Source of the DNA: Hydrogenophaga sp.
GTDB lineage: Bacteria; Pseudomonadota; Gammaproteobacteria; Burkholderiales; Burkholderiaceae_C
Direction of reading: 5' to 3'
Assembly (NCBI RefSeq): GCF_022844385.1
Contig: NZ_JALHLX010000006.1
Span: 3,113-67,112 of the forward strand
DNA length: 64,000 nt
In this document: one piece after another, positions 1-64,000 of the stretch
Numbering within the stretch: the first letter of the stretch is position 1
How the letters are laid out: each line of letters begins with the position of its first letter
Position numbers and translations under genes: made by a program
The notes under the pieces: model-generated
What the model was told of the DNA's origin: nothing
The model's input: the letters and a program-made list of their open reading frames with translations, nothing else
Databases searched by the model: none

Positions 1-414
1 GTACACGCGCAAGGGGTCGAGCCAGAGGGCAAAGAAGTCGTCGCACAGGTCGTAGTGAAAGCGCACCTGCTCGGCGTCCTTGTGCGGGCGGTGCAGCCAG
101 CGCGAGCGCAGGTGCTGCAACAGCTGCGTGCCCAGCGTGGCCTGGCCCTTTGCCACCGGGTCGCCCACGAGCTCGGCGGCGATCTCCATCACCTCGCGAA
201 GGTCGCCTTCAATCTCCAGATCGCCACGCACGTAGGCGTCGGCCAGGGTGCCGATGTTCCCGCTGGCCAGGTACTTGAGGTTCCCGGTGTCGTTGACCTT
301 GAGGCGCACCGCAGCGTCCGCCGCACCCGCTTGCCCACCCGGCCACTGCAGCGCCAGCGGGCGCGACAGCTGCCCGATGCGCGACTCGACGAACGAAGGC
401 ATGGTGAGTTGCAT
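1..414 (-). CDS. cfa: Cyclopropane-fatty-acyl-phospholipid synthase, N-terminal part (cut by window edge)
   Basis: Reading leftward from the ATG at 412-414, an open frame runs off the window with no stop (138 codons seen). The translation starts MQLTMPSFVESRIGQ and reaches RFHYDLCDDFFALWLD at the edge. The latter matches the segment before the SAM-binding core of SAM-dependent cyclopropane/mycolic acid synthases, where the H-YD-N/D-FF pattern is typical. These enzymes add a methylene bridge to unsaturated acyl chains of membrane phospholipids. The catalytic core lies outside the window, so completeness cannot be judged. It lies 13 bases behind the Crp/Fnr-type regulator gene and is probably cotranscribed with it. 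Confidence 0.8.
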   Translation of the reverse strand, partial: MQLTMPSFVESRIGQLSRPLALQWPGGQAGAADAAVRLKVNDTGNLKYLASGNIGTLADAYVRGDLEIEGDLREVMEIAAELVGDPVAKGQATLGTQLLQHLRSRWLHRPHKDAEQVRFHYDLCDDFFALWLDPLRVY

Positions 415-427
415 GGCGGCTCCTGTG

Positions 428-1285
428 TCAGGCGGGCATGGTGCTCAGGCCCGTGGGTTGGCAGGGGACCGCACGCCGGCTGGTCGGGCGGCGCGTGGCG
501 GTTGATCCGAGGTCGTCCATCGAACGCCGGGTGCATCGCGAATAGGCCTTGAGTCCGTCCATGTCGAGTATCTCGACGTCGCGGTCGCTCACGTGGATGA
601 GGCAGTTCATGGCCAGCGCGGTGAACGAGCGGCTCACGGTTTCGTGTGCCACACCCAGCATGCTGGCAATGTCGCGCCGGCCCATGCGCAGGTGAAAGCG
701 CCGCGGTGACTGCCCGCTGGCGGCCATCTGGCGCGAGAGCTGCAACAGAAAGCGCGCCAGCCGCACTTCGGCTGCCACAGCCGCCATCACGTCCACCAGT
801 TCGTTGGTGCGGGTGAGGGCGCGGCTGCCGGCGCGCTGCAGTTCATGCTCGAAGGCAGGCTCGGCGCGGCCGAGGGCGGGCAAGTCGGCCTTGCGGATCA
901 CGTAGACGGTGGAATCTTCCAATGCGGTGGCGGCGGTGGGGTGGGTCTCCATGCACAGCGCGTCGAAGGCCAGCACTTCGCGCCGTCCGGCAAAGGCCAG
1001 CACCTGCTCGTAGCCGTCTTCGTCGGTGCGGAAGATCTTGAAGGTGCCGGTGCATACAAAGTACAACGCATCGCTGGGTGCACCCATCTGCATCAGGTGG
1101 TCGCCGGCACCCACCCGCCGCAGACCCACGGGGATGTGGCTGGCAGCGCACTGGGGGTCTTGCATGGTCTGCGTTTCGCGACCCAGAAGGCGCATCAGGT
1201 CGGCCAGTGTGCTGCGCCCGATGTGAGAGCCGGCACGGGCGTCGACTTCGGCGGTGCTGTTCATGGGTGTGGTCGTTTGGTTCAA
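428..1285 (-). CDS. Crp/Fnr-family transcriptional regulator (TTG start)
   Basis: Encodes 285 residues. An N-terminal cyclic-nucleotide-binding-type beta barrel covers roughly residues 45-150 (GDHLMQMGAPSDALYFV, then a GREVLAFDAL loop). A C-terminal winged helix-turn-helix lies near residues 200-240 (RRDIASMLGVAHETVSRS). The N-terminus lacks the cysteine cluster of oxygen-sensing Fnr, so an iron-sulfur sensor is unlikely. I prefer the TTG at 1283-1285, which has AGGAGG four bases upstream; the in-frame ATG at 1262-1264 has no ribosome site. The protein has a 40-50 residue tail beyond the usual family end. It is upstream of the cfa gene and divergent from a PAS kinase, with an Fnr-like palindrome at 1458-1471 between them. 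The effector is unknown. Confidence 0.85.
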   Translation of the reverse strand: MNQTTTPMNSTAEVDARAGSHIGRSTLADLMRLLGRETQTMQDPQCAASHIPVGLRRVGAGDHLMQMGAPSDALYFVCTGTFKIFRTDEDGYEQVLAFAGRREVLAFDALCMETHPTAATALEDSTVYVIRKADLPALGRAEPAFEHELQRAGSRALTRTNELVDVMAAVAAEVRLARFLLQLSRQMAASGQSPRRFHLRMGRRDIASMLGVAHETVSRSFTALAMNCLIHVSDRDVEILDMDGLKAYSRCTRRSMDDLGSTATRRPTSRRAVPCQPTGLSTMPA

Positions 1286-1425
1286 GAGGCCTCCTGATGG
1301 GTGGTGCGGACGGCGGTTTCTGCTGCTTCAAGGATGCGACTGCAACCCTTGGCGCACCATCGGAATCCGGCACGACCTGTGTTCGGAAAGTGGCGCTTCG
1401 TGCTGCGCTCGATTCCGACAGCCGT

Positions 1426-1439
1426 TAGGAGAAGTCCTA
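1426..1439. promoter_or_regulatory. Inverted repeat TAGGA-GAAG-TCCTA
   Basis: A perfect 5-bp inverted repeat with a 4-base spacer in the 266-base divergent gap between the Crp/Fnr gene and the PAS kinase. It could be an operator for the NarL-type regulator of the same cluster, but there is no direct evidence. The bottom strand carries GTAGGACTT (1440-1432), a 9-mer that recurs at 63667-63675. Confidence 0.35.
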
Positions 1440-1457
1440 CCCCTGGCTGGCAGCCCA

Positions 1458-1471
1458 TTGACCTGGGTCAA
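1458..1471. promoter_or_regulatory. Fnr/Dnr-like operator TTGAC-CTGG-GTCAA
   Basis: The arms TTGAC and GTCAA are perfectly symmetrical around four bases and keep the TTGA-N6-TCAA core recognised by Crp/Fnr-family proteins of the Fnr/Dnr type. The site lies about 80 bases upstream of the PAS kinase ATG at 1552 and about 170 bases upstream of the adjacent Crp/Fnr-family gene. Regulation of either gene by that protein is a reasonable inference. Confidence 0.5.
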
Positions 1472-1551
1472 GGCGGGTGGGTTTTGGTGCTGGCGGGTCT
1501 GGGCAAACCTTCCTAAGATGCCCCTACAGGTATCCAACCGGGCCAGACAAC

Positions 1552-3096
1552 ATGACTTCAGACAGCATGGGCAGCGTTTCCCTGGCCCCAGAGGCACTGG
1601 CGCAGCCACGGCTGGCCCATGCGGCGCTGGAGGCGGTGATCACGGTGGATCAGCAGCAGCGCATCGTCATGATCAATCCGGCGGGCCTGAGCATGTTCGG
1701 CCTCACGAGCGAGCAGGCGCTGGGCATGGATCTGGGCCGACTCATTCCGCCGCGCCTGCGCGCAGCACACCAGGGTCACGTGCAGCGCTTCAGCGATTCG
1801 CCCGAGATCGAACGCCCGATGGGCCAGCGCGGCCAGGTGCTGGGCCTGCGGGCCAACGGCGAAGAGTTTCCGCTGGAGGCGGCCATCTTCAAGAGCGATG
1901 TGGTGCTGCCTTCAGGCACCGTGAGCTACACCACGGCCCTCCTGCGCGACCTCTCGGAGTTCACCCGCATGAGTTCCGTCATCGAGCAACTCAACCAGCG
2001 CCTGCGCTCGGTCTTCGAGCGGGCGCCGGTGGCCATCTGGATCACGGAGCGGGACCGTGTGGTCTTTGCCAACAGCGCCTGTGCCCGGCTGGTCGGGCTG
2101 CAGGAGCCCGGACAGCTGGTGGGTCGTTCCATCTTTGAACTGCTTGCGCCCGATTCGCGCGAACCAGTGCGAAGCAAGCTGCAAAATCTGGAGCAGACCG
2201 AAGGCGTGTCGGTGCTGGTGGGCTCGCTGCAGCGAGCGGACGGCGCCTTGCTCGAAGTCGAAATGGTGGTGGCGGTGCTGCCCGACCACGAACACAGCTT
2301 TGTGCAGATGGTCATCAACGACATTACCTTGCGAACGCGCGAGAGACAGAGACTCTTGAACTCGCGCCGCACCTTGCGCGAGTTTTCGGCCAGCCTGGTG
2401 GCGGCGCGCGAAGAGGAGCGCCGGCGGATCGCCCGCGAATTGCATGACGAACTGGGGCAGCGGCTCACCGCACTCAAGCTGGAGATGATTGCCTGCCAGC
2501 GCGACCACCCGAACCTGGGCGTGGGCGAGCGGGCCCAGCTCATGCTGGACATGCTGGACGAGACCGTGGCGTCGACCCGCCGCATCTCCATGGACCTGCG
2601 CCCGCTGATGCTGGACGACCTGGGACTGGCCGACGCCATCGACTGGCTGGTAAAGGAATTCAGGCGCCGCACCGGCGTGGAGGTTGAGATCCGGCTGGGT
2701 GAGGGTTTGCGGGAGCTCTCGCCCCACCTGGCGACCACGCTCTACCGCATCGTGCAGGAGGCGCTGACCAACATCACGCGGCACGCGCGGGCCACCTGGG
2801 TGCGGGTCGAACTGGGGCGCACCGGTGACGAACTGCGGCTGGCGATCCGGGACAACGGCGTGGGTTTCCCCAACGGAAGCCGCTCGCGCAACCCGGGCTC
2901 CTTTGGACTGCTGGGCATCCGCGAGCGGGTGCTGATGCTGGGCGGGCAGATTTCGGTGGGCAACGCGCCCGAAGGCGGCGCCCTGCTGGTGGTGCGGGTG
3001 CCTTGTGTGACACCGCCTGTGTCTGCGCGCGACGACGACCTCAGGGAAGCAGCGGAGCCGCTGTTCGACGAATCCACCCGCGGCAGCCTCGAATGA
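1552..3096 (+). CDS. Cytoplasmic PAS-PAS sensor histidine kinase, NarX/NreB type
   Basis: 514 residues. Two PAS domains (about residues 15-125 and 140-255) precede a HisKA_3 dimerisation helix with the phospho-acceptor in RELHDELGQ (His298). A complete HATPase_c lobe follows: EALTNITRHA (Asn407), DNGVGF, and GLLGIRERV. No membrane segments are seen, so it should sense a cytoplasmic signal, perhaps redox or a ligand in PAS. I chose the ATG at 1552; an upstream in-frame TTG at 1477 would add unconserved-looking sequence. It is followed after 13 bases by a second kinase-like gene and a LuxR-type response regulator, its likely partner. Confidence 0.9.
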   Translation: MTSDSMGSVSLAPEALAQPRLAHAALEAVITVDQQQRIVMINPAGLSMFGLTSEQALGMDLGRLIPPRLRAAHQGHVQRFSDSPEIERPMGQRGQVLGLRANGEEFPLEAAIFKSDVVLPSGTVSYTTALLRDLSEFTRMSSVIEQLNQRLRSVFERAPVAIWITERDRVVFANSACARLVGLQEPGQLVGRSIFELLAPDSREPVRSKLQNLEQTEGVSVLVGSLQRADGALLEVEMVVAVLPDHEHSFVQMVINDITLRTRERQRLLNSRRTLREFSASLVAAREEERRRIARELHDELGQRLTALKLEMIACQRDHPNLGVGERAQLMLDMLDETVASTRRISMDLRPLMLDDLGLADAIDWLVKEFRRRTGVEVEIRLGEGLRELSPHLATTLYRIVQEALTNITRHARATWVRVELGRTGDELRLAIRDNGVGFPNGSRSRNPGSFGLLGIRERVLMLGGQISVGNAPEGGALLVVRVPCVTPPVSARDDDLREAAEPLFDESTRGSLE

Positions 3097-3109
3097 AGGA
3101 GACAGAACG

Positions 3110-4252
3110 ATGAACAATTCACCGGGTTCGTCAACGGTCAGCCGCGAGGCGCTGGAACATGAACTGCACGTGCACCAGGTCGAGCTGGTGCAGCAGAACG
3201 AGGAGTTGCAGCGAACCCAGTCCGACCTGGCCGCAGCGCACGACCGCTACCGCGATCTGTACGACTTCGCGCCTGTGGGCTACTGCACGCTCGACGCACA
3301 AGGCTGCATCAGCAAGATCAACCTCACGGGGGCTGGCTTGCTGGGGCAGCCGCGCGCTGCGCTGGTGGGCAAGCCGCTGGCGCGCTTCGTGAGTTCAACC
3401 GACGCAGACCGCTGGCATCTTTACCTGCGCTGGGCGCTCGCGCGCGAAACACCGCAGCGCATCGACCTCACCATGAACTTTGCCGACGGCACGCTGCACT
3501 GGTTCGCCGCCATCAACAGCGCGCGGGTGCTGGACGAGCACGGCGAGCCCTGCTTGCGGGTGTCGATCACCGATGTGACCGACCGCATCCGGTCCGAGGT
3601 GGAGCGGCGCATCGCCGCCATCGATGCCGACGCCCGCGAGTCCGAGCGCCGGCGCATGGCGCTGGACCTGCATGAAGATCTGGGACAACGCCTGAGTGCG
3701 ATCAAGATCCAGCTGGCCAGCCTGCAGCAGGGCAGCGAAATGGTGGGTGCGATTGACCAGGCGCTGGCGCTGGTGCGGCGCATCACCATCGACCTGCGTC
3801 CGCCCATGCTGGACGACCTGGGCCTTCATCCCGCGATCGAATGGCTGGCCCGGGACACGGCGCGCCGGCTGGACCTGAAGCTGTCCCTGCGCATGGACAA
3901 CGACCTGCCGCCGCTGGGCCGGGCGGTGTCGGTGGCGCTGTACCGCTTCTTCCAGGAATCGCTGTCCTACCTGCTGCACGAGACCCACGCCTCGGAACTC
4001 GGCATCGAGGTGCTGCGTCCGCTGGGGCAGTTCATCCTGATCCTGCGGGCCCGCGCCAGCGGAGCCGGCACACCCTGGCGCCTGGACACGCGCTCCGAGC
4101 CCTCGTTGATCCTGGAGCACCGCGCCCGCCTGCTCGGGGGGCGGCTGGCGTTTGATGCCGTACCCGACGGCTCGGGCTGGTTCGGCCTGCAACTGACCCA
4201 GAACCTGGACCTGAAGGAAACGCCCGTTGATCGAGCGGGGCGACCGGCATGA
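3110..4252 (+). CDS. PAS protein with HisKA_3 helix and degenerate ATPase lobe (probable pseudokinase)
   Basis: 380 residues, with AAGGAG nine bases before the ATG. The N-terminus has the coil ELHVHQVELVQQNEELQ, then one PAS domain (about 45-155), then a HisKA_3-like helix DLHEDLGQRL with His188 kept. Aligned with the neighbouring kinase, the ATP lobe has lost its key residues: the N-box asparagine is replaced (ESLSYLLHETHA), DNGVGF is replaced by ARASGAG, and the glycine-rich lid by LILEHRARLLGG. The gene is intact and overlaps the regulator gene by 4 bases (ATGA), so it appears to be under selection. It may be a phospho-acceptor or dimer partner for the upstream kinase rather than an independent kinase. 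Confidence 0.8.
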   Translation: MNNSPGSSTVSREALEHELHVHQVELVQQNEELQRTQSDLAAAHDRYRDLYDFAPVGYCTLDAQGCISKINLTGAGLLGQPRAALVGKPLARFVSSTDADRWHLYLRWALARETPQRIDLTMNFADGTLHWFAAINSARVLDEHGEPCLRVSITDVTDRIRSEVERRIAAIDADARESERRRMALDLHEDLGQRLSAIKIQLASLQQGSEMVGAIDQALALVRRITIDLRPPMLDDLGLHPAIEWLARDTARRLDLKLSLRMDNDLPPLGRAVSVALYRFFQESLSYLLHETHASELGIEVLRPLGQFILILRARASGAGTPWRLDTRSEPSLILEHRARLLGGRLAFDAVPDGSGWFGLQLTQNLDLKETPVDRAGRPA

Positions 4253-4935
4253 ACGGCGATCTGGCCCACCACCAACTCCGCCTGCTGCTGGTGGACGACC
4301 ACACCGTGGTGCGCGAAGGACTCAAGCGCCTGCTCGACCCACAGGGCAACCAGTGGTTCATCACCGAGGCGGGCACCGGCTTCCAGGCGCTCGAATGCCT
4401 GCGGCGCGCGACCTTCGACCTCGTCATTGCCGACCTGTCCCTGCCCGGCATGAGCGGGCTGGACCTGATTCACCGCATCAAGGAAACCTACCCCGGTGTG
4501 GCCGTGCTGGTGCTCACCATGCACAGCGAAGAGCAGTACGCGTTGCGCGCCTTCCAGGCCGGGGCCAGCGGTTACGTCACCAAGGACAGCGCCAGCGAAG
4601 AGCTGGTGGCCGCCGTGCGCAAGGTGGCCTCGGGCGGGGTGTTTGTGACCGCGATGCTGGCCGAGCGCGTGGTGCAGCAGCTCAACGGGCGCCGCCCGGC
4701 GTCGGACCTCAGCATGCTGTCCAACCGGGAGCTGGAGATCCTGCGGCGCATCGTGGCGGGTGAGCGCATGGTCGACATCGCCGACGCGCTGCACCTGTCC
4801 ATCAAGACGGTGAGCACGCACAAGACCCGCATCCTGGAAAAGCTGCAGCTCGACAGCACGGCCGCGCTGATCCGCTTTGGCCTGGAGCACCAGCTCGACC
4901 AGGCCGATCCGGCCACGGCGCCGGGCCCGGGCTGA
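4249..4935 (+). CDS. NarL/FixJ-family response regulator
   Basis: 228 residues. An N-terminal receiver has the acidic pocket DDH (16-18), phospho-acceptor Asp62 in ADLSLPGMSG, the Thr/Ser of VLTMHS and the lysine of YVTKDS. A C-terminal LuxR helix-turn-helix lies at about 160-225 (LSNRELEILRRIVAGE, IADALHLSIKTVSTHKTRILEKL). It is translationally coupled to the preceding pseudokinase by an ATGA overlap and is the obvious output of this signalling unit. Targets are unknown; the inverted repeat at 1426-1439 is one candidate. Confidence 0.92.
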   Translation: MNGDLAHHQLRLLLVDDHTVVREGLKRLLDPQGNQWFITEAGTGFQALECLRRATFDLVIADLSLPGMSGLDLIHRIKETYPGVAVLVLTMHSEEQYALRAFQAGASGYVTKDSASEELVAAVRKVASGGVFVTAMLAERVVQQLNGRRPASDLSMLSNRELEILRRIVAGERMVDIADALHLSIKTVSTHKTRILEKLQLDSTAALIRFGLEHQLDQADPATAPGPG

Positions 4936-4985
4936 GCCTGCCCGCCTGGTGACCGGGCGACAATACCGCGCATCGAGGAGCGGAC

Positions 4986-7937
4986 ATGGTCACCAAAAAA
5001 CAGCCCCCATCGGCCGGTACCGGCCCGACAGCCCTGCCGGCCGACGCAGCGTTGAACGTGGCAACGCCTGGCCAGGTGGTGGCGCTGGGCGCATCGGCCG
5101 GCGGGCTGGAGGCGTTCGAACAATTTCTGCGCGCCATGCCCCCGGACAGCGGCATGGGCTTTGTGCTGGTGCAGCACCTGGACCCCACGCACCCCAGCAT
5201 CCTTGCTGAAATCCTGCGCCGCAGCACCCCCATGACGGTGGTGGAAGCCACCGACGGCATGCCGGTGCAGGCCAACCGCGTGCACGTGATCCCGCCCAAC
5301 CGCGACATGGTGATCTCGCACGGCGTGCTGGGCCTGAGCATGCCCACCGAGCCGCGTGGGCGCCACCTGCCCATCGACAGCTTCTTCCGCGCGCTGGCGG
5401 CCGACCAGGCCGAAGCGGCGGTGGGCATCATCCTCTCGGGCACCGGCACCGACGGCACGCTGGGCATCCGCGCCATCCACGGCGCGGGCGGGCTGGGGCT
5501 GGTGCAGGAGCCGGCCACCGCGCGTTTCGACGGCATGCCGGCGAGCGCCCTGAAGTCGGGTTTTGCCACCCAGGCCCTGGCCGTGGAAGCCATGCCGGCG
5601 CTGCTGCTGGCGCATGCCCGGCGCCTGGGCTCGCGTGCGGTGGCGGCCGACGGCGACGGTGCTTCGGCCCGGCTCGCCGGTGTGTTGATGCAGTTGCGGC
5701 TGGGCACAGGCCACGATTTCTCGCAGTACAAGAAGAGCACGCTGGGGCGGCGCATCGAGCGGCGCATGACGCAGCAGGGCATCGACGACATCGCCACCTA
5801 CGAACGTTTCCTCAAGGAGCACCCACCCGAAGTGCAGACGCTGTTTCGCGAGATGCTGATCAACGTCACCAGCTTCTTTCGCGACACCGCGGTGTTTGAC
5901 ACCCTCAAGCGCGACGTGCTGCCCGCGTTGCTGGCCCAGCGGCCTGAAAACGAGGCACTGCGCGTTTGGGTGGCGGGTTGCGCCACCGGCGAAGAGGCGT
6001 ACTCGGTGGCCATGCTGTTGCGCGAACTGGCCGATGAGCACAAGCGCGACTGGCAGGTGCAGATTTACGGCACCGACATCGACGCCGACGCCGTTGCGGT
6101 GGCCCGGGCGGGCCTGTACCCACCCAACATCGCCCAGGACGTGACCCCCGAGCGGCTTCGCCGTTTCTTCGTCAAGGAAGAGGGCGGTTACCGGGTGCGC
6201 AAGGAGATCCGCGAGATGGTGGTGTTTGCGGTGCAGAGCGTGATCAAGGACCCGCCCTTCACCCGGCTGGACCTGCTGACCTGCCGCAACCTGCTGATCT
6301 ACCTGGAGCCCGAGCTGCAGGAGCGGCTGGTGCCGATCTTTCACTACGCGCTGCGCCCCGGTGGCGTGCTGTGCCTGTCGCCGTCGGAGAGCATCGGCAG
6401 CCATGGCGAGCTGTTCGAAACGCTGGACCGCCGCCTCAACATCTACCGCGCCCGGCCCACCGTGGCCTCCCGGCGCGCGGTGATCAGCAGCCGGCTGTCG
6501 TGGACCACCGACCGGGCCGGCGCGGCCCTGCCGGTGGTGGTGAGCAAGCCGCGTGAAACCGCCGCCGCCGACCTGGCCCGGCGCACGCTGCTGCAGGCCT
6601 TTGCGCCGGCCTCGGTGCTCACCGACCTGCAGGGCGACATCTTGTACGTGCACGGCGAGACCGGTCGCTTCCTGCGCCTGGCCCCGGGCCAGCCCACGCA
6701 CAACGTGGTGGACATGGCGACCGAGGGCTTGCAGCTGGATGTGCGCGAGGCCTTGCAGAAAGCGGCCTCGGGCGACCTGAGCCTGACCAGCCGCGAGGTG
6801 CTGCACAAGATCGACAACGACATGCAGACCGTGACCCTGAGCGTGCGCGCGATCGCCGGACCGGAGCCCAGCCGCAGCCTGCTGCTGTTCAGCTTTCAGG
6901 AACTGGATCCTTCGCCGGCCCGCAGCCCGGCGCGCCGCCGCAAGGCCGGCGCCAGCACCGAGGCGCAGCGCGTGCAGGCGCTGGAACACGAGCTCATGCT
7001 GAGCAAACAGACGCTGGGCGCCATGGTGGAGGAGCAGCAGATCTCCAACGAAGAGCTGCAGTCGACCAACGAGGAGCTGCAGTCGACCAACGAAGAACTG
7101 CAGTCCACCAACGAAGAGCTGGAAACCTCGAAGGAAGAACTGCAGTCGGTGAACGAAGAGCTGGTCACGGTGAATTCGGAGCTGCAAATCAAGGTGGAGC
7201 AGCTCACCGGCATGCAGGACGACATGAAGAACCTGCTGGACAACATCAGCTTGGGTTCGATCTTTCTGGACCGCCGGCTGTTGATCCGGCGCTTCACGCG
7301 CGACGCCACGGCGGTGTACCGCCTGGTGCCTTCCGATGTGGGCCGCCCCTTGTCGGACATCCGCTGCGAACTGCAGGACGTCGACCTGCTGGCCGATGCC
7401 CAGAGCGTGCTGGACACGCTGGCGCCGGTGGAGCGCGAGGTGCGCACGGCCGGAAACACCTGGTATCTCGCGCGCATCAAACCCTACCGCACCATGGACA
7501 ACGTGATCGACGGTGTGGTGCTGACCTTCAACGACGTGACCGAGCGGGTGCTGGCCCTGGCGATGCGCCAGGCGCGCGACCTGGCCGAAGCGGTGGTGGA
7601 CACCGTGTACGAGCCGCTGGTGGTGCTTGACAGCTCGCTGCTGGTGCTCACCGCCAACCGTGCCTTCCTGAGCCTGTTTGGCGGGCAGGCCGCCGATACG
7701 CTGGGCCGTGCCTTCTACGACATCGGCCAGCGGCAGTGGGACTTTGTCGCCATGCACGAGCTGCTGGATGGCCCGTCAGGCGGTCAGTGCCTGGGCGAAG
7801 ACCGCGTGCTCAGCCACGACTTCGCCGGCATCGGCCGACAGCAGCTGCGCGTGCGCACGCGCCGTGTGGCCTTGCAGAACGGTGCCGCCGGCCTGGTGCT
7901 GGTGAGCTTTGCCACGGAGCCGGCACCGCCGGCCTGA
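4986..7937 (+). CDS. CheB-CheR-PAS fusion signalling protein
   Basis: 983 residues. A CheB methylesterase domain (about 30-215) keeps the catalytic triad Ser37 (GASAGG), His64 (VQHLDP) and Asp156 (GTGTDG). A CheR-type SAM methyltransferase domain follows (about 225-485; VAGCATGEEAYS, DLLTCRNLLIYL). Then comes a strongly repetitive coiled coil (about 675-740, built on NEELQST), then two PAS-like domains (about 745-970). It lacks the receiver domain of chemotaxis CheB, and no other chemotaxis genes are nearby. Proteins with this architecture are usually found with two-component systems rather than flagellar chemotaxis. GAGGAG precedes the ATG. It probably adjusts the upstream kinase/regulator cluster; its methylation substrate is unknown. 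Confidence 0.9.
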   Translation: MVTKKQPPSAGTGPTALPADAALNVATPGQVVALGASAGGLEAFEQFLRAMPPDSGMGFVLVQHLDPTHPSILAEILRRSTPMTVVEATDGMPVQANRVHVIPPNRDMVISHGVLGLSMPTEPRGRHLPIDSFFRALAADQAEAAVGIILSGTGTDGTLGIRAIHGAGGLGLVQEPATARFDGMPASALKSGFATQALAVEAMPALLLAHARRLGSRAVAADGDGASARLAGVLMQLRLGTGHDFSQYKKSTLGRRIERRMTQQGIDDIATYERFLKEHPPEVQTLFREMLINVTSFFRDTAVFDTLKRDVLPALLAQRPENEALRVWVAGCATGEEAYSVAMLLRELADEHKRDWQVQIYGTDIDADAVAVARAGLYPPNIAQDVTPERLRRFFVKEEGGYRVRKEIREMVVFAVQSVIKDPPFTRLDLLTCRNLLIYLEPELQERLVPIFHYALRPGGVLCLSPSESIGSHGELFETLDRRLNIYRARPTVASRRAVISSRLSWTTDRAGAALPVVVSKPRETAAADLARRTLLQAFAPASVLTDLQGDILYVHGETGRFLRLAPGQPTHNVVDMATEGLQLDVREALQKAASGDLSLTSREVLHKIDNDMQTVTLSVRAIAGPEPSRSLLLFSFQELDPSPARSPARRRKAGASTEAQRVQALEHELMLSKQTLGAMVEEQQISNEELQSTNEELQSTNEELQSTNEELETSKEELQSVNEELVTVNSELQIKVEQLTGMQDDMKNLLDNISLGSIFLDRRLLIRRFTRDATAVYRLVPSDVGRPLSDIRCELQDVDLLADAQSVLDTLAPVEREVRTAGNTWYLARIKPYRTMDNVIDGVVLTFNDVTERVLALAMRQARDLAEAVVDTVYEPLVVLDSSLLVLTANRAFLSLFGGQAADTLGRAFYDIGQRQWDFVAMHELLDGPSGGQCLGEDRVLSHDFAGIGRQQLRVRTRRVALQNGAAGLVLVSFATEPAPPA
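7048..7200 (+). repeat. In-gene repeat encoding NEELQST coiled-coil heptads
   Basis: A near-exact 21-base unit (roughly gagctgcagtcgaccaacg with variants) is repeated three to four times and then decays. It encodes successive N-E-E-L-Q-S-T heptads of the signalling helix linking the CheR and PAS domains of the fusion protein. It is a coding repeat, not an independent element. Confidence 0.85.
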
Positions 7938-7943
7938 GCCGCT

Positions 7944-8669
7944 TCAACAGGATGGGCGCCTGGCGCGGGCGGCGTCGAAGGCTGCGCACACCTCGCTGTC
8001 GGCGAGTTGGTGGAAGTCGAGGTAGTGCAGGCCGATGGCTCGAAACGGCCGGGGCTCCAGCAGGCAGACCACCTCGTCCACCTCGTCGCTCAACTCGGCC
8101 ATCGTCGCGTGGGGCCCCACGGGCACTGCCACGATCAGCCGGGCCGGATGGCGCCGGCGCAGCGCCCGCAGCGCAGCCTTCAGGGTGGTGCCGGTGGCGA
8201 TGCCGTCGTCGACCACGATCACTGTGGCTCCTTCCACCGGCAGCGGCGCGCGTCCTGCCAGGTACACGCTGCGGCGGCGCTCGATCTCGCGAACCGCAGC
8301 CGGCACCTGGGCCTGGATCCATGCCTCGTCCACCCCGGGCAGGTCGGCGGTGTCTTCGTTGACCACCACGTCCGGCGGTGAGCCTTCCACCACCGCAGCC
8401 ACCGCCAGCTCGGGCTGGAAGGGCGCGCCGATCTTGCGGACCAGCAGCAGGTCCAGCGGCGCGCCCAGTGCTCGCGCAATCTCGGCCGCCACCGGCACGC
8501 CACCGCGCGGCAGGGCCAGCACCACCAGCGGTCCTCTCAGGTTCAGCGCCAGCAGTTCGTCGGCCAGGGCACGGCCCGCGTGCGTGCGGTCTTCGAAGGT
8601 GTGGCCAGCCAGGGCCGCGTTGCGTGCCAGCCCCATGGGCGTGGTGTCGCCCCATGGAAAATCGCTCAT
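7944..8669 (-). CDS. Phosphoribosyltransferase-family protein
   Basis: 241 residues. The type I PRTase PRPP loop is clear (VIVVDDGIATGTT, about residues 147-159). The N-terminal half has the fold elements ALPRGGVPVAAEIARAL and LLVRKIGAP. This subgroup is typically annotated as predicted phosphoribosyltransferase; the base substrate is not known. Its ATG overlaps the stop of the upstream hydrolase gene by 4 bases, so the two are translationally coupled. The two domains occur fused in some actinobacteria, as I recall, which supports a shared pathway. The 3' end is 6 bases from the convergent CheB-CheR gene. Confidence 0.85.
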   Translation of the reverse strand: MSDFPWGDTTPMGLARNAALAGHTFEDRTHAGRALADELLALNLRGPLVVLALPRGGVPVAAEIARALGAPLDLLLVRKIGAPFQPELAVAAVVEGSPPDVVVNEDTADLPGVDEAWIQAQVPAAVREIERRRSVYLAGRAPLPVEGATVIVVDDGIATGTTLKAALRALRRRHPARLIVAVPVGPHATMAELSDEVDEVVCLLEPRPFRAIGLHYLDFHQLADSEVCAAFDAARARRPSC

Positions 8670-9319
8670 GCGTTCCTTCCGTTGCCCAGGTATTGCTCGA
8701 ACCAGCTGGCGGCAAAAACCGCCACGCTGCCGAGTGCGCCCGGCTCTTCAAACAGGTGGCTCGCACCGGGCACGACTTCAAGCCGCTTGGGCGTGTTCAA
8801 CTGGCGCAGGGCCTGCCGGTTGAGCGCCAGCACCTCGGTGTCCAGTCCGCCCACGATCAGCAGTGTGGCTGCCTGCACGCCGGGCAGGCAGTCCATGGCC
8901 AGGTCCGGGCGACCACCGCGCGAGACCACGGCCGTCACGCGGTCGGGTCGCACCGCGGCAGCCGCCAGCGCGGCTGCTGCGCCTGTGCTCGCGCCGAACA
9001 GACCGAGGCGCAAGTGCGCCAGATCGGGGTGGTGCCCGGTCCAGTGAATGGCCTCGAGCACCCGTTGCCCCAGCAACGCGATGTTGAACACCTGGCTGGG
9101 GTCCTGCGCTTCTTCTTCGGTGAGCAGATCGAACAGCAAGGTGGCCAGGTGGTGCTGTTGCAGCGCGGCGGCCACCCAGCGGTTGCGCGGACTTTGCCGC
9201 CCGCTGCCGCTGCCGTGCACGAACATCACCAAGCCCATCGCCTGGGGCGGGATCACCAGATCCCCCGGCAGTGCCAGGCTGCCGAGTTGCACGGGCTCCG
9301 TCATGAGCAGGGTCGACAT
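8666..9319 (-). CDS. Dienelactone-hydrolase-like alpha/beta hydrolase
   Basis: 217 residues from the ATG at 9317-9319, which has AAGG upstream; an ATG at 9304 is a weaker alternative. Alpha/beta-hydrolase features are an oxyanion region FVHGSGSG (33-40), a nucleophile elbow GASTG (Ser111), an acid near GGLDTEV and a late histidine in GASHLFEEPG. No signal peptide. It is coupled by a 4-base overlap to the downstream phosphoribosyltransferase gene. The substrate cannot be read from the sequence. Confidence 0.82.
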   Translation of the reverse strand: MSTLLMTEPVQLGSLALPGDLVIPPQAMGLVMFVHGSGSGRQSPRNRWVAAALQQHHLATLLFDLLTEEEAQDPSQVFNIALLGQRVLEAIHWTGHHPDLAHLRLGLFGASTGAAAALAAAAVRPDRVTAVVSRGGRPDLAMDCLPGVQAATLLIVGGLDTEVLALNRQALRQLNTPKRLEVVPGASHLFEEPGALGSVAVFAASWFEQYLGNGRNA

Positions 9320-9481
9320 GCAGGTGCCTTGTCCCGGACAACGCCGGAAGTGGGTGAGAGGGGCGAACCATTGTTCGCCGCACCGGCCCCTTCGCATTGA
9401 GCGTGCGCAATGCACTCGCGATTCGTGCGCAGCCAGCCGCCGCCACGCCCGACCTGAAAGGCATAGACTGATGAGAACACC

Positions 9482-9997
9482 ATGAAGCCACTGGCCACGC
9501 TCCTGACCATCGAACTGCTCACCGCCGAGGCCTTCCGCCCGTTCGGCGACGTGATTGAAGCCAGCGATGCCGCACGCCACTTCACCATCAACGAAGGTTT
9601 CGCCGAGCGTTACCACGACCTCGCGCGCGTCGACACCGCAGGCGAAGGCGGCCACACCGTGGTGAGCATCTTCAAGGCCCAGCCGCGAACCTTCCCGCTG
9701 GCCATCACCGTGATGGAGCGTCATCCACTGGGCAGCCAGGCGTTTGTGGCGCTGGCGCCCATGCCGTTTCTGGTGGTGGTGGCCCAGCCGGGAGAGGCGC
9801 CCGGGCCGGGTGATATCCGCTGCTTTCTGGCGCAAGCCGGGCAGGGCGTGAACTACTCGCGCGGCACCTGGCACCACCCCTTGATCGCGCTGGACGTGCC
9901 GGGGGATTTTCTGGTGATCGACCGGGGCGGGCCGGCGCCGCACGGGAACTGTGACGAGATCACGTTGGAGGAAGGGGCGCTCTGGCTGGTTCGCTGA
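9482..9997 (+). CDS. allA: Ureidoglycolate lyase
   Basis: 171 residues, close to the usual size of about 160-170. The family pattern is clear: LTAEAFRPFGDVIE at the start, then HPLGSQAF, the glycine-rich GVNYSRGTWHHPL and LVIDRGG. The enzyme cleaves ureidoglycolate to glyoxylate and urea in allantoin (purine) catabolism. No other allantoin genes are in the window, so here it stands alone between the hydrolase and gdhA. A role in purine nitrogen recovery fits the glutamate dehydrogenase next door, but linkage is only inferred. Confidence 0.88.
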   Translation: MKPLATLLTIELLTAEAFRPFGDVIEASDAARHFTINEGFAERYHDLARVDTAGEGGHTVVSIFKAQPRTFPLAITVMERHPLGSQAFVALAPMPFLVVVAQPGEAPGPGDIRCFLAQAGQGVNYSRGTWHHPLIALDVPGDFLVIDRGGPAPHGNCDEITLEEGALWLVR

Positions 9998-10083
9998 AGC
10001 CGTTTCAGCTCCGGCGCTGAATTGCGCATCCGTCCAGCTGCGCCGGTTTGCGCCCAGTGCGCTCCCGGCCCCGCCGACCGGCC

Positions 10084-11427
10084 CTAGATCACACCCTGCG
10101 CAAGCATGGCGTCGGCCACCTTGACGAAACCGGCGATGTTGGCGCCGTCCACATAGCTCACTGTGCCGTCGGCGCGGCGACCGTGCACCAGGCAGGCCTC
10201 GTGGATGCCCACCATGATGGTGTGCAGGCGGTCGTCGACCTCGGCGCGTGGCCACGACAGGCGCATCGCGTTCTGGCTCATCTCCAGACCCGAGGTGGCC
10301 ACGCCACCAGCGTTGCTGGCCTTGCCCGGCGCATACAGCACGCCAGCCGCTTCAAACCGCTCCACGGCTTCCATCGTGGTCGGCATGTTGGCGCCTTCGG
10401 CCACGCAGATCACCCCGTTCTTGATGAGCGTGGCCGCATCGGCCTCATCCAGCTCGTTTTGCGTGGCGCAGGGCAGCGCCACGTCCACCGGCACGCCCCA
10501 GGGCCGCACTCCCGCCTCGAAGCGGCTGTGGGTGCGGGTGGCGTAGTCGCTCACGCGGCCGTACAGGTGGTTCTTCACTTCCATCAGCTCCGCGAGTTTC
10601 TCCGGGGTGAAACCGTCTTCGTCGATCACGGTTCCGCTGGAGTCGGACACGGTGACCACCTTGGCTCCCAGCGCCATGGCTTTTTCCACCGCGTACTGGG
10701 CCACATTGCCCGAGCCCGACACGCTCACCCGCAGGCCGTCAAAAGTGCGCCCTGCCTGCTTGAGCATTTCCTGCGCGAAGTACACCGTGCCGTAGCCGGT
10801 GGCTTCCGGGCGCACCAGCGAGCCGCCAAACGACAAGCCCTTGCCGGTGAACACGCAGTCGGAGCGGTTGCTGAGCTTTTTCATCATGCCGGCCATGAAG
10901 CCGACTTCCCGGGCTCCCACGCCGATGTCTCCCGCGGGCACGTCGGTGTCGGCCCCGACATGGCGGAACAGCTCGCTCGTCAAGGCCTGACAAAAGCGCA
11001 TCACCTCCCCCGGGCTCTTGCCCTTGGGATCAAAGTCGGAGCCGCCCTTGCCGCCACCCATGGGCAGGGTGGTCAGCGCATTCTTGAAGGTCTGCTCGAA
11101 GGCCAGGAACTTCAGGATCGACAGGTTGACCGAGGGGTGAAAGCGCATGCCGCCCTTGTACGGCCCGATGGCCGAGCTGTGCTGGATGCGGTAGCCCCGG
11201 TTGACCTGCACGTCGCCGTGGTCGTTCACCCACGAAATGCGGAACATGACCACCCGCTCGGGTTCCACCAGCCGGTCCAGCAGGCCTTGTTCGGCGTATT
11301 TGGGGTGGGTCTGGATGAAGGGCCAGAGGCTCTCCATCACCTCCGAGACGGCCTGGTGGAATTCGGTTTGGCCGGGGTTGCGGCTGACAACGTGTTCGAG
11401 GAAGTGTCGGGCTGATGTGTATTTCAT
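10084..11427 (-). CDS. gdhA: NADP-type glutamate dehydrogenase
   Basis: 447 residues from the ATG at 11425-11427, the same length as the E. coli hexameric enzyme. It interconverts 2-oxoglutarate plus ammonia and glutamate. Hallmarks are YKGGMRFHPSVN, the catalytic-lysine region PMGGGKGGSDFDPKGKS, PAGDIGVGAREVG, the Rossmann segment VSGSGNVAQYA and the late EGANMPTT. A longer upstream reading frame exists but is an overlap with the Rnk-like gene, not a real extension. No strong ribosome site is seen before the ATG. Confidence 0.96.
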   Translation of the reverse strand: MKYTSARHFLEHVVSRNPGQTEFHQAVSEVMESLWPFIQTHPKYAEQGLLDRLVEPERVVMFRISWVNDHGDVQVNRGYRIQHSSAIGPYKGGMRFHPSVNLSILKFLAFEQTFKNALTTLPMGGGKGGSDFDPKGKSPGEVMRFCQALTSELFRHVGADTDVPAGDIGVGAREVGFMAGMMKKLSNRSDCVFTGKGLSFGGSLVRPEATGYGTVYFAQEMLKQAGRTFDGLRVSVSGSGNVAQYAVEKAMALGAKVVTVSDSSGTVIDEDGFTPEKLAELMEVKNHLYGRVSDYATRTHSRFEAGVRPWGVPVDVALPCATQNELDEADAATLIKNGVICVAEGANMPTTMEAVERFEAAGVLYAPGKASNAGGVATSGLEMSQNAMRLSWPRAEVDDRLHTIMVGIHEACLVHGRRADGTVSYVDGANIAGFVKVADAMLAQGVI

Positions 11428-11545
11428 GGATTCATGCTCTAAGAAGGTGCATGACATTATGCGTAAACTGCATCCCGTGCTGAAAACTGCCTCATATTGG
11501 TGCTTTTCATTGCCCGGCTTGAGCGCACAGGTGTCGGCGAGGCCG

Positions 11546-11947
11546 CTAGGTGGTGTAGTCGCCGCTGGCTTCGGGCTGAAACAGCAGCGCCACGATTTCG
11601 GCCGCGCACGCATCCCCGTTGGGTGTGTACCAGCGGGCGGTGGCGCCCACGCGCTGACCAAGCAGGCTGGCCCCCACCGGCGAGAAGACAGAGATGAAGC
11701 CCAGGTGAGGCTCGGCGTCCTCGGGGTAGCACAGCGTGAGCTTCTGGCGTTGGTGGGACTCGAGGTCTTCAACCATGACCTGCGAGTACATCGTGACAAC
11801 GTCGGGCGGGATCTCGCGCGAGGGAACGAGGTCGAGGGAGTCGAGTGTCTCGATCAGCTCGGACGGAAGTTGTGCGCCGCGCAGTTTGATCAGGCGCGCG
11901 TGGTCGATTTCGGTGAGCAGCCGCTCACCCGCAGGGTTCTTGTGCAT
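11546..11947 (-). CDS. Rnk/GreA-GreB C-terminal-like protein
   Basis: 133 residues from the ATG at 11945-11947, with GGAG six bases upstream (a TTG at 11959 is also in frame). The C-terminal half has the GreA/GreB FKBP-like pattern: ESHQRQKLTLCYPEDAEP, SVFSPVGASLLGQRVG, then a W-Y tail. This matches regulator-of-nucleoside-diphosphate-kinase (Rnk) proteins, which bind RNA polymerase like Gre factors but lack the long coiled-coil finger. The N-terminus is short, as in Rnk. Transcribed toward gdhA, 118 bases upstream of it. Confidence 0.8.
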   Translation of the reverse strand: MHKNPAGERLLTEIDHARLIKLRGAQLPSELIETLDSLDLVPSREIPPDVVTMYSQVMVEDLESHQRQKLTLCYPEDAEPHLGFISVFSPVGASLLGQRVGATARWYTPNGDACAAEIVALLFQPEASGDYTT

Positions 11948-12325
11948 GGGGCACTCCAACTGGTGCAGGCCCGCTGCAAAAGAGCGGCGCCCGCGATCGC
12001 GCTGGGCGGGGGCCCGGCGATGTTGGTTTGCGCAAAAAGAGGAAGGGGTATCGCCGGGCTCAGGAATGTGCGGCCGGTTGGCGCAGTCCCGCCGAACCCA
12101 TCAGCTTGCGACCGGCCACGGCGCTGCTCGCCGCGAGGGGCATGGGAGCTGCTGTGTGGGCAGTGAAGGGGAGTGGGAAGACCATGCATGGATTGTAGGA
12201 CCCCTCGCCGGACCAGGCTGCAGGTGGCCACGCAAGCCCCGCTGGAACAGCGGTTTTGTGCCGGCATTGCACTGGACCACTGCAGTATTCTGGCGGCCAC
12301 CTCCCACCCAACCAGCAAAGCCACC
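11948..12325. other. Intergenic gap without a supported gene
   Basis: 378 bases between the divergent Rnk-like and SAF-oxidoreductase genes. It must hold both promoters. Reading frames here have no conserved look and no ribosome sites; a 41-codon leftward frame from about 12186 was judged noise. I see no hairpin terminator or clear operator. Confidence 0.5.
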
Positions 12326-13681
12326 ATGAACCTGTTCTCCAAACTGCAGCAGCGCGCCGCTGAAGGCAAACCCCTTCGCGTCGGCATGATCGGCGCCGGC
12401 AAATTCGGCTCCATGTACCTGTCGCAGGTGCCGCGCACGCCGGGCATCCACATGGTGGGGATTGCCGATCTGTCGCCGTCGCGGGCCAGGGCCGCCCTCA
12501 AGAACGTGGGCTGGACGGAAGAGGCCTGCAGCGCCACGTCGCTGGAGCAGGCGGCCAGGCTGGGCAACACCGCCGTGATCGACGACGGCATGAAGCTCAT
12601 TGCGTCGCCCTTCGTGGACATCGTCATCGACGCCACGGGCAACCCGGCGGTGGGCATTGCCCATGTGCTTGCGTGCTGCGAGTTCAGGAAGCACATCGTG
12701 ATGGTGAATGTGGAGGCCGATGCGCTGGCCGGCCCTTTGTTGAAACGCAAGGCCGACGAGGCCGGCATCGTGTATTCGCTGGCCTACGGTGATCAGCCGG
12801 CCCTCATCTGTGAAATGGTCGACTGGGCGCGGGCGGCGGGGTTTTCGGTGGTGGCGGCGGGCAAGGGCACCAAGTACCTGCCGGCCTATCACGAGAGCAC
12901 ACCCGACACGGTGTGGAACCACTACGGCCTGACCGCCGAGGACGCGGCCAGGGGTGGCATGAATGCGCAGATGTTCAACAGCTTTCTGGACGGCACGAAG
13001 AGCGCCATCGAGATGGCCGCTGTGGCCAACGCCACCGGGCTGAGCGCGCCCAGTGGTTTGAAATTTCCTGCGGTGGGCGTGGACGATCTCGCACGCATTC
13101 TCAAACCCCGGGAACACGGCGGCATCCTGGACCAGCGCGGGCAGGTGGAGGTGATTTCCAGCGTGGAGCGCGACACCCGTCCGGTGTTTCGCGACCTGCG
13201 CTGGGGTGTGTACGTGACCTTCGCCGCCGACAGCGACTACGTGGCGCGTTGCTTCAAGGAATACGGCCTGATCACCGACCCCAGCGGACAGTATTCGAGC
13301 ATGTACAAACCTTTTCATCTGATTGGTCTTGAGCTGGGCATCACCGTGGCGTCCATCGGTCTGCGCACTGAAGCAACGGGCGCGCCCGTGTGCTGGCACG
13401 GCGATGTGGTGGCCACGGCCAAACGCGATCTGCAGGCGGGTGAAATGCTCGATGGTGAAGGGGGTTTCACCGTGTACGGCAAGCTGCTGCCTGCTCAGGA
13501 ATCGCTGGCGCTTGGCGGCTTGCCCCTGGGCCTGGCGCACGGGGTGAAGCTGCTCAAGCCCGTGAAAGCCGGGCAGGCCGTGGGCTGGAACGATGTGGCC
13601 TTTGATGCCGGCTCAACGGCGGTGCAGTTCCGCCGCGAGATGGAGCGGGTGTTTGCCCCCGACGTGTCCCGCAACCGTTGA
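12326..13681 (+). CDS. NAD(P)-binding oxidoreductase with C-terminal SAF-like domain
   Basis: 451 residues from ATG 12326. The N-terminal Rossmann domain (VGMIGAGKFGSMYL, about 19-32) resembles homoserine-dehydrogenase-like/Gfo-Idh-MocA enzymes, with IDATGNPAVG and a mid-domain KGTKYLPAYHEST segment. The last 90 residues (VVATAKRDLQAGEMLDGEGG, then KLLKPVKAGQAVGWNDV) fit a SAF domain, the antifreeze/FlgA-like fold that binds small sugars or acids. Family members are often annotated as hypothetical or FlgA-like; a flagellar role is not supported here. Substrate unknown. The upstream context gives no pathway. Confidence 0.75.
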   Translation: MNLFSKLQQRAAEGKPLRVGMIGAGKFGSMYLSQVPRTPGIHMVGIADLSPSRARAALKNVGWTEEACSATSLEQAARLGNTAVIDDGMKLIASPFVDIVIDATGNPAVGIAHVLACCEFRKHIVMVNVEADALAGPLLKRKADEAGIVYSLAYGDQPALICEMVDWARAAGFSVVAAGKGTKYLPAYHESTPDTVWNHYGLTAEDAARGGMNAQMFNSFLDGTKSAIEMAAVANATGLSAPSGLKFPAVGVDDLARILKPREHGGILDQRGQVEVISSVERDTRPVFRDLRWGVYVTFAADSDYVARCFKEYGLITDPSGQYSSMYKPFHLIGLELGITVASIGLRTEATGAPVCWHGDVVATAKRDLQAGEMLDGEGGFTVYGKLLPAQESLALGGLPLGLAHGVKLLKPVKAGQAVGWNDVAFDAGSTAVQFRREMERVFAPDVSRNR

Positions 13682-13767
13682 ATCCAGGCAGACGTATCAA
13701 GATCCGCCCGCCACAACCGATACAGGAGACATCACCAGCTTTCAAGACCCCCGCTTCACCCGCCGCC

Positions 13768-14319
13768 ATGAACACCGACGCCAACGACGGTCACCACAAG
13801 CCCCAGAGCCCCGACCCTGCGGTGCAGATCGACCTGGACGCGGCCTGCCAGCCGGTGCCGCGCCTGCTGTTTGTGGATGCCTCACGCCGTGCGCTCAAGC
13901 TCATGGGCAACAAGCTGCAGACCGATCTGCAGGCGCTGGAGCGGTACCCGGTGATTCCGGGCATTGAAGACCTGCCGTCGCTGGAGCTGGGCATGCAGTA
14001 CATCCAGCACCAGTTTGTGTCGGCGGGGCAGCCGCAGGCGGTGGCCATGGCGGCCGCCCTGCGTTTTGTGGCGGTCATGTTCACGCGCCGCTACCAATAC
14101 AACTACCAGGACCTGCGGGTGGGCCACGACAGCGGCACGCTGTTCTGGGCGCCCAGCGGCCCCATGCTGGCGGCGGCGGCCAACATCCGGTTGCAACTTT
14201 GGGCCATCGATTGCCCGCGTTTTGTTGAAGCGGAACTCATCCGCGCCGCGCACGCTATCCACCGCAACTTCGATCACTTCGACGAAGGCGCGTTGATCTA
14301 TATAGAGCGCTTCATCTAA
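13768..14319 (+). CDS. Conserved-looking hypothetical protein
   Basis: I do not recognise this protein. From ATG 13768 it has 183 residues; an earlier in-frame start at 13678 overlaps the previous gene and would add a proline-rich tail. It is predicted soluble, with no membrane segment. The sequence has LLFVDASRRALKLMGNKLQTDL, then an alpha-helical central part and a late HRNFDHFDEGALIYIERF. Codon use matches its neighbours, and it lies 170 bases before the receiver-kinase-receiver cluster. A link to that signalling unit is possible but only positional. Confidence 0.6.
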   Translation: MNTDANDGHHKPQSPDPAVQIDLDAACQPVPRLLFVDASRRALKLMGNKLQTDLQALERYPVIPGIEDLPSLELGMQYIQHQFVSAGQPQAVAMAAALRFVAVMFTRRYQYNYQDLRVGHDSGTLFWAPSGPMLAAAANIRLQLWAIDCPRFVEAELIRAAHAIHRNFDHFDEGALIYIERFI

Positions 14320-14489
14320 ATCTGCCCGCAGCCGCGACCTGCGGTCGATGGCGAGGCGTTCGCGTGACCCATTGCACGCCAGGTTGAACCAATCCGCCAG
14401 CGGCAGTGTCTTATGACACCCGTGGCGCATTGGCCACTGCCTACATTGGGTTTTCAAGCAGGCCCCGCTTGTGCTTCGAAAGCCTCTCC

Positions 14490-14885
14490 ATGCACAGCAA
14501 CACCCACACCCAGCGCGTCATCCTGGTCGATGACAGCGACAACGACAACTTCTTCCACGACCTCGCGGTGCGCAAGTGCGGCTTCGCCGGCGAGATCCAG
14601 ATTTACGACAAGGGTGAAGATGCGCTCGAGTTCCTGCTGCGCGACCGCGTGAGCGTGCCCACCATGGTGTTCATGGACATCAACATGGCCGGCATGGGCG
14701 GGTTCGAACTGGCCCGCACGCTCAACGAGCAACTCGAACCCGATGTACCGCTGCAGCTGCACATGCTCACATCGTCTTCCTGGTCGGTCGACAAGGCCAT
14801 GTGCGATTCGATCGCCTGCATCAGCAGCTACCTGGTCAAGCCGCTCACAAGCGAGACGGCTGGCGCGCTGATCGACATGTCCTGA
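14490..14885 (+). CDS. Single-domain response regulator (first of a pair)
   Basis: 131 residues and a receiver domain only: acidic pair DD (14-15), phospho-acceptor Asp63 in FMDINMAGMGG, TSSSWS and conserved lysine in YLVKPLT. It has the long-insert layout (NDNFFHDLAVRKCGF) of Rcp1/CheY-like receivers that pair with phytochrome-type or GAF kinases. It has no DNA-binding output, so it probably acts by protein contact or phosphotransfer. It is roughly 60% identical by eye to the receiver at 16573-16983, across the kinase between them. Confidence 0.88.
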   Translation: MHSNTHTQRVILVDDSDNDNFFHDLAVRKCGFAGEIQIYDKGEDALEFLLRDRVSVPTMVFMDINMAGMGGFELARTLNEQLEPDVPLQLHMLTSSSWSVDKAMCDSIACISSYLVKPLTSETAGALIDMS

Positions 14886-14908
14886 ACCCTGTGCTGCAAC
14901 TTCAAGAC

Positions 14909-16576
14909 ATGCCCACTCCGATCCCGGCCAACGAACCCGATCGCCTGGCCGCGCTGCGGCGCCTGCAGATTCTGGACACTTTGCCGCAGAAGGCTTTTGA
15001 CAGCATCACGGCGCTGGCGGCCGGCATCTGCGGCACCCCCATCGCACTGATTTCGCTGGTGGATTCGAACCGGCAATGGTTCAAGTCGCGTCAAGGCGTG
15101 GAGCTGACGCAGACCTCGCGCAGCGAGGCGTTCTGTGCCCACGCCATCATGGAACCCAGCGAAGTGCTGGTGGTGAACGACGCCACCCACGATCAGCGGT
15201 TTCAGGACTTTCCCATGGTGCGCCGAGGCGAGCTGGTGTTTTATGCCGGTGCGCCCATCGTCACCTCGGGCGGGGCTGCGTTGGGCACGGTGTGTGTGCT
15301 TGACACATTGCCGCGTGAGCTCAATGACGAACAGCTGAGCATGCTCAAGCACCTGGCCGAGCTGGCCATGCAGCTGATCGAACACGAGCGCAGCCGCCGC
15401 GACCATTCGGAGGTGATGATCCAGCAGATCGTCAAAGGCCAGCAGGTGGTGCGCGATGTGCTCAACGAGGGCCGCGACATGGCCGCCTTCATCGACCGCG
15501 AGCATTGTTACCTTTTTGTGAACCCTGCGTTCCAGCGCTACTGGATCCTGGAGCCGCAGGAAATCATGGGCATGCGGGTGCAGGACCTGATGTCCATCAC
15601 CCACTACCGTGCCCTGTTCAAACCCAGCATCAACCAGGCGCTGGCAGGGCTCGAATCGCAGTTCGAGATCGAGCTGGATTTTCCCGGCATGGGCACGCGG
15701 TACCTTGAGGTCACGCACACGCCGGCACGCGAAGCGGGTGTGGTGCACGGCGTGGTCGAACGCACGCGCGACATCACCTCGCGCAAACAGAGCGAGCGGC
15801 AACTGGCCGATGCCGTCAAGGAGTTGCAGGCCAAACGCCTGGCCAACCGCAAGTACGTCTACAGCGTCTCCCACGATCTCAAGGAGCCGGTCAATGCCAT
15901 CACCAACGCCACTCGCCTGCTGGCCGAGGGCGCCCTGGAGCGCGCCGATCCACTGGAGACGCGCTGCCTGCGCATTGCCGGGGAAGCCAGCGCCAAGCTG
16001 TCGCGGGTGCTGGAGGATCTGCGCCTCTACAGCGAGGTGGACACCAGCGACATGCGCATGAAGCCGCATCCGGCGCGCAGCATTTACGCCGAAGCCGTGT
16101 TGGCGATCGGTGGTGAGCTGGAGTCCGCCGGAGCGGAGGTTGAACTCTCGGTGGAGGGCAGCATCCGCGCGGACGCACCGCTGCTGAGCCTGGCCATCCG
16201 CAGCATTCTGGAAAACCTGCTCAGCTCCACACAGCGCCAGGATCCGGGGGGCGATTGGCTGGTGTCCATCCGGTCGCATGAGGAGTTGTTCACCCACCGC
16301 GTGGACATCACCACCCAGCAACTGGCCCAGCCGCTTCCCCCGGTCGACCTGTCTGGCAGCTCGACCCGCCCGGTGTCGGCTCGCCGGGCCCGCAAGCGCG
16401 CCTTGAACGATGTGCGCGAACTGGGTCTGGGCCTGTCCATCGCTTCCCACATCATCGATCTGCACCAGGGAGAGCTGCAGATCGAACTCAAATCCGACGG
16501 CAGCAACAGCTATTCCGTGATCCTGCCCGGCCACGCCCGGGCGATCGAGCCCGCCAGAGCGGCACCTTCAGCATGA
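14909..16576 (+). CDS. GAF-PAS histidine kinase with altered ATP lobe
   Basis: 555 residues from ATG 14909. A GAF domain (about 10-165) opens with PANEPDRLAALRRLQILDT and contains the SEAFCAHAI motif seen in many bacterial GAF kinases. A PAS domain follows (about 180-300), then HisKA with YSVSHDLKEPVNAI (His322). The ATPase lobe keeps an N-box-like SILENLLSS and the lid LGLGLSIASHI. I cannot find a DNGxG box; that stretch reads RVDITTQQLAQPLPP. It is flanked by two paralogous receivers, overlapping the second by 4 bases, and is their evident partner. Kinase activity may be weak or altered. Confidence 0.85.
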   Translation: MPTPIPANEPDRLAALRRLQILDTLPQKAFDSITALAAGICGTPIALISLVDSNRQWFKSRQGVELTQTSRSEAFCAHAIMEPSEVLVVNDATHDQRFQDFPMVRRGELVFYAGAPIVTSGGAALGTVCVLDTLPRELNDEQLSMLKHLAELAMQLIEHERSRRDHSEVMIQQIVKGQQVVRDVLNEGRDMAAFIDREHCYLFVNPAFQRYWILEPQEIMGMRVQDLMSITHYRALFKPSINQALAGLESQFEIELDFPGMGTRYLEVTHTPAREAGVVHGVVERTRDITSRKQSERQLADAVKELQAKRLANRKYVYSVSHDLKEPVNAITNATRLLAEGALERADPLETRCLRIAGEASAKLSRVLEDLRLYSEVDTSDMRMKPHPARSIYAEAVLAIGGELESAGAEVELSVEGSIRADAPLLSLAIRSILENLLSSTQRQDPGGDWLVSIRSHEELFTHRVDITTQQLAQPLPPVDLSGSSTRPVSARRARKRALNDVRELGLGLSIASHIIDLHQGELQIELKSDGSNSYSVILPGHARAIEPARAAPSA

Positions 16577-16983
16577 ACACACACCACCACGTGCATCGCG
16601 TCGTCCTGATCGACGACAGCGAGAACGACAACTTTTTCCACGAGATCGCGCTGCGCAAGGCCGGCTTTGGCGGCGAGGTGCGCATCTTCGAGAGCGGCGA
16701 AAGTGCGCTCGACTTTCTGTTGCACGACCAGGTGAGCGTGCCCACCATCGTGTTTCTCGACATCAACATGCCCGGCATGAACGGCTTCGATGTGGCGCGT
16801 GCGCTCGGCGACCGGTTGCAACCGCAGGCCGAACTGCAGCTGTACATGCTGACCTCATCGGCCTGGTCGGTGGACAAGGCCACGGCCGAGTCCATCGGCA
16901 TCATCCAGCAGTACCTGGTCAAGCCGCTCACGGCGGACATGGCAGCGGGACTGATCGCGCCCCTGTGCGCTGCCAGCCGCTGA
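16573..16983 (+). CDS. Single-domain response regulator (second of a pair)
   Basis: 136 residues, receiver only: DD at 14-15, phospho-acceptor Asp63 (FLDINMPGMNG), TSSAWS and lysine in YLVKPLT. The ATG overlaps the kinase stop (ATGA), indicating translational coupling. Its paralogue lies just before the kinase gene, so the cluster reads receiver-kinase-receiver. Two receivers for one kinase suggest a phosphate sink or branched output rather than direct gene control. Confidence 0.9.
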   Translation: MNTHHHVHRVVLIDDSENDNFFHEIALRKAGFGGEVRIFESGESALDFLLHDQVSVPTIVFLDINMPGMNGFDVARALGDRLQPQAELQLYMLTSSAWSVDKATAESIGIIQQYLVKPLTADMAAGLIAPLCAASR

Positions 16984-17050
16984 GCGCAAGGGTCCAACCG
17001 CGGTTCCCGCCCACATTCGCGCGCCGGCGATCAGCCTGCGTGAACAGGGC

Positions 17051-17773
17051 TCACACAGTGCGGCGCAAAGCCTCGAAGAACAGCTCGGACTGCAAACGCT
17101 CGCTCTGCATCTGGCTGGCCACGTGCGCGGCGGTGTCCGCGTCGGCGGGCTTCAGTGGCCGCCCGGTGGACTGGGCCAGCACCTGCGCCATGCAGGCGCG
17201 TTCGAGGTAATAGAGGTCGTCGAAGGCGTGGTCGATGCGTGGGCCGCACACCACCACGCCATGGTTGGCGAGAAAGGCGATGTCGGTCGTGCCCATGGCG
17301 CGCGCGATGCGTTCACCTTCGCCCGCGTCGAGTGCCAGACCGTTGTAGTGCGGATCGATGGCCACGCGGCCATGGAAGCGCATGGCGTTTTGCGACAGGG
17401 TGGTGTCCAGCGCGCGGTCTTGTGTGAGCGTGAGCGCGGTGGCGTAGGGCATGTGGGTGTGCAACACCACGGCCTGGCGCGCCAGGCGGTGGATGCCGCT
17501 GTGGATGTGCATGGCGGTGGACTCGACCGGATGGCGCCCGGCGAGACGCTCGCCGTGCACGTCCACCATCACGATGTCGTCGGCCTGTACCTCGCTCCAC
17601 AGCAGGCCGCGCGGGTTGAGCAGGAAGCGGCCCGAGCCGTCGGGCAGCTCCACGCTGAAGTGGTTGCAGACGCCTTCGGACAGGCCGAAGCGGGCGGCGG
17701 CACGCAGGGCCAGTGCCAGGTCGGTTCGGGCTTGTCGGCAGGGTTCGGCGTGGTAATCGGTTTCGTGGTTCAT
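17051..17773 (-). CDS. Class II aldolase/adducin-family protein
   Basis: 240 residues from the ATG at 17771-17773; a TTG five codons earlier is in frame but less likely. It has the zinc-binding and active-site pattern of the family: EGVCNHFSVELPDG near the start, HIHSGIHR, VVLHTHMPYATAL (metal-binding His pair), and FLANHGVVVCGPRI. Relatives include fuculose- and ribulose-phosphate aldolases and decarboxylases; the exact reaction is not recognisable. It is followed 25 bases upstream on the same strand by the quinone oxidoreductase gene, a likely operon partner. Confidence 0.85.
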   Translation of the reverse strand: MNHETDYHAEPCRQARTDLALALRAAARFGLSEGVCNHFSVELPDGSGRFLLNPRGLLWSEVQADDIVMVDVHGERLAGRHPVESTAMHIHSGIHRLARQAVVLHTHMPYATALTLTQDRALDTTLSQNAMRFHGRVAIDPHYNGLALDAGEGERIARAMGTTDIAFLANHGVVVCGPRIDHAFDDLYYLERACMAQVLAQSTGRPLKPADADTAAHVASQMQSERLQSELFFEALRRTV

Positions 17774-17798
17774 GGCCGGGAGCTTCAACGGCGCTGAC

Positions 17799-18794
17799 TC
17801 AGACCGGCGTGTTCACCATCACCAGCTTGCCCTTGACCGAGCGCGATCCCATGATGGCGTAGGCCTTGTGCAGCTCGCTCATGGGCAGGGTCTGGTCGAT
17901 CACCGGTTTCACCTGGCCCTTCGCGTACATCACGGCCAGCGCCTGCATCATCTCGGCGTTGGCCTTGGGTTCGCGGCGCGCGAAATCCCCCCAGAACACG
18001 CCCACGATGCTCGCGCCCTTGAGCAGGGTGAGGTTCAGCGGCAGTGCGGGAATGGGGCCGCTGGCAAAACCCACCACCAGGTAGCGGCCACGCCAAGCAA
18101 TGGAGCGAAACGCCGGTTCGGCGAAGTCCCCGCCGACCGGGTCGTAGATCACGTCCGGGCCCTTGCCGTCGGTGAGTTGTTTGATGGCGTCGCGCAGTCC
18201 CTCTTTGGGCGTGTGCACGCTGTAGTTGATGGTGGCGTCGGCGCCGAGCTGTTTGCACAGCTCGCACTTCTCGTCGCTCGATGCGGCAGCAATCACGCGC
18301 GCACCGGCGGCCTTGGCGATCTGGATGGCCGCTGTGCCCACGCCACCGGCCGCACCGAGGATCAGCACGGTCTCACCGGCCTTGAGGGCGGCACGGTCCA
18401 TGAGCGCGTGCCAGGAGGTGGCGTAGATCATGATGAAGGCGGCTGCGTCCACTGCCGGGAAACCGGCCGGCAGCGGCATGCACAAGGCCGCCGGTGCGAT
18501 GGTGTGCGTGCCGAAACCACCGGTGCCGCTGAGGCAGGCCACACTTTGTCCCACCTGCAGGTGCTTCACGCCTTCGCCCACTGCGCGCACCACGCCGGCG
18601 TATTCGGAGCCCGGCACAAAGGGCAAGGCGGGCTTCATCTGGTACTTGTTCTGCACGATCAGCAGATCGGGGAAGTTCAGGCTGGCCGCCTCGATCTCGA
18701 TCAGCACCTCGCCGGCCTTGGGCTCGGGCGTGGGCAGTTCTTTCCAGGTCAGGGCGTCAACGCCCACGGGGTTTTCACAAAGCCAGGCGTGCAT
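17799..18794 (-). CDS. NADPH:quinone oxidoreductase-family (zinc-independent MDR)
   Basis: 331 residues from the ATG at 18792-18794 with GAGGAG upstream; the longer frame toward 18905 runs into the surE promoter and is rejected. Features of the medium-chain dehydrogenase/reductase superfamily are FVPGSEYAGVVRAVGEG, the NADP-binding GAAGGVGTAAIQIAKAAGA, and a late DQTLPMSELHKAY. It lacks the zinc ligands of alcohol dehydrogenases. The substrate could be a quinone or an enoyl compound. Same strand as, and 25 bases before, the aldolase-family gene. Confidence 0.88.
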   Translation of the reverse strand: MHAWLCENPVGVDALTWKELPTPEPKAGEVLIEIEAASLNFPDLLIVQNKYQMKPALPFVPGSEYAGVVRAVGEGVKHLQVGQSVACLSGTGGFGTHTIAPAALCMPLPAGFPAVDAAAFIMIYATSWHALMDRAALKAGETVLILGAAGGVGTAAIQIAKAAGARVIAAASSDEKCELCKQLGADATINYSVHTPKEGLRDAIKQLTDGKGPDVIYDPVGGDFAEPAFRSIAWRGRYLVVGFASGPIPALPLNLTLLKGASIVGVFWGDFARREPKANAEMMQALAVMYAKGQVKPVIDQTLPMSELHKAYAIMGSRSVKGKLVMVNTPV

Positions 18795-18906
18795 GCCGTC
18801 TCCTCGGTTGATGGGGGTCGATCGAACCATGATAGGCAGCGCAGAGGCCCACCTTGCAGCGGGTAAGCCCGTTGTCTGTCTCAAGCGTGACCGGAGGGAA
18901 GCCACC

Positions 18907-18912
18907 TAAAAT
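18907..18912 (+). promoter_or_regulatory. -10 element TAAAAT of surE, giving a near-leaderless transcript
   Basis: TAAAAT ends six bases before the surE ATG at 18919, so initiation at the usual 6-7 base distance would fall on or next to the start codon. The -35 region is weak. No ribosome site precedes the ATG, which fits a leaderless mRNA. Confidence 0.5.
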
Positions 18913-18918
18913 CGCTTG

Positions 18919-19719
18919 ATGAAAATTCTCATCTCCAACGACGATGGTTACCAGGCGCCCGGTCTCGTGGCGCTGTATGAGGCCCTCAAGGGGCTGGCTG
19001 AGGTGGAGGTGGTGGCGCCAGAGCACAACAACAGCGCCAAATCCAACGCGCTGACCCTGCATTCGCCGCTGTACGTGCACACCGCGCACAACGGCTTTCG
19101 CTACGTCAACGGCACGCCGGCCGACTGCGTGCACATCGCGCTCACCGGCCTGCTGGGCTACCGGCCGGACCTGGTGGTCTCCGGCATCAACAACGGCGCC
19201 AACATGGGCGACGACACCATCTATTCAGGCACCGTGGGCGCGGCCATGGAAGGCTATCTTTTCGGCATTCCGGCCATTGCGTTCTCGCAGACCGAAAAGG
19301 GCTGGGGGCACCTGGAAGACGCGGGCCAGATGGCCGCGCGCCTGGTGGCGCAGCTGTTGCCCTCGTTGAAAAGTGGTGCGCCGGTGGAGCCCTGGCTGCT
19401 CAACGTGAACATTCCGAACCGGCCCATCGCAGACATCAAGGGTTTCAAGGTCGCACGCCTGGGCCGGCGCCACGCGGCCGAGCAGGTGATTTCGCAGACC
19501 AACCCGCGCGGCGACACCATGTACTGGATCGGCAGCGCCGGCAAGGCCAAGGACGACGCCGACGGAACCGACTTTCATGCCGCCGTGCAGGGTTACGCCA
19601 CCATCACGCCGCTGAAGGTGGACCTCACCGACCACGAGCGCCTGGCGTATTGGGCGCCGACCGCTGCCAGCCTGTCGACTCCGCCCGAGGTTGCGGTTGC
19701 CGGGGGAGCAGTGTCTTGA
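18919..19719 (+). CDS. surE: 5'/3'-nucleotidase SurE
   Basis: 266 residues from the ATG at 18919; a TTG codon just before it is in frame but unlikely to be the start. Opens [15 protein letters not shown] with the metal-binding Asp8-Asp9, followed by [16 protein letters not shown] and [24 protein letters not shown], all SurE hallmarks. It is a metal-dependent nucleoside-monophosphate phosphatase linked to stress survival. It starts the conserved surE-pcm-nlpD block and overlaps pcm by 4 bases. Confidence 0.97.
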
Positions 19720-20543
19720 AGGACGGCGGCAAGGCCCGCCCGACGTTTCCGGCGCGGCTGCCGGCCGCACCTCAAACGCCGACGGCACGCACGTCGGTGG
19801 CGCGTGTTTCCCAGCCCGCGCTGACCACCGTCAAACCGCTGCCGCGCCCGGCCATCAAAACCGCTGCGCCCGTGCGGCCCCCAGCGCCCAGCGGGGTAGG
19901 CATGGACTCGTCGGCGGTGCGCGCGGCCATGGTGCGCAAGATCCAGGCACAGGGCGTAAGCCACGCCGGTGTGCTCGCGGCCTTGCAGGCGGTGGAGCGG
20001 CACCGGTTTGTGGACACCGCGCTGGTGAACCAGGCGTACGAAGACACCAGTCTGCCGATCGGCCTGGGGCAGACCATTTCCAAACCCGGCGTGGTGGCCC
20101 GCATGATCGAACTGCTGTGCGCCAGCCACACCGGCAAGCTGGGTCGTGTGCTGGAAATCGGCACCGGCTGCGGCTACCAGGCCGCGGTGCTGGCCCATGT
20201 GGCGCGCGAGGTCTACAGCATCGAGCGCCTGCGCGGCCTGCACGAAAAGGCGCGCGAGAACCTTCGCGCCTTCCGCATCTCCAATCTGCACTTGTTGTTC
20301 GGCGACGGCATGCTCGGGTACGCCAAAGGTGCTCCTTATGCCGCCATCATTGCCGCCGCCGGGGGCAACGACATCCCGCAAGCGTGGATCGACCAGCTCG
20401 CCGTGGGTGGCCGGCTGGTGGCGCCTGCGGTCACCGCAGCGGGCAAACAGAACCTGGTGGTGGTGGACAAAACCGCCACCGGGATCGTCCGCACCGAGCT
20501 GGAGGCCGTGTTTTTTGTGCCTCTAAAATCGGGTATCGCATGA
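19716..20543 (+). CDS. pcm: Protein-L-isoaspartate O-methyltransferase (TTG start)
   Basis: 275 residues if translation starts at TTG 19716, which overlaps the surE stop (TTGA) and has GGGGGAG about nine bases upstream. The next in-frame ATG (about 19902) would remove a 62-residue Pro/Ala-rich extension; such extensions are usual in Burkholderiales Pcm. The catalytic part shows [21 protein letters not shown] and the SAM motif [15 protein letters not shown]. It repairs isoaspartyl residues in aged proteins. Second gene of surE-pcm-nlpD. Confidence 0.93.
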
Positions 20544-20626
20544 GTTTCCCCCTGCCTTGGGCAGCGGGGCGTTCTTTTTATCGGGGCCACCACCAGGCGT
20601 GTCCCGTTCACAGGTTGGGAGTTTTC

Positions 20627-21520
20627 ATGTCCATGCGTTTTCCCCTGGCACCGACCGTGCCCCGCGAACAGCGCCGTTCCCCTTGGCAAGTCGCCGCAGT
20701 GGTGGCGGTTGCCGCGGTTGTGCTGGTCACAGCCGGCTGTTCGACCCGCCGCGTGTCGGGCCCTGCCCCGGTGGAAGACCGCGGCATGGCGCGTCCCGCC
20801 GATGCCGTGGTGCTGCCCGGTGCTGAAAACGCCGGCAAGCCCGGCTACTACACGGTGAAGGCCGGCGACACGCTCTTCCGCATCGCGCTGGACAGCGGCC
20901 AGAACTGGCGCGATCTGCAGGCGTGGAACAACTTGTCGAACGCCAATGCCATCGAAATCGGCCAGGTGCTGCGCGTGCAGCCGCCAGTGCCGCTGGTGGC
21001 CCAGTCCGCTCCGGCCACCGGCGTGGCCAGCACACCGGTGAACCCGGCTGGCGTGGTGTCTCGTCCGCTCACCGACACCGCGCCTGTGGCGCCCGCCGCA
21101 GCGCCAATTCCAGCCCCTGCGCCCGCGCCTGCACCCGCGTCGGCCGGCGCCGACGAACTCAATTTCGTGTGGCCTGCCCAGGGCACCGTGGTCTCCAGCT
21201 TCGACGAGACGACCAACAAGGGTGTGTCCATCGCCGGCAAGATCGGTGACGCCGTGGTCGCCGCCGCTGACGGCCGCGTGGTGTACGCGGGTGCCGGCCT
21301 GCGCGGCTACGGCAACCTCATCATCCTCAAGCACAACAACACCTACCTCACGGCTTACGCGCACAACCAGGCGCTGCTGGTTCGCGAAGACCAGGCCGTG
21401 CGCCAGGGTCAGAAGATCGCCGAGATGGGCAGCAGCGACACCGACCGGGTGAAGCTGCACTTTGAAGTGCGCCGCATGGGCAAACCGGTCGATCCGATCG
21501 GTTATCTGCCCAAACGCTGA
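20627..21520 (+). CDS. nlpD: NlpD-type LysM/LytM lipoprotein, amidase activator
   Basis: 297 residues. A signal peptide ends at lipobox VTAGC (about residues 35-39), giving an outer-membrane lipoprotein. A LysM domain (about 77-122; YYTVKAGDTLFRIALDSGQNW) binds peptidoglycan, a Pro/Ala linker follows, and then a C-terminal LytM domain (about 178-290). The LytM domain lacks the catalytic zinc ligands (GVSIAGK replaces the first His motif; KLHFEVR keeps one His), as in NlpD/EnvC activators of cell-division amidases. The -10-like TAAAAT at 20524-20529 inside the end of pcm may provide its own promoter. Confidence 0.93.
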   Translation: MSMRFPLAPTVPREQRRSPWQVAAVVAVAAVVLVTAGCSTRRVSGPAPVEDRGMARPADAVVLPGAENAGKPGYYTVKAGDTLFRIALDSGQNWRDLQAWNNLSNANAIEIGQVLRVQPPVPLVAQSAPATGVASTPVNPAGVVSRPLTDTAPVAPAAAPIPAPAPAPAPASAGADELNFVWPAQGTVVSSFDETTNKGVSIAGKIGDAVVAAADGRVVYAGAGLRGYGNLIILKHNNTYLTAYAHNQALLVREDQAVRQGQKIAEMGSSDTDRVKLHFEVRRMGKPVDPIGYLPKR

Positions 21521-21532
21521 GCCGGGGTTGCC

Positions 21533-22318
21533 ATGGCCTGGCCGGTGCTCGTCTTCGACATCGAGTCCATACCCGACGTTGAGGGCCTGAGGGCCCTGCG
21601 CGGTGCGCCAGCCGACCACACCGACGAGCAGGTCTACGCCGCCTGGTTGGCCGAACGCAAGGAAAAGGGCCAGAGCGACTTCATGCCGCTGCACCTGCAG
21701 CGCGTGCTGGTCATCAGCTGTGTGTTCCGCAACGCCGAAGGCCTGCGCATCCACTCGTTTGTGGACCGCGACGGCCAGAGCGAAGGCAAGGTGGTGCAGA
21801 CCTTCTTCCATGCGGTGGAGAAACACACGCCGCAGCTGGTGAGCTGGAACGGTGGCGGGTTCGATTTGCCGGTGCTGCACTACCGTGGCCTGCGCCATGG
21901 CGTGGAGGCCAGCAAGTACTGGGACTTGGGCGAAGACGACCGCGAGTTCAAGTGGAACAACTACATCAGCCGCTACCACATGCGTCACCTGGACCTGATG
22001 GACCTGCTGGCCATGTACTCGCCCAAAAACAATGCACCACTCGACGCCATGGCCAAGCTCTGTGGCTTCCCCGGCAAGCTGGGCATGGACGGCTCGCAGG
22101 TGTATGCGCAGTACCTTTCGGGGCAGACCGAGGACATCCGCCGCTACTGCGAGACCGACGTGATGAACACCTACCTCGTGTACTGCCGTTTCCAGAAGAT
22201 GCGCGGAGGTTTGACCGAAGCCGAGTACGGGCAGGAGATTGCGATGGTCAAGGAGACGCTGGGCAACCTGGCGCCGAACGAATCGCACTGGAACGAATAT
22301 CTGGCTGCCTGGGCCTGA
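21533..22318 (+). CDS. Predicted 3'-5' exonuclease, PolB-related DnaQ-like fold
   Basis: 261 residues. Acidic motifs of the DEDD superfamily are visible: VFDIESIPD (Exo I, Asp9/Glu11), VSWNGGGFDLPVL (Exo II) and YCETDVMNTYL (Exo III). This matches the family annotated as predicted 3'-5' exonuclease related to the DNA polymerase B exonuclease domain. It sits 12 bases after nlpD, where rpoS is found in enterics and several other proteobacteria. A nucleic-acid processing or repair role is likely; the substrate is unknown. Confidence 0.85.
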   Translation: MAWPVLVFDIESIPDVEGLRALRGAPADHTDEQVYAAWLAERKEKGQSDFMPLHLQRVLVISCVFRNAEGLRIHSFVDRDGQSEGKVVQTFFHAVEKHTPQLVSWNGGGFDLPVLHYRGLRHGVEASKYWDLGEDDREFKWNNYISRYHMRHLDLMDLLAMYSPKNNAPLDAMAKLCGFPGKLGMDGSQVYAQYLSGQTEDIRRYCETDVMNTYLVYCRFQKMRGGLTEAEYGQEIAMVKETLGNLAPNESHWNEYLAAWA

Positions 22319-22326
22319 GAGCAGAG

Positions 22327-22483
22327 CCCCCACGCTCCACCGCTTCGCGGGTCGCTGCCCCCCATGGGGGCTGTTTCGCCTTGGGGCGGCCCGGGGGCGA
22401 AACTTGCCCCCATGCTCCCCCGCTGCGCGGGTCGCTGCCCCCCGAGGGGGCTGTTTCACCTGGGGGCGGCCCGGCGGCGAAAC
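22327..22483. repeat. Two tandem copies of an 80-bp-period GC-rich intergenic repeat
   Basis: Units at 22327-22403 and 22407-22483 align without gaps and differ at 8 of 77 positions. Each contains the near-palindromic cores gcgggtcgctgcccccc and ggggcggcccgg and ends in gcgaaac. The copies fill the gap before rlmD. A partial inverted copy lies at 53022-53056. I recognise this as a widespread Comamonadaceae intergenic repeat type; its function is not known. Confidence 0.85.
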
Positions 22484-22504
22484 GTGGCCTGAGACAATCG
22501 CTGC

Positions 22505-23986
22505 ATGACAACCGCCGCCACCCTTCACGTAAACAGCCTCCTCACCACCGCCAACGCCGCAGCGCACGACGCCCCCGAGAACCCTTTGCCAGACGGATGG
22601 CTCGCGGTCGAATCGCTGGACATCGATGCCCAAGGCATCGCCCGCCGGCCCGACGGCAAGGTGGTCTTCATCGAAGGCGCCCTGCCGTTCGAGCAGGTCA
22701 GCGTCAACGTACACCGCAAGAAGAACAACTGGGAAGCCGGCGTGGTGACGGCGGTGCACCACGAGTCTTCCCAGCGGGTGCGTCCCGGCTGCCCGCATTT
22801 CGGCCTGCATGCCGGCGCTTGCGGCGGCTGCAAGATGCAGCACCTGCACGAATCGGCCCAGGTGGCCGTGAAGCAGCGCGTGCTCGAAGACAACCTCTGG
22901 CACTTGGGCAAGGTGCGGGCCGAGACCATGTTGCGCCCGATCGAGGGTCCGGCCTGGGGATACCGTTTCCGCGCCCGCTTGTCGGTGCGCCACGTGCACA
23001 AAAAGGGCGAGGTGCTGATCGGCTTTCACGAGCGCAAGAGCCGCTACGTGGCCGACATGCGGGTCTGCCCGGTGCTGCCGCCGCACGTGAGCGAGATGCT
23101 CATGCCGCTGCGCGAACTGATCTTCGGTATGGACGCGCGCGAAACCTGCCCGCAGATCGAACTGGCTTGTGGCGACACAGTGACGGCCATGGTGCTGCGC
23201 CACCTGGAGCCGTTGAGCGAGGACGACATCAGCCGCCTGCGCGCGTTTGCACAACAACACGGTGTGCAGTGGTGGTTGCAGTCCAAGGGGCCGGAGACCG
23301 TCAAGCTGCTCGACACCGATGGCCCGCAGCTCTCCTACGCCCTGCCCGAATTCGGCATCACCATGCCGTTCAAACCGACCGATTTCACCCAGGTCAATCC
23401 AGCCATCAACCGGGTGCTGGTCACGCGCGCGCTTCGCTTGCTCGATGCGAAGAAGAACGAACGCGTGATCGACTGGTTCTGCGGCCTGGGCAACTTCACC
23501 TTGCCGATTGCCACCACGGCGGGCGAGGTGCTCGGCATTGAGGGCAGCGAGACGCTGGTGGCCCGCTCGCGCGAGAACCTGGCGTTGAACCAGGCGGGAC
23601 GGGACGCTGCTCTGGCACCCACCGCATTTGCCGCGCGCAACCTGTTCGAGATGACGCCGGGTTTGCTGGTCTCCGACGGTACAGCCCAGAAGTGGCTGGT
23701 GGACCCGCCGCGCGAAGGCGCGTTCGCGCTGGCCAAGGCGCTGGCGGATCTGCACCAGAACCCGGCCCAGCGCGGTGGCTGGACGCCGCCGCAGCGCATT
23801 GTGTATGTGAGTTGCAACCCGGCCACGCTGGCGCGCGACGCAGGGCTGCTGGTGCACCAGGCGGGTTACCGCTGTGTGGCTGCGGGTGTGGTCAACATGT
23901 TTGCGCACACGGCGCACGTGGAGAGCATGGCGGTGTTTGAACTCGACCCATCGCGGGTACCGGGCGAAGACCCGGCGCCCGGGTAA
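22505..23986 (+). CDS. rlmD: 23S rRNA m5U1939 methyltransferase RlmD
   Basis: 493 residues. It has the iron-sulfur cluster cysteines C96, C106 and C109 ([14 protein letters not shown]) plus a later one in [12 protein letters not shown]-binding region covers about 305-335 ([16 protein letters not shown]). The DPPREGA motif and catalytic cysteine C437 in [11 protein letters not shown] are present. It methylates U1939 of 23S rRNA. Family members of this group often start with a TRAM domain; here the N-terminal 90 residues fit that. The TTG-free ATG at 22505 lies 15 bases after GACAAT, a possible -10. Confidence 0.95.
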
Positions 23987-24004
23987 ACCGGGCGGGGCAA
24001 CGGA

Positions 24005-24358
24005 TCAGGAGTTGCGCGAGGCGCTGGCCGCCTTGCCGCCGTCGGGAGCGTCAGGGCTGGCGGCCGGAGTGGCTTCAGCCGGTGCGGGCTCGGCCGGCAT
24101 GCCGACGATGGCGTTCTCGCGCATGTACTCGTCCATCTCTTTCCAGCCGGCGAACACGGCGGCCTTGCCGGCGCGCGGGTAGCCGCCGAAGCAGTCCTCG
24201 ATGCTGCGCACGGCATGGCGGCAGGCGCTGCCGATGGCCTTGCCCTCGGCTTCCTTCTTTGCTGCCACCGCGCTGGCGCTTTCGATGCCCAGCGCATCGC
24301 AGCCCGCCAGCAGGCTGGCGGCTCCAAGAAGGCAGACGGTGAGGACGGTATGTCGCAT
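24005..24358 (-). CDS. Small hypothetical lipoprotein
   Basis: 117 residues. Starts MRHTVLTVCLLGAASLLAGCD, a clear lipoprotein signal with lipobox LAGC (Cys20). The mature part has KAIGSACRHAVRSIEDCF, GWKEMDEYMRENAIVGMP and an Ala/Pro-rich tail. Two cysteines at about 46 and 56 could form a disulfide. No function known to me. It is convergent with rlmD at an 18-base gap. Confidence 0.75.
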   Translation of the reverse strand: MRHTVLTVCLLGAASLLAGCDALGIESASAVAAKKEAEGKAIGSACRHAVRSIEDCFGGYPRAGKAAVFAGWKEMDEYMRENAIVGMPAEPAPAEATPAASPDAPDGGKAASASRNS

Positions 24359-24440
24359 GGTGTTCGGTATCGGTTTCCCCTTGTTTCGGCGTTTGCCTCC
24401 CGAACTTGACCCCTGTTTGAAGCCGACCGGCGCGGACATG

Positions 24441-24466
24441 AAAAAAGGACCCGAAGGTCCTTTTTT
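24441..24466. terminator. Bidirectional intrinsic terminator
   Basis: AAAAAAGGACC-CGAA-GGTCCTTTTTT forms a tight hairpin with a tetraloop and A/T runs on both sides. For leftward transcription it lies 18 bases past the Bax-inhibitor-1 gene and so ends that message before the lipoprotein gene. Confidence 0.93.
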
Positions 24467-24483
24467 CAGGGCGCAGTGCGCGC

Positions 24484-25179
24484 TCAGTCGCGGTCGCCGC
24501 CGAACATGCCCAGCAGCATCAGCAAGCTCTGGAAGATGTTGAACACGCTCAGGTACAGGCCCAGCGTGGCGGTGATGTAGTTGGTCTCGCCGCCGTCCAC
24601 GATGCGCTTGAGGTCGTACAGCAGGTACATGCTGAACACCACAATCGCCAAGGTGGCAATGGCTGCCATCGCGGCCGGACTGCCCACGAACACGTTGATG
24701 ATCGCGCCGAAGAACACGGCCAGCATGCCCACGAAGAGCCACTTGCCCATGCCCGAGATGTCGCGCTTGATCACGGTCGACAGGTTGGCCATGACGAAGA
24801 AGACGCCGGCCGTGCCGCCGAAGGCCGTCATGATCAGGCTGGAACCGTTGGAGAAGCCCAGCACCATGGCCAGCATGCGCGAGAGCATCAGACCCATGAA
24901 GAACGTGAAAGCCAGCAGCACCGGCACGCCGGCAGCCGAGTTCTTGGTCTTTTCGATGGCGAACATGAAGCCGAAGGCGCCGCCCAGAAAGACGATCAGG
25001 CCCAAACCACCACCGAGCCCGGCCGTGATGCCGGTCTGCACGCCGACCCAGGCGCCCAGCACGGTGGGCAGCATGGACAAGGCCAGCAGCCAGTAGGTGT
25101 TGCGCATGACTCTGTTGCGCTGCGCATCGCTCGATACCGCGGTGCCGAAGCGGCCGCTGGGGTGAACTTGGTCGGTCAT
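24484..25179 (-). CDS. Bax inhibitor-1/YccA-family membrane protein
   Basis: 231 residues from the ATG at 25177-25179, which has AAGGAG upstream. Seven predicted transmembrane segments run from about residue 30 to 225, with the family's conserved closing pattern LYDLKRIVDGGETNYITATLG and LSVFNIFQSLLMLLG. Bacterial members (YccA/YbhL) act as proton/calcium leak channels or FtsH modulators; which applies here is not known. Ends at the terminator at 24441. Confidence 0.9.
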   Translation of the reverse strand: MTDQVHPSGRFGTAVSSDAQRNRVMRNTYWLLALSMLPTVLGAWVGVQTGITAGLGGGLGLIVFLGGAFGFMFAIEKTKNSAAGVPVLLAFTFFMGLMLSRMLAMVLGFSNGSSLIMTAFGGTAGVFFVMANLSTVIKRDISGMGKWLFVGMLAVFFGAIINVFVGSPAAMAAIATLAIVVFSMYLLYDLKRIVDGGETNYITATLGLYLSVFNIFQSLLMLLGMFGGDRD

Positions 25180-25428
25180 GGTGGTGATCTCCTTCATCAT
25201 CTGACACGGGGGGCCGGTACCCGGACGCCGGAATGGCACCCGACCGGTGGAATTGCATTGTAGGGCGCTGCTTCACCTGCGACGCATGGGCGTCAAAACC
25301 GCATTGTTTGGTAAGGTCACTTGTGACCAGATGAGCCCCAATGGTCGCGGTATCGTTTGCCCAAAGCTCGCAGGCGCTCAAATGCCCTGTCAGCAGAACC
25401 TTCAGACACCCCAAAAGGACATAAGTTC

Positions 25429-25836
25429 ATGAAAAACAAACCCATGCTGGACAGCGCCGACGTGAAACTGATCGCCGCGGCGGCTGAAGCCGAAGCGCTG
25501 AAGAACAATTGGGCGGTCACGATCGCCATCGTGGACGATGGCGGCCACCTGCTGGGCCTGCAGCGCCTGGACGGCGCACCGGCGATCTCCGCGCACATCG
25601 CGCCCGCCAAGGCCCACACGGCGGCCATGGGTCGTCGCGAGAGCAAGGTCTATGAAGACGTGATCAACCAGGGCCGCGTGTCGTTCCTGAGCGCGCCCGG
25701 CCTCTCGGGCATGCTGGAAGGCGGTGTGCCGATCATGAAGGATGGTCAGTGCCTCGGCGCGGTGGGCGTGAGCGGCGTGAAGTCGACCGAAGATGCGCAG
25801 GTTGCGCGTGCCGGCATCGCTGCCATCGGGCTCTAA
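25429..25836 (+). CDS. GlcG/HbpS-family heme-binding-like protein
   Basis: 135 residues from ATG 25429 with AAGGA upstream. The full family signature is present: SADVKLIAAAAEAEALKNNW, VTIAIVDDGGHLLGLQRLDGA, SAHIAPAKAHTAA, GGVPIMKDGQCLGAVGVSG and TEDAQVARAGI. Some members (HbpS) bind heme; GlcG sits in glycolate operons. No signal peptide is seen, so this copy is probably cytoplasmic. The next operon encodes heme/iron uptake, which gives context only. Confidence 0.85.
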   Translation: MKNKPMLDSADVKLIAAAAEAEALKNNWAVTIAIVDDGGHLLGLQRLDGAPAISAHIAPAKAHTAAMGRRESKVYEDVINQGRVSFLSAPGLSGMLEGGVPIMKDGQCLGAVGVSGVKSTEDAQVARAGIAAIGL

Positions 25837-25941
25837 CCTGCCTGAAAAAAGACCTGGCTATCGGGGCACAACGCCCCCTGGCTGGTCAAAAACGACGCTC
25901 GGGGATGATGAATTCTCCGAGGTCGCCCCACGATTCAATGG

Positions 25942-26139
25942 CTACTTGGTCAGGATCAGTTTGCCCTGGCGCGTGGCCTGCAGGCGGTAGACGGATCCGT
26001 TGTGGCTGATCGTCACGGCCTTCTGACCTTGCAGCAGGGCGTCGCTGGTGAGCGCAGGTGTGGTTTTTTCTCCCGGTTCGGTGTCCCTCGCTGCAGGGAC
26101 CGATTCCGGCCCGGGTTCCAGGCGAGGCTCGCTGTTCAT
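25942..26139 (-). CDS. hemP: Hemin uptake protein HemP
   Basis: 65 residues. The last third carries the HemP signature: a KAVTISHNGSVYRLQATRQG stretch followed by KLILTK. HemP is a small protein of heme-uptake operons, in Burkholderia linked to iron-dependent regulation. The ATG overlaps the exbD stop by 4 bases, so it is translationally coupled as the last gene of the tonB-exbB-exbD unit. Confidence 0.93.
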   Translation of the reverse strand: MNSEPRLEPGPESVPAARDTEPGEKTTPALTSDALLQGQKAVTISHNGSVYRLQATRQGKLILTK

Positions 26140-26546
26140 GGCGCGGGTTCGGTGATGAATCCGATCTTGCGCACGCCGCTGCGCTGTGCGGCGGCCATGG
26201 CTTGCGCCACGCGCTCGTAACGCACCGCCTTGTCACCGCGGATGTGCAGCTCGGGCTGGGGCTCCATTGAGGCGGCGGCCGTCAGTCGGTTGGCGAAGTC
26301 CGCGTCTTCCACACGCTGGTCGTTCCAGAAATACACCCCGTCGGCGTCCACCGAGAGGCGGATGTTCTCGGGCTTGTCCTGCACCTTTTCCATGCTGGCC
26401 TGCGGCAGTTCGATGTTGACGGCGTGTTTGATCACCGGCACCGTGATGATGAAGATGATCAGCAGCACCAGCATCACGTCGATGAACGGGATCATGTTGA
26501 TCTCGCTCAGCATGTCGTCGCTGTCCTGTTGGGTTCCGATGGCCAT
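26136..26546 (-). CDS. exbD: ExbD biopolymer transport protein
   Basis: 136 residues with a short cytoplasmic N-terminus, one transmembrane helix (about 18-38; MIPFIDVMLVLLIIFII) carrying the conserved proton-path Asp23, and a periplasmic domain ending RKIGFITEPAP. With ExbB it forms the proton channel that energises TonB. GGAGG precedes the ATG; 14 bases separate it from exbB. Confidence 0.96.
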   Translation of the reverse strand: MAIGTQQDSDDMLSEINMIPFIDVMLVLLIIFIITVPVIKHAVNIELPQASMEKVQDKPENIRLSVDADGVYFWNDQRVEDADFANRLTAAASMEPQPELHIRGDKAVRYERVAQAMAAAQRSGVRKIGFITEPAP

Positions 26547-26560
26547 GGCGGGGTTCCTCC

Positions 26561-27307
26561 TCAGGCTTTCTTCATCGGCAGCACCTTGCCGTCACCACCC
26601 GCGGTGACGCGGGCGCCGGTGACGAAGTAGGCGTGCAGATCGTGTGCGAAGCGGTTGAGCTGGTGGTTGATGCCCTTGTTGCCGCGCACCAGGACGTTGT
26701 AGCCCAGCACCGCGGGAATGGCCACCAGCAGGCCGAGCGCGGTCATGATCAGCGCCTCGCCGATCGGGCCAGCCACCTGGTCGATGCTGACCTGGCCGGC
26801 GGCACCGATGGCCAGCAGCGCGTGGTAGATGCCCCAGACCGTGCCGAACAGGCCCACGAAGGGGGCGGTCGACGCAACCGAGGCCAGCACAGACAGGCCG
26901 CTCTGGGCGCGCGCGGTGTAGTCATCGACGCTCTTGCGCAACGAGCGCTCGACCCAGTCGCTCACGTCCAGGCTGTCGTGCAGCTGGCGCTGTGGGGGCG
27001 AGCCGTTGTGGCCGTCCTTGTGCAGGATGTGGCGGGTGGATTCGCGGCCTTCCAGGGCCACGGCGCGAAACGGGTTGCCCTCGGGTGATCCGAGTTTGTC
27101 CAGTCCTTCTGCGAAATCGGCGCTGTGCCAGAAGCCTTCGACCCCCTTGGCCTGGGCGCGTTGTGCGCGTTGATCCAGGGCTTTCCACAGGATGATGATC
27201 CAGGTGGCCAGCGACATGACCAGCAGCACGATGGCCACCGAACGGGTGACCCAGTCACCCTGGGTCCAGACGTGGGCGATGCCCGAGCTTGCGAATTGCG
27301 GTTCCAT
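26561..27307 (-). CDS. exbB: ExbB biopolymer transport protein
   Basis: 248 residues from the ATG at 27305-27307; an in-frame GTG lies four codons earlier. Three transmembrane segments occur at about 20-42, 140-165 and 180-205 with the MotA/TolQ/ExbB motifs LSVLASVASTAPFVGLFGTVWG and GPIGEALIMTALGLLVAIPAVLGYN. It is the proton-conducting partner of ExbD in the TonB complex. Lies 27 bases after tonB. Confidence 0.96.
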   Translation of the reverse strand: MEPQFASSGIAHVWTQGDWVTRSVAIVLLVMSLATWIIILWKALDQRAQRAQAKGVEGFWHSADFAEGLDKLGSPEGNPFRAVALEGRESTRHILHKDGHNGSPPQRQLHDSLDVSDWVERSLRKSVDDYTARAQSGLSVLASVASTAPFVGLFGTVWGIYHALLAIGAAGQVSIDQVAGPIGEALIMTALGLLVAIPAVLGYNVLVRGNKGINHQLNRFAHDLHAYFVTGARVTAGGDGKVLPMKKA

Positions 27308-27334
27308 GATTTTTCTCACTCCAGGAGACGGGGT

Positions 27335-28057
27335 TTATTCCAAAACAAAACTGATCGGCACGTTGAACCACATGGCTTCGGGCACACCAGCGCGCTTGCC
27401 GGGCACGTAGCGCCAGCGCAGCACGGTCTGCAGGGCCGTCTGGTCCAGGCGTTCAAAGCCGCTGGACGTGCGCACTTCGGCGCGTGAGGCGGTTCCATTG
27501 ACTTCAATGAAGACGCGCACCACCACCCGGCCTTGTTCACCCAGGCGCTTGGACAGCGGCGGGTACGGGGGGCGCGGGTTGTTGAGGTAGTCGGCGCTGC
27601 TGGAGGGCAGCTCGATGCGGGGTGGTGCGGGCGGTGCAGGTGGGGCCGGCGGTGCGGCGGCCACCACCGGTTCGGCCGGGACGGGTGGTGCGGGCGGGCT
27701 GGGCGGCACCACCGGCGCGAGCGTGGAAGGCTCGGGTGTGGCCACGGCCACCGGTTGTGGCAGGGGTTGCGGCACGGGCCGCGGCCGGGGCTTGGGCGGT
27801 GCGGGTGTGGCCACGGGCGGGGCTGGGGGTGGAGGCTCGACGACAGGCTGCGGCGGCTCGATGAATTCCGCCAGTACCTGCACCGGAATCACCAGCTCCA
27901 CGGCGCGTTTGAGCAGTCCGCTTTGCAGCGCCCACAAGGCACCCACATGGAACACCACCACCGCGAGCACGATGGCCAGACGGCGGTGCAGGCGTGAGGG
28001 CGCGACAGCGAGCATGGGCGTGAAGGGCTGCGCCAGGGTGGCGCTGAAAGGGCTCAT
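27335..28057 (-). CDS. tonB: TonB energy transducer
   Basis: 240 residues. One N-terminal membrane anchor (about 24-46, after RLHRR) is followed by a long periplasmic Pro/Ala/Val-rich spacer (about 65-160, with K/R-P repeats), then a C-terminal TonB domain. That domain has the family's PPYPPLSKRLGEQGRVVVRV and TLRWRYVPGKRAG patterns. It passes energy from the ExbB-ExbD motor to outer-membrane receptors such as that at 35421-37721. It is the second gene after a 25-codon membrane peptide. Confidence 0.95.
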   Translation of the reverse strand: MSPFSATLAQPFTPMLAVAPSRLHRRLAIVLAVVVFHVGALWALQSGLLKRAVELVIPVQVLAEFIEPPQPVVEPPPPAPPVATPAPPKPRPRPVPQPLPQPVAVATPEPSTLAPVVPPSPPAPPVPAEPVVAAAPPAPPAPPAPPRIELPSSSADYLNNPRPPYPPLSKRLGEQGRVVVRVFIEVNGTASRAEVRTSSGFERLDQTALQTVLRWRYVPGKRAGVPEAMWFNVPISFVLE

Positions 28058-28085
28058 CAGTTTAGCGGCGTGGGCTGTTTGTGCA

Positions 28086-28163
28086 TCAGTTGCGAAAGAT
28101 CCACCACAGGGCGCACAACAACACGATCAGGGCGGTGCCGAGTGCGGCGAGTCCGGTGGTCAT
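28086..28163 (-). CDS. Putative 25-residue membrane peptide upstream of tonB
   Basis: A 25-codon frame from ATG 28161-28163 with a strong AAAGGA eight bases upstream. The product starts MTTGLAALGTALIVLLC and ends ALWWIFRN. That is one transmembrane helix with a positive C-terminal end (R-N). It lies 28 bases before tonB and about 50 bases after a Fur-like box, so it is the first gene of the iron-uptake operon. Too short for ordinary gene callers. Function unknown; regulation of the Ton complex or a leader-peptide role is possible. Confidence 0.6.
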   Translation of the reverse strand: MTTGLAALGTALIVLLCALWWIFRN

Positions 28164-28576
28164 GGCGTGTCCTTTCGGTGATGCTGGATGCATCTGCTGG
28201 ATGTTGCCATTCTAAACGAGAATGCTTCCTATTTGCATAAATACTGCAGAAAACAGGATCCACGGGTGAGGCTCGGGCACCCACAGCAGTGAGGCCAAGG
28301 CCGTGCCCCGGCGCAGAACGGCGTTCCACCGGGTGGCTCTTCAGCCACACCGCCATGTTGGCGCCCGCAATCGTCAGTAAAAGCTTGACGCGCAAGCTAC
28401 CGCAGCGCGCGAGCCATGCGCGGGAGCGGGGCAGGGGTGGGGTCGATACTGTGCAGTCTGAATACATGGTGTCGTGCAGCGACGGCCCAAATCTTTAAAA
28501 CTTTGCGTTTGCGCAACCGTTGGCCTTGCACATTCCTTCCACAGTTCGCGTACACCATGCAGCATCGCCTGAACCA
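28164..28576. other. Divergent gap between tonB operon and macA
   Basis: 413 bases. It holds a Fur-like box at 28215-28233 near the tonB-operon side. The rest shows no convincing gene, and I could not place a clear macA promoter. An AT-rich stretch (28228-28250) may be the leftward promoter. Confidence 0.5.
28215..28233. promoter_or_regulatory. Putative Fur box before the tonB-exbB-exbD-hemP operon
   Basis: AACGAGAATGCTTCCTATT shares 15 of 19 positions with the box at 37802-37820 in front of the TonB receptor. It lies 52 bases upstream of the leftward operon start, where Fur would block transcription under high iron. Confidence 0.5.
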
Positions 28577-30054
28577 ATGCCCGTCAAGACACCCACCGAT
28601 ATGAACCAAGCTCCCTCCTCTGCTGTTCGCAAACCAAGCCCCTGGCAACTGGCCTTGATCGTGCTGGTTGCCCTGGCCGTGGCGGGCGGTGGCTGGCTCG
28701 CCTGGGTCCAATACGGCCCGGGCAACAAGACCGAGAGCGCCTACATCACCGCCACCGTGCAGCGGGGCGACATTGAAGACCAGGTCAGCGCCACCGGTTC
28801 GCTGCAGCCGCGCGACTACGTGGACGTGGGTGCCCAGGTGTCGGGACAGTTGCGCAAGATCCTGGTGGAAGTGGGCAGCGAGGTCAAAGAGGGCGACCTG
28901 CTGGCCGAGATCGACGCAGAGACTTCGATGGCTCGCGTGGAAGCCAGTCGCGCCCAGCTGCGTTCGCAGCAGGCCCAGATGACCGAGCGCGAACTGGCGT
29001 TGAGCAAGGCCGAGCGCGACCTGCAGCGCCAGAAGAACCTGATGCTGGAAGAGGCCACCACAACCGAAACCCTGCAGAACGCCGAGACCACGGTGCGCAC
29101 CGCGCGTGCGCAGATCCAGTCGCTCAAGGCGTCGATGGAGCAGCTGCAGGCCAGCATGCGGGTGGAGGAGGCCAACCTCAAGTTCACCAGGATCTACGCC
29201 CCCATGGGCGGCACCGTGGTGAGCATCACCGCGCGCCAGGGCCAGACGCTCAACACCAACCAGTCGGCGCCCACACTGATGCGCATTGCCGATCTCTCGG
29301 TGATGACGGTGCAGACCCAGGTGTCGGAGGCCGATGTGAGCAAGCTGCGCAGCGGCATGGCGGTGTACTTCACCACGCTGGGTGGCCAGGGCCGGCGCTG
29401 GTATGGCGAGCTCAAGAAGATCGAACCCACCCCCACGGTGACCAACAACGTCGTGCTCTACAACGCGCTCTTCGAGGTGCCCAACAGCAACCGCAGCCTG
29501 ATGACGCAGATGACGGCGCAGGTGTTTTTTGTGGTGTCGGACGCCAGGGATGTGTTGATGGTGCCGATGTCGGCCCTGACGATCCAGCGCAGCGCCCCGC
29601 AAGGTCCCCGCGGCGTGCAGGCTGCTCCCGCTGCTCCCGCTGCTCCCGCTGCTCCCGCTGTTCCGGCGGCACCGGGTGCAACAGGTGCTGGCGCGCCGGC
29701 AACGACCGCGTCGCCTGCTGTGGGTGAGCCAGAACGCACCACCCCCACCCGCCCCGCGGTGAGCAGCGGCATGCCGCGCAACGAAGCCGCTGCACGCCCT
29801 GTGCGTGCTCCGCGCCAGGCCAAGGCCAAGGTCATGGCCGAGGACGGCAGCATTGAAGAACGCGACGTCACCATCGGCGTGAGCAACCGTGTGCACGCCC
29901 AGGTGTTGTCGGGGCTGAAGGAGGGCGAGCGTGTCATCGCCGGTGTGCGTGAACCCGAGCGCCGCAGCACCACGGGGCAGGCGGGCGCGGGTGTCGGTCA
30001 GACCATGGGTGGCCCGGGCGGCATGCCCGCGGGCGCAGCCGGCGGGGCAAGGCG

Positions 30055-30058
<4 letters not shown>
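28577..30058 (+). CDS. macA: MacA-type periplasmic adaptor protein
   Basis: 493 residues from ATG 28577; the ATG at 28601 is also possible, and no ribosome site decides. One N-terminal membrane anchor (about 22-42) is followed by the lipoyl/hairpin arrangement of HlyD/MacA adaptors: [20 protein letters not shown], a coiled-coil hairpin (about 115-210), then [21 protein letters not shown]. An Ala-Pro repeat linker (29623-29661) interrupts the C-terminal part, and a Gly-rich tail ends it. It bridges the MacB transporter and the outer-membrane factor. The macB start overlaps its stop by 4 bases. Confidence 0.92.
29623..29661 (+). repeat. In-gene 9-bp repeat encoding Ala-Pro units
   Basis: GCTCCCGCT repeated four times in a row gives AAPAAP-type residues inside MacA. 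Slippage here would change the linker length by three residues per unit without breaking the frame. Confidence 0.85.
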
Positions 30059-32075
<2,017 letters not shown>

Positions 32076-32079
<4 letters not shown>

Positions 32080-33497
32080 GCACTGTGATGAAACCGTTTG
32101 CCTTTCCTTTCGCCAAACCGCTGGTGCTCGCCATCGCGCTCGCGCTGCAGGCCTGCGCCACCACCGACCCGGCGCGTGCGCCGGTGGTCGAGATGCCCAC
32201 GGCCTGGAGCCCGGCGGCACCAATGCTTGAGGCCGCGCAGCTCACCACCGCGTGGTGGCAGTCCTTCGGCTCGGAGCCGCTGGAGCGCCTGATCGCCGAA
32301 GCGCAGGCCGGCAGCCCGGACCTGCGCATCGCCATCGAGCGCATCCGCCAGGCCGACCTCGCCTTGCAGCAGGCCGGCGTCTCGCGCCTGCCGTCGATCA
32401 ACGGCAGCGCGGGTGTGTCGGCCAACCGCAGCGACGGACCTGGTGTTCCGTCCACCTCGCGCGAGTCGAGCAGCGTGGGGCTCTCCATGAGCTACGAGGT
32501 CGACCTCTGGGGCCGCATTGCCGCGGGCGTTCGCGCCGGCGAGGCTTCGTTGCAGGCCAGCGAGTTCGACTGGAAGACCGCGCGCCTCACGCTGCTGAGC
32601 GGTGTGGCGAACAACTACTTCCTGTGGCTCAACACGGCCGAGCGCCTGCGCATTGCGCGCGAAAACCTGGCCATTGCCGAGCGCGTGCTGGGCATCGTCG
32701 AAGCGCGCCAGCGCAACGGCGTGGCCACGGCACTGGAAGTGTCTCAACAGCGCACCACGGTGCTGTCGCAGCGCACGGCCTTGCTGCCGCTGGAGTTGCA
32801 ACAGCGCCAGACCGGCACGGCGCTCGCGTTGCTGCTGGGCCGCGTGCCGCAGGGCTACACGCCCGAGGCGGGCGAGTTCGCGCAGCTGCGAGTGCCTGCG
32901 CTGTCGCCGGGTCTGCCGTCGTCCTTGCTCACGCGCCGCCCGGACCTGGCCTCGGCCGAAGCGCAACTCGCAGCGGCCGATGCCAATGTGGACGCCGCTC
33001 GCGCCGCGCTGCTGCCGAGCCTGTCGCTGTCGGCTTCGGGCAGCCTGGGCACCTCGGCCTTGCTGAGCCTGGCCGACCCCACGCGTGGCATTTCGATTGG
33101 CCTGTCGCTCGCGCAGGCCATCTTTGACGGCGGGCGCCAGCGCCTGCAGATCCGCAGCACCGAATCGCAGCGCGTGGTGCTGATCGAGAACTACGGCAAG
33201 GCCATCCGCACCGCGCTCAAGGAGGTTGACGACGGGCTGGGCAATGTGGACCGCAGCCAGCGGCAGGAAGCGCTGCAGCGCGAGGTGGTGGCGCAGGCGC
33301 GGCGTTCGCTGCAGCTCGCCGAGCTGCGGTACCGCGAGGGCAGTGGCGATCTGCTGTCGGTTCTGGACGCGCAGCGCACCCTGTTTGCTGCGCTCGATGC
33401 ACTGGCCACGCAGAGCCTGTCGCGCCTCACGGCGGCGCTCGATCTGTACAAGGCGTTGGGTGGTGACTGGGCCGGACCACCGCCGCCCTTGGGCTGA
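32076..33497 (+). CDS. NodT-type outer-membrane efflux lipoprotein
   Basis: 473 residues. Signal peptide with lipobox ALQAC (about residues 23-27), so a lipid-anchored outer-membrane factor. It has the paired OEP repeats of TolC-like trimers: [19 protein letters not shown] with [10 protein letters not shown] in the first half, and [19 protein letters not shown] and [22 protein letters not shown] in the second. It completes the MacA-MacB tripartite exporter of this operon (ATGA overlap with macB). The exported substrate is unknown. Confidence 0.93.
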
Positions 33498-33527
33498 CGC
33501 CGGTTGGGCGTCTGGAGCTCTATCGCC

Positions 33528-34658
33528 TCAACAGCGGGATGAGGCGGGGCTCAGCGTTGACGCCGCATCGCGCAGGGTGCGGCAGCCCGTGAGTGCCATG
33601 GCGATCTCGAGTTCGTCGCGCAGAAGGCGCAGCACATGGGCGACTCCGGTGGCACCGGCATTGGCCAGGCCGTGCAGCACCGGGCGGCCGACCAGCACGG
33701 CGGACGCGCCCAGCGCCATGGCCTTGAGCACGTCGGTGCCACGACGAATGCCGCCGTCCACCAGCACCGGCGCGTCACCCGCCACCGCCTGCACCACACG
33801 TGGCAACAACGCGGCCGTGGCGGGCATGGTGTCGAGCGTGCGCCCGCCGTGGTTGGAGACGATCACGCCGGCTGCGCCGCAATCCAGCGCTTGCCGGGCG
33901 TCGTCCGGGTGCACCACACCCTTGAGCAGCACTGGCAGGTTTGTGATCGAGCGCAGCCAGGCGATGTCGTCCCAGGTCGGTGCGTGGGTCATGAGGTCGT
34001 CAAACAGTCTGCTCTGGCCCGGCCGCAGGGAGAGCGGTGCAGGTGCCACGCGACCTGCCAGGTTGACCGCCGTGATGTCCGCAGGCCGTCGAAAGCCGGC
34101 GCGGCGCTCCCGGTCGCGCGCTCCCTGCACCGGCGCGTCGACTGTGAGTACCAGGGCCTCGAAGCCTGCAGCTTCCGCGCGCTGCACCAGTGTTTTCATG
34201 AAGCCGCGGTCGGGCAGCAGGTAGAGCTGAAACCAGAGGGGTCCACGGTCTGGCTCGGGCAGGACGGTCCGGGCCACGTCTTCAAGCAGTGTGCTGGCCT
34301 GTGTGCTGAGCACCAGCCCGGCTCCGAGCGCAGCAGCGGCGAGCGCGGTGGCCTGCTCGGCGTGCGGGTGCGCCAGACGCTGGTAGGCCATGGGCGCGAT
34401 CAGGATGGGGTGGGGCCATTCACGGCCCAGCAGGCTCACACGGGTGTGGCCGCCGCTCAACTGGCGCATCACGCGCGGCAGCAGTTCGATGGTTTGCCAG
34501 GCCTGCGCATTGGCATGCAGGGTGAGCTCGTCGGCAGCGGCGCCATTGAAATAGGCCCAGACCGCTTCATCGAGCAGGCTGCGGGCGTGGAATTCGTGGT
34601 CGGCCAGCGTCACCACGCCATCGGGCAGTGTTTGCGGAACAGTGGACGCGGAGCTCAT
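33528..34658 (-). CDS. FMN-dependent alpha-hydroxy-acid oxidase/dehydrogenase
   Basis: 376 residues from the ATG at 34656-34658. The (beta/alpha)8 FMN family pattern is clear: [49 protein letters not shown], the LLKGV lysine, and the active-site [14 protein letters not shown] (catalytic His, Arg) with [21 protein letters not shown]. Relatives oxidise lactate, glycolate or mandelate; the substrate is not decided by sequence. Its ATG overlaps the stop of the PKHD hydroxylase gene by 4 bases, which couples it to the iron locus for unclear reasons. Confidence 0.9.
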
Positions 34659-35335
34659 GTGTCGGCCCACTGGCGCAGCAGGTTGTGATACGTCCCGGTG
34701 AGGGCGGTGGACTCGGCGGTTTCGCCGTGGCGCTGGCGCAGTGCGAGCAGGTTCATGTCGAGGTCGAACAAGATGCGCCGGTGTTCGTCGCTGCGCACCA
34801 TGCTCTGGACCCAGAAGAAACAAGCCAGGCGCTCGCCGCGCGTGACGGGCTTGACCTGGTGCAGGCTGGTACCGGGGTAGATCACGGCATGCCCGGCGGG
34901 CAGCTTGACGCTGTGTTCACCGTACGTGTCGGCGACCACCAGTTCACCGCCGTCGTAGTCGGTCGGATCGTTCAGGAAGACGGTGCAGGAAACATCGGTT
35001 CGCACGCGTTGACCGCCTGGCAGTACGCGCACCGCGTTGTCGATGTGGTTGCCGTAGGCGTTGGTCTCGCCTGCATAGCGATTGATGCGCGGCGTGAACA
35101 CCTTGAGTGGCAGCACCGCAGAAAAGAAGCGCGGGCTGCTGTCGAGGCCCCGCAGCACATGGGCGCGGATGGTCTGGGCCGCGGCGCAGTCGTGCGGCAG
35201 TTGCAGGTTGTTCTTGACCGCGCGGGCCTGGGTGCCTGCGCTCTCGCCGCCGTCGGTCCAGGGCGCCTTGGTCAGTGCTTGGTGGACCTTGCGCAGGTCT
35301 TCTTGACTCAGGATGTCGGGCAAGGTCAGCAGCAT
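34655..35335 (-). CDS. piuC: PKHD-type Fe(II)/2-oxoglutarate hydroxylase
   Basis: 226 residues from the ATG at 35333-35335, the standard PiuC/YbiX length. The cupin iron ligands are HIDNAV (His-X-Asp) and [20 protein letters not shown] (distal His plus the 2-oxoglutarate Arg). In E. coli and Pseudomonas this gene sits beside the Fiu/PiuA catecholate receptor, as it does here. It may modify a siderophore or receptor; the reaction is not established. A terminator separates it from the receptor gene. Confidence 0.92.
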
Positions 35336-35373
35336 GGGAGTACTTGTGGTTGCGTCGTGGGAAAAGGCAAAAA

Positions 35374-35402
35374 GCCGCCCCACGCAGGTGGGGCGGCGAA
35401 AG
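35374..35402 (-). terminator. Leftward intrinsic terminator between receptor and hydroxylase genes
   Basis: GCCGCCCCAC (35374-35383) pairs with GTGGGGCGGC (35388-35397) around GCAG. Leftward, the hairpin is followed by a T-rich run (GGCTTTTTGCC). It lies 24 bases past the TonB receptor stop and 39 bases before the hydroxylase ATG, so it could attenuate rather than fully block read-through. Confidence 0.85.
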
Positions 35403-35420
35403 CCCTGGAGTGGGGCCTTG

Positions 35421-37721
35421 TCAGAACTTCAGACTGGCGGTCACCTGCAGCGTGCGGCCCGCACCCGGAACATAGTGCGCCGGGTAGAGCGAGTCTGCGT
35501 AGAGCTTGTTGGTCACGTTGGTCAGGTTGGCCTTCAAGATGAGGTTTTCGAAGTCGAAGCGGTACTCGGCCATGAGGTCGGCGGTGACATAGCTGGGCAC
35601 GTGGAACTCCGAGCGAAGTGGCTTCTGCTTGCTGCGGAAGTTCAGGCCGCCACCAACGCGGAACTTGGGCGTGAGCTGCCAGGTGCTCCACACCGTGCCG
35701 CTGTGCTCGGGTGTGAGGGTCGGGCGGTCGCCGACACGTTCACCCGGGGTGTTCTGTGTGCATGCGCCCGACGGTGGGCAGGGTGCGGCCTTGTCCACAT
35801 GGGCGACGGGAATCCACATGTAGGAGCCATACACCTCCCAGGTGGGCGAGAGGCGTCCGGAAATGTCGGCTTCAAAGCCGGCCACATGGCGCTTGCCCGA
35901 GAGCGTGATCACCGACAGGTCGGGGTCGGTGTTGCGCTCGTTCAGTTTGGTCGAGCGGAACACCGCCAGGCGCGTCGTGAAGCGCTTGTCGGCCGAATCC
36001 AGCTTGGCGCCGATTTCAAGGTTGATGCTTTTCTCGGGTGGCGTGTCCACGTTGCTCGGGCCCAACGAGTAGGCATCGCCCGAGGTGTTGAACGAGGTGC
36101 CCGCGGAGGCGTGGAACGATTGCAGCGCGTTCGGCTGCCACAGGGCACCGAGGCGTTGGCTCACCTCGGAGACCTTCATGCGGTAGCTGTTGGTGGTGAC
36201 CGGCCCGGGCGCGGCGTTCGGAATGGTGAAAGCGTCGTAGTCGCCCGTGAGGTTGTCATAGCGCAGGCCACCCACCAGTTTCCAGGTGGGGGTGAGTTGA
36301 ACCACGTCTTGCACGTAAGCGCCCCAGCCGGTGGACACGTACTGGTTGCTGACGCGCAGCACACGCGAGGCTTCGTCAACGAATGCGCCGTCGTTGGGCG
36401 TGCCCACGGTGGTTCGCGGTTTGGTCGGCACCACGCCACCTTGGTTGGCATTGCGCGCGGCGTAAACCGTCTTCTCCTCCCGCGACGCGTCCACGCCAGC
36501 CAGAATGTCGTGTTTGAAGCCCAGCGCCTCGAACTTGCCGGAGTAGTCGCTCTGCACATGGACGTTGTCCATGTCCTGGATCTTCAAGTGCAGGTTGCGT
36601 TGCAACACGGTGTCGGGGCCGAAATTGGTCAGGTTGGCCGCCACGCCGCCGGGCTGAAAGGCTGCGGCTGCAAAACGGATGGCTCCCGAACGCTGGTCGC
36701 GCTTGAACTGGCCCACGCGGATCTGGGTCTTGATCTCGCTTTCGCGGTCGAAGCGGTGGATGTGGCTGAAGCCGGCAATGGTCGCGCTGCTGTCGTTGTA
36801 GTCGCTGGCCAGGCCGTAGTAGTTCTTCGGGTCCAGTGGCAACAGCACACGCTCGGTGTTGGGCGCGCCAGCGTAAGGCGCGATGAACGGGATGCCGTAG
36901 TTGATGCCGTTGTTGTTGTCCAGGTTGTAGATGCTGGCCTGGAACTCGTTGCGCTCACCGATGCCCCAGCGGTAGGCCAGGGCCACGCCATTCTTGTCGA
37001 GGCTGGCGCCCGAGCCGTTGTTGTCGGCCTTGGTCACCATGGCGTTGAGACGCAGCGCCGAACTCTCACCGGTCTGGATGTTGAAATCGCCCTGCACGCG
37101 GCGGTAGGCGTGGCTGCCCAGGGTGAGGTCGACCTGGTGTTCGGTGATCAGGCGCGGCACCTTGCTGACCTGGTTGACCGCGCCACCGGTCGAGCCGCGG
37201 CCGAACAACATGGACGCCGAGCCGCGCAGCACCTCCATGCGGTCGAGGTTGAACGTGTCGCGTTCGTAGAACGCCGGATCGCGCATGCCATCGATGAACA
37301 GGTCGCCCGTGGCTTGCAGCGAAAAGCCACGCAGCCGGATGTCTTCCTCGGCGCCTTCGGCGGCCAGGAAGCTGATGCCCGCTGTGTTCTTCAACGCTTC
37401 CTTGACGGTGTCAAGGTTGCGGTCGTCGATGAGCTTTTCGGTCACGACGGTCACCGACTGGGGAATGTCACGCAATTGCTGGCGCCCTTTGCCAATGCCG
37501 GTTTCCGTGGCACGCAACGCGTCCTTGCCTTCCGGGGCCTCGGCCCGCTCGCGCACGGTCACCGTGGGCAGGGTGTCGGACGGCGTGGTTTGCGCCATGG
37601 CGCTCAATGAGCCGGCGAGCAGCATGGCGCCCAAGGGCAGCATGGCCGTGGAGGCGTTCGTGGACGGCTTGGACGGGGAGCGGACGATGGCAAGACGTTG
37701 GCGGGTTTTCCGTTGGGACAT
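35421..37721 (-). CDS. fiu: TonB-dependent catecholate-siderophore receptor (Fiu/PiuA type)
   Basis: 766 residues from the ATG at 37719-37721. The longer frame would pass through the Fur box and is rejected. A signal peptide with cleavage after AMA (about residue 43) is followed by a TonB-box-like DTLPTVTV, a plug domain (about 75-190; [43 protein letters not shown]), a 22-strand barrel and a C-terminal aromatic (SLKF). Neighbour of piuC as in the Fiu and PiuA loci. Iron-controlled through the box at 37802-37820. Confidence 0.9.
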
Positions 37722-37801
37722 GGTGGCAACAAGCTGAAGGGGTTTTCGGCTGGCTGCACGCGGCTGCGTCCTGGCTGGCTGGAAGCGTGAAGTGTATATC
37801 G

Positions 37802-37820
37802 AACGAGAACGATTCGCATT
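37802..37820. promoter_or_regulatory. Putative Fur box before the siderophore receptor
   Basis: AACGAGAACGATTCGCATT reads as opposed arms AACGAGAA and TTCGCATT (reverse complement AATGCGAA), the usual betaproteobacterial Fur-box form. It lies 81 bases upstream of the receptor ATG in the gap shared with ahpC. Confidence 0.65.
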
Positions 37821-37878
37821 AAAATGCAATGCGTCGACCGGTTGTGGTGCTGCGTTGCAACATTCCGGCTATCGACCG

Positions 37879-37920
37879 GATAGTGACTATCAATAAAGAT
37901 TGTTGATAGAGATGGGCTAT
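37879..37920. promoter_or_regulatory. Putative OxyR region before ahpC
   Basis: The perfect inverted repeat GATAGTGACTATC (37879-37891) is followed by ATAG-N7-CTAT at 37906-37920, the OxyR half-site arrangement. Both are 70-110 bases upstream of the ahpC ATG, as expected for OxyR activation of ahpCF. Confidence 0.55.
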
Positions 37921-37990
37921 AGTTCATCCATCGCTGCAACAGCAGTACCCGGTTCACCATTCCCGCAACCTCACCTCCAAGGAAATCACC

Positions 37991-38554
37991 ATGTCCCTGA
38001 TCAACACCACCGTCCAGCCCTTCAAGGCCGAAGCCTTCCACAACGGCAAGTTCGTGCCCGTGTCCGACGCCAGCCTGCGCGGCGAGTGGTCGGTCCTGAT
38101 CTTCATGCCCGCTGCCTTCACCTTCAACTGCCCGACCGAAGTGGAAGACGCAGCCGACAACTACGCCGAGTTCCAGAAGGCCGGTGCCGAGGTCTACATC
38201 GTGACCACCGACACCCACTTCGCACACAAGGTGTGGCACGAGACCTCGCCCGCCGTTGGCAAGGCCAAGTTCCCGCTGATCGGTGACCCGACCCACACGC
38301 TGACCCGTGCGTTCGGCGTGCACATCGAAGAAGAAGGCCTGGCGCTGCGCGGCACCTTCATCATCAACCCCGAAGGTGTGATCAAGACCGCCGAAATCCA
38401 CGACAACGCGATCGCCCGCGATGTGAAGGAAACCCTGCGCAAGCTGAAGGCCGCCCAGTTCGTGGCCAACAACCCAGGCCAGGTGTGCCCCGCCAAGTGG
38501 AACGAAGGCTCGAAGACCATCACGCCTTCGCTGGACCTCGTGGGCAAGATCTGA
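37991..38554 (+). CDS. ahpC: Alkyl hydroperoxide reductase subunit C (typical 2-Cys peroxiredoxin)
   Basis: 187 residues, the standard length. Peroxidatic Cys47 is in FTFNCPTEVED and resolving Cys166 in GQVCPAKW; GDPTHTLTRAFGVHIEEEG is also typical. It reduces hydrogen peroxide, organic peroxides and peroxynitrite and is recharged by AhpF, encoded next. AAGGA lies nine bases before the ATG. The upstream OxyR-like region suggests peroxide induction. Confidence 0.98.
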   Translation: MSLINTTVQPFKAEAFHNGKFVPVSDASLRGEWSVLIFMPAAFTFNCPTEVEDAADNYAEFQKAGAEVYIVTTDTHFAHKVWHETSPAVGKAKFPLIGDPTHTLTRAFGVHIEEEGLALRGTFIINPEGVIKTAEIHDNAIARDVKETLRKLKAAQFVANNPGQVCPAKWNEGSKTITPSLDLVGKI

Positions 38555-38585
38555 TCTTCCAACTCGGTCTTTAGTACCGCAGACC

Positions 38586-38605
38586 GATGGGCCTTTGGGC
38601 CCATC
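38586..38605 (+). other. Hairpin between ahpC and ahpF
   Basis: GATGGGCC-TTTG-GGCCCATC is a perfect 8-bp stem with a 4-base loop and no T run. It is more likely an RNA-stability or attenuation hairpin than a full terminator, and could keep ahpC mRNA in excess over ahpF. Confidence 0.5.
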
Positions 38606-38647
38606 CACCGGCGGCATTGATGCCTCAACCCCATTCAGGAGAATTTC

Positions 38648-40240
38648 ATGCTCGACACCAACCTCAAGACGCAACTGCAGGCTTACCTCGGCAAGCTGCA
38701 GCGCCCGATCCGTTTGATTGCTTCGCTCGACGCCAGCGCAGGCGCGGCCGAGATGAAAGAACTGCTGCTGGAAGTGGCCGAGCTCTCCGATCTGGTGAGC
38801 TTCGACGAGACCGGCACCGATGCGCGCAAGCCATCGTTCGTGATCGCCCGCGAAGGTGAAACCACCGGCGTGCGCTTCGCAGCAATTCCGCTGGGCCATG
38901 AGTTCACCTCGCTGGTGCTGGCGCTGTTGTGGACGGGTGGCCATCCGCCCAAGGTCGAAGCGGCCGTGATCGAGCAGATCAAGGGTCTGGAAGGCGACTT
39001 CAACTTCGAGATGTACATGAGCCTCTCGTGCCACAACTGCCCCGACGTGGTGCAGGCGCTCACGCTGATGTCCATCCTCAACCCCGCCGTGAAGGCCACG
39101 GTGATCGACGGCGGTTTGTACCAGGCCGAAGTGGAAGAGCGCCAGATCCTGGCCGTGCCGATGGTGTTTCTGAACGGTGAGCTGTTCGGCTCGGGCCGCA
39201 TGCTGCTCGAAGAGATCGTCGCCAAGCTGGATGTGAAGTCCGACGAGCGCGAAGCCGCCAAGCTCAATGCCAAGGACCCCTACGACGTGTTGATCGTCGG
39301 TGGTGGCCCGGCCGGCGCTGCGGCTGCGGTGTACGCCGCCCGCAAGGGCATCCGCGTGGGCGTGGCCGCCGAGCGTTTCGGTGGCCAGACCAACGACACC
39401 ATGGCGATCGAGAACTACATCAGTGTGCTGGAGACCGACGGGCCGAAGTTCGCCGCTTCGCTTGAAGCGCAGGTGCGCCATTACGACGTGGACATCATGA
39501 ACCTGCAGCGCGCCAGCAAGATCATCCCGGCCACAGAAACTGGTGGCATGGTGAAGGTGGAAATGGCAAACGGTGCGGTGCTGGAAGCGCGCAGCGTGAT
39601 CCTGTGCACCGGCGCGCGTTGGCGCAATGTGAACGTGCCCGGAGAAGAAGAGTTCAAGAACAAGGGCGTGGCCTATTGCCCGCATTGCGACGGCCCGCTC
39701 TTCAAGGGCAAGGACGTGGCGGTGATCGGTGGTGGCAACTCCGGCGTGGAAGCCGCGATTGACCTGGCCGGCATCGTGAAACACGTGACGCTGGTCGAAT
39801 TTGCCGACGCGCTGAAGGCCGACGCGGTGCTGGTGAGCAAGCTCAAAAGCCTGCCCAACGTGACCATCAACGTGAACGCGCAGACCACCGAGATCACGGG
39901 TGCCGGCGGCAAGGTCAACGGCATGTCGTTCAAGGACCGCGTCAGCGGCGAGGTGAAACACGTGGCTCTGGAAGGCGTTTTCGTGCAGATCGGCCTCGTG
40001 CCCAACACCGAGTGGCTCAAGGGCACCGTGGACCTGAGCCGCTACGGCGAGATCGAGATCGACGCCAAGGGCCACACCAACGTGCCCGGCGTGTTTGCCG
40101 CCGGCGACTGCACAACGGTGCCGTACAAGCAGATCGTCATTGCTGCGGGTGACGGCTCCAAGGCCGCGCTCAGTGCCTTTGACTACCTGATCCGCCAGCC
40201 GGTGGTGGCCGCCAAGGTCGAAGAAGCGGTCGCCGCCTGA
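38648..40240 (+). CDS. ahpF: Alkyl hydroperoxide reductase subunit F
   Basis: 530 residues. The N-terminal tandem thioredoxin-fold domain has the CHNC pair Cys128/Cys131. The C-terminal thioredoxin-reductase-like part has FAD binding [17 protein letters not shown], the redox pair Cys344/Cys347 (YCPHCDG), NADH binding [14 protein letters not shown] and VFAAGDCTT. It passes electrons from NADH to AhpC. AGGAG precedes the ATG. Ends just before the terminator at 40257. Confidence 0.98.
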
Positions 40241-40256
40241 ACACGGTCCGCCCATG

Positions 40257-40285
40257 AAAAAGGCTTCGGGAAACCGAAGCCTTTT
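40257..40285. terminator. Bidirectional terminator after ahpF
   Basis: GGCTTCGG-GAAA-CCGAAGCC is an 8-bp GC-rich stem with a tetraloop, flanked by an A run on the left and TTTT on the right. It separates ahpCF from the convergent end of the conflict-type operon and can serve both. Confidence 0.93.
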
Positions 40286-40309
40286 CTGTTTCCGGTCGAC
40301 ACAACACGC

Positions 40310-41335
40310 TCAGGCCTTGCGGACCTTCACCGTGTAGTTGCCCAGCCCCGTGGCCCGGTTGTAGTGGCGCACCTGAACGTAGTAGCGACCCGGGATGAGG
40401 CTGGCTCGGATCAGGGCGTTGGTGTCCACACCGCTGTCGTCGTCTTCGGCGATCACGGCGGTGGGGCTGTCGGGGCCGAAGAGTTTCATCACCACGTCGG
40501 TCGGGCCGCGCGTGTCGATGATGTGGGGACCGCCGGTGGTCACGGTGAACTGGAACAGGTCTTCTTCACCCGCCTTGCCGATGGCGGCTGCGGTGCGTCG
40601 GCTGGCGCCGATCTTGATTTCTTTCGCATCCACCAGCGTGGGCGCCGCTTTGGGGTAGGCCTTGGCGCCTCCGATGAAGGCCTTGTCCAGCGACGAGAGC
40701 ACCGGGTTCGCGCGCGTGCCCACGCCACTCTGCACCCAGCTGCCCGGAAAAAAATACAGCATCACGGAGTCGGGGTCGAAGGTGGTGCCGTTGATCTGGT
40801 CGGCGCGGTATTTGTTGAGCACGTTGTGGCGGATGGTCGCCTCGCTCCAGTTGTTGGGCGGGCCCGAGAGGTCGCGGATCACGGCAGCCTCGTTCCACTC
40901 AATGCCGCCGGCCGGGTTCTGGTGTTCGTGCATGAGGCCGATGGCGTGGCCGAACTCGTGCGCCACCGTGCCGCCGTCCATGAAGCCGAGGTTCATGGTG
41001 GGCTGGTCCAGCGGAATACTGCGGTTGTCGGTGCCCACGTAGGACCATGCGCCCTTGGCCGGATCGAAGCTGATGCGGATTTCGGCATCGGGCGCGTTGT
41101 TGAATTCGAACTTGAGGTTGGCGTGTGCCGTCCACCACTGCGCCTGCTCACGCACCTTGGCTTGTTGCGCCGCCGTGCCGCCAATGAAGCGCACGCGCAG
41201 CGTGCTGCCGTTCATCCACATCTTGCCCAGCGGCATGATGGCGCGCGTGCGTCCGCGGCTGCGCACGGTGGGTTGAAACTGCATGAGCTCGGCAGGCAGC
41301 AGGCGTTGGGTGCACACGTGAACAAGTTTTGTCAT
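40310..41335 (-). CDS. Astacin-type zinc metalloprotease with PPC-like tail
   Basis: 341 residues from the ATG at 41333-41335, with GAGGAG upstream. The catalytic motif is complete: HEFGH (126-130), then H136 in the HExxHxxGxxHE pattern of astacins/M12 proteases, with a downstream region where a Met-turn could lie (SVMLYFFPG). A C-terminal PPC-like beta domain covers about 250-341 (DLFQFTVTTGGPHIIDTRG, GRYYVQVRHYN). I see no signal peptide, so it may act in the cytoplasm. It is the last gene of the five-gene leftward unit, 25 bases after the TIR gene. Confidence 0.8.
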   Translation of the reverse strand: MTKLVHVCTQRLLPAELMQFQPTVRSRGRTRAIMPLGKMWMNGSTLRVRFIGGTAAQQAKVREQAQWWTAHANLKFEFNNAPDAEIRISFDPAKGAWSYVGTDNRSIPLDQPTMNLGFMDGGTVAHEFGHAIGLMHEHQNPAGGIEWNEAAVIRDLSGPPNNWSEATIRHNVLNKYRADQINGTTFDPDSVMLYFFPGSWVQSGVGTRANPVLSSLDKAFIGGAKAYPKAAPTLVDAKEIKIGASRRTAAAIGKAGEEDLFQFTVTTGGPHIIDTRGPTDVVMKLFGPDSPTAVIAEDDDSGVDTNALIRASLIPGRYYVQVRHYNRATGLGNYTVKVRKA

Positions 41336-41360
41336 GGTGGTCTCCTCGGGGTTTTGTGGA

Positions 41361-42419
41361 TCAGGGACTGCGCACCAGCCGCAGTGGGCTCTCAGCCTGC
41401 TCGCCGTTGCTCCAGAGCTGGCCGGTGAGTTCGCGTCCGTCGGCGCTGGCGTTGAGCACGACGCTGCCGGTGTCCAGTGGCCCACGGCCGTCGCCGGTGA
41501 CGGCCTGGTACGGAATCTCGATGCGCGGCACGCCCATCACATCGGTGAGCACCCCCTGGCCAACGTAGCGCACCTCGTTGACGGTGAGGCCTTGCCCACG
41601 AACGCCTTGCGCGTAAGCCTGCCATTCCGGATACCAGGACACCGGAAAAGCATCGGTCTGCAGCTGGATGGCACCGTTGTTCACGGTGAACTGCACCCGC
41701 AAGCGCCGGTTGTCTTCGTCGATGGACCACCAGATGCCCGACACATCCAGGGCGGACTGGCCCGATCGCGGCACGGGCTCGGGTGTCGCTGCCACGTAAG
41801 GGGGCGGGGAGGGCGGGACTTCCTCCTCATCGTCGGGCGCGAGCAGGCCGATCACCACCAGTCCCACAAAGATGCCCCCGATCCACATGAAGCCGCGCTG
41901 CATGCGCTGCACCCAACTGCGTTTTTCGGGCCGTACCGGGTCGCGCGACACCAACGGGTGGATGCCGTGGGTGGCGAGGTCGGCCACGATCTTGTCGAGA
42001 TCGTCGGCCCAGTCTTCGGTGCGCAGCTTGAGCGCGTGTGACTCCTTCAGAAAGCGCAGCGGCGGCGGAATGTCGGCCGTGGCCGGCATCACCATGCCCT
42101 CGGTCAGCAAGGGCACGATGGTGGCGCCGTTGGCCTGCGCCGTGAGCGCCTCGCCGCGGATGGGGTCGTCGTCCCGGTCGATGCGCCGTCCGCCTTCGGG
42201 ATGCGCCATGCCCAGCAGCTCGGGCGTCACCAGCAGCAGCACCACCGGTTGTGTGCCCAGCGCCGCCATGATGGCGCTGCGCCACGAGTGCCCGCCGCGC
42301 AGGTCCTGCTTGTCGAAGAACACCTGGTCAGCGCCGTAGAGGCGGCTGAGGTCGGCGCACAGGCGGTCGGCGTCCTTCTTGCCGTCGGACGACCGGTAGC
42401 TGATGAAGATGCGGTTCAT
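41361..42419 (-). CDS. TIR-domain protein with one transmembrane helix and a beta-rich tail
   Basis: 352 residues. The TIR domain (1-150) has FISYRSSDG at the start, QVFFDKQDLRGGHSWRSAI, LLLVTPELLG and the candidate NADase glutamate Glu90 in PIRGEALTAQ, then VPLLTEGMVMP. A transmembrane helix covers about 177-194 (FMWIGGIFVGLVVIGLL), followed by an acidic/proline linker (195-215). A beta-rich domain of about 130 residues (DVSGIWWSIDEDN onward) follows; I cannot assign it. Bacterial TIR domains often cleave NAD+ in phage defence. The ATG overlaps the CHAT gene stop by 4 bases. Confidence 0.82.
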   Translation of the reverse strand: MNRIFISYRSSDGKKDADRLCADLSRLYGADQVFFDKQDLRGGHSWRSAIMAALGTQPVVLLLVTPELLGMAHPEGGRRIDRDDDPIRGEALTAQANGATIVPLLTEGMVMPATADIPPPLRFLKESHALKLRTEDWADDLDKIVADLATHGIHPLVSRDPVRPEKRSWVQRMQRGFMWIGGIFVGLVVIGLLAPDDEEEVPPSPPPYVAATPEPVPRSGQSALDVSGIWWSIDEDNRRLRVQFTVNNGAIQLQTDAFPVSWYPEWQAYAQGVRGQGLTVNEVRYVGQGVLTDVMGVPRIEIPYQAVTGDGRGPLDTGSVVLNASADGRELTGQLWSNGEQAESPLRLVRSP

Positions 42420-45400
42420 GGGGCGGCGTAGCCGTTCAGGATGCCGAGCAACTCGCCGGCGGCCTGCCGGTCGGCCTGCGTCATGCCGTGCAGATGCTCC
42501 ACCACAAAACAGAGCTGGTCGGCCACCGAGGCCCACATCCACGGGGTACCGGCGCGCTGGTGCATGTCGTCGAAGCTGGACAGGATGGCCGGCAACCGTT
42601 GCGCCAAGGCATGGCTGGCCAGTGCCTCGTACACGCTGAGTTCGGGCAGCCCCACCACGCTCCAGAAATCGGGGTCTTCGCGCCGTTGCCGCTCCAGGCT
42701 CTGGCGCACCCGCTGAAGCCGGTCATGCTCGAAGCCGGCCCATGGCCGATCACTGGCGCGCGCCAGCAAGTCAGCCGCCACGAGGTTCAGGGCTGGATAG
42801 AACAGATCGGACTGCCCGGTCTGAAGCGCCAGGGCCTCGGCTTGCCGGTAGTGCGCCGCCATGTGTTCAATGGCTGCTGTGCTGGCCGGGGTGGCCTGGC
42901 CCGCAGCGGCAATGCCTTCGAGCCGCGCCATGCGTTTCCAGGTCGAACCGAGCAGGCTTTCGCGCTCCACGGTGGGTGACAAGGCCAGCAGTGCTTCCAG
43001 GATCCGCACTGCCTGGGTGATCTCTGAGCGTCCCTGCTCCACCAGAGCCTGTACGCGGGCTGGCTTGGCGCCTTCACGCACGGCGTTTTGCAGCCGCGAC
43101 CAGGCCTGACGAGCGCCCAGGTTGGCCAACTGTTCGTTGGCTTTCACCGACGCGCTGCCGTCGTTGGCCGCCGCGGCGCGCCGGTACCAGTGCAGCGCAC
43201 GGTCGATGTCGCGCGCGGCAGCCCAGGCCACGCCGTAGGCCTCGGCCACTGCGCCCATGCCGCCCCAGTCCCCTTCGAAACGGGCTTCAAGGTAGCGGAT
43301 CTTCTCCCGCTGCGACTCGGGCGCGGCACCTTGCGTGGCGCTTTGTACGGCGAGCGTTTCCAGTGCCAGAGCCAGCGCCACTGGCGACGCAATGCCCGCG
43401 TACGTCTTGGCCAGCGTGGGCGGTGCACGGCGGTTGTCGATCTCGTTGCGTTCCCAGACCCAGTCCGGATCGCCATAGCACTGGTAGGCGGCCCAGGTGT
43501 TGCCTCGCGGGTTGGCGTTGTAGGCCGCCAGGCGTCCCGCCTGCACCGCATCCATGAAGCGCTGACCGGAGAGCAGCGAGCGGTAGAACGCGGTGGCGAA
43601 CAGGTTGGCCGGCTCGTCTTCCACCGCCCAGCCCGCCGCCACCACACAACGCACGCCGATGCGGATCAGCTGCTTGGCCACGCCGGCGGCGAATTGCGCG
43701 CGGTCGTAGCCGCTTTTGAGCAGCTTTTCCGGGTCGGCCGCGAGGTGGCAACAGTTGAGGAACACCAGCTCGGGCACGACGCGCATGGCCTGCACCTCGC
43801 GCGGACCCAGAAAGGTGTCGTCGCTCAGCACCACGCCGCGCAGCAGGGGCGACTTGCCGGGGCGTTGCAGTTCGGGTTCGCCGTGGCCGGCGATGTGCAC
43901 GATGCGGTAGCGCCGCGCCAGCAGCGCGGTGGTCACGGCGGCCGCGTCCGGGCCCAGGTTGTCGTCGGGCGCAATCAGCGAGTGCACCCGCGACGCATCG
44001 AGCCCGAGTTGCCCGCTGAGTGCTTCGACCACCGCCTCGGCCTCGGAGCGCGCGGCAGGCAAGGGCGGGTAATGCACCGGGTCGCACAGCGGCTCGCCAA
44101 TCACCAGCACGCAGTCATCGGGCCGGGCGTCGCTCACCTGGCTGCGAAAGGCCGCGGTGCGCAGGCGGCGCAGCAGTTTGTTGCGGATGGCCCAGGGCGC
44201 ATCCGGTCCACCGCGACCATCATCGGGCGCGTCCAGCAGCTCCCAGGGAATGGCGGCGGTACCGTCGTCGAGTTCGAGCAGCAGCTCGCTGGTGCCGCCC
44301 AGGCTGGCCTCCATTTCCACCGGCACCAGCAACTGAAAGAGGGTGCGGCCGATGGTGGGGTCGCGGTTGGCGTCGTTGGAGGCGCGGCGCACCAGTTCAC
44401 CCACCAGCCGGGCCTGCGTGGCCTGGGCCCGCACTTCGGCGCGGGCGCGCTGGGTGTCCAGCGTGTAGACGATGCTGGGGTCGCCACTGTCGTCGGTTTC
44501 GGTCACAGCGCTGATGAAGTCGTAGGCGGTGCCGCGGTAGCCGTTGTCCAGCGGCCGGCGCAGCGCGCCCACGCCAGAGAGGATCCTGGGGCTGAGCGCG
44601 AAATGGTCGGGCGCGGCAGCGCACAGCAGTGTCAGGGCGCTCCAGGCGTCGGTGGCCCGATCCAGGTAGAGCTCCACGATGTGCAGGTGGCTCACCTGTG
44701 GCCAGCCACCTGCGGCGAGCCTTTCGTTGGCCTCGCGCACACCTTGTGCCAGTGCCTGTGCCGAGGTGTTCACGCTGATGCCGGTGCCGCCGCTGCCCAC
44801 GAGCGTGGCGGCCAGCTCGAAATGGGAGGGACCGCCTCCCGGTGCTTCAGCCACCCGCTGCGCCCAGGCCAGGGTCGCCTGCCGAACGGTCTGGGTGATC
44901 GAAGTGCTCTTGAGTTTGCCCTCCGAACCCAGCCCGACCACCACCACATGGGGTGGCCGCGGCAGGGCGAGCGGGCTGTCCGGGTCCTGCCGGTTGTTGA
45001 TGAAGATCTGGTGGGTGCCGGGCGACTCCGGGTAGAGGCCAGCGGCCAGCGAGGCCGACATGGCCCCTCCGATGAAGCGGTCCACCACCGCCTCGGTGCC
45101 GCTCAATGTCGAGGCGAAGTAGTGGCCAACCATCAATGGCTTGCTGATGAACTTGAGGTTGGCGTTGTGCACGCTGATGTGCAGCGCGCCCTGCGGTGCC
45201 TCGGAGACGGTGGAGGGCTCTGCGGCGGGTGCCAGCAGCTCGCCCAGGCCGTTGGGTGGCACCACCACTGCGCTGCGCTGGCGAGACGGCCGGTTGCGCA
45301 CCAGTGCCATGGCCGCCGCACCGCCGCTGCGCACGCCGGGCCCGGCGCCCACCCGAGGCAGGCTCTGCGTGTCACCGTGTTGCAGCAGTTCCAGGTAGGC

Positions 45401-48025
45401 CGGGAACGCGGCCTGGGCGTCGGGCAGGTCGCCGTGCGGGCAGTCCACCCGCCAGGCACGCACGCCCGGCAGCAGCGCATTGTCCTGCGTCACGCGACCG
45501 TCGCCGCCTTCGGGCTGATCCAGGTAGATCAGGCCCTCGCGGGCGTCCATTTCAAAGCCTGCCGGTGTGAAGCGGGCCTGACCGAGCACCATCACCACCC
45601 GATCGCGGAACCCCGGCAATGCGGTCTCGCGTTGCTGGTCGAGGCGGCGCCGCAGATCCACGGCGCGGTCGAGCACGTCTTGCGCCGGCACACCCCAGCG
45701 GTAGATGGCGCGCTGGCTGCCGGGGTCGTGCCAGAAGTTGGCATCTTCCAGCGTCTTCATGTCCTGTTCGGCCAGCGCCTGCCAGCGTTCGCTCTGGGCA
45801 AGCCCCAGTGCCGGGTCGAGCAGGCCGGCCTGCAATTGCAGGAAGCCCGGCATGGCCGCCATCAGGCGGCGCGCCTTGTGGTCTTGAAACGGCAGGCCGA
45901 AGGCGGCCAGCGCGTTGCCCATGGTGTCGTCGCCCGAGAGCACCTGCATCGGGGCGAACGATCCGCCGTTGGGTGTGCCCAGCATGAGCAGGCGCGAGCC
46001 GGGTCGCTCCAGCCAGCGGCGCCACACCTCGGGCCGCTCCAGTTGCACGGTGCGCGCGACCACCCCACCCATGGAGTGGGCGAGCAGACGCACCGGCTGA
46101 CCGCTGCCCGCACGGGCGGTGAGGGCCTGGTCCATCACCTCGGCCAGCCGGGCCGCTTCTTCCTCGATGGGGCGCCGCCAGTCAAACGAAAACTCGATTA
46201 CTTCATGGGTGGCCGTGAGGAAGGCGACCAGGTCGTCATACACGCTGCCGATGGCGCCGTCGGGCGTCACGCGTCCGCCCGCATCGGGATAGGCCAATCG
46301 ACCCAGGCCACCCAGGATGCGCGCGCTCAACCAGATGCGCTTGCCATCGACGGCGAGGTGACTGCCCAGGATGCCGGGCAGCAGGATCACGGCCGGGCGT
46401 TCAGAGGCGGGCGGCGCGCTGGCCGATCGGGGCATGCCGCGCAGCCCGTCGCTCGAACTGCCGGCCCACGACATCGGCCCGATCGGCCTGAAACCCGCAG
46501 GCGAGTCCTGCACCAGAGCGTTGCAGATCGCCTCGGCCGAGCGTGGCTCGCTGAAGTAGCTGAAGTGCGTGACCTTGCCACCCCGTTCCAGAACGAACGT
46601 GGCCGCCGCGTGGCCACCGGCTGGAGAGCGCGGTGTGCCGCCGTACATCGAGCGCGTCTGCACCACCAGGTCGTTGTCGGTCCAGTAGAAGGCGTCGGCC
46701 AGCAGCGTCTTGACCCAGGAGGTGATGGAGTCGCCCTGGATGTCGCCCGCCACCACGCGCAGTTGCCCCGGCAGCGGCGTGCCGCCTGCGCCTTCACTGG
46801 CATGCAGCCACTGCACCAGAGGGCTCTCGGGCATCATGCATTCGAGGCCGGGCAGCAGGGCTGGATCGGTGCGCTGGCTGGCCACTTCACCAATGAAATC
46901 GATCAGCGTGGGGGCCACCGGGATCGCTGCCAGTTCCAGCGACCACTTGAGCACCGACACGTAGGCGTCAAGCCGCTTGGAGGCCAGCAGCGTGCCGCGC
47001 GCCGGGCAGGCCACCCGCACCACGCGATCCACACGGATGTTGCGGCCCTTGAGCTCGGCGGCGAGTTCGCGCAGCGCCTTGAGCTGGTTGCGGTGGGCGG
47101 GCACCTTGAACGGCGCGAGCGACTTGTCGTCCAGTTCGGGCCTGGCACACACACGGGCCAGCACTTCGGCCACCAGACCACCGCGCGAATGGGTGAGCAG
47201 GTGCAGACGCGCGCCATCGGGCAGCGACCTTGCGAGCATGAGCGCGTTGTCGATCGGGCTGGCCATGAGCGTGGGGTGCTCGAAGCCGTAGACCCGCTCG
47301 CCGTGGCGCGTGAACAGCTCGCGCACCTTTTGAGGGTGGTGCTGCCACAGCTTCCCGAAGGTGCCGTGGGTGTTGGAGAAGGTGCCGTGCAGCAGCACCA
47401 GGATGGGCTCGTCGGGATGGGTGGCGGGTGGGATCTTCGTGATTGGCTTGGCGTTGCCCTTGAGCGTGGTGGCAAAGCTGTGCGCCGAGAGGGCATACAG
47501 ACCGGCGTCCACCTGGTCGTCCACCCGCGCGGCGATCTTGGCGGCGGTGATGCGCGAGGCCGGTTCCAGCAACAGGCCGGTGACCACCTCGATGGCCGAG
47601 AGCAGCACATCGCCCAGCCGCCCGCGCGTGGCCCCGCGCGAAGCGCCAGCCTGCTCCAGCCCCTGCCAGCCCAACTGCGCGGGCACCTGCACTTCGGTGG
47701 CGCCGCGGTTGCGTGGTTGGACCGGCATGCCGCTGCGCGTGAGGCCGGACTGCGCCAGCATCAGGTCACGTGCGGTCTCGGGGTGCAGCATGAGCGAGGG
47801 GCCGTTGCTGATGTGCAGCACCACCGCGTCCAGCCCGGGCCTTGCGGTCATGCGCACGGCATCGCTGCTGCCCCGGGTAGCACCCACCTGCACGCGCTGC
47901 ACGGTTTGGCCGCGTCCGCCGAAGCCCGCCGCTGCGCCTGAACCGGCGCCACGTGTGGCAGTCGTTCCCGCCTGCGGTTGACCGCGAACGATGAAGGTGA
48001 TCGGTGCGGTGGAAGCGGTGGTCAT
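42416..48025 (-). CDS. Giant protein: two alpha/beta-hydrolase modules, CHAT protease, helical tail
   Basis: 1869 residues from the ATG at 48023-48025 (AAGG upstream). Module 1 (about 205-450): LVLLHGTFSNTHGTFGKLW and nucleophile LLTHSRGG (Ser280). Module 2 (about 545-830): LLPGILGSHL and nucleophile LLAHSMGG (Ser651), like lecithin-acyltransferase/lipase-type hydrolases. Residues 940-1260 are unassigned. A CHAT protease domain (about 1290-1525) has HIAGHGE (His1381) and VFLNCCHLA (Cys1426 at the LSAC position). A helical, TPR-like tail runs from about 1560 to the end. CHAT is a caspase-related protease of bacterial conflict systems. No signal peptide. Third gene of the operon; the order is protease, amidase, this, TIR, metalloprotease. 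Confidence 0.85.
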   Translation of the reverse strand: MTTASTAPITFIVRGQPQAGTTATRGAGSGAAAGFGGRGQTVQRVQVGATRGSSDAVRMTARPGLDAVVLHISNGPSLMLHPETARDLMLAQSGLTRSGMPVQPRNRGATEVQVPAQLGWQGLEQAGASRGATRGRLGDVLLSAIEVVTGLLLEPASRITAAKIAARVDDQVDAGLYALSAHSFATTLKGNAKPITKIPPATHPDEPILVLLHGTFSNTHGTFGKLWQHHPQKVRELFTRHGERVYGFEHPTLMASPIDNALMLARSLPDGARLHLLTHSRGGLVAEVLARVCARPELDDKSLAPFKVPAHRNQLKALRELAAELKGRNIRVDRVVRVACPARGTLLASKRLDAYVSVLKWSLELAAIPVAPTLIDFIGEVASQRTDPALLPGLECMMPESPLVQWLHASEGAGGTPLPGQLRVVAGDIQGDSITSWVKTLLADAFYWTDNDLVVQTRSMYGGTPRSPAGGHAAATFVLERGGKVTHFSYFSEPRSAEAICNALVQDSPAGFRPIGPMSWAGSSSDGLRGMPRSASAPPASERPAVILLPGILGSHLAVDGKRIWLSARILGGLGRLAYPDAGGRVTPDGAIGSVYDDLVAFLTATHEVIEFSFDWRRPIEEEAARLAEVMDQALTARAGSGQPVRLLAHSMGGVVARTVQLERPEVWRRWLERPGSRLLMLGTPNGGSFAPMQVLSGDDTMGNALAAFGLPFQDHKARRLMAAMPGFLQLQAGLLDPALGLAQSERWQALAEQDMKTLEDANFWHDPGSQRAIYRWGVPAQDVLDRAVDLRRRLDQQRETALPGFRDRVVMVLGQARFTPAGFEMDAREGLIYLDQPEGGDGRVTQDNALLPGVRAWRVDCPHGDLPDAQAAFPAYLELLQHGDTQSLPRVGAGPGVRSGGAAAMALVRNRPSRQRSAVVVPPNGLGELLAPAAEPSTVSEAPQGALHISVHNANLKFISKPLMVGHYFASTLSGTEAVVDRFIGGAMSASLAAGLYPESPGTHQIFINNRQDPDSPLALPRPPHVVVVGLGSEGKLKSTSITQTVRQATLAWAQRVAEAPGGGPSHFELAATLVGSGGTGISVNTSAQALAQGVREANERLAAGGWPQVSHLHIVELYLDRATDAWSALTLLCAAAPDHFALSPRILSGVGALRRPLDNGYRGTAYDFISAVTETDDSGDPSIVYTLDTQRARAEVRAQATQARLVGELVRRASNDANRDPTIGRTLFQLLVPVEMEASLGGTSELLLELDDGTAAIPWELLDAPDDGRGGPDAPWAIRNKLLRRLRTAAFRSQVSDARPDDCVLVIGEPLCDPVHYPPLPAARSEAEAVVEALSGQLGLDASRVHSLIAPDDNLGPDAAAVTTALLARRYRIVHIAGHGEPELQRPGKSPLLRGVVLSDDTFLGPREVQAMRVVPELVFLNCCHLAADPEKLLKSGYDRAQFAAGVAKQLIRIGVRCVVAAGWAVEDEPANLFATAFYRSLLSGQRFMDAVQAGRLAAYNANPRGNTWAAYQCYGDPDWVWERNEIDNRRAPPTLAKTYAGIASPVALALALETLAVQSATQGAAPESQREKIRYLEARFEGDWGGMGAVAEAYGVAWAAARDIDRALHWYRRAAAANDGSASVKANEQLANLGARQAWSRLQNAVREGAKPARVQALVEQGRSEITQAVRILEALLALSPTVERESLLGSTWKRMARLEGIAAAGQATPASTAAIEHMAAHYRQAEALALQTGQSDLFYPALNLVAADLLARASDRPWAGFEHDRLQRVRQSLERQRREDPDFWSVVGLPELSVYEALASHALAQRLPAILSSFDDMHQRAGTPWMWASVADQLCFVVEHLHGMTQADRQAAGELLGILNGYAAP

Positions 48026-48058
48026 GTGGGCCTTTCTGCGGCGGCGGTGCAACTGGGT

Positions 48059-49000
48059 TCAGCGCACGGTGCGGGGGGTGCGTTTCTTGGCGGGTGCGGC
48101 GGGTTTCCTGGGTGCGGGCGTTGCTCGTGCCTGGGCAACGGGCACCGCGCGCTGCGAGCGCGAGAGCACGGTGGGGCCAGACCGTGTGGCCGCCTGGCGC
48201 GTCACGAAGTCGTTGCACACCCAGCCTTCCAGATCGGTGGCGCCCACCACCGCCACGCGGCTCCAGCGGTCTTGGGGTTCCAGCAGCACCAGCTCGGCAC
48301 CGCGCTTGAGCGCGGGTGCGACCTTGGGAAACTCGGCGGCCGGGCCGCTGCGGATGTTCAGGCTGGTGGCCGTGACCACCAGGCGCACCGCCACATCGGC
48401 ACCCCGGCCCAGTGCACGTGCGCGCACGGCGGCCAGTGGAAAGGCCGGGCCCGGGTCCACCTTGCGCCCGCGCGCGATGTCTTCATGACCCAGCACATCC
48501 TGCAGGCCATAGTGCGCCACCAGCACCTCACACAGTTGCAGCGCACGCTCGATCTGCACCTCGGTGAAGTGGTGCCATGGCCGCACACCGCCACCGTGCC
48601 GGTGTTCCGCCACCACCACCTCGTTGTCGGGGTAGACCTTGCCGAACCACGCTACACAGCGCTCGCCCTCGCGGTGCAACAGGCCGGCGTTGTCCATCTC
48701 GATGCCGATGGCGTGGTGGTTCAATCCGTCAATCCCGTTCCACTGGCTCACACCGGCGTGCCAGGTCACGGCGTTGAACGGCGCGAGCTGAACGATGCGC
48801 CCGTCGCGTCCCAGAACGATGTGCGCCGACGCGTTGCCCTGGGGCTTCTTCGTGCACAGTGACTCCACCGAACTCTCCAGTGTTCGCCCGGCGGTGTAGT
48901 GCAGCACCACGTAGCGCGGTCGCAGGGCGCCGCCCACGTTGGGCGTGGCACGAAAGCTCACGTCGGGGCCGGTGAGCCGGTGGTTCTGGATGGCGAGCAT
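48059..49000 (-). CDS. N-acetylmuramoyl-L-alanine amidase (amidase_2) with SH3 domain
   Basis: 313 residues from the ATG at 48998-49000, with GGGAGG upstream. An amidase_2/AmpD-type domain (about 1-190) carries zinc ligands His34 (VVLHYTAG) and His172 and Asp182 (GHEDIARGRKVDPG), plus the TWHAG and NHHAIGIEMDN motifs. A bacterial SH3 domain covers about 205-268 (SLNIRSGPAAEFPKVAPAL), followed by a basic Ala/Pro tail. It cuts the bond between MurNAc and the peptide stem. No signal peptide, unlike most cell-wall amidases, so it may act on recycled or released fragments, or after cell damage. Second gene of the operon. Confidence 0.88.
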   Translation of the reverse strand: MLAIQNHRLTGPDVSFRATPNVGGALRPRYVVLHYTAGRTLESSVESLCTKKPQGNASAHIVLGRDGRIVQLAPFNAVTWHAGVSQWNGIDGLNHHAIGIEMDNAGLLHREGERCVAWFGKVYPDNEVVVAEHRHGGGVRPWHHFTEVQIERALQLCEVLVAHYGLQDVLGHEDIARGRKVDPGPAFPLAAVRARALGRGADVAVRLVVTATSLNIRSGPAAEFPKVAPALKRGAELVLLEPQDRWSRVAVVGATDLEGWVCNDFVTRQAATRSGPTVLSRSQRAVPVAQARATPAPRKPAAPAKKRTPRTVR

Positions 49001-49057
49001 GTGAATGCCTCCCTGGGTTGCCGATGCAAACAAGGCGCCAGCCGGGGCGCCCACCGG

Positions 49058-49963
49058 TCAGACGCTGAAGGGCGCCTGTTTGAGGAACGGCGCTGCCGGG
49101 CCGAGCGTGAAGAGGTTGGGCGACTGGCTGGGTGGCAGGCCCGCGCGGATGTGCGCATGCAGGCTGGCGTAGCTGCCCTTGAATGCGCCGTTGTTCCACA
49201 CGCGCAGCAGTTGTTCGGTGAAGGCACCGTTGTGGTCGCCGTCCATGGAGAACTGGTTGTCCTGGCAGCCCGAGATGAGGATGAGCGAGGGATGGAACGC
49301 CTTGACGATGCCGGTGAGGCGGGTGCTCACGGTCAGTTTGGCCAGCGCGGTGTCGGGGTCGGTCACACGCCCGCCGGCATGCCTGGCGACTTCGTTCTGC
49401 AGCTGGTCGTAGAAGGACTTGTGCGCTGCATAGACGCGCATGCCCACGGCCGGCGGCATGATGCGCGGGCGCTGGGCGGGTGTGCCGGGTGGCGGGCGCG
49501 CGGCGCGCACCACAGTGCCGCTGTGGCAGCTGTCCGAGACCACGAAGAGGCGCACGCCGCTCTTGAATTTGCTGAGCTCGTAGTAGAGCTCGTCGTCGAT
49601 CAGCTGGCCATCGAACAGGCACCAGGTTTCGTCCTGCTTGTCGTCTTCATCGCCACTCACGTCGGGCACCTGGCCACCGTGCCCGGAAAAACTCATGAAG
49701 AAGTAGTCGCCTGCAACGAGGGTCTTGGCGGCCTTGCGCAATGCCGCCAGCAGGTTGGCGCGGGTGGCTTTTTTCGTGATCAGCAGCGTGCTCTTCATGC
49801 CCCGGGACTGGGCCAGTGCCGCCATGTCGTGCGCGTCGAATTCACAAGCCGCCAGAGGGCCGGTCCAGCCCTCGTAGTGGGCGGCGCTCACCTCGTTGAT
49901 GCCGATGTGCAGCGACAGACCTTGCGGCTTTTTTGCCTGGGTGGCAGATGCTTTGCTGGCCAT
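49058..49963 (-). CDS. Caspase/metacaspase-like cysteine protease
   Basis: 301 residues from the ATG at 49961-49963, with GGGGAG six bases upstream. Peptidase C14 features are the start [15 protein letters not shown], catalytic His95 in FSGHGGQ, and catalytic Cys146 in VSDSCHSG. A p10-like region has [22 protein letters not shown]. It has no signal peptide, membrane segment or obvious sensor domain. It is the first gene of the leftward unit. Prokaryotic caspase-like proteases occur with gasdermins, CHAT and other conflict modules; their targets are usually neighbours, so the CHAT or TIR protein here is a possible substrate. Confidence 0.88.
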
Positions 49964-50398
49964 TTGAACTCCCCCGCGGTAGCTGTTTCAATTTGTTTGA
50001 ACTGTGCAATCCGTCACAAATTCTGGGGAGTTTGTCGTTATGAAGCAAATCACAAGTTGTAAGTGAATGTCTGAAAAGCGGTCCTTTCGGACTACTTGGT
50101 TCCAGTGATCCCTCGCACATCACAGGTGTCCGCAAGCGTGGACAACGAGGTGATGGATTCATCCAAATCGCCCGGCGCGCTCTCATTTTGAAAGCTGCGC
50201 GTCAGCTTCGCTGCATTCTCTTAGGGGCATACCCTATGTTTATCCCGAATGTGCTGTGGGTGCAATTTGGCTGTAAGAAAGCGCCAACACAGTGCGTTTC
50301 GTAGTGCCACAAGCCGTCCGGTTTTGTGGAATGCACAAGTCGGCGGCCAGTCCCGGCCCCTCCCTCGTCAAGCATCACTTTTTCAGGAGATGACTTTC
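49964..50398. other. Divergent gap between the protease operon and the symporter operon
   Basis: 435 bases, visibly richer in A+T than the flanks. It holds the leftward promoter of the protease operon and the rightward promoter of the DUF485-symporter pair. A TAGGG-N5-CCCTA repeat is at 50222-50236. A short hairpin-like GTCC-GAAA-GGAC is near 50084 (bottom strand). I see no gene. Confidence 0.55.
50222..50236. promoter_or_regulatory. Inverted repeat TAGGG-GCATA-CCCTA before the symporter operon
   Basis: A perfect 5-bp inverted repeat with a 5-base spacer, 163 bases upstream of the DUF485 start. A near copy (TAGGG-ATTTA-CCC on the bottom strand, 63733-63721) lies between the DUF294 gene and the gene at the right end. 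It could be the operator of a LuxR-type activator of acetate-uptake genes, such as the CrbR regulator of Vibrio and Pseudomonas, but this is inference. Confidence 0.45.
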
Positions 50399-50659
50399 AT
50401 GAACAGCGACAGCAACGCAAAGGCCTATTGGTCCGCCACGCTGGGCCTGCTGACCAAGGTATTGGTCGTGTGGTTCCTGGTTTCCTACGGCGCGGGCATC
50501 TTGTTCGCCCCCCTGCTCAACAACATCTCGCTCGGTGGCTATCCCCTGGGCTTCTGGTTTGCACAGCAAGGCTCCATCTACGTGTTCATTGCATTGATCT
50601 TCTATTACGCCCACAAGATGGGCCAGATCGATCGCAAGTTCGGCATGCAGGAAGACTGA
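50399..50659 (+). CDS. DUF485-family membrane protein, partner of the symporter
   Basis: 86 residues from ATG 50399, with AGGAG nine bases upstream (the ATG at 50390 is in frame). Two transmembrane segments lie at about 18-40 and 55-77 with the family pattern LGGYPLGFWFAQQGSIYVFI and YYAHKMGQIDRKFG. DUF485 proteins (YjcH) are encoded directly before acetate-permease-type sodium symporters, as here, 17 bases ahead. Confidence 0.93.
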   Translation: MNSDSNAKAYWSATLGLLTKVLVVWFLVSYGAGILFAPLLNNISLGGYPLGFWFAQQGSIYVFIALIFYYAHKMGQIDRKFGMQED

Positions 50660-50676
50660 GCACACAAGAGAACACC

Positions 50677-52530
50677 ATGGAACTTCAAACCACCATTTAT
50701 CTGTTCGTCGGGCTCAGCTTCGCGCTGTACCTCGGCATCGCCTACTGGGCACGCGCAGGCAGCACGTCCGAGTTCTACGTGGCCGGCGGCGGGGTTCACC
50801 CGATCACCAACGGCATGGCCACGGCCGCCGACTGGATGTCGGCCGCGTCCTTCATCTCCATGGCCGGCCTGATCTCCAACATGGGCTATGGCGGCTCCGT
50901 GTTCCTGATGGGCTGGACCGGCGGCTTCGTGCTGCTGGCCATGCTGTTGGCGCCGTACCTGCGCAAGTTCGGCAAGTTCACCGTGCCTGAATTCATTGGC
51001 GACCGCTTCTACTCCCCCACCGCGCGCAACGTGGCGGTGTTGTGCCTGCTGATCATTTCGCTGACCTACATCATTGGCCAGATGACCGGCGTGGGCGTGA
51101 CCTTCGCGCGTTTCCTGGGTGTTTCCAGCGCTCAGGGCATCTACATCGGCATGGCCATCGTGTTCATGTATGCGGTGTTCGGCGGCATGAAGGGCATCAC
51201 CTACACGCAGGTCGCCCAGTACATCGTGCTGATCGCGGCCTACCTGGTGCCGGCCTTCTTCATCTCGCTCAACCTCACCGGCAACTTCTTGCCGCAGTTG
51301 GGTCTGGGTTCGGACATGTCCGGCACCGACGTGTCGCTGCTGACCAAGCTCGACCAGGTGGTGACCGATCTGGGCTTTGGCCAGTACACCACCACCAGCG
51401 CGGGCTCCACGCTCAACATGTTCTTCTACACCGTGTCGCTGATGATCGGTACCGCGGGCCTGCCCCACGTGATCGTTCGCTTCTTCACCGTGCCGAAGGT
51501 TGCCGATGCACGCTCCACCGCTGGCTGGGCGCTGATTTTCATCGCGCTGCTGTACACCACGGCACCTGCTGTGGGCGCCATGGCCAAGCTGAACCTGCAC
51601 GGCACCGTCAACTCGGCGGTGGGCCTGGTCAACAGCGCTGAAGGTGGTATTGGCGTGAATGCCGATGCGGTCAAGGCCAACGCAGACCTGTACGCCACCG
51701 AGTCCAGCCTGCAGTATGAGCAGCGTCCCGAGTGGATGAAGCGCTGGGAAAAGACCGGCCTGTTGAAGTGGGAAGACAAGAACGCGGACGGCCGCATCCA
51801 GTACTACAACGACGCCACCAAGAACGAAGTCGCCAAGGGCAAGGCCCAGGCCGCTGGCTGGAAGGGCAACGAGCTGACCGTGAACGCCGACATCATCGTG
51901 CTGGCCAACCCGGAAATCGCGCTGCTGCCCAACTGGGTGATCGCACTGGTGGCTGCGGGTGGTCTGGCCGCTGCGCTGTCCACCGCTGCCGGTCTGTTGC
52001 TGGCCATCTCGTCGGCCGTGTCGCACGACCTGATCAAGGGCGCCATCAAGCCCGACATCAGCGAAAAGGGTGAGCTCATGGCCGGCAAGATTGCCATGGC
52101 CGTGGCGATCTTCGTGGCGGGCTGGCTGGGCCTTAATCCACCGGGCTTTGCGGCCGGCACTGTGGCCCTGGCCTTCGGTATCGCGGCATCCACCATCTTC
52201 CCCGCGTTGATGATGGGCATTTTCAGCCGTACCGTGACCGACAAGGGCGCCATTGCCGGCATGCTGGCCGGTCTGGCTGTGGTGCTGTTCTATGTGTTCG
52301 CACACAAGGGCATCTTCTTCATCAAGGGCACGGACTTCGTGCACATGGTCGGTGGCGTGAACGGCTTCTTCACCATCACCCCCGAGGCCTTCGGTACCGT
52401 GGGCGCGATCGTGAACTTCGTCGTCGCCTACCTGGTGAGCAAGGTCTCCACGCCGGTGCCCAAGCACATTGTGGAACTGGTGGAGTCGGTTCGCGTGCCC
52501 AAGGGCGCGGGCACAGCCACCGGACATTGA
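50677..52530 (+). CDS. actP: Sodium:solute symporter, acetate/monocarboxylate permease type
   Basis: 617 residues. Thirteen or so transmembrane helices of the SSS family with EFYVAGGGVHPITNGMATAADWMSAASF near the start and the SSS motif region GLAAALSTAAGLLLAISSAVSHDL later. A hydrophilic insert of about 110 residues (about 320-420, with KRWEKTGLLKWEDKNADG) is typical of the VC2705/MctC-like subgroup. It likely carries acetate or another short carboxylate; ActP versus a close relative cannot be decided here. Followed by a GC hairpin terminator at 52583. Confidence 0.88.
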   Translation: MELQTTIYLFVGLSFALYLGIAYWARAGSTSEFYVAGGGVHPITNGMATAADWMSAASFISMAGLISNMGYGGSVFLMGWTGGFVLLAMLLAPYLRKFGKFTVPEFIGDRFYSPTARNVAVLCLLIISLTYIIGQMTGVGVTFARFLGVSSAQGIYIGMAIVFMYAVFGGMKGITYTQVAQYIVLIAAYLVPAFFISLNLTGNFLPQLGLGSDMSGTDVSLLTKLDQVVTDLGFGQYTTTSAGSTLNMFFYTVSLMIGTAGLPHVIVRFFTVPKVADARSTAGWALIFIALLYTTAPAVGAMAKLNLHGTVNSAVGLVNSAEGGIGVNADAVKANADLYATESSLQYEQRPEWMKRWEKTGLLKWEDKNADGRIQYYNDATKNEVAKGKAQAAGWKGNELTVNADIIVLANPEIALLPNWVIALVAAGGLAAALSTAAGLLLAISSAVSHDLIKGAIKPDISEKGELMAGKIAMAVAIFVAGWLGLNPPGFAAGTVALAFGIAASTIFPALMMGIFSRTVTDKGAIAGMLAGLAVVLFYVFAHKGIFFIKGTDFVHMVGGVNGFFTITPEAFGTVGAIVNFVVAYLVSKVSTPVPKHIVELVESVRVPKGAGTATGH

Positions 52531-52582
52531 TGGCTTGAACCCACACAGCCCGGGCAGCCGCCCGGCCTGCTCGTGACCCAGA

Positions 52583-52607
52583 CCCCGTCGGTCCGCCGGC
52601 GGGGTTT
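52583..52607 (+). terminator. Probable terminator after the symporter gene
   Basis: CCCCGTCGGT pairs with GCCGGCGGGG (two G-T wobbles) around a 2-base core, followed by TTT. Located 53 bases past the symporter stop. Confidence 0.6.
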
Positions 52608-52659
52608 GGTGTTTCTGGAGAGCGCTGGAGGACAATCCAGCATCAACACACGGCCCACC

Positions 52660-53019
52660 ATGAACCTGCCCAGCGTCTTCATCTTCAACTGGATCTTCCT
52701 GCTTGCCCTGTTTCCGGTGGCGTTCTTCTGGCTGCGTCGCGCATACCGCATCCTCGTCAAGCGCGACTTCTCTGAAGTTGCCCTGAAGAAGGGTCTTCCT
52801 CCACCCAACGCCGAGAAATATGCACCCTACGAGATGGTCATCAATCTCGTCGGCGGTGTGATCGTGGTCGGCGTGCTCGTGGCCGTGCTCGGCTTCCAGG
52901 CGCTCGCCTCCGAAGACTGGATCGCCGTGGCCGGTGTGACCTTGTGGATGAAGCTGCTGGCCTCGTTTGCGCTGGGTCGCCAGGCACACGGCCTGGGGCC
53001 AGGCCGCAAGAAGGGCTGA
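52660..53019 (+). CDS. Hypothetical two-helix membrane protein
   Basis: 119 residues from ATG 52660. Two or three transmembrane helices: about 5-25 (VFIFNWIFLLALFPVAFFW), 57-80 (MVINLVGGVIVVGVLVAVLGF) and possibly 88-108. A basic tail ends in GPGRKKG. Not a family I can name. It lies alone between the symporter and ppsR; GACAAT at about 52631 may be its -10 element. Confidence 0.65.
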   Translation: MNLPSVFIFNWIFLLALFPVAFFWLRRAYRILVKRDFSEVALKKGLPPPNAEKYAPYEMVINLVGGVIVVGVLVAVLGFQALASEDWIAVAGVTLWMKLLASFALGRQAHGLGPGRKKG

Positions 53020-53021
53020 AA

Positions 53022-53056
53022 GGCAGCGACCCGCCCAGCGGCGCAGCTGGGGGGCT
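53022..53056 (-). repeat. Partial inverted copy of the 80-bp intergenic repeat
   Basis: The segment reads ggcagcgacccgcccagcgg onward, close to the reverse complement of the repeat core near 22420-22440 and its flank. It fills the gap between two convergent genes, right up to the ppsR stop. It looks like a decayed fragment. Confidence 0.6.
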
Positions 53057-53877
53057 CAGTACTCCAGGCGTTCGGGCCGGATTTCTTGCAGGATCGTCGT
53101 CGCAATTTCTTCGATCGACTTGGTCGTCGTTGACAACCAGCGGATGCCTTCGCGGCGCATCATGCTTTCGGCTTCACTCACTTCCATTCGGCAGTTCTCC
53201 AGGCTCGCGTAACGCGAGTTGGGGCGTCGCTCGTTTCGGATCTCGCTCAGGCGCTCGGGCCCGATCGTCAGACCGAAGATCTTCTTGCGGTGCGGCACCA
53301 GCGCGGGCGGCAGTTGCCTGCGTTCGAAGTCTTCGGGGATCAGCGGGTAGTTGGACGCCTTCAGGCCGTACTGCATGGCGAGGTACAGCGAGGTGGGCGT
53401 TTTGCCGCTGCGGCTCACCCCCACCAGGATCACATCGGACCCTTTCAGGTCCTTGTGGCTCTGGCCATCGTCGTGCGCCAGCGAAAAATTGATCGCCTCG
53501 ATGCGGGCGTTGTAGGCCTGGCTCTTGGAGGCGTCGGAGAAGCGCCCCACGCGGTGGTTGGACTTGATGCCCAACTCGTGCTCCAGCGGCGCGATGAAGG
53601 TGCCGAACATGTCCAGCAGGACGCCTTTGCATTGGGTGCGGAACACGTTGAGCACGTCCATGTCGACCACGGTGGTGAACACCAGCGGGCGGTTGCCTTC
53701 CAGGTCGGCGGCGTGGTTGATCTGGCGCACCGCCTGGTGCGCCTTGTCCACATCGTCCAGAAATGGCAGGCGAACCCGGCGCATCTGGGTCTCGAACTGA
53801 TTCAGGATGGCGTTGCCGAAGGTCTCGGCGGTGATGCCGGTGCCGTCGGAGATGAAGAAGACCGTTCGGTTGGGCAT
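53056..53877 (-). CDS. ppsR: Phosphoenolpyruvate synthase regulatory protein (kinase/pyrophosphorylase)
   Basis: 273 residues, the standard length. DUF299 hallmarks are [18 protein letters not shown] at the start, the P-loop-like [16 protein letters not shown], and YPLIPEDF. It inactivates PpsA by ADP-dependent phosphorylation and reactivates it by phosphorolysis. It is divergent from ppsA with a 157-base shared promoter gap, the usual arrangement. Confidence 0.95.
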
Positions 53878-53889
53878 GGGGCGCGTCCT

Positions 53890-53895
53890 TACAAT
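53890..53895 (+). promoter_or_regulatory. Probable -10 element TACAAT for ppsA
   Basis: TACAAT starts 12 bases from the ppsR start in the gap to ppsA. The -35 region is weak (TTCGGT or TTGGGC at non-ideal spacing). It would give a leader of about 130 bases before the ppsA ATG. Confidence 0.4.
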
Positions 53896-54034
53896 ACCGG
53901 GTGTTGTGTCGGGGTCATTATCAATGGCCCTGCCGTCTCATTTGCCTCCCTGCCCGGTGCCAGACCCACAACAGAACAACAGGTCGCCAGCCCCTGCATG
54001 GACAACCCGGTTTTTCAACCTTAGGAGTTTTCCC

Positions 54035-56446
<2,412 letters not shown>

Positions 56447-56476
56447 GTGATCAACGCTGCGGCGTTTGAAAGGAGA

Positions 56477-56506
56477 GCGGCAGCGGGCAACCCTGCCGCT
56501 TTTTTC
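56477..56506 (+). terminator. Intrinsic terminator after ppsA
   Basis: AGCGGCAG (56477-56484) pairs with CTGCCGCT (56494-56501) and is followed by six T. It lies 30 bases past the ppsA stop. Confidence 0.92.
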
Positions 56507-56601
56507 ATGGGCCGCTGCGTCAGCCTGAGGTCAGTGCATGGCGCACAATCCCATCGCACACCGTTGGCAATGACCCTTGGTGGCCGATCGAGGAGACACA
56601 C

Positions 56602-56814
56602 ATGTTCAAAGGCCTTGCCGCCCAGCGCCTGGTGGCCCTGTTCTTCGCCGCTGCGGCGTTGTTCAACTTTCCGTTGCTGGCCCTGTGGGACCACGATGCG
56701 CGCGTGTGGGGATTGCCCTTGTTCCCGCTGGCGCTGTTCGTCATCTGGGGCGTGTTGATCGCCGCCCTGGCCTGGGTCGTGGAACACCACAGCAACGTGT
56801 CACACACCGACTGA
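56602..56814 (+). CDS. 70-residue membrane peptide coupled to the SSS-domain kinase
   Basis: 70 residues with two transmembrane helices (about 8-28, LVALFFAAAALFNFPLLALW; and 38-60, LPLFPLALFVIWGVLIAALAWV). AGGAG lies eight bases before the ATG. It ends 2 bases before the start of the SSS-domain histidine kinase. In Pseudomonas the similarly placed small hydrophobic ORF cbrX is translationally coupled to the SSS kinase CbrA; this looks like the same arrangement, though I name no orthologue. Confidence 0.8.
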   Translation: MFKGLAAQRLVALFFAAAALFNFPLLALWDHDARVWGLPLFPLALFVIWGVLIAALAWVVEHHSNVSHTD

Positions 56815-56816
56815 GC

Positions 56817-59570
56817 ATGCTGTCGGCCCCGCTGGTCATTGGCGTCTCATTTGCCTACCTGCTGCTGCTGTTTGCGGTGGCCTACTGGGGCGACCTGAGG
56901 GCGGCTCAAGGCCGCTCGGTGATCTCAAGCCCCTGGGTGTACGCGCTGTCCATGGCGGTGTACTGCACCGCGTGGACCTACTTCGGCAGCGTCGGACGTG
57001 CCGCCAACTCGGGCGTGTGGTTCCTGCCGATCTACCTCGGTCCCATGCTGGCCATGCTGCTGGCCTGGATGGTGGTGCGCAAGATGATCCGCATCGCAAA
57101 GACTTACCGCATCACCTCCATTGCCGACTTCATTGCCAGCCGCTACGGCAAGAGCCCGCTGCTTGCAGGCCTGGTGACGCTGATCACGGTGGTGGGCATC
57201 GTTCCCTACATCGCCCTGCAGCTCAAGGCCATCGCCAGCGGCTACGCGGTGCTCACCTCACCGCTGGGCATGCCGGCGGTGCAGAGCGCCGACTGGTGGA
57301 GCGACAGCACGCTGTATGTGGCGCTGGCCCTCGCCGGCTTCACCATCGTGTTCGGCGCGCGCCACCTGGACAGCACCGAACGGCACGAGGGCATGGTGGC
57401 GGCGATTGCGTTCGAGTCGGTGGTCAAGCTGGTGGCCTTCATGGCGGTGGGCCTGTTCGTCTGCTTCGGTCTCTTTTCAAGTCCGGCCGATCTGTTCGAC
57501 CAGGCCCATGCGGTGGACGAATTGCGCCGCCTGATGCAGTTTGGCCAGGGCCAGCCGTTTGCCTATGCGCAGTGGCTGGGGCTGACCTTGCTGGCCATGC
57601 TGTCGGTGATCTTTCTGCCGCGCCAGTTCCAGGTGATGGTGGTGGAGAACGTGGATGAGAACCACCTCAAGCGCGCGGTCTGGGCGTTTCCGCTGTATTT
57701 GCTGCTGATCAACCTGTTCGTGTTGCCGATCGCGCTGGGTGGTTTGCTGCATTTCGGGTCGGGGCGCATGGACCCGGAGACCTTTGTGCTGTCGCTGCCG
57801 CTGTCGCAAGGGCAGGGCGCGCTGGCGCTGTTTGCCTTTGTGGGAGGGCTGTCGGCTGCCACCGGCATGGTGATCGTCGAAGCCATCGCGGTGTCCACCA
57901 TGGTGTGCAACGACCTGGTGATGCCGCTGCTGCTGCGCATGCGGCGTTTTGGCGCCCGCGCCAGCGGCGACCTCACCGCCGTGCTGCTGCGCATCCGGCG
58001 GCTGGCCATCCTGGGCATCCTGCTGCTGGGCTACCTCTATTTCCACCTGGCCGGCGAGGCCTACGCGCTGGTGAGCATTGGTCTGATCAGCTTCGCGGCC
58101 GTGGCGCAGTTCGCGCCCGCCCTGCTGGGCGGCATGTACTGGAAGGGCGGCACGCAGCGCGGTGCGTTGACGGGCTTGCTGCTGGGATTTGCCTTCTGGG
58201 CCTACACGCTCATGCTGCCTTCGTTGGTGAAGTCGGGCTGGCTCACCGCCGGCTTCATGGATCAGGGGCCCTTTGGCTGGTGGTTGCTCAAGCCCGAGGC
58301 CTTTCTGGGTCTGGCCGGGCTGGACAACCTCACGCACTCGCTGATCTGGAGCCTGCTGGCCAACGTGGCCGGCTACGTGGGCGTGTCGCTCTGGCGCGCC
58401 CCCACCGCACGCGAGACCAGCCAGGCCTTGTTGTTTGTGGATGTGTTCCACCGCACCGCGGCATCGCGCCCGGTGTTCTGGCAAGGCAAGGCGCAGGTGT
58501 CGGCCTTGCTGCCGCTGGTGGGGCGCTTCCTGGGGGTGGAGGCGGCACAGCGCCTGTTTGCCGACTACGCGCTGCGCGTGGGCGCGCGCCAGATTGAGCA
58601 GATCCCGGCCGACGCGCGGCTGGTGCATTTTGTGGAAACCCAGCTGGCGGGCGCCATCGGCAGCGCCTCGGCGCGGGTGATGGTGGCCTCGGTGGTGGAG
58701 GAGGAGGCGCTGGACCTCGACGACGTCATGCGCATCCTGGACGAGGCCTCGCAGCTTCGCGCTTACTCGCACGCGCTGGAGGAAAAGTCGCAGTCGCTGG
58801 AGCGTGCCACGGACGAGCTGCGCCAGGCCAACGAGCAACTCAAGAGCCTGGACCGGCTCAAGGACGATTTCATGTCTTCGGTCACCCACGAACTGCGCAC
58901 TCCCTTGACCTCGATCAGGGCCCTGGCCGAGCTGATGCGCGACGATACAGGGATGGACTCCGTGCAACGCCAGCAGTTTGTGGGCATCATCGTGGGCGAG
59001 ACCGAACGCCTGAGCCGGCTGGTGAACCAGGTGCTGGACATGGCCAAGATCGAGTCTGGCCACGCCGAGTGGCACGATGACGAGGTGGACATGAAAGTGC
59101 TGTTGCAGCAGGCGGCCAGCACCATGGCCGAGCCACTGCGCGAGCGGGGTGTCACGCTGTCGCTGGAGTTGGCTGAGCATGTACAACCCCTGCATGCCGA
59201 CGCCGACCGGTTGATGCAGGTGGTGCTCAACCTGCTGTCGAACGCGGCGAAGTACGCGCCGCGGGACACAGGCCAAGTGGTGGTGCGGCTGCGGGAGGGC
59301 GACGAGGGTGTGGAAGTGGAAGTGCAAGACAACGGACCGGGCATCGATCCCGACCAGCAAGCCATGGTGTTCGAGAAGTTCCGGCAAGTGGAAGGTGACG
59401 CGCATTACCGACCCGGTGGCACCGGCCTGGGTTTGCCCATCAGCCGTCAGATCGTGGCCCACTTCGGGGGGCGCATGTGGCTTCGGTCTGACGTGGGGAA
59501 GGGGGCGGTGTTCGGCTTTTGTTTGCCGCGCCGGAGACCAGAAACAACAGCTCAAGGAGACACGACATGA
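56817..59570 (+). CDS. Sodium-symporter-domain histidine kinase
   Basis: 917 residues from ATG 56817. The N-terminal 570 residues form a 13-helix SSS transporter domain (WVYALSMAVYCTAWTYFGSVG). After a linker and coiled coil (about 640-680) comes HisKA with VTHELRTPLTSIRAL (His691), then HATPase_c (LNLLSNAAKYAP, VQDNGPGIDP, GTGLGLPISRQIVAHFGG). It resembles CbrA/CrbS-type carbon-source kinases that may sense transport or pools of carboxylates or amino acids. It lacks a C-terminal receiver; the partner is the lone receiver gene that overlaps its stop by 4 bases. Confidence 0.92.
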   Translation: MLSAPLVIGVSFAYLLLLFAVAYWGDLRAAQGRSVISSPWVYALSMAVYCTAWTYFGSVGRAANSGVWFLPIYLGPMLAMLLAWMVVRKMIRIAKTYRITSIADFIASRYGKSPLLAGLVTLITVVGIVPYIALQLKAIASGYAVLTSPLGMPAVQSADWWSDSTLYVALALAGFTIVFGARHLDSTERHEGMVAAIAFESVVKLVAFMAVGLFVCFGLFSSPADLFDQAHAVDELRRLMQFGQGQPFAYAQWLGLTLLAMLSVIFLPRQFQVMVVENVDENHLKRAVWAFPLYLLLINLFVLPIALGGLLHFGSGRMDPETFVLSLPLSQGQGALALFAFVGGLSAATGMVIVEAIAVSTMVCNDLVMPLLLRMRRFGARASGDLTAVLLRIRRLAILGILLLGYLYFHLAGEAYALVSIGLISFAAVAQFAPALLGGMYWKGGTQRGALTGLLLGFAFWAYTLMLPSLVKSGWLTAGFMDQGPFGWWLLKPEAFLGLAGLDNLTHSLIWSLLANVAGYVGVSLWRAPTARETSQALLFVDVFHRTAASRPVFWQGKAQVSALLPLVGRFLGVEAAQRLFADYALRVGARQIEQIPADARLVHFVETQLAGAIGSASARVMVASVVEEEALDLDDVMRILDEASQLRAYSHALEEKSQSLERATDELRQANEQLKSLDRLKDDFMSSVTHELRTPLTSIRALAELMRDDTGMDSVQRQQFVGIIVGETERLSRLVNQVLDMAKIESGHAEWHDDEVDMKVLLQQAASTMAEPLRERGVTLSLELAEHVQPLHADADRLMQVVLNLLSNAAKYAPRDTGQVVVRLREGDEGVEVEVQDNGPGIDPDQQAMVFEKFRQVEGDAHYRPGGTGLGLPISRQIVAHFGGRMWLRSDVGKGAVFGFCLPRRRPETTAQGDTT

Positions 59571-59941
59571 GCCACAAGATCCTGATCGCAGACGACGAGC
59601 CCAACATCCTGATCTCGCTGGAGTTCCTCATGAAGCGCGAGGGCTTCGAGGTGGTGCTGGCGCGTGATGGGCAGGAGGCCATCGATGCCATCGTGCGCGA
59701 GCGTCCGGCGTTGGTGTTGCTCGACGTGATGATGCCGATCAAGACCGGGTTCGACGTGTGCAGCGAGGTGCGGGCCAGCGAGGCCGTGAGCAACACCCTG
59801 ATCGTGATGCTGACCGCGAAGGGACGCGACACCGACATCGCCAAGGGACTGGCGTTGGGCGCCAACGCCTACATGACCAAGCCGTTCTCCACCAAGGAAC
59901 TGGTGCAGAAGGTGCGTGAACTGCTGGAGCCAGAGGCATGA
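59567..59941 (+). CDS. Single-domain response regulator
   Basis: 124 residues, receiver only: DDE at 9-11, phospho-acceptor Asp53 in LLDVMMPIKTG, TAKG and the lysine in YMTKPFS. AAGGAG lies nine bases before the ATG. It overlaps both the kinase before it and the exonuclease fusion after it by 4 bases. Without a DNA-binding domain it must act by protein contact, perhaps on the fusion protein. Confidence 0.93.
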   Translation: MSHKILIADDEPNILISLEFLMKREGFEVVLARDGQEAIDAIVRERPALVLLDVMMPIKTGFDVCSEVRASEAVSNTLIVMLTAKGRDTDIAKGLALGANAYMTKPFSTKELVQKVRELLEPEA

Positions 59942-62136
59942 GCCGACGGCGCGTGGACCGTCGCTTGTGGCTGGGCGTGGCGCTGGCGGGCGTTGCGCTG
60001 CTGCTGTGGCTGGTGGCGACTGCAGGCATCGTCTGGTCGACGCTGGACGGGCAGGAGCGAGAGCGTCTGGTCGAATTGCTGGCCTCGCGCAGCACGCTGG
60101 TGGTCATGATGGTGCTGGTGCTGATGGCGGCGCTGGCCTTTGCCACGCGGGCTCTGGTGGGGCATTTCATTGAACCAGTGGCCCAGCTCGCCGAAGAAGG
60201 CATGGTGCTGGTGCGCACCGACGTGGCCCGCAGCCTGCCGCCCCAGGGCAGCGCCGAGAACCGCGCCGTCACCGGCGTGATCAACCAGCTGGTGGCGCAA
60301 CGCACGCGGTTGCGCGAAGAGATGGATGTGCGGGTGCAGGAGGCCAGTCGTGACATCGAACAGGAAAGAGGTCGGCTCGCCGCGCTCATGGCCGAACTCA
60401 CTCAAAGCGTGGTGGTGTGCAACCTGGACGGGCGCATCCTGCTCTACAACCAGCGTGCGAAGCAACAGTTCCGGGCTCTGTCCCAGGCACCCGAGGTGGC
60501 CGGCGGTGCCGAGCTGATTGGTCTGGGCCGTTCCATTTACGCCGTGTTTGACCGCAAGCTGGTGGCCCACGCGCTGGAGAACATCCAGCAACGAATGCTC
60601 TCGGGTGTGGCCCAACCGTCGGCGCAGTTCGTGACCTCGACCGCTGTGGGCCAGTTGCTGCGTGTTCAGATGGCGCCGGTGCGCTCCAGCCAGGCCCAGG
60701 CCGCCGAAGATACTGCCGACCGCGCCGAGCTGACCGGTTTCGTGCTGATGCTCGACAACATCACCCGCGAGTTTGAAGCCGAGTCAGCGCGCGACCGTGT
60801 GCTGCACACCTTGACGGAAGGCACGCGCTCGGCCCTGGCCAACACACAGGCCGCGCTCGATGTGCTCGACCACCCCGAGCTGGAGCCCGCTGCCCGCGAG
60901 CGTTTTCTGCGGGTCGTCCGCGAAGAGACCGCTGCGCTGGGCCGTCGGATTGCCGGCATCGAATCAGACGCCGCGCAAAGCCTGAAAACGCGTTGGCCGC
61001 TGGAGGACATGCTGGGCGCCGATCTCGTGTCTGCAGCCTTGCGCCGCATCGAGATCGTGACCGGGCTGCCTGCCTCTGCGCTGGAGGTGAACCCCGCGCT
61101 CTGGCTCAAGGTCGAGAGTTTTTCTCTGTTGCAGGTGCTGGTGTATCTGGCAGGCCGACTGAGCGAGGAGTTCGGCGTGCGCTATGTGCAGGTGCGCCTG
61201 GAGACAGCCGCGGGCAGCGCCGGCAAGGCCCAGTTCGACCTCGTGTGGTCGGGCCAGGCCATGAGCAACGAAACCGTGATGAGTTGGGAGATGGATGCCA
61301 TGACATCGGGCGCCGAGACCACGGGTCTCACGGTGCGCGACGTGGTTGAGCGACATGGTGGGGCCTTCTGGTTCGAGCGGGAGCGCTCGCGCCATCAGGC
61401 GTTTTTTCGCATCCTTCTGCCGCTGGCCGACCCGCGCGACCCAGCCGATGCCATCAACTTCGTGCGCAATGAGAGTCGGCCCGAGTACTACGACTTTGAT
61501 CTCTTCAAGACCACCGAGCAGACCCGATCGCTCGACGAGCGCCGCCTGGTCGACCTGGTCTACACCGTGTTCGATACCGAGACCACCGGGCTGGAGCCCG
61601 GGCAGGGCGACGAGATCATCCAGATCGGCGCAGCGCGCATCGTCAACGGCAAGCTGCTGCGCCAGGAGTGTTTTGAACAGCTGGTGGACCCGCGGCGCAG
61701 CATTCCTGCAGCCTCCATTCCGATCCACGGCATTCAGCCTGCCATGGTGGTGGGACAGCCAACGATCAGCGAGGTGCTGCCCGCCTTCCACGCCTTTGCG
61801 CAGGACACCGTGCTGGTGGCGCACAACGCCGCCTTCGACATGCGCTTTCTGCAGCTCAAGGAGAAGTCCACCGGTGTGGTTTTCGATCAACCCGTGCTCG
61901 ATACCCTGCTGCTGTCGGCGGTGATCCACCCCAACCAGGATTCGCACCGCCTGGAGGCCATTGCCGAGCGCTTCGACGTGCCGGTGATCGGGCGGCACAC
62001 AGCCATGGGCGATGCCATGGTGACGGCCGAGATCTTCATCAAGCTGATCCCGCTGCTGGCGCAGCAGGGCATCCATACCCTCGGCCAGGCGCGTGAAGCG
62101 GCTCAAAAGACCTACTACGCACGCTTGAAGTACTGA
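59938..62136 (+). CDS. Membrane sensor/pseudokinase fused to a DnaQ-type 3'-5' exonuclease
   Basis: 732 residues. Two N-terminal membrane helices (about 10-35, 53-75), a HAMP-like linker, a PAS-like domain (about 145-280), then a kinase-shaped region. That region has lost its phospho-acceptor (HTLTEGTRSALANTQ in place of an H-box) and DxGxG box. The C-terminus (about 540-715) is a DEDDh exonuclease: FDTETTG (Asp546, Glu548), VAHNAAFDMRFL and GRHTAMGDAMVTAEIF. This fusion is usually called a DNA polymerase III epsilon-like protein and is linked with acetate symporter and DUF294 genes. The link between sensing and nuclease action is unknown. Confidence 0.88.
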   Translation: MSRRRVDRRLWLGVALAGVALLLWLVATAGIVWSTLDGQERERLVELLASRSTLVVMMVLVLMAALAFATRALVGHFIEPVAQLAEEGMVLVRTDVARSLPPQGSAENRAVTGVINQLVAQRTRLREEMDVRVQEASRDIEQERGRLAALMAELTQSVVVCNLDGRILLYNQRAKQQFRALSQAPEVAGGAELIGLGRSIYAVFDRKLVAHALENIQQRMLSGVAQPSAQFVTSTAVGQLLRVQMAPVRSSQAQAAEDTADRAELTGFVLMLDNITREFEAESARDRVLHTLTEGTRSALANTQAALDVLDHPELEPAARERFLRVVREETAALGRRIAGIESDAAQSLKTRWPLEDMLGADLVSAALRRIEIVTGLPASALEVNPALWLKVESFSLLQVLVYLAGRLSEEFGVRYVQVRLETAAGSAGKAQFDLVWSGQAMSNETVMSWEMDAMTSGAETTGLTVRDVVERHGGAFWFERERSRHQAFFRILLPLADPRDPADAINFVRNESRPEYYDFDLFKTTEQTRSLDERRLVDLVYTVFDTETTGLEPGQGDEIIQIGAARIVNGKLLRQECFEQLVDPRRSIPAASIPIHGIQPAMVVGQPTISEVLPAFHAFAQDTVLVAHNAAFDMRFLQLKEKSTGVVFDQPVLDTLLLSAVIHPNQDSHRLEAIAERFDVPVIGRHTAMGDAMVTAEIFIKLIPLLAQQGIHTLGQAREAAQKTYYARLKY

Positions 62137-62160
62137 CGCTCCTCGCGCCGCGAGGGTGAT

Positions 62161-63651
62161 TCAGAATTTGTAGCGGTTCGAGAGCACAGACTGCAGTGTC
62201 TGAACGACCTGGAATGCATCCGTGAGCTGTGTGCGCTCGAAGTTTGAGATTTCCGCCGGGTCCAGAAAGTTGTCGGGCGCTTCGCCTTGCGCCATCTGGC
62301 GCGCCTGGTGCTGGATGCGCAGCGCCGCCAGAAACTCCAGCGCGTCGCGCAGATCGCGAGCGCTCTGCGCGCTGATGTCTCCACCATCGGCCGCGCTCAG
62401 CAGCCGGTCGTGGGTGTTGACCTCGGCATGGCCGCCCGCCAGCGCGTATACGCGTGCCAGATCCACGATGGGCACCACGCCGTTGTGCTTGAGGTTGATG
62501 GTGCCCTTGTGTTCACCGCTGCGTGCCGGTGACAGGCCCTTGAAGAAGCCCAGCGGCGGCTGGTGGGTCAGTGCATTGCCGACCATGTGGGCGAGGAAGA
62601 GGGTGTTGCCCCGGGTGCGCTGCAAGACGTCGTGGCGCAATCCGTCGAGCAGGCTGGTCTGGCCGTGGATGGCCCGCAGATCGAAGAACACGCATGTGAG
62701 CATGAGCGCCTTGGGCTCGGGCTCGCTGGTCCAGCGCCTGAAGTATTCGGCCCAGCGCGCGCGCGGCTGGCGCCACGTGTCGGTCATGGCCATCATCTCC
62801 CCGGGACAGAACACATAGCCACACGCGTCCAGGCCAGTGCAGACGAATTGCGTGAGCTGGCGAAAGTAGTCGCCGTGCAGGGCTTCGTCGAACGCATCGT
62901 CGAGCACCATGCAGTTGTCCTGATCCGTCCTGGCGGTCTGCTCGCTGCGGGCTTGGGAGCCCGCAGCCACCCACACGTAGTCCACCGGTGCCGGACCCAG
63001 CCGCGCTTCTCCGAGTTGCAGCAGCCGGGTGGTGATGGCGTCCGTGATGGCGGTGATGATGTGACCGGTGTTGTAGGCGGTCGCATCGGCCGCTGCCAGG
63101 CTTTGCTGCAATGCCCGGATGCGGGTGCTGGCGCGCTGCAGCCCCTCGACCGTTGTCTGTTTGTAGATGTCGCCTGCGAGGTACACCGCCGAGGTGCTGT
63201 GCTGTTCGGTCAGATCGGTCGCGGTGATCATGCCGGCGACGCGTTGGCCGTCAAGCACCGGCACATGATGGATGTTGTGGCGCGCCATGAGCAGCAAGGC
63301 GTTGAACGCTGGATCATTCAGGTTCACGAAGAACGGCGCCAGCGTGGCGATGTCCATGATCGGTCGCTGCGTGTCCAGCCCGGTTGCAATCACGCGGTTG
63401 CGCAGGTCGCGGTCGGTGATCAACCCGAAGAGATGGTCTTGTTCCAGGATCAGGATGGATGACACACGCTGCTCGCTCATGAGCTGCGCGGCAGCACGTA
63501 TGGTCGTCTGGGGTGGCAGCGTGACCGGTGCGCGTTTGAGCAGCGCGCTCACCGGCATGGTCATGAGCGTGAGTGCAGGATCGGTGGCGGGTTCACCGAC
63601 GTCCTTGATGGACGGCGCGGAAGTGTCTTCGTCGATTGGGAAGGTGGCCAT
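62161..63651 (-). CDS. CBS-pair and DUF294 nucleotidyltransferase-like protein
   Basis: 496 residues. Two CBS domains (about 35-155; SEQRVSSILILEQDHLFGLITDRDL, HNIHHVPVLDGQRVAGMITATDL) are followed by a DUF294 nucleotidyltransferase-like domain with GSQARSEQTARTDQDN and a helical C-terminal domain. The closest known relative by fold is the PII uridylyltransferase core. Adenosine-nucleotide sensing through CBS is likely. Such genes usually sit beside acetate symporter and DnaQ-like genes, as here. Convergent with the exonuclease fusion at a 24-base gap. Confidence 0.9.
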   Translation of the reverse strand: MATFPIDEDTSAPSIKDVGEPATDPALTLMTMPVSALLKRAPVTLPPQTTIRAAAQLMSEQRVSSILILEQDHLFGLITDRDLRNRVIATGLDTQRPIMDIATLAPFFVNLNDPAFNALLLMARHNIHHVPVLDGQRVAGMITATDLTEQHSTSAVYLAGDIYKQTTVEGLQRASTRIRALQQSLAAADATAYNTGHIITAITDAITTRLLQLGEARLGPAPVDYVWVAAGSQARSEQTARTDQDNCMVLDDAFDEALHGDYFRQLTQFVCTGLDACGYVFCPGEMMAMTDTWRQPRARWAEYFRRWTSEPEPKALMLTCVFFDLRAIHGQTSLLDGLRHDVLQRTRGNTLFLAHMVGNALTHQPPLGFFKGLSPARSGEHKGTINLKHNGVVPIVDLARVYALAGGHAEVNTHDRLLSAADGGDISAQSARDLRDALEFLAALRIQHQARQMAQGEAPDNFLDPAEISNFERTQLTDAFQVVQTLQSVLSNRYKF

Positions 63652-63720
63652 GTCGCTTTGTTGTGAGTAGGACTTAAGAATCCTTTCTTCATCCTATACC
63701 CTGCCGCCCTGTTGAGATGC

Positions 63721-63733
63721 GGGTAAATCCCTA
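63721..63733. promoter_or_regulatory. TAGGG-N5-CCC repeat (bottom strand) in the DUF294 promoter gap
   Basis: Reads GGGTAAATCCCTA on the top strand. It resembles TAGGG-GCATA-CCCTA at 50222-50236, keeping the TAGGG half and CCC. Both sites lie before genes of the acetate-uptake cluster. Confidence 0.4.
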
Positions 63734-63739
63734 GAGGGT

Positions 63740-63753
63740 TTGACCTGCCTCAA
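63740..63753. promoter_or_regulatory. Fnr/Crp-like site TTGA-CCTGCC-TCAA
   Basis: The TTGA-N6-TCAA core matches the site at 1458-1471 and starts with the same TTGACCTG. It lies between the DUF294 gene and the gene at 63828, upstream of both. Confidence 0.4.
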
Positions 63754-63827
63754 GCGGCGTGTCGGCCAGTTTGTAAGAAGTCGGTAAGGTGCAAATCCAG
63801 AATGGCGCCAACCCAAGCGAAAGCCAC

Positions 63828-64000
63828 ATGCTCTTCTTCATTTCATCCATCAAACTGATCGCTGAAATCGCGCTGCTGGCGCTGTTTGGTCAGTGGGTAT
63901 TGGGCCTGCTTGCGGGTCAGAAGAAAGACCAGAACCTGTTTTATCAGGTGCTGCAGCAGGTGGGGAAACCCTTCGTTCTGGTGGCGCGCCTGGTGACACC
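63828..64000 (+). CDS. Small membrane protein, N-terminal part (cut by window edge)
   Basis: 57 codons from ATG 63828 run to the edge with no stop. The N-terminus is hydrophobic with one clear transmembrane helix (about 9-30, IKLIAEIALLALFGQWVLGLL), then a charged segment QKKDQNLFYQVLQQVGKPF and the start of a second hydrophobic stretch. I do not recognise the family. Its divergent position from DUF294 suggests membership in the carboxylate-uptake cluster. Confidence 0.65.
   Translation, partial: MLFFISSIKLIAEIALLALFGQWVLGLLAGQKKDQNLFYQVLQQVGKPFVLVARLVT

Follow-up and report, generated by a model that had tools for sequence, protein, structure and literature searches.

The analysed window, a stretch of 64,000 nucleotides from Hydrogenophaga sp., carries five ORFs, all on the minus strand and separated by gaps of 57, 33, -4 and 25 bases (Table 1), as the first-pass annotation had described. 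The GC content of the operon stretch (65–70%) lies inside the range of the window (60–70%), in agreement with the earlier remark that the composition is host-like and gives no obvious sign of a recent arrival. The dN/dS values of the operon genes relative to four relatives ranged from 0.08 to 0.47, so none of them looks decayed. The names ahpF, actP, yjcH, ppsR, ppsA and rlpA are used for what we take these genes to be from their sequences. The stretch that separates CASP from yjcH showed no sigma-70-like promoter. The Pfam analysis of all five proteins revealed no nucleotide cyclase family, no MoxR, vWA or VMAP and no CD-NTase gene in the operon.

Table 1. Genes and domains of the operon and the borders of its chromosomal site.
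Feature	Position	Strand	Description	Basis
CASP	49058..49963	-	caspase-family (C14) protease, 301 aa	Pfam Peptidase_C14 9.1e-23
AMI	48059..49000	-	AmpD-like / lysin-like N-acetylmuramoyl-L-alanine amidase, 313 aa	Pfam Amidase_2 1.7e-28
Giant CHAT protein	42416..48025	-	1869 aa: hydrolase 1, hydrolase 2, predicted macro fold, CHAT, TPR-S	
Hydrolase 1 region	46406..47548	-	residues 160-540, approximate; HSRGG nucleophile S280	DUF7379 stretch, Pfam 3.2e-30
Hydrolase 2 region	45266..46405	-	residues 541-920, approximate; LCAT-like; HSMGG nucleophile S651	Pfam LCAT 5.8e-8
Predicted macro fold	44621..45208	-	about residues 940-1135	AlphaFold model; no Pfam call in the giant protein
CHAT protease domain	43469..44353	-	residues 1225-1519; H1381, C1425/C1426	Pfam CHAT 5.7e-33
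TPR-S domain	42776..43210	-	residues 1606-1750	Pfam TPR-S 1.4e-8, above cut-off
TIR	41361..42419	-	352 aa	Pfam TIR_2 4.8e-11
MP	40310..41335	-	astacin-type metalloprotease + PPC domain, 341 aa	Pfam Astacin 1e-9, PPC 2e-7
AhpF-like flanking gene	38648..40240	+	left border of insertion site	gene call, site comparison
YjcH/ActP-like flanking genes	50399..52530	+	right border of insertion site	gene call, site comparison

Catalytic residues had been reported as visible in all five proteins, and the corresponding motifs proved to be conserved within each family, the catalytic roles being those which we presume from family knowledge. Conservation was at least 95% for H95/C146 of the caspase (34 sequences), H34/H172/D182 of the amidase (16), E90 of the TIR protein (9) and HExxHxxGxxH of the metalloprotease (5). 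The His/Cys dyad and the C14 domain place CASP in caspase family C14, with GSU0716 as the closest solved relative (5.6e-88), followed by metacaspases. AMI matched PHROG amidase/endolysin families (3.2e-34) and AmpDh2 (8.5e-19), and gave a weak SH3_3 match in Pfam (9.2e-5, below its cut-off). The closest relative of MP was myroilysin (2.7e-38).

In the giant protein, S280, S651, H1381 and C1425/C1426 were conserved at 97% or more in 46 full-length sequences, a set restricted to proteins longer than 1650 aa. The hydrolase 2 region matched LCAT chains at 6e-5. The TPR-S match (35.7 bits versus a curated cut-off of 27.6) was the sole PF20308 match in the genome. A macro fold is predicted upstream of the CHAT domain by the AlphaFold model (pLDDT 80; Foldseek 3.3e-6; VIA Z 18.0 and 16.8), and the S1078-G1079-G1080 loop in this region is invariant. 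The fold may be of the M17 N-domain type, as in VIA M17 N-domains scored equal to true macro domains against it and a distant relative of the giant protein gave a Pfam M17_N match of 0.0037, below the cut-off. The sequence profile of the macro region compared with PDB sequences gave nothing convincing (best 0.29). Searches of the mostly open-access literature gave no hit for DUF7379 and no paper in which two of the TPR-S/CHAT domain terms occur together. Neither the TPR-S domain nor the macro fold had been mentioned in the first-pass annotation.

The TIR protein is modelled as a TIR domain (about 1–155), a probable single transmembrane helix (about 174–197) and a C-terminal beta-barrel (about 222–351). 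The TIR part resembled SARM1-family TIR domains (Z 16), and E90, aligned with a SARM1 Glu, was kept in 9 of 9 sequences. The barrel resembled that of Cap15 of CBASS (7n34, Z 12.3), likewise a beta-barrel next to a membrane segment; unlike Cap15, it is attached to a TIR domain and has no nucleotide cyclase family beside it. Because a designed barrel fitted nearly as well (Z 11.7), a role as a cyclic-dinucleotide receptor was not concluded.

Gene content was compared in 64 loci collected via homology to the giant CHAT protein, with genes called by a home-made codon-usage finder; two loci with no CHAT call (L024 and L054) were left out of the conservation set, the neighbourhood table and the 56-protein tree. 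Of the 64 loci, 34 carried the caspase, 15 the amidase, 8 a TIR of the window type and 4 the astacin-type protease. All five genes occurred together, besides the window, in four loci, all titled Hydrogenophaga; the suggested co-occurrence in distant genomes was not observed among these loci. Nine regions around amidase or metalloprotease relatives (L138–L141, L150, L151, L168, L170 and L171) held neither caspase nor CHAT. On the gene content of the loci and of these regions, a fixed five-gene system was rejected, which is in part the outcome that the first-pass annotation had named as refuting its proposal. What is left of the conflict system proposed earlier is an operon of cell-death-type enzymes, in which the caspase and CHAT genes are what recurs. 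Among 299 genomes, 34 had the caspase and 43 the CHAT protein, 27 having both. The two genes of L172, where the hydrolases are absent and the CHAT protein has 711 aa, share 4 bases, and the genome of L172 had no TIR_2 match among those listed. G087 carries a minimal form composed of the caspase and a macro-CHAT protein. Judged from these sequences, the caspase and the giant protein look like the only recurrent pair of the operon, the other three genes being exchangeable add-ons. Many CHAT loci had neither a caspase nor a TIR neighbour.

TIR-superfamily genes of several architectures were repeatedly placed next to CHAT, in a minority of loci, and this adjacency changed at least 12 times in the 56-protein tree. 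A DUF4062-TPR gene replaced the TIR next to CHAT in L033 and next to caspase-CHAT in L149, and a Rhizobium M17_N-CHAT-TPR-S gene was flanked by two TIR-nSTAND1-WD40 genes. L162 was the sole locus in which a TIR adjoined a caspase with no CHAT beside them. In the related locus L164, an AAA ATPase matched bpMoxR weakly; this MoxR label and the SLOG and deoxyribosyltransferase-like labels (L164, L039, L031, L149) are what we presume from weak Pfam matches or motifs recognized by eye. The first enrichment test near CHAT (13/107 versus 0/554) was partly circular, since the generic TIR model behind it derived from five proteins, those of L001, L012, L035, L051 and the window, and it was repeated with Pfam TIR_2 on whole genomes. 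Among the matches listed, TIR_2 lay within 10 kb of CHAT in five of the 43 CHAT genomes versus 0.57 expected; without the genus of the window the effect was weaker, with three versus 0.53 (P 0.017, again among the matches listed), and this check lowered our confidence in the signalling step discussed below. No model TIR was found within four genes in 22 further loci picked for the absence of an adjacent caspase.

The chromosomal site was empty in 19 of 20 fetched congeners lacking CHAT, and the presence of the operon at this one site is patchy. The chromosomal flanks of CHAT loci look like ordinary genes. Enrichment near defence islands had been suggested; no enrichment of known defence genes was seen among the 141 genes taken from the flanks of 18 of the 37 listed loci, scanned without a random-gene control set after removal of genes matching TIR or core models, with DUF4062 and TPR-S partners kept. 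At most nine flank proteins matched PADLOC at 1e-15, in three families (mad3 seven, PDC-S08 one, subtilase one).

The reading that we prefer, tentatively and with confidence somewhat short of even, is that the operon encodes a conflict (regulated cell-death) system of modular make-up: the macro and TPR-S parts would read a signal of the ADP-ribose type and so free protease and lipase. Infection or envelope stress would trigger the membrane TIR to cleave NAD+, its ADP-ribose-type product would be bound by the macro and TPR-S parts and the CHAT protease would be released. CHAT and caspase would then act mutually or converge on shared targets, with membrane lipids as the target of the hydrolase regions. 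The lysin-like amidase and astacin-type protease of the Hydrogenophaga operons might serve as extra killing tools, active once the membrane fails. Loci with no TIR nearby could depend on a TIR or another NAD+-cleaving enzyme encoded at a distance, or on a signal of other origin. We infer the signalling step from the predicted fold and the genomic context. The caspase-CHAT pairing, the repeated TIR-superfamily partners in excess of expectation, the predicted macro fold, the TPR-S domain, the patchy presence at a single site and the position of one plasmid relative beside restriction-modification genes are consistent, at the level of sequence, with a conflict module. The Rhizobium gene between TIR genes and, by analogy, the binding of ADPR by the ThsA macro domain suggest a TIR signal. 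Against the preferred reading as a whole stand the CHAT genomes with no TIR_2 match among those listed, the minority of loci with TIR adjacency, the 22 further loci with no model TIR close by, the lack of defence enrichment in the chromosomal flanks and the chance that the macro fold is of the M17 N-domain type. A bolder form of this proposal is rather doubtful: the operon would represent a suicide system signalled by TIR and of a class not seen before, with the giant protein as both receptor (macro fold/TPR-S) and executioner (CHAT, two lipases and the partner caspase), the upstream NAD+-cleaver (TIR, DUF4062 or deoxyribosyltransferase-like) being exchanged freely and possibly encoded elsewhere in the genome, and the periplasmic beta-barrel of the Hydrogenophaga membrane TIR coupling the system to envelope damage.

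Alternatively, CHAT with or without caspase could be a stand-alone protease-lipase stress module sensing an internal metabolite or damaged protein, with independent TIR neighbours and no NAD+-derived signal. This we consider unlikely, even though many CHAT genes lack such neighbours, their flanks look ordinary and 11 of the 43 CHAT genomes, including 8 of 39 good ones and G087, had no TIR_2 match among the matches listed; the varied TIR-superfamily genes next to CHAT exceed expectation, and the giant protein has retained both TPR-S and the predicted macro fold. Less probable still is a proteolytic, death-receptor-like relay with no nucleotide signal, in which TIR/TPR scaffolds would join caspase and CHAT and the caspase would mature the hydrolases, amidase or metalloprotease. 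The recurrent pairing and the overlapping genes of L172 fit such a relay, as do the MoxR-vWA ternary systems, which combine a caspase with an alpha/beta-hydrolase according to excerpts of PMC7159879, although the window operon, unlike them, has no MoxR, vWA or VMAP. The conserved E90 counts against it, because a mere scaffold would not need a catalytic Glu, as does the membership of the DUF4062 partners in a family reported to be TIR-like NADases and known as Swarozyc (excerpts of PMC13174449); those of L033 and L149 occupy the TIR position, but they are coupled to CHAT, and the window has a true TIR. A contact or predation weapon, with amidase, metalloprotease and lipase parts exported or released against neighbouring cells, is very improbable, since despite the resemblance of the amidase to phage lysins and of the metalloprotease to myroilysin, the operon has no secretion or immunity gene, no signal peptide is evident by eye and these two enzymes are among its least frequent members.

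The preferred reading, a modular conflict module, has relatives among known systems. Rousset et al. (Science, 2025) reportedly described a caspase-type Thoeris uniting a TIR and a caspase-like protease; here, a CHAT giant lies between them. Burroughs and Aravind (J Bacteriol, 2020) are said to have predicted TPR-S to be a reader of NAD+-derived signals, with TIR and deoxyribohydrolase-type partners. The TPR-S domain is found here too, as is a TIR with the conserved Glu, a putative source of such a signal that not all CHAT genomes appear to have; the hydrolase-hydrolase-macro-CHAT-TPR-S chain would set the giant protein apart from these systems. That study is cited in PMC8195603. In Thoeris, the macro domain of the TM-macro ThsA binds ADPR and IAD (excerpts of PMC11204291), and in the present operon, too, a TIR gene is linked to an effector with a predicted macro fold. 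Unlike this ThsA, that effector is no membrane protein but a protease-lipase of 1869 aa carrying TPR-S, and its TIR neighbour is optional rather than constantly present. Thoeris models matched the TIR weakly (NCBIfam ThcB4 26.3 bits versus a cut-off of 220; PADLOC ThsB 0.0039), and of the Thoeris-type receptors (SLOG or macro) a macro fold is predicted, against which M17 N-domains score equally. Csx29, the TPR-CHAT of Craspase, is also a CHAT protease with TPR (PMC9729208 and PMC10028731); the giant protein has, in addition, the two hydrolase regions and the predicted macro fold. No Cas7-11/gRAMP or CRISPR gene was noticed next to the giant CHAT gene in the gene tables of the loci. Caspase, CHAT and TIR domains are individually known from bacterial cell-death and phage-defence systems, as the first-pass annotation stated; in keeping with that annotation, the whole five-gene set was not found described in the searched, mostly open-access literature. 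If the proposal is true, TIR-to-macro signalling would no longer be confined to membrane effectors but would include an executioner that combines protease and lipase. The gene list becomes a testable model built on the recurrent pair of proteases, on the predicted macro fold, which Pfam does not call in the giant protein, and on interchangeable NAD+-cleaving partners. Should the signalling step prove wrong, there would still be a large family of CHAT proteins whose architecture is fixed and whose minimal natural form, that of L172, suits structure work.

As to mobility, a very recent island is not favoured because the Hydrogenophaga carriers share a common site and the composition is host-like. 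Carriage by phages was rejected, as no CHAT match was obtained in 50,697 phage records. Plasmid relatives of CHAT were found in 13 distant records, every one below 60% identity, and one of them adjoins restriction-modification genes.

The five minus-strand genes of the operon lay at the places and with the gaps reported in the first-pass annotation, and Pfam gave each of the five proteins a clear domain assignment. The catalytic residues described for all of them were borne out by active-site motifs conserved among homologues. In comparisons of the window with loci L044, L001, L003 and L004, dN/dS was 0.08–0.47 per gene, which at the sequence level indicates that each gene is under purifying selection. 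The top solved relative of the caspase-family protease (CASP) was GSU0716 (5.6e-88), followed by metacaspases. The amidase (AMI) was AmpD-like and also similar to phage lysins, and the nearest relative of the metalloprotease (MP) was myroilysin. The top NCBIfam match of MP was the "beta-glucuronidase AbsR1" model (2.4e-46, 158 bits, cut-off of 650 not reached), a name that may mislead annotators of a protein carrying HExxHxxGxxH. The operon was judged to be real and functional-looking, but modular.

The proposal that the five genes form one system was not sustained, as the complete set was found, besides the window, in four (L001, L003, L004 and L044) of 64 loci with CHAT homology, and the AMI and MP relatives examined elsewhere lay apart from CASP and CHAT. 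In these 64 loci CASP was present at least 34 times, AMI at least 15, a relative of the window's TIR (P0004-like) at least 8 and MP at least 4, all lower bounds because several loci end at contig ends. Among 299 genomes surveyed family-wide, CASP occurred in 34, the macro/CHAT region in 43, P0004-like TIR in 25, MP in 18 and AMI in 6; genomes shared with CHAT numbered 27, 19, 8 and 4 for CASP, TIR, MP and AMI, respectively, with genome size and kinship uncontrolled. No CASP or CHAT was detected in the regions fetched around relatives of AMI (L138–L141) or MP (L150, L151, L168, L170 and L171). These counts and regions together identify CASP-CHAT as the core, to which AMI and MP seem to have been added locally. 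A multi-membrane family, c29, recurred upstream of CASP; it had no significant Pfam match and its C-terminal part appeared TIR- or deoxyribosyltransferase-like by eye.

CHAT was present in 20 of 67 Hydrogenophaga genomes (18 of the 44 good ones; the window's own is 3.9 Mb in 237 contigs). In the Hydrogenophaga loci reaching the flanks it was bordered by ahpF on one side and actP/yjcH or ppsR on the other, with some rearrangement. All 26 good CHAT-less genomes had an ahpF match (partial or weak in two), and 20 ahpF regions from them were compared; the ahpF-to-ppsR stretch lacked all five operon genes in 19, the exception being L137. Locus L002, whose CHAT is closest to the window's on the tree, had CASP-AMI-CHAT without TIR or MP, and beyond the end of CHAT its sequence led to ahpF. 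A gene directly upstream of CHAT in seven Rubrivivax-type loci encodes a lipoprotein which we take to be RlpA-like; its recurrence marks a second recurrent chromosomal site. In two Thauera genomes (L028 and L046) CHAT followed a chemosensory-type gene set including, by eye, a CheA-like hybrid of 1863–1875 residues. On an Azotobacter chroococcum plasmid (L173) a CHAT relative of 31% identity adjoined type I restriction-modification, Fic, recombinase and transposase genes.

Pfam recognized DUF7379, LCAT, CHAT and TPR-S in the giant protein, with no call between hydrolase 2 and CHAT. This stretch, modelled alone from 42 sequences (pLDDT 80.1, pTM 0.71), resembled macro domains and M17 aminopeptidase N-domains in Foldseek, where 108 chains had an E-value of ≤0.001 and the lowest was 3.3e-6. 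VIA superposed it on the M17 enzyme 7y1s (Z 18.0, rmsd 2.6, 167 residues) and on macroH2A (Z 16.8, rmsd 2.7, 169 residues), so the fold fits a nucleotide-binding macro domain or an M17-type N-domain alike. A distant Rhizobium relative gave a direct M17_N match at the corresponding place, weak and below the cut-off (0.0037). S1078-G1079-G1080 was invariant in the 42 sequences and, by sequence order rather than superposition, is read as the putative equivalent of the ThsA ADPR loop, given as S217, G218 and T220 in PMC11204291. A minimal natural form was found at L172, where CASP preceded, with an overlap of 4 bases, the gene of a 711-residue macro-CHAT-TPR-S protein without hydrolases; Pfam called CHAT alone in it, macro and TPR-S coming from profiles built in this analysis only.

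The partners beside CHAT varied. A tree built from 56 CHAT proteins implied at least 12 changes in adjacency to a TIR-type, DUF4062 or deoxyribosyltransferase-like partner and at least 10 in adjacency to CASP. Genes matching a TIR model trained partly on these same proteins made up 13 of 107 non-core genes within CHAT runs versus 0 of 554 outside (4/79 versus 0/383 without Hydrogenophaga). As an independent check, Pfam TIR_2 gave at least 152 matches in the 43 CHAT genomes (223 Mb); among the matches listed, five lay within 10 kb of CHAT versus 0.57 expected, and three versus 0.53 (P 0.017) with Hydrogenophaga removed, one of the three on the opposite strand. On a Rhizobium plasmid an M17_N-CHAT-TPR-S gene was flanked on both sides by TIR-nSTAND1-WD40 genes.

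Partners and neighbouring features of CHAT and CASP (deoxyribosyltransferase-like labels from weak Pfam matches or by eye)
Feature	Locus	Coordinates
MP	window	40310-41335
P0004-like TIR in CHAT run	window, L001, L003, L004, L007, L008, L011, L044, L049	
Second TIR (TIR-TM) in CHAT run, with overlapping 642-residue protein (no Pfam match), extending operon to seven genes	L001	17695-20348
TIR-TPR in CHAT run	L012, L035; L059 (same family, truncated by contig end)	
TIR-receiver in CHAT run	L051	
DUF4062-TPR in CHAT run	L033, L149	
Deoxyribosyltransferase-like + TPR-S proteins in CHAT run	L039, L031, L149	
TIR + Cap17-like/deoxyribosyltransferase-like protein in CHAT run	L164	
Family c29 upstream of CASP	L044	6168-7913
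Family c29 upstream of CASP	L051	1836
Family c29 upstream of CASP	L061, L063, L142	
RlpA-like gene (presumed) directly upstream of CHAT	L014, L016, L019, L022, L025, L034, L058	
TIR-TPR directly adjoining a caspase of the CASP family, no neighbouring CHAT	L162	7239-10065

Glu90 of the window's TIR aligned with the Glu of a SARM1 stretch. In the predicted structure (pLDDT 72.7, pTM 0.43) the TIR domain was similar to those of SARM1 and TIR-1 (Z about 16), and a low-confidence middle with one probable transmembrane helix led to a well-predicted C-terminal barrel. This barrel matched Cap15 with Z 12.3 (rmsd 2.5 over 100), only slightly better than it matched a designed barrel (Z 11.7). The charge distribution is read as placing the TIR domain in the cytoplasm and the barrel in the periplasm, a topology that would suit a putative envelope sensor.

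Sequence or context shows which domains the proteins contain, that residues are conserved, that CASP pairs with CHAT, that partners are exchanged and that the insertion site is empty in relatives. The operon may act like a Thoeris-type or TPR-S-type NAD+-signal system, although by the tests made it is not a member of Thoeris. TIR would cleave NAD+, the macro/TPR-S part would bind the resulting signal, and binding would release proteolysis and the attack on lipids, with AMI and MP as putative auxiliary lysis factors and defence or suicide as the proposed role. Eleven of the 43 CHAT genomes (8 good), including G087 with the minimal form, had no TIR_2 among the matches listed, which counts against a TIR-made signal. 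That CHAT, with or without CASP, is a stress module of its own independent of any NAD+-derived signal is a less likely alternative. A proteolytic relay without a nucleotide signal, in which TIR and TPR serve as scaffolds, is less probable still.

No description of the five-gene set was found in the literature searched. TPR-S was reportedly defined by Burroughs and Aravind in 2020, and the architecture of the giant protein may partly have been drawn there already. Caspase and alpha/beta-hydrolase pairs occur in MoxR-vWA systems according to PMC7159879, and the pairing as such is therefore already known. At L164 (genome G198) a Cap17-like/deoxyribosyltransferase-like gene, TIR, an AAA ATPase with a weak bpMoxR match and a 1248-residue protein without a Pfam match lay between CASP and CHAT, a possible hybrid with MoxR systems. 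The TIR-TPR and caspase gene pair of L162 was reminiscent of a two-gene TIR-caspase system.
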